Shown here: positions 1-28,361 of the stretch, in pieces | How the letters are laid out: every line of letters begins with the position of its first letter | Position numbering within the stretch: position 1 is the first letter of the stretch | Source of the DNA: a virus | Strand: one strand, 5' to 3' | IMG/VR virus record: IMGVR_UViG_3300036985_002451 | Span: 1 to 28,361 of that record | Length of the DNA: 28,361 nucleotides | Program-made: the position numbers and the translations under genes | Notes under the pieces: generated by a model | Database searches by the model: none | What the model saw: only the letters and a program-made list of their open reading frames with translations | What the model was told of the DNA's origin: nothing

Positions 1-843
1 CTTGATGTCGGCCAGAGCCTCCATCGCAGGTGATCGCCCATAAATCTCACGCGGGCCGGTGACATACCGACCAACCGCATACGGCATCGTCCGGTACCCG
101 CCCTCGGCGAGCAGCGTCTGACCCTCGCGGGCGACATACCGGGACATGTACTGCATCCCATCCGAACCGGCCTTGCCAGACCTGTACCCGTCGTTCGGCT
201 TTACGCAATGGATGAACTCAAAGAGGTCATTCGCTCGAGCACCGTCCGCAGCCTTGATGCCTCGCGGGAGCTTGTCAGCCCAGCCCGGCACCTGCATTGC
301 TTGCCGCGCCGTCAACTGGAAGCATCGGTACACCGTGTCCACCCGACCCGTATGGTCAAGGTCGATGACAATCTCAGAGAGCGGGATGGCGCGGTACCGC
401 AGCGTCACACCTGGTATCTCGTCGATGAAGAGCGCCGAGGTGCCGAACGCGCCCAGACTCAGGTAACACTCGAACGCCTGACTCGCGAAGTTCGCGGTCG
501 GCGCATACCGCTGACGGAACAGCAGGTCACGCAGGGAGTCGCACCAGCGTTGCACTTGGATGTTGTCGTCGAGTTCCGGGATGCCTGTGTGCAGGCCGTG
601 CCACATCTGGGTGGCGGGAGTCAGCATCGAGTCCATCGCAGCCGCGAACCGGGGGAGCGCTCGTTGCGCAGTCGAGTCGAATATCTTCTCCGACCGCTTC
701 TCGCCCGGCGTACGCTGCCCGGTCATCTCGGCCATCGACGGCCAGACCCGCTCGGCAACCTCCTGCCAATGGGACTCCCATGTACCACGCGCCCCCTTGA
801 GGCGGTCGTATCCCTGCAGTACGTCCTGTGCGCGTGAGTCCAT
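1..843 (-). CDS. Portal (head-to-tail connector) protein, C-terminus cut off by the window edge
   Basis: The frame reads 281 residues from ATG at 843 and runs off the left edge, so only the N-terminal half or so is present. The protein begins MDSRAQDVLQGYDRLKGARG and has an early segment typical of T7 gp8-like portals (WESHWQEVAERVWP), then FDSTAQRALPRFAAAMDSMLTP, and later a region ending GPREIYGRSPAMEAL. These are hallmarks of the phage head-to-tail connecting protein family (T7 gp8, PF12236). The portal is the dodecameric ring at one capsid vertex through which the terminase packages DNA and to which the tail attaches. A GGGAG ribosome site lies 5 nt before the ATG, inside the end of the small upstream gene. 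It is the last visible gene of the leftward packaging operon; scaffold and capsid genes would be expected next. Confidence 0.93.
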   Translation of the reverse strand, partial: MDSRAQDVLQGYDRLKGARGTWESHWQEVAERVWPSMAEMTGQRTPGEKRSEKIFDSTAQRALPRFAAAMDSMLTPATQMWHGLHTGIPELDDNIQVQRWCDSLRDLLFRQRYAPTANFASQAFECYLSLGAFGTSALFIDEIPGVTLRYRAIPLSEIVIDLDHTGRVDTVYRCFQLTARQAMQVPGWADKLPRGIKAADGARANDLFEFIHCVKPNDGYRSGKAGSDGMQYMSRYVAREGQTLLAEGGYRTMPYAVGRYVTGPREIYGRSPAMEALADIK

Positions 844-845
844 CG

Positions 846-995
846 TTACTCCCAAAGCAGGAACGCGCCGTTTTCCAGCGTGATGTTCTCTTCGATCTCG
901 GTCACAAGGTTGCCAGCACTCTGGTCATCGCCCGTGCCGTCACGCCGCATTGAGCGACCAGTCGTGCGCTCCTGCGACCGAGGCCAAGTGCGCAT
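846..995 (-). CDS. Small phage protein, 49 aa, unknown function
   Basis: A 49-residue frame starts at ATG 995, whose A is the last base of the preceding gene's TGA stop (TGATG), and ends with TAA 2 nt before the portal start. The N-terminal third is arginine-rich and the C-terminal part is acidic and hydrophobic, ending NGAFLLWE. A second in-frame ATG at 950 would give a 34-residue form. The tight coupling on both sides and the absence of any other gene here argue that it is translated. I do not recognise the family. Position suggests a virion assembly role only by neighbourhood. Confidence 0.6.
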   Translation of the reverse strand: MRTWPRSQERTTGRSMRRDGTGDDQSAGNLVTEIEENITLENGAFLLWE

Positions 996-1282
996 CAGAA
1001 CCCCGGAGACGGGATGCGAAGAGCCTGTGCGTAGACCGCTGTCGCCGTAGCAATGTTGCAGCGGATCTCACCAGCGCCCAGCTCGAAGATGCCACCACCA
1101 GCCGCCGTCAGGGTCACATCCGCGCCGACATCCTGCGCCGTGCCGTTCGGTCCCTTGCATTGCAGTTTCACGGTTCCGCCGCCGAAGGTTGCCTCGACGC
1201 GGAACTCGCCACGACCACCGGGCCATGCGAACCACGAACCCGTGGCGCTGGCGTTGGATGCGAGTGTGATAGCGGTCGCCAT
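995..1282 (-). CDS. Putative virion accessory protein, 95 aa
   Basis: A 95-residue protein with ATG at 1282 preceded by AAGGAG at good spacing. It is glycine-, alanine- and threonine-rich with alternating hydrophobic strands (for example FRVEATFGGGTVKLQC and DVTLTAAGGGIFELGAG), which suggests a small beta-sandwich. It has no signal peptide or membrane segment. It lies between a fibre-like protein and the portal in the packaging operon, and its stop overlaps the next start. A decoration or appendage role is possible, but that is inferred from composition and place; no specific family is recognised. Confidence 0.7.
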   Translation of the reverse strand: MATAITLASNASATGSWFAWPGGRGEFRVEATFGGGTVKLQCKGPNGTAQDVGADVTLTAAGGGIFELGAGEIRCNIATATAVYAQALRIPSPGF

Positions 1283-1292
1283 ACGATGCTCC

Positions 1293-1985
1293 TTAGGCTG
1301 CTACGGCCTTGATGACTGCGAACGTGAGAACAGGCGTATCGGTACCCGCAGCCGGAACCGTGCCGTTGTCGATGTTTCCAACCGAGATGGTGCATTGGCC
1401 GGTGTTCACCGCAACCACCTGCACGTGGTAATACTTCGCCGTGCCAGCCGTCAGGCCGGACTTGATGCTGACCACCACCACGTCACCGGGCTCGATGGCG
1501 CTGTTCGTCAGCACAAACTGGTCAGCCTCGTGGCCCGCGATGGCAGCAGCAAAGAGCGTGATCTGTCCGCAGATGGCGTTCAGCGTGACGCCAGTCGTGC
1601 GTGAGGTCGCTTGCGTGACCACGCCACCCGCGCCGGTCGCATACCCCACCCCAGCAGATGCCGAGGTCGAGCGGATGGAACTCGCTGCCGTCACCGCGCC
1701 AGCCTTCGTCACCTGGAACCGAGCAGCACCGCCGATCAGCAGGTTGATAAGGAACGAACCCGCAGCCGAGGCGGTGTCCGTGACATCGAGCTTGATTCCC
1801 GAGAAGGTCGTCGCAACGTTGTTCCAGATCGCCACGAGGTCAGCCGCCGAAGCGCCGACAAGTGCCTTCGCCGTAATCTTCTTGGTCTCAGACCCGCCGA
1901 CATCGACAATCGGCAGCACATCGACCGCAGAATCGACATCGATCTGCGCCAGCGAGTTGAACTGCGTGATCTTCTTGGTAGCCAT
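1293..1985 (-). CDS. Fibre-like virion protein with N-terminal docking motif, 230 aa
   Basis: The protein opens MATKKITQFNSL, then DVLPIVDVGG and a second TKKITAKAL. This short module is very like the start of the fibre gene at 15422-16090 (MADKKISQL, VVPVVQSGS). Such N-termini are common on phage head- and tail-fibre proteins and usually attach the fibre to the particle. The rest is low in charge and rich in A, T, V and G, with a segment like the repeats around fibre shafts (FQVTKAGAVTAASSI), and no catalytic motif. ATG 1985 overlaps the stop of the preceding gene as TGATG. Its place beside terminase and portal favours a head-bound appendage over the main tail fibre. The fibre-like nature is fairly secure; the site of attachment is inference. 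Confidence 0.72.
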   Translation of the reverse strand: MATKKITQFNSLAQIDVDSAVDVLPIVDVGGSETKKITAKALVGASAADLVAIWNNVATTFSGIKLDVTDTASAAGSFLINLLIGGAARFQVTKAGAVTAASSIRSTSASAGVGYATGAGGVVTQATSRTTGVTLNAICGQITLFAAAIAGHEADQFVLTNSAIEPGDVVVVSIKSGLTAGTAKYYHVQVVAVNTGQCTISVGNIDNGTVPAAGTDTPVLTFAVIKAVAA

Positions 1986-2179
1986 CAGCCGCCCAGAAGC
2001 TTGGTCGTCGCCACCCCACCGGCTTGGCGGGTGTCAGGTGTGGACATCATCGAAGCAGCCCGGCCGCGCCGCCGCCGCATGCGGGTCGATTCGATCTCGC
2101 GCTGCTTGGCCATGTCGGTCTCAGGCGGGGGAGGCGGAGCCTCAATCTTGGGCATCTTGGGCTTGAAGAGACCGGACAT
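1985..2179 (-). CDS. Small proline/arginine-rich protein of the terminase-portal interval, 64 aa
   Basis: It begins MSGLFKPKMPKIEAPPPPPE, then has a short charged helix and an arginine cluster (RMRRRRGRAAS), and ends VATTKLLGG. Small proteins with this plan, a lysine-proline head, a run of prolines and an RRRRGRA-type patch, are frequent next to terminase and portal genes in podoviruses. Their function is not established. GGAGGTG precedes ATG 2179 at ideal distance. The basic patch could contact DNA, but that is inference. Confidence 0.75.
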   Translation of the reverse strand: MSGLFKPKMPKIEAPPPPPETDMAKQREIESTRMRRRRGRAASMMSTPDTRQAGGVATTKLLGG

Positions 2180-2210
2180 CGGGACACCTCCGAAATGATA
2201 CGCCGCGAGT

Positions 2211-3587
2211 CTATCCCAACACGCTGTAATCTGCTACCGCCGCCCCAGCTCGGGGCGCTCTGGCCGTCCCACGGAACGGACGCCGACCCTTGGCAAGGTA
2301 TCGCAGGGCATCGGCATAGTGACTCGTCCAGTCGTGCAGCGGCCTGTCCTTGAACCGCTGCCCCTTCTCGTCGTACTCGCGCCGGTACTGCCGGATGGCG
2401 TCAATTGCCCGTGTCATCCGAGCCTTGGCATCGTCCATCGTCTCGCCGGGGAACGGGTCTGGCGTGGCGTTCCACTCCACGATCGGCAACATCTGGCGCA
2501 CCGCTTGGATGCCATCGTCCACCGCGTCAGCATCGAGCACCCGAGGCTTGAGGCCATACCCTGCTGCAGTCTCGAGCCTCGACTTGCCAGACCCCCACTC
2601 CTTCACCGCCCCGTCGTGCGGCCAGATATGGTCGGCGTACACGTAGTCCATCGCCAGCAGCTTCTTGGCGTACCAATCGAGGCCGACGCCGGAGCCTTCC
2701 AGCACGTTGATGATGCGCAGCTTGTGGCCGACGAACTGGTAGAACCAGACCACCGTCGAGTCACCGATGCCGATGTCCCATGCCGTCCCGACCGGCTGGC
2801 CGATGATGTGCGGGTACGGACCAATGCGCCCACCCTGATCGGCCGAGGTGATGGCGTCCCCATAGTACGCACCCGGAATGGCCGCATCGAAGTCGCAGAA
2901 ATATTCCTGCCGGATGATGGCCTCGGCTTCCTTCTCACCGCGCTCGTTCTTGAGTTCCTTGCGCTCGCGCTGGATGGTGTCGAGCGGAATCGCCTTGGTG
3001 TCCTCGACCGTCAGTACCTGACCGAACCAGTCCGGGTCGAGCTTGGCGTACTCGACGAGCCGGGCAAAGTGATTGCGACCTCGAGGTGTCGAGATGAAGA
3101 TGGCCCAGCCGTTGTTCTCCGCGAGGATTGGACGCAGGAACGCCCACGCATTCGGGTCGGCCATGGCGTACTCGGAGAAGACCACGCCAACCGGGGGAGA
3201 TCCGACCAGGCTGTTGTAGTTGTCCGAGCCGACTACCTGCCAAGTGCTGCCGTTCTTGAACCGGATGAACATGTCCTGTTCCCGGGTCGACTCGCGCAGC
3301 TCGGCGGGGAATGCGTCATCGATGCGCCGCCTGCCAGTGTGCGGATTTATGGCATCGAAAATTGCTTTGCGGGATTGTGACGCTTGGGGAAGCATGTGCC
3401 AGTACGAACCCACCCGCATCATGGCCGACACTGCCGCCCAATGGAGAGCAACCTCATCCTTTCCATGTCGGCGTGGCCATGCCAGCGCGAGCCGCTTGCA
3501 GCCCGTCTCAAGAGCCTTCCAAGCAGGCATCTGATAATCGCGCGGCTTCCACCCGTTGGCAGGTAGTTGTATGATATGGCTTGGCAT
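2211..3587 (-). CDS. Terminase large subunit (packaging ATPase-nuclease)
   Basis: A full-length 458-residue TerL, the motor that cuts concatemeric DNA and pumps it through the portal. The N-terminal adenine-binding region reads GWKPRDYQMPAW (12-23). Walker A is WPRRHGKD (37-44) and Walker B is VGVVFSEYAM (133-142), with catalytic E139 and serine in the usual Asp place, a variant seen in this family. The coupling motif is ISTPRGR (165-171). The C-terminal RNase H-like nuclease shows D271 (AWDIG), D325 (PHDG) and H423/D426 in HYADALRY. ATG 3587 fits the family's usual start; the ribosome site before it (GACGGGTAACA) is weak. The gene is separated from the small subunit gene by an antisense HNH gene, which is unusual because the two subunits are normally adjacent. 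Confidence 0.96.
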   Translation of the reverse strand: MPSHIIQLPANGWKPRDYQMPAWKALETGCKRLALAWPRRHGKDEVALHWAAVSAMMRVGSYWHMLPQASQSRKAIFDAINPHTGRRRIDDAFPAELRESTREQDMFIRFKNGSTWQVVGSDNYNSLVGSPPVGVVFSEYAMADPNAWAFLRPILAENNGWAIFISTPRGRNHFARLVEYAKLDPDWFGQVLTVEDTKAIPLDTIQRERKELKNERGEKEAEAIIRQEYFCDFDAAIPGAYYGDAITSADQGGRIGPYPHIIGQPVGTAWDIGIGDSTVVWFYQFVGHKLRIINVLEGSGVGLDWYAKKLLAMDYVYADHIWPHDGAVKEWGSGKSRLETAAGYGLKPRVLDADAVDDGIQAVRQMLPIVEWNATPDPFPGETMDDAKARMTRAIDAIRQYRREYDEKGQRFKDRPLHDWTSHYADALRYLAKGRRPFRGTARAPRAGAAVADYSVLG

Positions 3588-3607
3588 TGTTACCCGTCAA
3601 AGACCAT

Positions 3608-4099
3608 ATGCAAAAGGAATTCAAGACATCCGAGGCTCACCGTAGAGCAAGCCAGAAGTACCAGCAGAAACCCGGCGTCATTGAGCGCCGTCGCGAACTT
3701 AATCGAAACTGGATTGCCAAGAACCGCGAGCGCTACAACGAGGCAAAGGCAGAGTACAGATTTAAGTTGAAAATTGCCGCAATTCGTCACTATTCGAATG
3801 GCTCCATGTCCTGCACCCGATGCGGATTTAACGCTGATCTCGACGCACTTTGCCTCGATCATATCAACGACGATGGCGCGGCCCACCGCAAACAACTCAA
3901 CATCAGCAATCGTTTGAACATGAACGGAACAACAATATACGAAAGGCTCAAGGCGATTGGTTGGATGGACGGTTTGCAAGTGCTATGCGCCAATTGCAAC
4001 ATGGTCAAGGAACTGCGAAGGAAGCGAGGCAGAACCTCTGCCGAGATGCTAGATGCCACGCAGAAACCTACCAGATGGAGAAAGCAGCCCTACGACTGA
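3608..4099 (+). CDS. HNH endonuclease, inserted antisense between the terminase genes
   Basis: A 163-residue protein on the strand opposite to the surrounding operon. The N-terminal half is basic and helical (ERRRELNRNWIAKNRERYN). The C-terminal half carries a zinc-stabilised HNH fold: CTRC (69, 72), DH (84-85) followed by H93, and CANC (127, 130). This is the layout of free-standing phage HNH nucleases, which nick DNA and often spread as homing genes. ATG 3608 is preferred over TTG 3581, which would overlap the terL start. A TATGAT box at 3570-3575 could be its own -10 element but has no good -35. GC is about 43-50% by hand count on three 60-base rows, clearly below its neighbours. Its last 10 bases overlap the end of terS. 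A packaging-cofactor role is possible, but its orientation and composition favour a mobile gene. Confidence 0.88.
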   Translation: MQKEFKTSEAHRRASQKYQQKPGVIERRRELNRNWIAKNRERYNEAKAEYRFKLKIAAIRHYSNGSMSCTRCGFNADLDALCLDHINDDGAAHRKQLNISNRLNMNGTTIYERLKAIGWMDGLQVLCANCNMVKELRRKRGRTSAEMLDATQKPTRWRKQPYD

Positions 4100-4473
4100 G
4101 GGCCGCTATCCCCAAACCGCACCACATTAACCGTGAGACCGACATTCCCGCTGTGCTCGACCTCGGCCTTGTCACCGTACCGCTTCGGCAGGAACTTGGA
4201 GGCAAACCACTTGCGCACATCGAGCTCGACCCGGGCCTGCGCAGCGTCGATGGTGCCGTTGCGCATGTCTTCGATGACCAGCTCGGCCTTCTCGACCTGA
4301 TCCTGTGCGAGTGCCTCCAACGCGCGCGCGTATTGGTCACCCGCTCCAGCCTTCAGCGCCGTCGTCCTAAAGGTTGCCCGGCTGATTCCCACCTCGGTAC
4401 AGGCTGACCGCTCGGACATCCCGTCCTCGATGAGCGCGATGACCGCCTTGACCTGTTCGGCTCTGTCGGCCAT
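4090..4473 (-). CDS. Terminase small subunit
   Basis: A 127-residue protein whose N-terminus is a helix-turn-helix (VIALIEDGMSERSACTEVGI, then SRATFRTTALKAG). This is followed by a helical oligomerisation segment and the sequence FASKFLPKRYGDKAEVEHSG near the C-terminus, which is highly typical of TerS proteins. TerS recognises viral DNA and loads the large subunit. ATG 4473 overlaps the previous gene's stop as TGATG; GTG 4476 is possible but GAAGAAG sits better for the ATG. Its 3' end overlaps the converging HNH gene by 10 bases, so the terS-terL message runs through the whole antisense HNH gene. Confidence 0.92.
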   Translation of the reverse strand: MADRAEQVKAVIALIEDGMSERSACTEVGISRATFRTTALKAGAGDQYARALEALAQDQVEKAELVIEDMRNGTIDAAQARVELDVRKWFASKFLPKRYGDKAEVEHSGNVGLTVNVVRFGDSGPQS

Positions 4474-4646
4474 CACTTCTTCGGCATTAGCCTACGGGCT
4501 GCCGCCCCCTTGCCTGCCTTCATAGCTGCTGTACGGGCGGTGCCGAGGGCGATCGCGACCGCCTGCTTCTGCGGGCGACCGGCTCGTACCTCGGCCGAGA
4601 TGTTCCGGCTGATGGACTTCTGGCTGTAGCCTTTCGTCAATGGCAT
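4473..4646 (-). CDS. Small basic phage protein, DUF6496-like, 57 aa
   Basis: From ATG 4646 it reads MPLTKGYSQKSISRNISAEV, then RAGRPQKQAVAIALGTAR and a lysine-rich end. The QKQAVAIAL core after a KSISRNI helix is characteristic of small phage proteins annotated as DUF6496, whose function is unknown. The frame is open upstream to 4715, but AAGGGGAAG lies just before ATG 4646 and the preceding gene stops 1 nt before it, so the short form is chosen. It is part of the packaging operon immediately ahead of terS. Confidence 0.8.
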   Translation of the reverse strand: MPLTKGYSQKSISRNISAEVRAGRPQKQAVAIALGTARTAAMKAGKGAAARRLMPKK

Positions 4647-4647
4647 G

Positions 4648-4941
4648 TCACTTCCCCTTGTTCCGCTTGCTGATCGCCGCCGCCTTGGCCTTGGCGTCTT
4701 CCTTCGAGCTGGCACCCCACGCCTTGAGCGCGAGGGCGAGGCGGGTCGGCTTGCCGTCCTTCTCCATCGGCCCCGGCATGCTACCCATCCGGGCGAGGAA
4801 GGATGCCCGGCGAGGGTTGTCGCCTGACTTCACCGGTGCCTTGAGGTTCATCCCTTCGGCTTTCGCTGACCGGCGACCGGCCTCGTTTAGGCCACCGTTG
4901 GGGTTCTGCCCTGCCTTGCGCTGCCATGCCGACGTCTTCAT
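4648..4941 (-). CDS. DUF6321-like phage protein, 97 aa
   Basis: The protein starts MKTSAWQRKAGQNPNGGLNE and contains SFLARMGSMPGPM and PTRLALALKAWG. This series (AWQRK-GQNP-GGLN, then ARM-MPGPM, then a K-x-W near the end) matches the DUF6321 family found in many tailed phages. The function is unestablished. It is strongly basic and has no membrane segment. Its ATG overlaps the preceding stop (ATGA, 4938-4941). Neighbourhood with terminase suggests a head or packaging-linked role, but that is inference. Confidence 0.82.
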   Translation of the reverse strand: MKTSAWQRKAGQNPNGGLNEAGRRSAKAEGMNLKAPVKSGDNPRRASFLARMGSMPGPMEKDGKPTRLALALKAWGASSKEDAKAKAAAISKRNKGK

Positions 4942-5357
4942 GAGACCTCTTGCTGCTCTATGCCCGGATCTCTCGCCCTGCTGTCCGAACCACCACCGGG
5001 GGGAGCACCCGGCCCACCAAGCCCAGCAGCTGCAACACCTACCGATGGCCGGATAACCCGCTCCGACCTGCCGACACCACCACCGAGACCGGCACCGGAG
5101 GCCAGAGAACGCATCGAATCCGCGCCTTCTCCATCGCCCAGTCTACGCGCTTTCGCGCCTGGGAGCGAGGGTCGCATGCGAATGACGGGCGGTGCCTCGC
5201 CGTACCGTGGCAGACTGGTCCACCCGCCGCCGCCGCCACCAACCTGCCCAAGTACCACGACCTGCGTGACCGGTACAGGCACCACTCCAGTCGGCCCGAA
5301 TGAGCTGCCCCACGACAGACCCCACGATGAACCCCACGAACTCAAGCCGGGTTCCAC
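4938..5357 (-). CDS. Trp-Gly/Ser repeat protein, unknown function
   Basis: It begins with short aromatic repeats (SSWGSSWGLSWGSSFG), then a hydrophobic stretch (GVVPVPVTQVVVLGQVGGGG), and continues as a glycine-, proline- and arginine-rich, probably disordered chain. Tracts of W-G-x-x-W-G occur at the ends of several phage virion appendage proteins. The frame opens only at 5360, so the start must be GTG 5357 (overlapping the previous gene by 16 nt) or TTG 5345; neither has a good ribosome site. The end of the preceding gene (SDPWNPA) followed by this tract could also be reached by a ribosomal slip, but I see no clear slippery sequence. The existence of the gene is supported by its tight ATGA link to the next one. 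Confidence 0.55.
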   Translation of the reverse strand: MEPGLSSWGSSWGLSWGSSFGPTGVVPVPVTQVVVLGQVGGGGGGWTSLPRYGEAPPVIRMRPSLPGAKARRLGDGEGADSMRSLASGAGLGGGVGRSERVIRPSVGVAAAGLGGPGAPPGGGSDSRARDPGIEQQEVS

Positions 5358-6040
5358 GGGTCAGATTCCGTTCCAGCCCCCTTGACCGTGTAGTTGTTCA
5401 CCTTGCGGATGTCCGCACGAATCGGTGCAACCTCTGCCGCCAGCAGAACCGCAGTTGCGTTGTCTGAGGCAGTCGGCGCAGCGGTGTACCCGGAAGACGC
5501 AAGCCTGGTCGAGGTCGCCACATCAATCCGTCCCAGTTCGGTTGCAAGTTCGGAGCGCACAGCGGTCGCATTCGCCGAGGCAGTCGGCGGCACCGTGTAC
5601 CCCGAGGTCGCGAGGCGAGTCGAGGTGGCAACATCAATGCGCCCGAGTTCTGTCGTGAGTTCCGTGCGCACCCCGGCTGCAATCTCGGTGACCGCGCTCG
5701 AGGCCAGCGCCGTCGAGGTGATGACATCCGTCCCGATGCTCGATACCGTGACAGATTCACCAGGCAAACCAACAACCACTTGCTCGCGCAGGTCGATGGG
5801 GTCGGCGCTCGCTGCCGTAATGTGCAGCACCAGATCCCCAAGCGTGTCGGTATGTGATGCTGTCATGGCAAGGTTATACCAACCAGTCCCACGCTCGGTG
5901 ACGGTCGGGGTGATGGAGCCGAACGCAGCGCCGTTCTTCGAGAGCGTGACGGTCAGGGTTGCTCCCGTCAATCCTGTCAGATGGTCGGTCGAATCGGTCA
6001 GGAAGACCATCAGGTTGCGAGCGGTCGATTGCTTGAGCAT
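5342..6040 (-). CDS. Virion appendage-like protein with a 37-residue tandem repeat, 232 aa
   Basis: The N-terminal 90 residues form a likely beta-sandwich (LTGATLTVTLSKNGAAF, then GTGWYNLAMTASHTDTLGDL), a plan common in phage baseplate and fibre-associated proteins. Residues 124-160 and 161-197 are two copies of a 37-residue unit centred on TELGRIDVATSTRLA and SGYT, with few differences. The C-terminus reads IRADIRKVNNYTVKG followed by SDPWNP, a frequent ending in this class. The gene lies 3 nt after the stop of the upstream gene and overlaps the next. A structural role on the particle is likely; the exact location is not known. Confidence 0.72.
   Translation of the reverse strand: MLKQSTARNLMVFLTDSTDHLTGLTGATLTVTLSKNGAAFGSITPTVTERGTGWYNLAMTASHTDTLGDLVLHITAASADPIDLREQVVVGLPGESVTVSSIGTDVITSTALASSAVTEIAAGVRTELTTELGRIDVATSTRLATSGYTVPPTASANATAVRSELATELGRIDVATSTRLASSGYTAAPTASDNATAVLLAAEVAPIRADIRKVNNYTVKGAGTESDPWNPA
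5450..5671 (-). repeat. Two direct 111-bp repeats inside a virion gene
   Basis: Bases 5561-5671 and 5450-5560 encode successive 37-residue copies. The DNA copies are visibly related but have many synonymous changes, so this is an older duplication kept at protein level rather than a recent one. Confidence 0.85.
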
Positions 6041-6043
6041 GGC

Positions 6044-7459
6044 CTAACCCTTGTTCACTAGGCGGGACTTGGAGTATCCGCTGCCACCGCTGCCTGTATA
6101 GGTGCCGGTGTATTCCACACCACCAGCGCCATACGATACACCGAGTTTCACATCGGCCTCGATCGGTTGCTCCAAGGTACCGGTGTAATCGTTCCCGTTC
6201 GGCCCGAAGAGTACGCCTTGATCGACATCGCCCACCGAAGGATAGGTTCCGCTGGTCGTCGGAGGGTAGTGCAGGATGGTCGCCTCGATGTCGAAGTTGA
6301 TGAAGGTCGAAGTGCTTCCAACCGCCTGAGTGCCTGCCAAATTGAAATTGCGCCCGGCGACCACGGCCAGACCGTCGCCTGGCTTGATGAGAATGCCTTT
6401 TCCTGGCACGGCGCTGAACAGCAGGTCATCGTCCATCGTGCCGGTGCGCATACCAGACACCTCACCGATCGCACGAAACTCCTGTGCGCGAGTGCTGCGA
6501 CTGAGCACACCTGAGTCAATCTGTGCCGTGTTCCATGCGGTCAGCAAATTACCCGTTCCCTGATAGGCCAGCCCGTGCGTTTGGTAATAGTCGGCCTGCC
6601 ACTCGCCAGCGATGACTGGCTGCAGAGGGCCGGACTTGACTGACAGAGCAGACGGAACGCTTTTGCTGGTGTCGGGGAGAATCGGCGTCACCGTGTCTCC
6701 ACCCAAGGCCAACCCTGCAATGCGGCACAATCGAAGCGCAGGCAACAGTACAGCCTCGCCGTCCATCGGCAACACCCAAAGCTTTACCGCAAGCACCACG
6801 CCTGATCCGCTGCCGTTGAGGATGGCAAAGTTCGCCTGACCCAATCGGCGATCGGTCGATAGGTCAACCGAACGGCAGATGTAGGTCGCGCCGGTCGCCG
6901 TGTTTGTGACCACCACCGCTGTCTGCATTGAGTGCTGACTGCCGTATGCGTCTTGAAACAAACCGACGCCCTGACCTTCATTGAGGATGATGGGTTCAAC
7001 ATCCACGTTCTCGCCGCCGCGCCAGATGTCAGCGAAGTGCGACTTCTGATGGCTGACCATCGAACCGCCATAGGTCGCAGACGAGAACTGGGAGTTGCTG
7101 GCGGTCAGCGAATAGACAGGTGCATCCGCGATGCGACGAAAAACATCGGTCGCTGTCACGCTGACAGGATCGTTGCGGATGAGGACTTGCGCCGGTAGCG
7201 CAGCACTTCCCGTGTCCATGCGGATTGGCGTGATGCTGTCGCCGCCGGAAAGTGCGGTAATGCCCTTAATGGACAAACCACCCGCCATGCCCACGCCCGC
7301 CACGGCATTGCTGATTGGCGCAGATGGCGACACCCGCAGCGACACCAGCTCGAAGTATCGCCTCTCATCCGCTGTCTCGGTGTTGAAGATGGCAAGCAGA
7401 CCATCCTCCATAGGACGGACATCAACGGCATCGAGCTTCAGATATAGCGTCTCAGGCAT
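6044..7459 (-). CDS. Virion accessory protein with two related domains and a YTGT C-terminal module, 471 aa
   Basis: Two segments resemble each other: residues about 36-190 with GGDSITPIRMDT (72-83) and about 225-400 with GGDTVTPILPDT (253-264). Copy one also has TDVFRRI, IWRGG and VEPIILNEGQGVGLF; copy two has the matching GILIKPGDGLAVV. The 173-residue protein encoded at 7638-8159 carries a third copy. The C-terminus (YTGTLEQPIEADVKLGVSYG and EYTGTYT) is a short module seen in other phage structural proteins. There are no catalytic motifs or membrane segments. The start overlaps the upstream stop by 8 nt. A particle surface or appendage protein is the likeliest reading; no established family name is claimed. 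Confidence 0.72.
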   Translation of the reverse strand: MPETLYLKLDAVDVRPMEDGLLAIFNTETADERRYFELVSLRVSPSAPISNAVAGVGMAGGLSIKGITALSGGDSITPIRMDTGSAALPAQVLIRNDPVSVTATDVFRRIADAPVYSLTASNSQFSSATYGGSMVSHQKSHFADIWRGGENVDVEPIILNEGQGVGLFQDAYGSQHSMQTAVVVTNTATGATYICRSVDLSTDRRLGQANFAILNGSGSGVVLAVKLWVLPMDGEAVLLPALRLCRIAGLALGGDTVTPILPDTSKSVPSALSVKSGPLQPVIAGEWQADYYQTHGLAYQGTGNLLTAWNTAQIDSGVLSRSTRAQEFRAIGEVSGMRTGTMDDDLLFSAVPGKGILIKPGDGLAVVAGRNFNLAGTQAVGSTSTFINFDIEATILHYPPTTSGTYPSVGDVDQGVLFGPNGNDYTGTLEQPIEADVKLGVSYGAGGVEYTGTYTGSGGSGYSKSRLVNKG

Positions 7460-7634
7460 TGGGCTCGTCCACTACATCGAAACGCGAGTAGCGGTCGAGC
7501 ACATTGCAGCCGGGACAACGAACAGGCGGGGAGGTGTTACCCGTCCCACCGTTAAGGTCCTGCTCGACGCGCTCGGCCAGTTCGCCCGACACGACCCACT
7601 CATGACCGCAGGTTAGATGCCGGAGGATGGCCAT
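7452..7634 (-). CDS. Small zinc-ribbon-like protein, 60 aa
   Basis: It begins MAILRHLTCGHEWVVSGELA and later has VRCPGCNVLDRYSRF. The pairs C9/H11 and C40/C43 are spaced like a zinc ribbon, with about 28 residues between. The gene lies between the two paralogous virion proteins, 3 nt after one and overlapping the other by 8 nt, so it is translated within the same chain. The ribosome site is weak. The role is unknown; a small zinc-stabilised structural or regulatory protein is possible. Confidence 0.7.
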   Translation of the reverse strand: MAILRHLTCGHEWVVSGELAERVEQDLNGGTGNTSPPVRCPGCNVLDRYSRFDVVDEPNA

Positions 7635-7637
7635 GTT

Positions 7638-8159
7638 TCAAGTCGCCGAGTTGGTGAACTCAATCTCAAGGTCGGCCGTGCCAACCGCCGAGGTGCCGCT
7701 GTGGAACAGTTGGACACCCTCCGCTGCCCGGCAGGTCACCGGCTCCACGTTGGTATCACCGTATCCGGCGTTCCAGATTTCGCAGAATGGCACAAGCGTC
7801 AACCAGTTGGCTTGGGTCGTACCACCAACCACCGGCTCCTCGTTGACAAACAGAAACCGACGGAAGATGTCTGTGCCGGTGACGGTCCGGTTGGTGCCGC
7901 AAGTCGTGTTCGCGTCGAGAGCTGCCGAGTTGCTGTCATGCTTGACCGGGGTGACCGCAGTACCAGCAGACGCTGCCGTGATTCGCCTCACCTGACCGGT
8001 CGTCAGAACACCCGTCACCGCAGCGACACCGTTGTTGAACCAGTACATCCGATACGCTCGGATCACCCGCACCGTGCCGGTTGCGTTGAACACATCGAGC
8101 ATGTCTTTGCTCGATGCGTAGGCGATCGCGCCGCCAGTTGCCCGCCAGGTCGCCGCCAT
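7638..8159 (-). CDS. Virion accessory protein, paralogue of the domain in the 471-aa neighbour, 173 aa
   Basis: The order of features matches copy one of the 471-residue protein: SAGTAVTPVKHDSNS (64-78), TDIFRRF (96-102), IWNAGYGDTNVEPV (128-141) and AAEGVQLF (145-152), followed by a beta-strand ending EIEFTN. It therefore seems to be a one-domain relative of a duplicated protein two genes away. GGGAGCG precedes ATG 8159 at good distance. There is no catalytic or membrane signal. The spacing within the operon (2 nt upstream, 3 nt downstream) implies coordinated production, as for particle components. Confidence 0.72.
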   Translation of the reverse strand: MAATWRATGGAIAYASSKDMLDVFNATGTVRVIRAYRMYWFNNGVAAVTGVLTTGQVRRITAASAGTAVTPVKHDSNSAALDANTTCGTNRTVTGTDIFRRFLFVNEEPVVGGTTQANWLTLVPFCEIWNAGYGDTNVEPVTCRAAEGVQLFHSGTSAVGTADLEIEFTNSAT

Positions 8160-8161
8160 GC

Positions 8162-8461
8162 TTACGCTCCCATGCTGATGATCTTGCCGGTGCCTTCGGT
8201 AGCCCGGAACACTTCGATTTCACCCGACCCGTCCATCTGAGGACCAGCCGCCCATTGCTGAACCTTGCCCGCATGCAGCGCCTTGACGCTGGCATCGAGA
8301 TCGTCTCGCGTGTCGCCCGCTACGAGGCCAAGCCGCCGACCGGCCTGCACCTTGAGCATAAAGTCTGCGCACCGCTTGACTGCCCAAGTCGGGACCGGGG
8401 TCTCCGTTCGCAGCAACCACGAGCCGAGCGCCGGTCGCCATTCCATCGCTGGCTGCTTCAC
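8162..8461 (-). CDS. Conserved phage-type protein, 99 aa, unknown function
   Basis: A soluble, mixed alpha/beta protein with GSWLLRTETPVPTWAVKR near the N-terminus and a helix rich in Asp and Ala after GLVAGDTRDDLD. GTG 8461 overlaps the preceding stop (GTGA); an in-frame ATG at 8446 is an alternative start. It lies immediately upstream of the duplicated virion proteins and downstream of the 49-residue KPGLYANIHAKR protein. I do not recognise a domain and assign no function. Confidence 0.7.
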   Translation of the reverse strand: MKQPAMEWRPALGSWLLRTETPVPTWAVKRCADFMLKVQAGRRLGLVAGDTRDDLDASVKALHAGKVQQWAAGPQMDGSGEIEVFRATEGTGKIISMGA

Positions 8462-8607
8462 TTGCGCTTCATCGCCGTCTTGACGGACTCTCGGAACGCC
8501 TTCGCGGTCGGCGCACCCTGCGTCCCAGGCTTGCGCATCTTCTCGCCGCTACCGGCCTTGATGCGTTCACGCTTGGCGTGGATGTTCGCATACAGTCCCG
8601 GCTTCAT
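8458..8607 (-). CDS. Small conserved phage protein (KPGLYANIHAKR type), 49 aa
   Basis: The whole protein runs from MKPGLYANIHAKRERIKAGS through GEKMRKPGTQGAPTAKAF to MKRK. The GLYANIHAK-R-I-GSGEKMRKPG-GAPT series is widely found in tailed-phage genomes as a very small basic protein, usually near packaging or structural genes, with no known function. ATG 8607 overlaps the preceding TGA as ATGA, and its own TGA overlaps the next GTG. The first residues are well matched to the family, so the start is secure. Confidence 0.85.
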   Translation of the reverse strand: MKPGLYANIHAKRERIKAGSGEKMRKPGTQGAPTAKAFRESVKTAMKRK

Positions 8608-8780
8608 GCGGCCTCCTTCTCGTCAACACGGCGCACCTTCGCGCCACGGTAGAACTCGACCTTGGCCGGGGGCGGGGGCGGCTCCGGGTTACATTCCGGA
8701 CACCGTACCCACCCGCCAAGCCCGTCCGCGACCCATCCGCTGCCGACGCAGTTGAGACAGGTTGCGACAGAATCAGTCAT
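8604..8780 (-). CDS. Small zinc-finger protein with polyproline hinge, 58 aa
   Basis: From ATG 8780 it reads MTDSVATCLNCVGSGWV, a glycine loop, then RCPECNPEPPPPPAKVEFYR and a charged end. The two CxxC pairs (C8/C11 and C27/C30) with GSGW between them resemble a single DnaJ-type or rubredoxin-like zinc knuckle. The run of five prolines separates it from a basic tail. It stops in an ATGA overlap with the next gene. There is no strong ribosome site at 8780. The function is unknown; a zinc-bridged binding peptide is the most that can be said. Confidence 0.72.
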   Translation of the reverse strand: MTDSVATCLNCVGSGWVADGLGGWVRCPECNPEPPPPPAKVEFYRGAKVRRVDEKEAA

Positions 8781-8800
8781 TCCGCGAGTGTACCGCCAGA

Positions 8801-9124
8801 CTACCGCTGCGGCAACTCGTTGCGAATCAGGGGCAAAGCATCCTCAAGGCGCATCACGACGAGCCACCCCTTGCCGTCGCCCCTGCAGGCGACCACCGGG
8901 GTATCACCGGGGCCGGATGCCCGCACCGCCTGGTCGATCCACTCGTGGACCGCGATACCCGCCCGGCGCTTGACCTCCCACCTAAACCGACCGGTCGTGA
9001 TGTCATCGCCGCCATCCCGTGCCTGCCCGATGTTGCGCTTGACCACCCACCCGAGCTGCTCAGATAGGATGTTCGCCAGCTCCCGCTCCCCGGCGGCACC
9101 TTTACGTCGTTGGCTTGCGCCCAT
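8801..9124 (-). CDS. PDDEXK nuclease, probable Holliday junction resolvase, 107 aa
   Basis: The N-terminus QRRKGAAGERELANIL puts E13 in helix one. GGDDI follows (D40/D41), then RWEVKRR with E50 and K52, then the helix AVHEWIDQAVR. This E, D, ExK order is the PDDEXK active site as found in archaeal Hjc and small phage resolvases, which cut four-way junctions so that branched DNA can be packaged. The size (107 residues) fits a minimal resolvase. It starts inside the preceding HTH gene (23-nt overlap), with GAGGGAC before the ATG. The substrate is inferred from family. Confidence 0.85.
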   Translation of the reverse strand: MGASQRRKGAAGERELANILSEQLGWVVKRNIGQARDGGDDITTGRFRWEVKRRAGIAVHEWIDQAVRASGPGDTPVVACRGDGKGWLVVMRLEDALPLIRNELPQR

Positions 9125-9314
9125 GTCCGTCCCTCAGTTGGTGGTCGTAGGTCTTGATGCCACGCACCATCGTGGTACCAATCGTCGCCACATTGATGCC
9201 GAGCTCACGCGCCAGCGCCTTGTTGCCCGGTATCGCCCGCCGCGCAGCCCGCACCTCCATGATGCGCCGGTACTGCTCGAGCGTCACCTGTGGTGGTCGT
9301 CCGACATACCTCAC
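9102..9314 (-). CDS. Small helix-turn-helix DNA-binding protein, 70 aa
   Basis: GTG 9314 is chosen because GGAGGTG lies just upstream and the start overlaps the TGA of the membrane micro-protein (GTGA). The protein starts VRYVGRPPQVTLEQYRRIME (the first residue is read as Met) and carries a clear HTH in NKALARELGINVATIGTTM, followed by RGIKTYDHQL. Such single-HTH proteins with a VGRPP arm occur beside phage recombination nucleases. A role in binding DNA, perhaps regulatory or resolvase-linked, follows from the fold; the target is unknown. Confidence 0.75.
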   Translation of the reverse strand: MRYVGRPPQVTLEQYRRIMEVRAARRAIPGNKALARELGINVATIGTTMVRGIKTYDHQLRDGHGRKPTT

Positions 9315-9418
9315 GCCAGCACCTCCACGATCGCCCAACCCAGCAGCAGGATGCAGAAGCAGACGATGACGGCCTGCGTCAGCAGCTCGGCGAGCGCGGT
9401 CCATTTCTCCGGCGTCAC
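9311..9418 (-). CDS. Single-span membrane micro-protein, 35 aa
   Basis: GTG 9418 overlaps the upstream gene's TGA, and its own TGA overlaps the next GTG, so it is embedded in an unbroken translational chain. After a charged head (MTPEKWTALAELLTQ) comes one hydrophobic segment of about 20 residues (AVIVCFCILLLGWAIVEVLA) with two cysteines. It has a head outside and essentially no tail. The size is far below standard holins. It might be a holin partner, a pinholin-like or a regulatory membrane peptide; no family is recognised. Confidence 0.68.
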   Translation of the reverse strand: MTPEKWTALAELLTQAVIVCFCILLLGWAIVEVLA

Positions 9419-9969
9419 GACTGCACCTCCTCTGCGCTGTACCATTCGTCCTGCCTGCGGAAACAAGTCGGCCACTCCAACTTGTCAACGAACGAGCGGT
9501 CCTCGATCAACACACGATTGGTGGGCTGCGCCGTGTATCGCCCGTTCTGCAGCTGCAGGAAATAGAACTCTTTGCTCTGCGTAGGGGCGGCGCTGAACGC
9601 ATCGCCTACCGGCACCAGCGTGAAGAGGTAGTGGCCCCCGTGTTCCTCGTCGCGCACCTTTGCGCGAGCGTTCATCGACGACAGGTACGGGTAATCGATG
9701 AGCGAAAACTGCCACCCGTATGCGTCCCAAGTCTGCGCGTCGGCGGCCGTCCACTTGCTGTCAGTCTTGCGCGATGCAATCTGATGCAGCGGCACATTCC
9801 GATATACCGCCCCGTTCTCGAACAGCACATGACAGCCGAACGCGCGACCGGGGTAGGAAGTGATGCCGAACCAAACGCCCTGCAGCCAGTCGTGCCTGCC
9901 GATCGCGTCAGGCTCGACCCAGACATACTGGTGGGCGGGTAGCGCACCGGCATGGGTGTACAGGGTCAC
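9415..9969 (-). CDS. Conserved phage-type protein, 184 aa, unknown function
   Basis: A soluble protein rich in aromatic residues, opening MTLYTHAGALPAHQYVWVEP (start codon GTG 9969, overlapping the upstream stop). Notable segments are GVWFGITSYPGRAFGCHVLF, ENGAVYRNVPLHQIAS and TWDAYGWQFSLIDYPYL. The length and regular strands suggest one compact domain. I know of similar unnamed proteins in phage early regions but cannot assign an activity. Its position just after a small acidic protein and before the nuclease group suggests it is an early gene. Confidence 0.72.
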   Translation of the reverse strand: MTLYTHAGALPAHQYVWVEPDAIGRHDWLQGVWFGITSYPGRAFGCHVLFENGAVYRNVPLHQIASRKTDSKWTAADAQTWDAYGWQFSLIDYPYLSSMNARAKVRDEEHGGHYLFTLVPVGDAFSAAPTQSKEFYFLQLQNGRYTAQPTNRVLIEDRSFVDKLEWPTCFRRQDEWYSAEEVQS

Positions 9970-10250
9970 GGCGTATCCTCCAGCAAGTCCTCAAGCGTAG
10001 CGATCGCGAGCTCGAGGTCCTCGTCGCTAATCTGCTCCTGGCGGTGCAACTTGCACCACGCGGGGTCCATCCTGCGCAGAGCGTCACGCAACCCGCGCAA
10101 CATCGTCCACGCCGCATCGCCGCGACCGAGCAGCACATCTGCCTCGGTGCCAAAGCCATGCGCCCGTAGGCGTGTAACGGCTTGCGTTACATCCACCGTC
10201 AACGGCATCGCGTCGAGCTCGGCCATCGCCTCAAACACTTCGTCTTCCAT
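9966..10250 (-). CDS. Small acidic helical protein, 94 aa, unknown function
   Basis: An all-helical, acidic protein: MEDEVFEAMAELDAMPLTVD, a middle containing LRAHGFGTEADVLLGRGDAA, and an acidic end LEDLLEDTP. It is the first gene after the promoter at 10282-10311, about 30 nt downstream of the -10 box, so it leads a transcription unit that includes the genes down to the nuclease. The end overlaps the next start as GTGA. Function is unknown; acidity and lead position are compatible with an early host-takeover or anti-host protein, which is speculation. Confidence 0.68.
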   Translation of the reverse strand: MEDEVFEAMAELDAMPLTVDVTQAVTRLRAHGFGTEADVLLGRGDAAWTMLRGLRDALRRMDPAWCKLHRQEQISDEDLELAIATLEDLLEDTP

Positions 10251-10281
10251 GTCATTCCCCTATGTGTGTTAGAACGAATTA

Positions 10282-10311
10282 AGCCTAGCATCGACTCAAA
10301 TTGAGTGTCAA
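10282..10311 (-). promoter_or_regulatory. Leftward sigma70-type promoter
   Basis: On the minus strand TTGACA (10306-10311) is a perfect -35 box, separated by 18 nt from TAGGCT (10282-10287), a 3/6 -10 box. It points at the gene starting at 10250. It sits directly after the stop of the micro-protein at 10313, in one of the few true gaps of this region. Confidence 0.68.
10294..10306. promoter_or_regulatory. Palindromic operator candidate in the promoter spacer
   Basis: ACTCAAATTGAGT is a perfect inverted repeat (6+6 about one central base) lying between -35 and -10 and touching the -35 box. A repressor bound here would block polymerase. The core differs from the 13-bp elements near cro, so the protein may be a different one. 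Confidence 0.55.
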
Positions 10312-10312
10312 C

Positions 10313-10426
10313 TTATTTTCGCAGCGCCTCCTCGATGATGATCCAGATGATGCGGATGACAGCACCGACCAGCATCGCAAGCCATACCGCCGCCAACGCG
10401 CCGAGCGCAATCTCAAGGTTACCCAC
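10313..10426 (-). CDS. Single-span membrane micro-protein, 37 aa
   Basis: GTG 10426 lies after GGGAG and inside the end of the replication-type gene (8-nt overlap). The protein is MGNLEIALGALAAVWLAMLV, then GAVIRIIWIIIEEALRK: a long hydrophobic helix with one arginine in its C-terminal third and a charged tail. It is the last gene before the promoter at 10282-10311. Its size and shape resemble the other micro-protein at 9311-9418, though the sequences are unrelated. Role unknown. Confidence 0.65.
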   Translation of the reverse strand: MGNLEIALGALAAVWLAMLVGAVIRIIWIIIEEALRK

Positions 10427-10955
10427 GCGACCGCTCCCGTAGCCGAGTCACCCCGCGTTCGCCAAACAACGAGCGCACCATGCAGAGGATGTGCAGGTCA
10501 CCGAGCGCATCGCTTGGCGACACATCGCGCAGCAGCTCACCCGCCCGCTCGCGCAGCCATTGCATCCGCTCGAGGTGGCCGTGCTCTTCGGATCGCATCT
10601 GGTACCGCGCCAAGGTCGCCTCGACCAGGCGAAGCTTGCCGAGCGAGTCCGATACCCCGTGCTTGTTCCATTCGCTTGCGGCCCGGTCGCTGTCTTGCGT
10701 GAACCGCACCTGGTCTGCCGCGACCTGCATAGTGCTCTTCTGCGGCTTCTCGCCCGGAGCTGGCTTTTCCTTCTTGAGGTCGAACAGCCCCTGCCACTGG
10801 TTGGCGATCGACTGGTCCACGACCGCCGCCTGGTCTGTGCCATAACGCTGCAGTTTCATCTTCATCGCCTGTTCGCTGACGGGCTTGATGGGTTTCCTAA
10901 TCGCCTTACGAAAGGCTAACCATCTATCCCATGCTTCTTGGTCGAGTTCGTTCAT
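10419..10955 (-). CDS. Phage replication-associated protein, 178 aa
   Basis: The N-terminal part (EAWDRWLAFRKAIRKPIKPV, then MKLQRYGTD and VVDQSIANQWQGLFDLKK) matches a module repeatedly found at the C-terminus of phage replication initiators and DnaT-like primosomal proteins. The remainder is helical and charged, with MRSEEHGHLERMQWLRE near the end. Here the module stands at the N-terminus of a short protein with no initiator or helicase domain. It lies downstream of cro in the leftward early operon, where lambda-type phages place their replication genes. Recruitment of host helicase is plausible; the direct evidence is limited to the W-x4-RK-I-KP and SI-NQW-GLF motifs. Confidence 0.66.
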   Translation of the reverse strand: MNELDQEAWDRWLAFRKAIRKPIKPVSEQAMKMKLQRYGTDQAAVVDQSIANQWQGLFDLKKEKPAPGEKPQKSTMQVAADQVRFTQDSDRAASEWNKHGVSDSLGKLRLVEATLARYQMRSEEHGHLERMQWLRERAGELLRDVSPSDALGDLHILCMVRSLFGERGVTRLRERSRG

Positions 10956-11179
10956 GTGCGTCCCCTGTGTGAATTCGTTATGCGTTCGTTATGCGTTCGC
11001 ATGAGCTCGGCGTGGTCATCGAGGTACTGGTTTATCGACCTGGTGCCGCGCCGGTCTTTCGTGTTCTGTTCGATCAGCCTGTAGGCGATGCGCTTAGGGC
11101 TCTCGTGCTTCTTCGCTTTCATCCCCATCGACTTGCAGAAGTCTCGAATCAGCCTATCTCTATCTAGGTCTATATCCAT
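10952..11179 (-). CDS. Small charged protein, 75 aa, unknown function
   Basis: ATG 11179 is favoured over ATG 11191 because GGGGAAAGAG directly precedes it. The protein starts MDIDLDRDRLIRDFCKSMGM, is rich in K, R, D and E, and ends with a helix and HRGRT. The first codons are rare types for this genome (ATA, CTA, AGA, AGG) in a GATA-like tract. It overlaps the replication-type gene as ATGA. No domain is recognised; position suggests an early gene, possibly serving replication. Confidence 0.62.
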   Translation of the reverse strand: MDIDLDRDRLIRDFCKSMGMKAKKHESPKRIAYRLIEQNTKDRRGTRSINQYLDDHAELMRTHNERITNSHRGRT

Positions 11180-11250
11180 CTCTTTCCCCATATGCTCGGA
11201 AGCCCGGGAATGACCCCCCTACCCCCCATGTATTGGAAGGTAGTGAGGTC

Positions 11251-11328
11251 ATGCCTAAATGCCCGTATAGCCACGGTTGTTTAGACCCGCTGGACTTTGG
11301 TAAGCGATGTCCAACCCATCCAAAATAG
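11251..11328 (+). CDS. Possible 25-aa zinc-binding mini-protein
   Basis: On the plus strand, in the gap between two leftward genes, GAGGTC lies before ATG 11251. The peptide begins MPKCPYSHGCLDPLDFGKRC and ends PTHPK. Its C4, C10, C20 and H23 follow the CxYxxGC, RCPxH pattern found at the N-terminus of phage HNH nucleases. No HNH core follows the stop, so it is either a degraded nuclease start or a free zinc peptide. Evidence is motif plus ribosome site only. Confidence 0.4.
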   Translation: MPKCPYSHGCLDPLDFGKRCPTHPK

Positions 11329-11349
11329 GACAGCCCTTCGCCGACAGAT

Positions 11350-11628
11350 TTAGCCCATGTCGAGGGGCTGAGATGGATGATTGACAGACCTGTTCCCCCG
11401 GTCTATCGTCACGACACCTCGCGTAACACCTCGAGAGTAGGGCCCTCCCCCCGCCCGCGTCAAGCCCCCGAAAGGGGGTTTGTCGTTTCTGGCCTCCTCC
11501 ACGGCCTCGCACAAGACATCGACCACGCCGCGCACCCACCGCCGCCGACGCGCCTTGATGCGACTCGCCTCCCGGCGAGACTCAAGGTTTGCGTGATACC
11601 AGGCACGATGGTACGCAGCGCGAGTCAT
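11350..11628 (-). CDS. Arginine-rich protein downstream of cro, 92 aa
   Basis: ATG 11628 overlaps the cro stop (ATGA). The N-terminus AAYHRAWYHANLESRREASR and the cluster RRRRWVRG are basic and helical, then VVDVLCEAVEEARND. After PPFGGL (encoded by the hairpin at 11462-11481) the chain is low in structure, so the functional part may be the first 55 residues. It occupies the place of cII in lambda but has no HTH like CII. Similar basic arms occur in HNH nucleases, without the nuclease core here. The 3' half would be covered by the antisense RNA at 11416-11490. Confidence 0.58.
   Translation of the reverse strand: MTRAAYHRAWYHANLESRREASRIKARRRRWVRGVVDVLCEAVEEARNDKPPFGGLTRAGGGPYSRGVTRGVVTIDRGNRSVNHPSQPLDMG
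11381..11409 (+). promoter_or_regulatory. Plus-strand promoter for a short antisense RNA
   Basis: TTGACA (11381-11386), a 17-nt spacer, then TATCGT (11404-11409, 4/6). The spacing is optimal and the -35 perfect. It faces opposite to the leftward cro transcript. AGACC (11386-11390) and GGTCT (11400-11404) form an inverted repeat inside it that might bind a regulator. Confidence 0.55.
11416..11490 (+). ncRNA. Predicted OOP-like antisense RNA of about 70 nt
   Basis: A transcript from the promoter at 11381-11409 would start near 11416 and end at the hairpin and T-rich stretch at 11462-11490. It would be fully antisense to the 3' part of the gene following cro (11350-11628). In lambda the OOP RNA (about 77 nt) comes from the strand opposite to the cro-cII message, overlaps the end of cII and lowers its expression. 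The arrangement here is analogous in position, size and direction; sequence homology is not claimed. No ribosome site or long frame is present in it. Confidence 0.45.
11462..11490 (+). terminator. Intrinsic terminator on the plus strand
   Basis: AAGCCCCCGAAAGGGGGTTT (11462-11481) gives an 8-pair stem (one G-T) with a GAAA tetraloop, followed by GTCGTTTCT. The T-rich tail is present only in the plus direction; on the minus strand the hairpin is followed by GACGCGG, so leftward transcription is less likely to stop. Confidence 0.62.
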
Positions 11629-11864
11629 GCGTCGACCGGCTTCGGACGCAGACCGCTCTCGATCTTGCGAATCAGCCGCCTGGTCGAGCGTGACTGCTCG
11701 CCAGCCTCCAGCTCCGCAACGACCTCGCCAGCTAGTTCGCGCAGCGCGTACCGCTCTGGTACCCCAACCTTTGCCCACTTCGACACAGCCGCCCGGGTAA
11801 CACCGAACCGCCGAGCAATCGCGCTCTGGTTGCCGTACTTCTCAATCAATACTTGGATATCCAC
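11625..11864 (-). CDS. Cro-like repressor, 79 aa
   Basis: GTG 11864 is chosen because CAGGAG lies just upstream; the frame is open to 11900, but that longer start (ATG) would lie in the -10 box of the promoter. The protein reads VDIQVLIEKYGNQSAIARRF (the first residue is read as Met), then GVTRAAVSKWAKVGVPERYA: a Cro/YdaS-type helix-turn-helix with AIARRFGVTRAAVSKW as the recognition unit and VPERYAL following, as in small phage Cro proteins. The acidic helix VVAELEAGE may serve dimerisation. It heads the leftward early operon from the promoter at 11896-11924 and presumably binds the repeated 13-bp elements there. No CI partner gene is adjacent. Confidence 0.86.
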   Translation of the reverse strand: MDIQVLIEKYGNQSAIARRFGVTRAAVSKWAKVGVPERYALRELAGEVVAELEAGEQSRSTRRLIRKIESGLRPKPVDA

Positions 11865-11895
11865 GGATGCTCCTGCTTGGTTGTAAACACTTGGA

Positions 11896-11924
11896 ATCAT
11901 GCCCTAAAAAAAAGTTGGCGACAA
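11896..11924 (-). promoter_or_regulatory. Leftward early promoter, for cro
   Basis: On the minus strand TTGTCG (11919-11924), 17 nt, then CATGAT (11896-11901). Each box matches 4 of 6 consensus bases, and the spacer contains a run of eight T. It would give a short leader before the cro GTG at 11864. Confidence 0.58.
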
Positions 11925-11927
11925 GTG

Positions 11928-11957
11928 TTGACATGGTTATTGCGGTCGGTCTATGCT
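11928..11957 (+). promoter_or_regulatory. Rightward early promoter, for the recombination operon
   Basis: A perfect -35 TTGACA (11928-11933), 18-nt spacer, then TATGCT (11952-11957, 4/6). It lies 36 nt upstream of ATG 11993 and is flanked on both sides by operator-like elements. The -35 box is only 3 nt from that of the leftward promoter, so the two probably compete. Confidence 0.66.
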
Positions 11958-11992
11958 TACAACCGTTGACACACACAACGAACGAGGACCAC

Positions 11993-12196
11993 ATGGACGC
12001 AATCCAACACATGATCGAATGGGCTTACATCCTGACCGCAATGGTCGGCGTGTTCGGCGTTGCCGCTGCCGCGCTCGGCATCTACGAGTGGCTTCTGCGC
12101 CGCCGCAACAACGACCTCATGCCGCCCCCCGGTGGTCGCGCCCGCATCTACCGCGCCGATCCCCCGTCTGTCTCGCGCTGGGGGAGCACCCGATGA
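11993..12196 (+). CDS. Single-span membrane protein, first gene of the rightward operon, 67 aa
   Basis: ATG 11993 has GAGG at good distance. The protein starts MDAIQHMIEWAYILTAMVGV and continues through FGVAAAALGIYEWLL to RRRNND, so one membrane helix spans about residues 10-34, with a positively charged stop-transfer and a proline/arginine-rich tail that should face the cytoplasm. Being first after a Cro-controlled promoter it should be made early. It may act at the host membrane; no holin or exclusion family is recognised. Confidence 0.76.
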   Translation: MDAIQHMIEWAYILTAMVGVFGVAAAALGIYEWLLRRRNNDLMPPPGGRARIYRADPPSVSRWGSTR

Positions 12197-12471
12197 ACAA
12201 CTACGACGCAACCGTGGCCGAGCGCCGCGCCGCTTTCTGGGCCAGAATCCAGAAACACCAGCCGATTGCCGACGAGAACTTCTTCGGCGACGAGTGGCGA
12301 GCCTTGATCGAGACTCGCACCATTGAGGCCGCTAAAGCCGCAGCCTATCAGGTCTACCTCGTTCGACTCAGCGTGACGGACGATGACTCTGACGAGGCTT
12401 ACAATCTGGACGAGATGCAGAGGCAAACCCGTGTCGTAATGCACGACCTCCAGCGCAAGGTGGCCGCATGA
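12193..12471 (+). CDS. Early protein, 92 aa, unknown function
   Basis: ATG 12193 overlaps the previous TGA as ATGA. A soluble protein: MNNYDATVAERRAAFWARIQ, then FGDEWRALIETRTIEAAKAA, then a hydrophobic strand YQVYLVRLSV, an acidic segment and a helical end. The composition is acidic and helical. I recognise no family. Its place between two other small early genes suggests an accessory or host-directed role, without direct evidence. Confidence 0.72.
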   Translation: MNNYDATVAERRAAFWARIQKHQPIADENFFGDEWRALIETRTIEAAKAAAYQVYLVRLSVTDDDSDEAYNLDEMQRQTRVVMHDLQRKVAA

Positions 12472-12776
12472 CTTACCTCAGCATGGCCGACCTTATCCGC
12501 GAGAATGGCGAACTCCGCGCCCGCATCTCTGTGCTCGAGTCCGAGCGCCGACTGAACGCCGGTCGCAAGTACGACGAGACGGACATGATTATGGCAGTCT
12601 CGTTTGCCAAGACCTTGGGCATGTCGTACCGCGAACGCTCAGATGCCATCATCCGCGCCCGTCACGAGCGCGATGCGGCTCTGCGCACCCACTACATCCG
12701 CGCTGCCCGTTCTGCCAATCGCTGGATCGTCCAGTCCAAGCGTCAACTGCGCCGCGCTCGGAAGGTGTCACCGTGA
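12468..12776 (+). CDS. Early helical arginine-rich protein, 102 aa
   Basis: ATG 12468 overlaps the previous TGA. The first 30 residues are heptad-like (MADLIRENGELRARISVLES), a short coiled coil. The middle contains MAVSFAKTLGMSYRERSDAI, which could be a helix-turn-helix, and the end is arginine-rich (SKRQLRRARK). A small DNA-binding dimer is plausible from this, but no family is recognised. It is the third gene of the rightward early operon. Confidence 0.72.
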   Translation: MTYLSMADLIRENGELRARISVLESERRLNAGRKYDETDMIMAVSFAKTLGMSYRERSDAIIRARHERDAALRTHYIRAARSANRWIVQSKRQLRRARKVSP

Positions 12777-12904
12777 ACGACGACGATACCTGGTGGCACC
12801 AGCTCGACCTCGAGATGCAGGAGCGCGAGCAAGAGGAACGCATCGAAGCCTGCAACGCAGCCCTATCTCTACTGACACAGGAAGAAACGCATGAACCAGT
12901 CTGA
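12773..12904 (+). CDS. Small acidic protein, 43 aa
   Basis: GTG 12773 overlaps the previous TGA (GTGA). The protein starts MNDDDTWWHQLDLEMQEREQ, an acidic, helical chain, and ends in THEPV. Its last 14 bases overlap the ERF gene, which begins at 12891, so the two should be translationally coupled. Function unknown. The overlap on both sides and lack of other reading frames support a genuine gene. Confidence 0.62.
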   Translation: MNDDDTWWHQLDLEMQEREQEERIEACNAALSLLTQEETHEPV

Positions 12905-13430
12905 ATCGATCGCCGCCCTCGCAGCGGCACTCTCCAAGGCGCAGAGCGCCATCACCGGAGCCTTGAAGGACAACGCCAATAGCTTCTTCAAGTCGAAGTA
13001 CGCTGACCTCGCGTCCTGCTGGGATGCCTGTCGGCAGCAGCTCGCCGCCAACAACCTCGCCGTCATTCAGACGACCGAGGTGACCGAGGCCGGGACCGTG
13101 CTCGTCACCACCCTCGCGCACTCATCCGGCGAGTGGATGCGCGGGTACCTCCCCGTCCTGACCAAGGACGCCGGGCCGCAGGGGCAGGGTTCCGGCCTGA
13201 CCTATGCCCGCCGGTACGCGCTCGCCGCTATCGTCGGCCTCGCCCAGATCGACGACGATGGCGAGGCAGCACAGGCCCGTGGCAAGAAGGAGCCGACCCC
13301 GGACATCGCCAAGAAGGTCGCCGCCTGCCAGTCGGTCGCCGACCTGACCGCCCTGTTCCAGTCCCTGCCCGAGGCCGATCGCGCCGCCTCGACCGCTTTG
13401 TTCGCCGCCCGAAAGAAGGAACTCGCCTGA
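12891..13430 (+). CDS. erf: ERF-family single-strand annealing protein
   Basis: A 179-residue protein with the ERF domain: ALAAALSKAQSAITGALKDN, NSFFKSKYADLASCWDACRQ, and the diagnostic GSGLTYARRYALAAIVGLAQ followed by DDDGEAA. ERF proteins form rings on single-stranded DNA and anneal complementary strands, the phage route for circularising or repairing genomes without RecA. The C-terminal 55 residues are a linker and small helical tail. It works with the exonuclease encoded next (TGATG overlap), which makes the single strands, like Bet and Exo of lambda. A good ribosome site (GGAAGAA) precedes the ATG. Confidence 0.93.
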   Translation: MNQSESIAALAAALSKAQSAITGALKDNANSFFKSKYADLASCWDACRQQLAANNLAVIQTTEVTEAGTVLVTTLAHSSGEWMRGYLPVLTKDAGPQGQGSGLTYARRYALAAIVGLAQIDDDGEAAQARGKKEPTPDIAKKVAACQSVADLTALFQSLPEADRAASTALFAARKKELA

Positions 13431-14038
13431 TGGAACAGCGCACCCCCGAATGGTTTGCCAAGCGGCTCGGCAAGGTGACCGCCAGCCGGATAGCCGACCT
13501 GATGGCCAAGACCAAGACCGGCACCGCCGCCTCCCGCGCCAACTACATGGCGCAGTTGGTGACGGAGAGGCTCACAGGAACGCCTGCGGAGGGCTTCCAG
13601 AGCCCCGCGATGGCATGGGGTACCGAGCAGGAGGCCGCAGCCAGAGCCGCCTACAGCGCCCGTATTGGGGTTTTGGTGGATGAGGTGGACTTCGTGGACC
13701 ACCCCACCCTGCAGGCCGGTGCCTCCCCGGACGGGCTGGTGGGCGAGGATGGCCTCATCGAGATCAAGTGTCCAAACACGGCGACGATGCTCGAGTACCT
13801 CGAAGACCGCACCATCCCGACCAAGTACCGCCTCCAGATGCAGTGGCAACTTGCAGTCACAGGTCGCGACTGGTGCGACTTCGTGGCCTACGACCCCCGG
13901 CTCCCGGAGCACCTGCAGCTGCTGGTCATCCGAGAACCTCGCAACACCGACCTCGTGGTTGAGATTACCCGCGAGGTGACCCGGTTCCTCGCCGAGGTCG
14001 AGAGCAAGGTCGCCCACCTCAAGGAGCTGCGCCTGTGA
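13430..14038 (+). CDS. YqaJ/lambda-type recombination exonuclease, 202 aa
   Basis: The N-terminus EQRTPEWFAKRLGKVTASRI is the usual opening of YqaJ-family exonucleases. MAWGTEQEAAARAAY carries the helix acid (E66 or E68), ASPDGL gives D101, and LIEIKCP gives E111 and K113, completing the PD-(D/E)xK site. The segment YRLQMQWQLAVTG then closes the core. These enzymes resect double-stranded ends 5' to 3' to feed the annealing protein. The start ATG 13430 overlaps the erf stop. Length fits the family. Confidence 0.92.
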   Translation: MEQRTPEWFAKRLGKVTASRIADLMAKTKTGTAASRANYMAQLVTERLTGTPAEGFQSPAMAWGTEQEAAARAAYSARIGVLVDEVDFVDHPTLQAGASPDGLVGEDGLIEIKCPNTATMLEYLEDRTIPTKYRLQMQWQLAVTGRDWCDFVAYDPRLPEHLQLLVIREPRNTDLVVEITREVTRFLAEVESKVAHLKELRL

Positions 14039-14262
14039 TTTCGCCAGATTTGATTACCGCCTGGTATGTGCAGGAGAGCGACGACGGCTGGCGGGATGTC
14101 CCCGTCGATACCTTCCGTCGCCGCTGCGGGCCGGGAACCCCGACAAATCCGTTCGACGACATCAACCACGCGCAGGCCGCGATGGATGAACTTGCCGCAC
14201 ACTCCAACGACTTCGCGGAGTTCCGCATCGTTGGCAGACCCCTTCCCATCAAGCAGGAGTGA
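14035..14262 (+). CDS. Small recombination-operon protein, 75 aa, unknown function
   Basis: GTG 14035 overlaps the exonuclease stop. The protein reads MISPDLITAWYVQESDDGWR, then TFRRRCGPGTPTNPFDDINH and a helical end. It is a compact, acidic, aromatic chain without a recognised fold or membrane segment. It lies between exonuclease and the SSB-tail protein and is likely to be a helper of recombination or a neutral passenger; no evidence decides. Confidence 0.7.
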   Translation: MISPDLITAWYVQESDDGWRDVPVDTFRRRCGPGTPTNPFDDINHAQAAMDELAAHSNDFAEFRIVGRPLPIKQE

Positions 14263-14264
14263 CC

Positions 14265-14531
14265 ATGCCCCAGTACGACAACACCAACACCGGACTGCTC
14301 GCCCGAAACGAGCGCAAGGAGTCCGAGAACCACTCCGACCTCACCGGGTCCATCAATGTCGGCGGCAAGGAGTACTGGCTTTCGGCTTGGTCCAAGCGCG
14401 GCAAGAGCGGGAAGCTTGAGGGCAAGCCCTTCTTCTCGCTCTCGGTCAAGCCGAAGGACGCCCAGCACGAGCGCCCCAAGACTCTTGCCGAGCAAAAGCC
14501 GGATGAGTTCGACGACGAGATCCCGTTCTGA
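14265..14531 (+). CDS. Small protein with SSB-like C-terminal tip, 88 aa
   Basis: ATG 14265 is chosen over GTG 14259 because CAGGAG lies 6 nt before it. The core reads LTGSINVGGKEYWLSAWSKR and FFSLSVKPKD, a few beta-strands with aromatics and basic residues, as in minimal OB-type single-stranded DNA binders. The C-terminus EFDDEIPF closely mimics the acidic tip of bacterial SSB (DDDIPF), by which SSB recruits repair proteins. Location between exonuclease and NinB-like genes fits a single-strand binding function. Fold assignment is inference; the tip is seen directly. Confidence 0.75.
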   Translation: MPQYDNTNTGLLARNERKESENHSDLTGSINVGGKEYWLSAWSKRGKSGKLEGKPFFSLSVKPKDAQHERPKTLAEQKPDEFDDEIPF

Positions 14532-14935
14532 TGAACCGCATCTTCCCGAAAGGCACCTCGGCAGAGCAGATTGCACAAGCGGTCTTCGCTCTGGCGCGGA
14601 GGCTCGACACCGGGAAGAGCTGGCAGGTCACCCTCCAAGAGTACCGGCCTCGGCGCACCGACGCGCAGAACGCCTACCTCTGGGGGGTGGCCTACCCCAT
14701 GTTCCTCACCGGCCACGAAGCCTTGAGAGGCTGGACCAAGGACGACCTGCACGAGTTCTTCCTTGGCGAGCACTTCGGATGGGAGACGCTCGACCTTGCC
14801 GGTAAGCAGTACCACAAACCGCTGCGCCGATCGTCCCGCCTCAACAAGCAGGAGTTCAGCGACTACATCGAGTTCCTAAACCAACGGGCGGCAGAGCTTG
14901 GACTCTGGCTCCCAGAACCAGGAGAACACACATGA
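14531..14935 (+). CDS. NinB/Orf-like recombination mediator, 134 aa
   Basis: The sequence SWQVTLQEYRPRRTDAQNAY followed by LWGVAYP (about residues 30-55) is characteristic of NinB-related phage recombination proteins (PF05772-type), and LRGWTKDDLHEFFLGEHFGW and KPLRRSSRLNKQEFSDYIEF are familiar from this subgroup. Lambda Orf/NinB binds single-stranded DNA and SSB and helps load recombinases. Here it directly follows the SSB-tip protein (TGATG overlap). The assignment to the wider family is good; whether it acts exactly like lambda Orf is unknown. Confidence 0.8.
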   Translation: MNRIFPKGTSAEQIAQAVFALARRLDTGKSWQVTLQEYRPRRTDAQNAYLWGVAYPMFLTGHEALRGWTKDDLHEFFLGEHFGWETLDLAGKQYHKPLRRSSRLNKQEFSDYIEFLNQRAAELGLWLPEPGEHT

Positions 14936-15144
14936 CGCAGACCGAACACATCCGCGCCCACCTACAGGCCGGACAGGACATCACCCCGCTCGAAGCCCTC
15001 GACCGCTACGGATGCTTCCGGCTCGCCTCGCGCATCGCCGAGCTTCGCGCCGAAGGGCTGGATGTCCAGACCCTGACCGATCGCCAGAACGGGAAGGCAT
15101 ACGCCCGGTACCGGCTGGTCGGCCAACTGCCGCTGCTGGCATGA
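14932..15144 (+). CDS. Helix-turn-helix protein, HTH_39-like, 70 aa
   Basis: The protein begins MTQTEHIRAHLQAGQDITPL and continues EALDRYGCFRLASRIAELRA, then KAYARYRL. The series ITPLEAL-GCFRLA-RI-LR is typical of the small HTH_39 proteins in phage early operons, usually thought to bind DNA. It is linked to both neighbours by ATGA overlaps. Whether it regulates transcription or assists recombination is unknown. Confidence 0.85.
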   Translation: MTQTEHIRAHLQAGQDITPLEALDRYGCFRLASRIAELRAEGLDVQTLTDRQNGKAYARYRLVGQLPLLA

Positions 15145-15425
15145 ACCTGCGTAAGGAGGCAAGGGGGCGAGGCTGCATGGTCCGGCTCCCCGGCATCTGC
15201 AACCACAACAGCGAGACGGTCGTACTCGCCCATGTCCGACTCGCCGGGGTGTCCGGCATGGGCATGAAGTCGGACGATTTGCTAGGTGCCTGGTCGTGCT
15301 CGTCATGCCACGATGCCATCGACCGCCGAGCAAACGCCGACCTCGAGCGCGACTATGTGCGACTCGCCCACCTCGAGGGCATGGTCCGCACCATCGCCCA
15401 GCTCAGGAAGGAAGGGCTGGTTTAG
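15141..15425 (+). CDS. DUF1364-type zinc protein, probable HNH-fold nuclease, 94 aa
   Basis: The opening LRKEARGRGCMVRLPGICNH is the signature of DUF1364, found in the nin-like regions of lambdoid phages. Putative metal ligands are C12, C20, H31 (LAHVR) and C53/C56 (SCSSCHD), as in degenerate HNH nucleases. Its action on DNA is presumed rather than shown. It is the last gene of the rightward operon; its TAG (15423-15425) overlaps the TAA (15422-15424, other strand) of the converging fibre gene. Confidence 0.86.
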   Translation: MNLRKEARGRGCMVRLPGICNHNSETVVLAHVRLAGVSGMGMKSDDLLGAWSCSSCHDAIDRRANADLERDYVRLAHLEGMVRTIAQLRKEGLV

Positions 15426-16090
15426 GGGCCAGCGTTCCGCCAAGAACCGCCGCTGTAGAAGTACAGCCGATGGTTCGTGGTGTCGATGACCACAGGCGCG
15501 AATCCGGTCTTCGTCGTCGGGACACCCGTCGGAACGCCAGCGCAAGTCGGCGCGTAGAAGAATCGGTTCGTCGCGGTCGTCGCCAGAGCTCCACCACCGA
15601 TCGACACGTTGCCGTTGTCGTCGATGTTGAGGTCTGTCACCCACGCGGAGGTGGTGCCGCGCTCAAGGAAGATGTCACCGGCCCCAAATGAACCAGCCGT
15701 GTTGGTATTCGTAAAACGGTAGCCGTAAAAGTTTCCGCCCGAATAGCCAAGATGCATTGACCTAGTGGTGAGCGCCGTCGAGCCGTGGCCCACATCGAAG
15801 TCACCACGCGGAGTCGGAGTTCCTACACCTACCTCACCTGTCGCCGTGACGCGAGCCCGCTCGGTTGAGTTCGTCGAGAGCGCCAGAGCGTTGGTCGTCG
15901 GCAAATATGTGCCGTTCGTCGGAATCGTCGCGCCCGTCACCGTAACGCCAGCCGCAGACACCTGCCGACCTGCGGTCAGGTCAGAAACTGCAACCTTGAC
16001 GGTGCTGCCGCTCTGGACGACTGGAACAACCTCGGTCCCGGCAAGCGGGGTCGAAGCGTTGGAAAGTTGAGAAATTTTCTTGTCAGCCAT
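15422..16090 (-). CDS. Second tail-fibre-like protein, 222 aa
   Basis: ATG 16090 follows AAGGAG at 8 nt. The N-terminus MADKKISQLSNASTPLAGTE and VVPVVQSGSTVKVAVSDLT form the docking-type module shared with the protein at 1293-1985. The middle has the motif STERARVTATGEVGVGTPTP, a shaft-type repeat widespread in phage and virus fibres, and the end HRLYFYSGGSWRNAG is a common small tip. No peptidase or intramolecular chaperone is present. It lies right after the tailspike gene, so a second receptor-binding or spike-associated protein is likely. Confidence 0.8.
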   Translation of the reverse strand: MADKKISQLSNASTPLAGTEVVPVVQSGSTVKVAVSDLTAGRQVSAAGVTVTGATIPTNGTYLPTTNALALSTNSTERARVTATGEVGVGTPTPRGDFDVGHGSTALTTRSMHLGYSGGNFYGYRFTNTNTAGSFGAGDIFLERGTTSAWVTDLNIDDNGNVSIGGGALATTATNRFFYAPTCAGVPTGVPTTKTGFAPVVIDTTNHRLYFYSGGSWRNAGP

Positions 16091-16102
16091 AATCAAGTCT
16101 CC

Positions 16103-18364
16103 TTAGAGGTTTCCTTCACTCGTCCAAGTTCCGGGGGTTCCTGCCGTAGTGCAGAACCACCCCTTTGGGCTACCAATCGCCGCGTTGCTCTTGGCGCAAT
16201 GATCGCCAATCGCCCATGTTCCGGCAGTCGGGAACCCGGTATCAGCCACATAGATGGCGCTGCCGTTGAAACCGTTGGTGCCGGACGCTCGGTAAAGCAA
16301 CCCCTGCCACGCAGCGCCATTGCACTCGTTACCCGACACCGAGCGGAATGTATTGTCCACGACAAGCCACGGTCCCGCGCCGCTTGCGCTCACGCCGAGC
16401 ACGGTGTTGCTGATAGTGTTACCCGAGCACTTGATGTTGATGGTACGCGCACCGAACGAAGTACCGCAGTTGATGCCACGGTGGTACTTGTCGATGGAGT
16501 TATCCATGCAATGCACGGTGCCATCAAACCAGATGCCGGAATTGAACTGGTTGTTCGTCGTGTTGTCGCTGCCGCTGATGCGGTTGCCGACCACCGAACA
16601 CTCATACCCGCCCGCGACATTGGTGACGATGATGCCACCCTGATCTGTCGTGTTGGTGTCGACATGGTTGCCGACGAAATGACAGTTGCCACCATCAGCG
16701 GTCGTCGTCTCGTAGTTGATTGCCGCTGCCGTCGAGTTGATGACACGATTCCCGGTGACCAGGTACCCGTGCGGCTTAATGGTAAGGTGGATACCGATGC
16801 CTGTCGTGCGGGCAACCGAGTTGCTGCTGATCGTCGCTCGCGGCTGGTTCGCGCTCGAGTAGGTGTAGGACGGGGCAATCTTGATGCCCGTCGTCGTGCA
16901 GTCCACCACCACGTTGCCTGTGATGCTGTCCGCGCCACCGTTGCAGTAGATGCCAGCGCGGAGCGAGGCATCGGACGGATAGAGCGTACCGAACCCGCAG
17001 CGCGATACCATGTTGCCCGAGATGGCGACATCGCCGGTCGGCAGAGTCGAGGCATTCATGTAAATGCCAGAGTACGGGACATCGCGCACCACATTGCCAG
17101 TCACCGCTGCGCGGCTCGATGCCGTCCCTGCGTAGCCAACCACGATGCCGTAGCGCCTGCGGTTGTTCGCATCTGCCAGCGCCGTAACGCCATCGGACTG
17201 CAGCGGGAATACCACATTCCCAGAGATGAGCAAATCCTTATCGCCGCTGTTGGTATCGACGCTGATGCCTTGGTCGTTGTTTGAGAGGCAGAAGTTCCCA
17301 GACACCACGCCACGCGAGGACGGAGCCCCGCTGCTGCCGTAAATGAAAATGTCGGAACTGGCGTTGCTGTCGTAGGTGCCACCCCACAAGCGATTCCCGG
17401 TCACCGCCCAATTCTTGCAGCCGCGCAGCTGGATGCCGTACAGCCAGTTTTGCACCTGACAGTCACGCACCACGATGTTGCTGCGCGAGTCCGCTCGCAC
17501 CGCCGATCCCAAGCCAGAGTTCGGGCCAACAATCTTCAAGCCCTCAATCGTGATGCCGTCACCCGCAAAGGTAAACGCATTTACCCCTGCCGTGCTTTGC
17601 GTCACCGTCGCCTCGCCGGACTCAGCAAACACCACCGTATCGGCAGACACCGAGAGCGCCGCATTCACGGCATAGGAACCAGCCGGGAAATACACCGACT
17701 TTCCAGCACCAGCCGTCAGCGCAGCCTGTACCGCTGTCGTGTCATTCGCCACACCGTTTCCAACCGCGCCAAAGTCCTTGACGCTCACCGCGTCTTGGAG
17801 CTTCGTGGCAACACTGCGCAAGGTCGCACCCGACCCGCCAGCCAGATAGGTGACATCGGTCGCCGAGTAGGGGGTAGCAGGGCCATCCGCAACCACCGGC
17901 AGACCGGTAGCATCGAACCCGAGGTATTTGCCAGCGCGGGCAGAAGACACCGGCAACTGCGCGGACATCGCCGCATCTGATGCAGGGAACTTGAGCGATC
18001 GCCCAGCCTCCTCGTCGAGCTGCTGGATGAGCATCGTTGCCTTGTCGAGCGCAGTCTCCAGCGCCTCAGCCGGGAGCCGGTCGTTAGGCACAATGTCGGT
18101 TTCTTGAGTCGCGTCCGCGTTGCGCAGGATGGTCAGGGTCGTGCTGGCAGCAGGGGCAACCAGCATCGTCACCGTCCCGCCAGAGGACACCCCGGCACCG
18201 GTAACGGTGTAGTTGGTCGTCAGGGTCTGGACGGTCTCGGTCGTGCCAGAGCGCAGGATGACCTGCAGATCGGCAGACTCAAGGAAGTAGAAAGGCACCG
18301 TAAAGGCGGTCGTCGTGCCGTTGCCGGAATAACTCGCCTTGTTGGTCGTGGATGATACGGTCAT
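16103..18364 (-). CDS. Tailspike with T7 gp17-type N-terminus and beta-helix, 753 aa
   Basis: Residues 1-130 are the virion-binding domain of the T7 tail fibre family: NKASYSGNGTTTAFTVPFYF and the end ETDIVPNDRLPAEALETALD with the helix DKATMLIQQLDEEAGRSLKF. Residues 195-204 (VKDFGAVGNG) open a pectate lyase-like right-handed beta-helix, with many repeated strand turns (ITGNVV, VSGNFC, ISGNMV, VTGNRV) to about 680. A C-terminal small domain follows (AIGDHCAKSNAAIG, KGWFCTTAGTPGTW). This fold recognises and usually cleaves host polysaccharide. No catalytic pair can be named by eye. It starts 2 nt after the giant protein, with GGGAG before ATG. Confidence 0.92.
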   Translation of the reverse strand: MTVSSTTNKASYSGNGTTTAFTVPFYFLESADLQVILRSGTTETVQTLTTNYTVTGAGVSSGGTVTMLVAPAASTTLTILRNADATQETDIVPNDRLPAEALETALDKATMLIQQLDEEAGRSLKFPASDAAMSAQLPVSSARAGKYLGFDATGLPVVADGPATPYSATDVTYLAGGSGATLRSVATKLQDAVSVKDFGAVGNGVANDTTAVQAALTAGAGKSVYFPAGSYAVNAALSVSADTVVFAESGEATVTQSTAGVNAFTFAGDGITIEGLKIVGPNSGLGSAVRADSRSNIVVRDCQVQNWLYGIQLRGCKNWAVTGNRLWGGTYDSNASSDIFIYGSSGAPSSRGVVSGNFCLSNNDQGISVDTNSGDKDLLISGNVVFPLQSDGVTALADANNRRRYGIVVGYAGTASSRAAVTGNVVRDVPYSGIYMNASTLPTGDVAISGNMVSRCGFGTLYPSDASLRAGIYCNGGADSITGNVVVDCTTTGIKIAPSYTYSSANQPRATISSNSVARTTGIGIHLTIKPHGYLVTGNRVINSTAAAINYETTTADGGNCHFVGNHVDTNTTDQGGIIVTNVAGGYECSVVGNRISGSDNTTNNQFNSGIWFDGTVHCMDNSIDKYHRGINCGTSFGARTINIKCSGNTISNTVLGVSASGAGPWLVVDNTFRSVSGNECNGAAWQGLLYRASGTNGFNGSAIYVADTGFPTAGTWAIGDHCAKSNAAIGSPKGWFCTTAGTPGTWTSEGNL

Positions 18365-18366
18365 CT

Positions 18367-21300
18367 TTACTCCCTCGGCGGTCCGTAGAGGACCTCGTAC
18401 ATGAACTGTTGCGGACTCTCCGGGTTCCTCTCATCGTTCAAGACATCCATCGTGTACTCACCGCTGATCCGTACCTGACGGGTCGGCAGACCGAAGATGT
18501 ACCCGCTCGTCTCAAACATGTCCCAGCCAACCTCGTTAAACTCCCGGTTGCCAGCAAGGACATCCGACGTTTTCATGAACGTCCTGCCCACCTTCTCAAC
18601 GGCACCGGCCACCGGAGTCAACCGCCAACTCGGTTGGAACTTCATCTCACCTTCGCCAGCCAAGTTTATCATGCTCGCCTCGACGACACCGGAGCCCTCC
18701 TTGAGGATGGGAACCGAGGCCAGCGGGTACAGCAGCATCTTGCGGATCGCCCACCAGGTCTCATCCTCTTCCTCCTCCGGGCCACGCCCCGCCAGAATCT
18801 CGCCCATCACGGCAGGCATGATGACCAGCGCCAGCATCCGGGCCACCGCCCGAGGCATGTCCTTGACTCGCCGGGTCGTCGCGCCGACATCCCGCATCCG
18901 GGCGTAGAGCACCGAGAACGGGGTGTAGTACATCGTCAGCAGTTTCATCAGCTCGTTGTCACGCTGGACCGCCGCGAGGTCTTTCGCCCCCGCCGCGCCC
19001 TGCGAGAGCCGCACCGCCCGGTCACCCGCCCGGATGGAATCTTCCTCGTTCAGACCCTCGGCCTGCGCCTGCCGGTACGCACCGAGCCATGTCGGGATGG
19101 TCACCTGCCGATCAGCCATAGCGGTCAGGTAGAACGCCGAGCGTTGGATGGCGGCAAGCGGACTGCGATCACCCCGGAGCTTGCGCAGCGAGTCACGCAC
19201 ATCCCGGTCGATGTTGTCGGTGCGGAACTTCATCTCGCCCGACCGATCGAACACGAACTGCTCGAGCGTCTCCCGGTGCGCCGACCACGGCCCAAACCGG
19301 TTGTAGTCGATGAGCGCCTGGGTGAAGAACCGGGGTTTCACGACATCAAGCGACGGGCCGATACCGGCAAACTGCGCCATCATCGTCGTCACCTTCCAGC
19401 CCATCGTCACAATCGCCATGTTCGTGCGGAACTGCATGACACCACGCGAGAAGACATTCCCCGAGTGCAAGGTGTCAGCACGGTCAGAGACCAGCACCTG
19501 CATCCACTTCGTGAACTCCTGATACCGCGACTCGCCGAGCCGGTCGATCATGACCTGCTTAATCTCGTCGTCCTTCAAGAGCTTGTTCAGCGAGAAGATG
19601 GCCTCGCGGTGCGAGATGTCCTTGATGACCTTCCCGAGGTGGCTCGTCAGTACCTGCTCGTAGTCGAGCCGCACCGGAGCCTTCAAGGTCTCGACGCGCT
19701 GCTTCGTGTACCCCTTGTCAGTCCTCGCCCGACCGTAGCCGTTCGCCATAAACTGCGCCACGGACTCGGTAGCCTCGGCCTGCTTGTCGCCAATCCCAGA
19801 CAGACGCGGGTCGTAGGCGAGCGGGAAGTACCCGCCAGCGTAGTCGCCGAACCGGGTCTGCACCGTGCGGGCCTCAACCTTCGGCGGGGCCACGCCAGAG
19901 GTGCGCTCCTCGAGCGCCTTGATCTCCGGCCACAGGGAGTTCACCGCATCCCAAATGCCCTGCACATAGTCCCAGTCCTCTTTCGAGAGCTTGGCGAGCG
20001 CACCATTGATGGTCGCATCCGACCACCCGTAGCCGTCGCGCAGGCGCTGGTAGTTGCCAGCATTGCCCGTGTTGAGCGCCATCGAAATGAGCGTGTAGCG
20101 GGTGACCGGCGACTGGAGACCAGGCAGCACCACCGAGAAGGTGTCCTGCAGCGTGTCGCCCCAGCCCTTCGGCTGGCTCTCGGTCAGGTCTTGGATGCGC
20201 TTCGTGACCTGCGCATGCAGCTCGTACTCCTTCACCTGCGCATCGTTGGCAAGATCAAACACGAACCGCGCCCACGGCCCGTCAATCTTGCCGTTATCCA
20301 ACCACTCGACCATCTGCTCGACCTTGAGGATGGCAGCATCGAACCGCCGCCACGCCTTCGCACCACGCGCCAGCAAGGGCTCACCGACCGTGTTCGGGAT
20401 GGCAAGTTCCCCAGTCGAGGCAAGCCGATCGGAATCGGTCGCCGACTTGATGAGCTCGTCCTTGGTGTCTTGGAACTCTATCGCCGCCTGCTTGCGCAGG
20501 AGCTTGTCCTTGAGCTTGGCAATGTGCTCGATGTTGCGCACCGTGTCGTAGACCGCCCGCAGCTCGTCCACCGGCACGTCCTTGTAGTTGACCATCTTGG
20601 CATCGTCCAAGAGGGCATCAGGCACGTTGACGATGAGGCCGAGCTGGGCCTGCTGCTCGGCAAAATCCGCCAGCGCCTGACGCCGAGCCACCGCCCGCAT
20701 CGACACCTGCCGGAACTCGTACTTCTCAAGGATGGCGTCGATCTGGTCGAGGTACCCGCCGCCAGCCTTCGCCAGCCGCTCGCGGGTCGCCTTCTTGTCA
20801 AACTTCCCGGCGTAGTTGTAGATGGTGTCGAGCTGTCGCTGCGCCTTCGTTGCCTCGACATACATGTAGTGATTCAGCAACTCGCGTTGCTTTTCGGTCG
20901 CAGCCGCCGCGTAATCCTTCTTCTTGATGGCATCGAACGCCGCCTTCGACGCCCGGCGCTCGGCGAGCAGGTACTTACCAGGCGAGATGTCCCGCGCCAT
21001 CATCTGTCCGATGCGACCCGCTGCAGCGCGTTGGAACGCAGCCGGGTCTTCGATAGCAGACGCCACCATGTCAAGCCCAGCCCGGCGCTCCGCAGCCTCG
21101 GCTCGGCGTATGCCAGCCACAACCGGGCGCACCTGCCGCTGTAGGCGCTTGATCGCCTTGAGCTCGGCAGCGATGACCGTTGCCCGCTCGCTGTTGTGGA
21201 CCGCCAGCATCGCCTCGTCGCCGATCGTGCCGTCCATCCGCATGTCGCCGAACTCGGTCGCCATCCGGTTGGCAACCTCGGCCTCGATGAGTTGCTTGCG

Positions 21301-24300
21301 CGGGCGCAGGTTGACAAGCGCCTCCATCAGCGCCTCGCCACTCTCGAACCCGAGTATATCCGCGGCAACATCGACGGTCGTGCCACCTTCCTTGGTGTAG
21401 ACCTTCCGCACGGCTCTTGGCAATCGCTTTAAGAACTCAGTCCCAAAGCGAGTCTCAAGAGCCTGCCGGGAAAGCTTGATGGGGGTGCCGTCCGGCGTGA
21501 CACCTTCGGTCAGGATGGCCGCAGCACGGTACGCGGGCAAGGCATCCACCTCCGCCGTGACCTTCTCCAGCATCTTGGCGCGTTCGCCCTTCCACCACTT
21601 CTCGCGTTCGCGTGAATACTCGCGCAGCAGCTGCGCCTGCAGCTTCTCCTTCGCCCGCTCGTTCGCCCCCTCTGCCGTCTTCTTGTAGGCGGCAAACTCG
21701 GCCTCTGTCATCCCGGCGTCTTCCGCTGTCGAGAACAGATCCTTGAGGTCGAGCTCGGAGTTCGCCGCCTCGATTTCCTGGTCGGTCGCGTAGATGCGGT
21801 CGAACACGCCACGCACCTCATCGTTCAGCGTGACATCGAGCCGGGTCAGGGTGCGATAGACCAGCGTCATCCACGCCCGCGCCCGCTGGAAGATACCGCG
21901 CAGGGCCGCGCTCGGAGCGTTACCCTCCATCAGGTACGCCTCGTTCCCTCGCGCAAATATCTCGTGCTGCTCGACACCAATCTCGGAGCGGTTCTTGACC
22001 TTGAACCACTTCATCAGCGTCGCGGCGTCGGCCTTGATCTGCTCGCTCGCGTCCGGCCGCTCGGCAAGGTCGAGCAGCACTTCGAGGTAGAAGTGGCCGG
22101 TCTCGTGGATGAAGGTCGAGAGGTCGGCCTTCTCCAGCAGCCCGATACGCACCTTGCGATCGGTGCCAAACTGGATGAACCCACGCTTTTCGTCAGGGGA
22201 AACGGATTGGAAAAAAGATTTTTCCTCAACAAATGGAGCTCTAATTCTTCGTCCTGCATCTCTTAAAGAGCTGGTTAGATTTTTTTGGCCTCTGTCAATT
22301 TCAGACCTAACAAAATCACGAACAATAGCGTCCCAATTCCCAGAAAATTGACCTGCATTTTTTTCGAAATAACCCCACAATAATCCCAGCCCTTCGTCTA
22401 AAACATTTTCTCGACCAAACGATCTGGTCTCATCTGTGACATAGGTTGCTTCTTCAAAAAGCTCTTCAGCCAAATCTTCAAGTTCTTGTGCGGTCATCTT
22501 GTTAAGCTGATCCGCATGCAACTCCGCAGGAGGGGGAACTTTTTTTACTTCAACATTGCCTATGTAGATTCTTTTTCTATCTTGCCCAAACTGCATGCCA
22601 ACATCGCCCATCCCCTCGCTCGCCTTCGCAATCAGCGCCTTGATGGTCGCGTTGTCGGTCGTCGTGATGTCAATGCCCTGCTGACCGAGGTACTCCTCGA
22701 GGCCGCTCAAAGCGTCAGCCAACTCAGCCAGACTTGCCTTCTCCTTGCCCGGCTGGAACACGCCCTCACCGCGAATCTCACGGTCGAGCGCACCGAGGAA
22801 GGTCACCTCGGTTTCGCCAACATCGTACCCGGCCTCGAGCGCAATCTCCCGCGCCTGGTCAAACGTCATGCCCTTCTCAGACACCAGCGCCTTCTCACCT
22901 ACCCGGCGATTGTCGCGATCCCACAACTTGGCATCCCGCGCCCCGAGCTCACCGCCCTGATCCTGCAAGCCCCCGCGCTCGCGCAGGAACTCGGTCAGGG
23001 ACTTGCCGAAGATGTCGCGTCTAGTCGGGATATCCCCCGTCCGCAGCCGATCGATGAGCGGGTCGAGCGCAGCGTCTATCCCCATCCGCGACTGCAAGAT
23101 GTCCGGCAGTGGGGTGACCACGCTGAGACCGTACTGCTCATGCAGGGCGGCAGGGTCGATGCCGCTACGCTGCGCCAGAGCGTTTATGGCGCGTGAGTAC
23201 ATGGTCGCGTATGTGTCAGCGGTCGCCCTGTCAAATCGCCCCAGAAGCTGCCCTAGGACGTCCTGCTTGATTGTGGCGATGGCGGGAGTCTCGGCATCGG
23301 TGCCTTCGGCCTCCATGGCCGCTTGAATCTCGGCCTCGACCTGCTGCCGGTCGGCCTCGAGCGCCTGAACCTCGCGCATCGTCAGGTCGCCTTGGAAGAG
23401 CCGGGTGTCTTGAATCAGAGCGGCATGGTGCTCGGTTGCAGCCAGCCGGGTCGCGTAGTTCTCGATGGGGATGACCACATCCCCGCCAATCGCCACCGCC
23501 TCGGCGTAATTGGCCGCGCCCACCTCGGTCGCCACCTGCGCCGGGTCGACATTCTGGCTCTGCCAGTACTGCGTGAACTGGTCAGCCGGGATGAAGACGT
23601 TCTCAATCGGCCCCTGCTCCCGAGCCTTCGCCACGAAGTCCCGGAACTGCTCCGGCAGTCGCTCGCGCAACTTGGACGCCTTCGCGCTCTCCCCGAGCGC
23701 CTCCATGAACTGCGCGGTCTGGTTCGCCTTACGCACCTCGCGCACGTTCGATGTCGCAGAGATGGCCGCACCAGGCAAACCCACGCCAGCGCCACCCGCA
23801 AACCCGGCGGCACCGGCCTCGAGCACCCGCGCCATGTTGCCCTCGTCGGCGGCAAACTCCTGACCGGACACGCCTTGCGCCAGTTCGCGCCCGAGGATAA
23901 CGCCAAGCTCTTGCAGCGACTCGGTGACGCCCTCGATGGACGCCGATTGGAGCCACTTCTTCCCGGCCTGCGCGATGGCGTTGCGGAAGGTCGGACGCTC
24001 CAAGAGCGTCTTGACCGCCTCACGCGACCCGCGCCCAAGCAGCCGGTCAAGACCGGGGATCATCTTCGCAAGCGCGATGTCGCCGACCGTTTCAAGACCG
24101 GCATTCAGAAGGCCAGCCGCCGCCGCAGCGCCACGCGCCACGGCAGGGTCGAGCGGAACCCCGCTTTCGTCCTTCAGCTCCTCGTATTCGGCGAACGCGA
24201 ACCCGGCCTCTTCCTTGTAGTTGTAGACCGTCGATGCCGTGATGAATCCAGCCCGAGCGCCGAACGCAAACGCACCCGGCACCGTGACCATTTCCTCCGG

Positions 24301-24951
24301 CAGCGCCACCTGTGGGCCAGCCTGCCCGAGCGCGAGCGCCACGCCTGCGCCAGTCGCACCACCGACGATGGCACCCTTGCCACCCTCCCGGATGGAACTG
24401 ACCAGCGACCGCGCCGTGTACCCGGTCTGCCCAAGGAACCACGCAAACGGGTTGTCACCGCGCTCCGTCGTGCGCCCAAGAGCGCCAATCTCATCAAGCA
24501 ACTTTCGGCGCTCTGCCGTCTCGCTCGAGCTCATGATCTCGCCAGAGACTGCCCGCCAGTTTAGCGGACTCACCTGATCTTGGACGGAAGCCTGCTTCCA
24601 TCCCTGAGCCGGAGCGATGAAGGTGCGCTCGATGCGCTCAAGCGTACCCACATCATCCCGCGCTACATCGGCCTGCTCGGACAGGAAGGTGGCCGTGACA
24701 GGGCTCGACTTCACAAGGTTGTCGTAGTCAATCTCGCCGAGGATCGCCTGCCGCTTGATCTCCTCGCGGTCGGCTCGCACCGTCTCGACCGGCACATTCA
24801 CCTTCTCGGCAAGCCTGCGCAATTCGGCCTCGACATCCGGCTCGGTCTGCGCAGCACCGTACATCGACGATCGCAGCGCCCCGGTCTGCTCCTGCCGCAT
24901 CAGGTCGAGGTAAGGATTGTCTTCCTCAACCATTCGCCGGTAGTCGGTCAC
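18367..24951 (-). CDS. Giant internal virion (ejection) protein with zincin motif, 2194 aa
   Basis: It takes the place of T7 gp16, the last protein before the tailspike, but is far longer (T7 gp16 is 1318 residues). Start GTG 24951 overlaps the upstream stop; ATG 24933 is an alternative. Residues 194-210 and about 380-405 are glycine/alanine-rich and possibly membrane-inserting. Residues 949-953 are HETGH in LSTFIHETGHFYLEVL, a metallopeptidase (zincin) motif common in giant polyvalent phage proteins. Helical, coiled regions follow to about 1800. Near 1839-1863 (NMAIVTMGWKVTTMMAQFAG) and 1935-2030 (ADRQVTIPTWLGAYRQA, YTPFSVLYARM) the sequence resembles the LPD38-type end of such proteins. It probably enters the cell with the DNA. 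I see no lytic transglycosylase motif as in T7 gp16. Residues 788-917 are coded by AT-rich DNA. Confidence 0.9.
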   Translation of the reverse strand: MTDYRRMVEEDNPYLDLMRQEQTGALRSSMYGAAQTEPDVEAELRRLAEKVNVPVETVRADREEIKRQAILGEIDYDNLVKSSPVTATFLSEQADVARDDVGTLERIERTFIAPAQGWKQASVQDQVSPLNWRAVSGEIMSSSETAERRKLLDEIGALGRTTERGDNPFAWFLGQTGYTARSLVSSIREGGKGAIVGGATGAGVALALGQAGPQVALPEEMVTVPGAFAFGARAGFITASTVYNYKEEAGFAFAEYEELKDESGVPLDPAVARGAAAAAGLLNAGLETVGDIALAKMIPGLDRLLGRGSREAVKTLLERPTFRNAIAQAGKKWLQSASIEGVTESLQELGVILGRELAQGVSGQEFAADEGNMARVLEAGAAGFAGGAGVGLPGAAISATSNVREVRKANQTAQFMEALGESAKASKLRERLPEQFRDFVAKAREQGPIENVFIPADQFTQYWQSQNVDPAQVATEVGAANYAEAVAIGGDVVIPIENYATRLAATEHHAALIQDTRLFQGDLTMREVQALEADRQQVEAEIQAAMEAEGTDAETPAIATIKQDVLGQLLGRFDRATADTYATMYSRAINALAQRSGIDPAALHEQYGLSVVTPLPDILQSRMGIDAALDPLIDRLRTGDIPTRRDIFGKSLTEFLRERGGLQDQGGELGARDAKLWDRDNRRVGEKALVSEKGMTFDQAREIALEAGYDVGETEVTFLGALDREIRGEGVFQPGKEKASLAELADALSGLEEYLGQQGIDITTTDNATIKALIAKASEGMGDVGMQFGQDRKRIYIGNVEVKKVPPPAELHADQLNKMTAQELEDLAEELFEEATYVTDETRSFGRENVLDEGLGLLWGYFEKNAGQFSGNWDAIVRDFVRSEIDRGQKNLTSSLRDAGRRIRAPFVEEKSFFQSVSPDEKRGFIQFGTDRKVRIGLLEKADLSTFIHETGHFYLEVLLDLAERPDASEQIKADAATLMKWFKVKNRSEIGVEQHEIFARGNEAYLMEGNAPSAALRGIFQRARAWMTLVYRTLTRLDVTLNDEVRGVFDRIYATDQEIEAANSELDLKDLFSTAEDAGMTEAEFAAYKKTAEGANERAKEKLQAQLLREYSREREKWWKGERAKMLEKVTAEVDALPAYRAAAILTEGVTPDGTPIKLSRQALETRFGTEFLKRLPRAVRKVYTKEGGTTVDVAADILGFESGEALMEALVNLRPRKQLIEAEVANRMATEFGDMRMDGTIGDEAMLAVHNSERATVIAAELKAIKRLQRQVRPVVAGIRRAEAAERRAGLDMVASAIEDPAAFQRAAAGRIGQMMARDISPGKYLLAERRASKAAFDAIKKKDYAAAATEKQRELLNHYMYVEATKAQRQLDTIYNYAGKFDKKATRERLAKAGGGYLDQIDAILEKYEFRQVSMRAVARRQALADFAEQQAQLGLIVNVPDALLDDAKMVNYKDVPVDELRAVYDTVRNIEHIAKLKDKLLRKQAAIEFQDTKDELIKSATDSDRLASTGELAIPNTVGEPLLARGAKAWRRFDAAILKVEQMVEWLDNGKIDGPWARFVFDLANDAQVKEYELHAQVTKRIQDLTESQPKGWGDTLQDTFSVVLPGLQSPVTRYTLISMALNTGNAGNYQRLRDGYGWSDATINGALAKLSKEDWDYVQGIWDAVNSLWPEIKALEERTSGVAPPKVEARTVQTRFGDYAGGYFPLAYDPRLSGIGDKQAEATESVAQFMANGYGRARTDKGYTKQRVETLKAPVRLDYEQVLTSHLGKVIKDISHREAIFSLNKLLKDDEIKQVMIDRLGESRYQEFTKWMQVLVSDRADTLHSGNVFSRGVMQFRTNMAIVTMGWKVTTMMAQFAGIGPSLDVVKPRFFTQALIDYNRFGPWSAHRETLEQFVFDRSGEMKFRTDNIDRDVRDSLRKLRGDRSPLAAIQRSAFYLTAMADRQVTIPTWLGAYRQAQAEGLNEEDSIRAGDRAVRLSQGAAGAKDLAAVQRDNELMKLLTMYYTPFSVLYARMRDVGATTRRVKDMPRAVARMLALVIMPAVMGEILAGRGPEEEEDETWWAIRKMLLYPLASVPILKEGSGVVEASMINLAGEGEMKFQPSWRLTPVAGAVEKVGRTFMKTSDVLAGNREFNEVGWDMFETSGYIFGLPTRQVRISGEYTMDVLNDERNPESPQQFMYEVLYGPPRE
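22200..22595. other. AT-rich island inside the giant ejection-protein gene
   Basis: Hand count gives about 40% GC for 22201-22500 against about 58% (22141-22200) and 60% (22621-22680) beside it. It has many A and T runs, unlike the rest of the gene. It encodes residues about 788-917, from FGQDRKRIYIGN to near SPDEKRG, without breaking the frame. This looks like an acquired domain inserted directly before the zincin. Confidence 0.85.
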
Positions 24952-26603
24952 TTGATAAGCCCCTGCGCTTTCTTGAAGTAGAACTGGATGTTCTCCTCGG
25001 TGACTTCCTTACCCTGCGCCCGAAGCGCTGCGGTAATTTGCCGCCGGTCGAACTCAGGCACCGTCACCGTGACAATCTCCTTGCCGGGCTCGACTTCAAA
25101 CAACGCAACATCGGTCGTGCCGAACAGACTGCCGCGCACCTCGACGCTGGCAAAAAGCCGGTCAATGGCGGCATTGCGCTGCTCCGGCGTCAACTTGCGC
25201 CCAGCAGCGGTTTCCTGCGAGCGGATGTCAGCGTCCAGTCTCGACCACGCTTGCGCGACCCGCTTGGATGGCAGCGTCCCAGGCTTCGGAGTCGGGTCAA
25301 TGCCAATCTCGGCAAGGCGCATGTTCATGCGTTGCTGCGTCGTCTGCACCTCAGTCTGCGCCACTTCCGGCGTATCGCTCGCTTCGGCCTGCAGCCTGAC
25401 AAGCTCCTTGAACTCGGTGTCTTCCATCCGATCGCGCAAAGCCATCAGGTTCGTTGAGCGCAGCAGAGCCGGGTTAGTCCGCAACTTGTAGTAAGTATCC
25501 CAGTCGGTCTCGACCTTGCCGCCGCCGCGCAGCCCGTCCGCGTAGTTGCGCACCGAACCCAGCTTGTCGCCGGGAATCGCAGCGCGAAGCGAGGCAGGCA
25601 GCGCCGCAAGGTTGCCGCCATTCGCCTCCAGTCGCCCGAAGACAGACGCCATGACTTCCTGCTCGCGCCGCTCACGGTCGCGCAGCATCGAGCCAACCTG
25701 CGCCAGAGCCTCCTGCGTAGCGTCATCGCGCACCCGCACATTGTCACCGGCAATCTCGCGCACCTTCTGGCGCACCTCGGTCTCGCTCGGGATGCGACCG
25801 CCGAACGACCCAATCACATCGTCCGCGATACGCGCAGACGCCCGCAGGTCGGTCTCGGTCGCCACCTTGCCCTCGAGCTCTACAAGCCTCGGAGCCTTGA
25901 TGGTCGACCGGTTGCGGTCGATGTACTGCGCAGCAAACTCCACGTCACCGGCATCGAGCGCCGAATTGACCACCGACGCATGCACTTGGTCCACGTTGTC
26001 CATCTGCACCGCCAGCAGCGCGTCCCCGGTTATGCCGTTGCGGTCAGCCCAGAGCGCCGTGTTCGTCGCGATGCGCCCGATGCTATCGTTTACCTTTGCC
26101 TGGTCGCGCCAGTTTAGAGCCGCCACATTGGTCTCGGTCTTGATCGTTCCCTCGTAGACGTTATCCCTGTACTGGTCGGTCTCGCGCAGGACATGCCGCA
26201 TCAGCGAGTCACCAAACTCAGCCTTTGCCATCCCAGCACGACGCCGGAACAGGTCTTGCTGCCGAGGGCTTGGGAGGTCTTTCGCAACCTCCTCAATCGC
26301 CTTGTCAAAGTCGCCCGAGTACCGAGTCATGAAATCCGGCGCAACCGCATCGGCTGCTTTCTTCGATGTAAACCCAGTCTCGGGGTTCATCATCAGGTCG
26401 GTCTGCCGGTCGCGCAGTTGGTTGAACGCATCCTCTACCCGCAACTGGTCGAGGTCTGCCGACAACTTTCCGAACGCCGTAGCACCACGCGCTATGGCCT
26501 CGGCAGTCTCCACCGCTTGAGCGCCCACAGCAGCAAGCCCTCGCGTGTTCGGGGTCGCGATGCGCGGGACAACCTGTTGACGGTAGAACTCAAGCTTTGC
26601 CAT
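24948..26603 (-). CDS. Internal virion protein, T7 gp15-like position, 551 aa
   Basis: A mainly helical protein starting MAKLEFYRQQVVPRIATPNT, with long alanine/glutamate helices, then FNQLRDRQTDLMMNPETGFT, DFMTRYSGDFDKAIEEVAKD and NVAALNWRDQAKVN. The pattern of a short N-terminal arm, a LRDRQTDLMMNP segment and repeated helices is typical of gp15-like ejection proteins of podoviruses (T7 gp15 is 747 residues). With the giant protein and the gp14-like protein it would form the channel across the cell envelope. AAGGTGA lies 5 nt before the ATG. It directly precedes the giant gene (GTGA overlap). Confidence 0.85.
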   Translation of the reverse strand: MAKLEFYRQQVVPRIATPNTRGLAAVGAQAVETAEAIARGATAFGKLSADLDQLRVEDAFNQLRDRQTDLMMNPETGFTSKKAADAVAPDFMTRYSGDFDKAIEEVAKDLPSPRQQDLFRRRAGMAKAEFGDSLMRHVLRETDQYRDNVYEGTIKTETNVAALNWRDQAKVNDSIGRIATNTALWADRNGITGDALLAVQMDNVDQVHASVVNSALDAGDVEFAAQYIDRNRSTIKAPRLVELEGKVATETDLRASARIADDVIGSFGGRIPSETEVRQKVREIAGDNVRVRDDATQEALAQVGSMLRDRERREQEVMASVFGRLEANGGNLAALPASLRAAIPGDKLGSVRNYADGLRGGGKVETDWDTYYKLRTNPALLRSTNLMALRDRMEDTEFKELVRLQAEASDTPEVAQTEVQTTQQRMNMRLAEIGIDPTPKPGTLPSKRVAQAWSRLDADIRSQETAAGRKLTPEQRNAAIDRLFASVEVRGSLFGTTDVALFEVEPGKEIVTVTVPEFDRRQITAALRAQGKEVTEENIQFYFKKAQGLIK

Positions 26604-26606
26604 GGA

Positions 26607-27170
26607 TCACCTTGGGGCAAGCCCAGCGCCATAGCGCCGGGTCGGAGCCGTCGTCATCGTGGTCGGCACACGCCGCCCGGTCACCTGTACGCCGGTCAGC
26701 TGCGACGGATTCGCACGAGGACCGCGAGAAGGCAGCGTACCACCCGCACCCGCGTACCCGCCCATGCCCGCCGCCCCGGCTTGCAGGATTCCCTGCACCC
26801 ACGACGGACGCGAGGCACGAGTGATACGAGCCTCGGTCAGCAATCCCTGTGCCTGCGTCTCGCCTTGGTAGGCAAGGGACAGCGCATCAAGTTCAGCCGC
26901 AGTCGCCGCTTGCTTGTACACATCGCCGAAGGTCACCGAGTCCAGAAGGCCAGCCTGACCACCCGCAGCCCGCAGTTCGCCGAACTGCCGCTGTGTCTCT
27001 CGGCGAAGGGCTTCCTCTTCCATCCCGGCCTGTCGCCGAGCAACAGATGCCTCGACCTCGAGCGCCCGAGCTTGAGCCGCGCCAATCTGACGCTGCTGAC
27101 CGGTCGACATCAAAGACGATGCCGCAGAAGCCGCAGCAGCCACCACAGCCATAGTTATCGGGTCTGCCAT
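26607..27170 (-). CDS. Internal virion protein, T7 gp14-like, 187 aa
   Basis: It starts MADPITMAVVAAAASAASSL, a hydrophobic N-terminal helix, followed by a long charged helix (QRQIGAAQARALEVEASVAR), GFL-type segments and a glycine/proline-rich end. Length is close to T7 gp14 (196), and the plan of a hydrophobic start plus coiled helix fits the ejection protein that inserts in the outer membrane. The ATG overlaps the upstream stop (TAATG). The family assignment rests on length, hydrophobic start and gene order. Confidence 0.85.
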   Translation of the reverse strand: MADPITMAVVAAAASAASSLMSTGQQRQIGAAQARALEVEASVARRQAGMEEEALRRETQRQFGELRAAGGQAGLLDSVTFGDVYKQAATAAELDALSLAYQGETQAQGLLTEARITRASRPSWVQGILQAGAAGMGGYAGAGGTLPSRGPRANPSQLTGVQVTGRRVPTTMTTAPTRRYGAGLAPR

Positions 27171-27598
27171 TACTGAACCCTCGAGTACATGACCATATCG
27201 CTACCGTCCTGCCCGAACGCCCGCATCAGGCCCTCGCGCTCGAACCCGAGCATTGTCGCCCATCTGTGGCCGGGCTCAAACTGCGGGTAGACATACGCCT
27301 CTACCCGCCGAATCTCGCACCGGTCGAAGAACCGCAACACCGCCCGGTGCAGCGGCCTCATGCTCCGGCCTGCGTCCCACGACAGCAGCGCCCACGCCGA
27401 AGCCCGCCCAGCCCAGAGGTTCACCACCCCAGCGCAGCAGATGATCCGGTCATCGCGCCAGACCGTATAGCACGGCCCCGCCTCAACCAACTCCTGTCCG
27501 TAGCCGGGACGCCCGACAAAGGCAGACAGGTACTCCTGCGCAGGCTGTAGGCGCAGCTCGTCAAGGTCGGCAGGTTTGAACTGGCGTACCTCGATCAC
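27170..27598 (-). CDS. T7 gp13-like protein with acetyltransferase-type fold, 142 aa
   Basis: The protein reads MIEVRQFKPADLDELRLQPA, then AGPCYTVWRDDRIICCAGVV, LHRAVLRFFDRCEIRRVEAY and WATMLGFEREGLMRAFGQDG. The strand-helix order and GFEREG ending are those of GNAT-like folds, and T7 gp13 relatives (PF11090) have the same shape and length (138 residues). In T7, gp13 is needed for virion morphogenesis. No acetyl-CoA loop is evident, so it may be structural. It lies first of the three small ejection genes. Confidence 0.85.
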   Translation of the reverse strand: MIEVRQFKPADLDELRLQPAQEYLSAFVGRPGYGQELVEAGPCYTVWRDDRIICCAGVVNLWAGRASAWALLSWDAGRSMRPLHRAVLRFFDRCEIRRVEAYVYPQFEPGHRWATMLGFEREGLMRAFGQDGSDMVMYSRVQ

Positions 27599-28361
27599 CC
27601 TTGCGTCTCCATCTCTGGGTAGAGCGCAATCACGGTCAACGGCAGAGGCTGGTCAGACACCACCCAGAGCCGCCCGTCAGTCTCGTACCCGCCCGGAAAG
27701 GCAAACACATCGGTATCACCCGTCAGCAGGGGCGGTACCTCGTCCATGAAGTCGTTGTTCGTGCGGTACTGGATGAGGTCGAGATTGCTCGGCCCCGGCC
27801 CAACCTTGCCGCCGAGACTCGCGTACAACCGCAACCCAACCTTGTGGATGCGCTTCACCTTCGCCTGAGCGGTGCCGATCGACGCACCCGCCTCGATGCG
27901 CTGTGTCGCAAGCGTCGAGGTGTAGGGGTAGCCAATCGTTGCCCGTGACGCAGCAAACGGCAGCGTCACCGTACCGTCAGACACCACCAGACCCGTCACT
28001 TCCTGACCGTCAGCAAGCGCAGAGACCGTTTCGCCTTCGAGGTGATACAGGCCGCGCAGTTCCGTCGCCGTCAGCCGCCACTCATCAAACGGCACATCAT
28101 CGTCCGGGAACGCCGCGACGATGGTCGTAAGGACAGTCTCCTGGTCGATGAAGGAAGTGATCTCAGCACGAGCCGAGCGCCAGAGTTCGTTCGTGGCATC
28201 GTAGTACCGGTACACCACCTCGCGCCCAACATCCCCGGCAACAAACACCGGGTCATTGATGGCGAACAGGTCGCCGTTCTCAGTTTCGATAATTTCGTTT
28301 GCCTCGGTCGCAATCTCCTCGCTCGAGGTCACCGTAACCTGCACATTCGTGGAACCCGTTG
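27595..28361 (-). CDS. Tail tubular protein B-like (T7 gp12-type), C-terminal part
   Basis: The frame is open through the right edge (TGSTNVQVTV upstream of the first possible start), so only the last 255 codons are in view. The text TIGYPYTSTLATQRIEAGAS, GTAQAKVKRIHKVGLRLYAS and TGDTDVFAFPGGYETDGRLW followed by LTVIALYPE is the conserved end of the tail nozzle proteins of podoviruses, of which T7 gp12 is the best known. Its stop overlaps the next gene (ATGA). It matches the order gp12, gp13, gp14, gp15, gp16. Confidence 0.88.
   Translation of the reverse strand, partial: TGSTNVQVTVTSSEEIATEANEIIETENGDLFAINDPVFVAGDVGREVVYRYYDATNELWRSARAEITSFIDQETVLTTIVAAFPDDDVPFDEWRLTATELRGLYHLEGETVSALADGQEVTGLVVSDGTVTLPFAASRATIGYPYTSTLATQRIEAGASIGTAQAKVKRIHKVGLRLYASLGGKVGPGPSNLDLIQYRTNNDFMDEVPPLLTGDTDVFAFPGGYETDGRLWVVSDQPLPLTVIALYPEMETQG

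Follow-up and report, generated by a model that had tools for sequence, protein, structure and literature searches.

Comparison across related loci points to a conserved small RNA gene, real and new to the libraries searched, whose design is of the OOP type known from phage lambda. It lies on the strand opposite to the cro operon in positions 1 to 28,361 of IMG/VR record IMGVR_UViG_3300036985_002451 (hereafter the window), and it recurs in over 100 distinct IMG/VR loci. We regard it as moderately probable that the gene specifies an OOP-like, self-terminating small RNA that is cis-antisense to the mRNA running from cro to the replication genes in an uncultured phage group. That the unit is a regulator working like the lambda OOP antisense RNA is very likely, judged from its layout and conservation.

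The OOP design would then occur without CII, without any sequence relation to lambda, and in a large group of uncultured phages. The unit persists while the neighbouring genes on both sides change, which suggests that the junction between cro and the replication gene is the thing controlled, and control at this junction bears on the unsettled role of OOP in lambda replication.

The promoter-terminator unit and its conservation

The first-pass annotation had read TTGACA, 17 nt and TATCGT on the plus strand, followed by an 8-pair GAAA-loop hairpin with a T-rich tail. The promoter was reproduced by sequence reading and by a mechanical scan, with the -35 box TTGACA at 11381-11386 and the -10 box TATCGT at 11404-11409, together matching 10 of 12 consensus letters; across the family the -10 box takes the form [T/C]AnnnT after a spacer of 16-18 nt, mostly 17. 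The hairpin is present as well, found by scan and by folding, but its stem, CAAGCCCCC-GAAA-GGGGGTTTG at 11461-11482, has 9 pairs counting G.U and not 8. It starts about 50 nt past the expected transcription start and is followed by TCGTTTCT, so that terminator hairpin and tail together occupy 11461-11490 of the plus strand.

We infer a 5' end 7 nt past the -10 box and put the 3' end in the T-rich tail, which gives a predicted small RNA at 11416-11490 (plus strand) of about 70-75 nt, in keeping with its fold and with the length in relatives. This RNA is predicted to fold into three hairpins (-32.1 kcal/mol, z -3.9), beating 200 of 200 shuffles. Hairpin B (11416-11438, ACCUCG...CGAGAGU) is indicated by the fold and by kept complementarity, and hairpin C (11440-11456, GGGC...GCCC around a C-rich loop) by the fold and by compensatory stems; the third is the terminator. 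Over 5 kb, the mechanical scan returned two promoter-like sites against 1.1 expected and five terminator-like sites against 2.6 expected. As such sites are common in a stretch of this size, the scan by itself is weak evidence, and the significance of the unit rests on conservation.

A protein search with the overlapped open reading frame yielded 51 IMG/VR loci, and in many of these the upstream frame is unrelated, yet the DNA from promoter to terminator is kept. DNA pattern scans, which demanded TTGAC and/or GTCAA, brought the total to about 90 contigs; neither the protein-seeded set nor a fetch anchored outside the element required TTGAC. The latter served as the fair test, the scan being anchored on a conserved sequence that lies about 170 nt outside the element and is unrelated to it. 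It gave 105 distinct loci, at least 102 of which have a promoter of the same grammar, and nearly all have both a terminator, its stem often completely different in sequence, and the GTCAA linker. Ninety distinct full units were parsed, with lengths of 71-84 nt (median 73). Related phages dominate the sequence set, so all these counts overstate the number of independent events.

The defining letters of the promoter stay constant, unlike the spacer and the central positions of the -10 box, which vary. All 43 distinct promoters have TTGAC (as TTGAC[A/G]), 63 of 68 elements have TTGACA, and TTGAC is found also in the protein-seeded and context-anchored sets, where it was not demanded. The A at position 2 and the T at position 6 of the -10 box are likewise present in 43 of 43 promoters when the best of three spacers is taken, against a background of 7% for NANNNT; position 1 is T or C and positions 3-5 drift. 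TTGAC with an A-nnn-T box at 16-18 nt spacing occurs in 90 of 90 units, in a parse that itself required the -10 letters. Weakness at the middle positions of the -10 box counts against the reading as an OOP-like small RNA gene. Among the relatives the -35 box, the -10 box and the hairpin are conserved, and no locus was seen that keeps the protein frame and has lost promoter and stem. A chance match is ruled out by this conservation across distinct loci, and at the level of sequence the unit is confirmed as real and far from chance.

No exact-pattern copy of the element was present in 84,980 reference prokaryote genomes (GTDB genome contigs), no covering blastn match was obtained in 50,697 phage records (the best covered at most 25% of the query, with E 0.1 or worse), and no model of Rfam 15 matches it. 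Because of its absence from the reference genomes and phage records searched, the element seems to belong to an uncultured phage group.

Hairpins of the predicted RNA and the gene beneath it

Covariation was judged against a null of arms re-paired between loci, as the register of helices B and C changes from subgroup to subgroup, which makes MAFFT columns unsuitable for counting pairs. Hairpin C reaches Z 10.3 on this scale, with compensatory stems such as GAACC/GGTTC, GATCGA/TCGATC and GGTTG/CAACC, and hairpin B, whose complementarity survives changes, reaches Z 3.7; three control region pairs gave Z -1.8 to 0.8. The terminator stem CCCCC/GGGGG is exchanged for GCCCC/GGGGC or for wholly different stems, and the tail is T-rich throughout. 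In the pattern-found set, terminator loops of four bases follow GNRA or read UAAC; other members have longer, non-GNRA loops. A G.U pair that is possible on the plus strand only stands at the terminator base in most copies, and the T-rich tail is found on the plus side only. Tail, GNRA/UAAC loops and base G.U together mark the plus strand as the RNA strand.

These covarying hairpins would be needless if transcription itself were what acts, through interference with the convergent early operon or through opening of the DNA near a replication origin. The unit does adjoin replication genes, and the pO promoter is said to matter in lambda replication beyond priming (review, PMC12197685), but we consider such a role extremely improbable here. 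Some unpaired letters are also kept, namely GCA in the loop of hairpin B, the C-rich loop of hairpin C and the GTCAA linker, as might be expected of a trans-acting small RNA whose C-rich or GCA loop targets other phage or host mRNAs and whose location is incidental. The loops differ, however, in more distant members, and despite the swaps of the flanks the element holds its place and direction with respect to cro and the replication genes; little probability attaches to action in trans.

In the window, the predicted RNA lies wholly within a minus-strand open reading frame at 11350-11628, in agreement with the earlier proposal of an RNA of about 70 nt fully antisense to the gene after cro. This small gene, here called gene X, encodes 92 aa with a YHRxYY motif and matched no Pfam family, which fits the earlier remark that it is not a CII. 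Most relatives are without gene X, and their cro gene ends 0-20 nt beyond the terminator stem; in some other loci it is a C5 cytosine methyltransferase gene, instead of cro, that ends at the terminator. The members thus share no common gene beneath the RNA and, with gene X missing in most loci, the element was not made for it.

Codon divergence leads to the same view. In 17 gene X copies, codons 1-46 diverge by 0.34, 0.26 and 0.54 at positions 1, 2 and 3, and codons 47-56, which lie over the terminator, by 0.012 at every position. Selection of these copies by a protein motif lying over the terminator limits change at positions 1 and 2 and leaves position 3 free, and the absent third-position change is for that reason informative. 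The first 46 codons vary as in a protein and the terminator codons hardly vary, which argues that a DNA or RNA element is conserved there. Coding conservation of the overlapped frame as the cause is refuted by the absence of gene X and by the flat codon divergence. The proposed target, the gene after cro, had to be given up in general, as most relatives lack that gene and, where it occurs, its 3' end shows conservation of the DNA and not of the protein. Gene X appears instead to be an optional cargo gene between cro and the element, with its first 46 codons under protein-level selection.

A dyad and structured leaders on the opposite strand

The promoter is set within a dyad predicted to form one minus-strand hairpin at 11370-11420, as indicated by folding (z -2.5) and covariation. 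Its inner arms, 11383-11390 and 11400-11407, lie in and beside the spacer (Z 4.7-7.3), its outer arms, 11370-11375 and 11415-11420, flank the promoter (Z 7.3), and folding of the minus strand of the window over 11345-11420 yields a long hairpin with z -2.5. The inner dyad fits better with minus-strand wobbles (Z 9.3) than with plus-strand wobbles (Z 6.8), an advantage that is partly forced, since C5 of TTGAC opposes A2 of the -10 box in many copies. Outside the forced positions about nine mismatches favour the minus strand and none the plus strand, in related loci that represent fewer independent events. Restricted to the letters of the spacer, the wobble test does not tell the two strands apart. 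The promoter letters of one strand and the RNA hairpin of the other appear to have been selected in the same bases, which would be a rare case. To see signals on the plus strand alone is incomplete, since the promoter region also fits a minus-strand mRNA hairpin.

The promoter dyad differs between relatives. As a Cro operator it was rejected, the AGACC/GGTCT arms not being obviously repeated, by eye, in the region upstream of cro (11885-11990). The LexA pattern CTGT-N8-ACAG, which may not be that of the host, was not seen by eye in 11360-11430.

Since the promoter dyad fits best as minus-strand RNA, a structured element of the cro-operon mRNA, perhaps an antitermination or processing site, might be what is selected, with promoter and terminator as by-products. 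Against this, A-nnn-T and TTGAC are kept at 16-18 nt despite the mismatch that they cause on the plus strand in many copies (U.G on the minus strand), which the hairpin alone would not call for, and both the terminator tail and the GNRA loops point to the plus strand. We find this explanation very improbable.

Beyond the dyad, structured leaders are predicted on the minus strand in two of the three contexts in which the element is found. In context II, which includes the window, an intercistronic leader at 11195-11380 (minus strand) has a 10-sequence consensus fold of -39.0 on the minus strand versus -22.0 on the plus strand, with 96 G.U cells and no A.C on the minus strand. It is unrelated to the leader of context I, whose position it takes in the window and in nine relatives. 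In context I, a conserved structured RNA of about 230 nt on the early-operon strand lies beside the promoter of the small RNA in about 100 distinct viral loci, with a consensus fold (36 sequences) of -64 on the minus strand versus -41 on the plus strand and no match in Rfam. An example lies at about 5240-5540 (plus strand) of the related locus L018; in many of L139-L234 it is the other strand that carries the core, GATGACTGACGGAGCCAYCC. Context III continues almost directly into a coding gene. Given these leaders, the early-operon mRNA is probably structured where the small RNA would meet it.

Such an arrangement resembles plasmid countertranscript systems. ColE1 RNA I and the RNAs of pT181 and pIP501 are small multi-hairpin RNAs that oppose structured transcripts leading to replication functions, and the element shares with them a small multi-hairpin RNA set against a structured transcript ahead of replication functions; unlike them, it sits in a phage early operon, with no evident primer or attenuator. 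Control of this type, in which the RNA would switch the fold of a structured leader (or primer transcript) without simple cutting of the mRNA, is suggested by the large covarying minus-strand structures just downstream in two of three contexts. The stretch at about 11410-11421, moreover, is complementary to two partners, the outer-dyad arm upstream of it (Z 7.3) and, downstream, the arm of hairpin B (Z 3.7). A separate hairpin on each strand explains this shared stretch equally well, however, the minus strand revealed no conditional terminator, and in context III the coding gene comes almost at once; we therefore treat countertranscript control as rather unlikely. Only tentatively, and at a similarly low probability, can it be proposed that the antisense RNA promoter is embedded in, and co-evolves with, the hairpin of its own target, the RNA refolding the leader of the replication gene in contexts I and II. 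If true, phages of an uncultured group would run a copy-control circuit of the plasmid kind.

Likeness to lambda OOP and the gene neighbourhood

The opposed operon begins with a Cro-like HTH gene (P22_Cro/YdaS-like) at 11625-11900 on the minus strand, which scores just under the Pfam cut-off; the Cro-like gene of one relative passes the cut-off for P22_Cro. Downstream in the operon, the gene at 10419-10955 (minus strand) is similar to an O-like replication initiation protein (phrog_678, E 1.3e-11). Among the loci the order is cro, an optional cargo gene, the element, an O-like or DUF1376 gene, and RusA, and the element keeps its position and direction while both flanks are exchanged.

The lambda OOP RNA, of about 77 nt, is complementary to the pR operon mRNA, runs antisense to cII and stimulates cutting of the cII-O mRNA by RNase III (PMC5869508, PMC3349717). 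The first-pass annotation had likened the unit to OOP in place, direction and size, and re-examination of the lambda region, which reads as a TTGAGT-17-CATAAT promoter with a hairpin terminator, agrees. Both lie on the opposite strand between cro-side genes and an O-like replication gene, and both have their own promoter, a hairpin terminator and an RNA near 77 nt, in the present case predicted from sequence and conservation. The lambda order cro-cII-oop-O is paralleled by cro-cargo-element-O-like.

The differences are also considerable. Lambda OOP overlaps cII by 52 nt, whereas CII is absent here and in most loci no gene is overlapped. The lambda sequence has no similarity to the element, and the 33-bp oop/pO homology of lambdoid phages (PMC3349717) is absent. 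Unlike lambda OOP, the predicted RNA has two covarying hairpins ahead of its terminator, and its promoter forms a covarying dyad. In view of the sequence, the missing CII overlap and the flanking structures, we advise against classing the element with lambda OOP as its homologue. Other phage cis-antisense RNAs act on phage regulatory mRNAs, among them P22 sar RNA and lambda aQ RNA (PMC12197685), and these differ from the element in locus, target and control.

Promoter, hairpins, terminator, position, independence from the overlapped gene and the dyad-built promoter are features that comparison of the sequences brings out. Transcription of the unit, the operon mRNA as its target, a part for RNase III and the sign of the effect are what we infer in addition, and by analogy, the OOP-type gene order and layout make pairing with the cro-to-replication mRNA most likely. 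From its sigma-70-type promoter the unit would give an RNA of about 70-75 nt opposite the cro-to-replication operon, which would fold into two hairpins and a terminator and may pair with the intercistronic early-operon mRNA between cro (or the cargo gene) and the replication genes. Pairing would be expected to lower or cut the operon mRNA, with RNase III as the expected partner; alternatively, it may change the fold of the replication-gene leader.

Several further features of the neighbourhood were observed. A C5 cytosine DNA methyltransferase gene lies between cro and the element in the related loci L018, L096 and L078, immediately upstream of the element on the strand of the operon, and the relative L050 carries a tRNA gene at 175-245 (minus strand). 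The window also encodes ERF, YqaJ, NinB, a terminase and podovirus-like virion proteins; for the virion gene at 24948-26603, weak relatives occur in podoviruses of Bordetella and Pseudomonas. The second promoter-like site, TTGACA-18-TATGCT at 11928-11957 of the plus strand, points away from cro and is where the recombination operon (ERF, YqaJ, NinB) probably begins.
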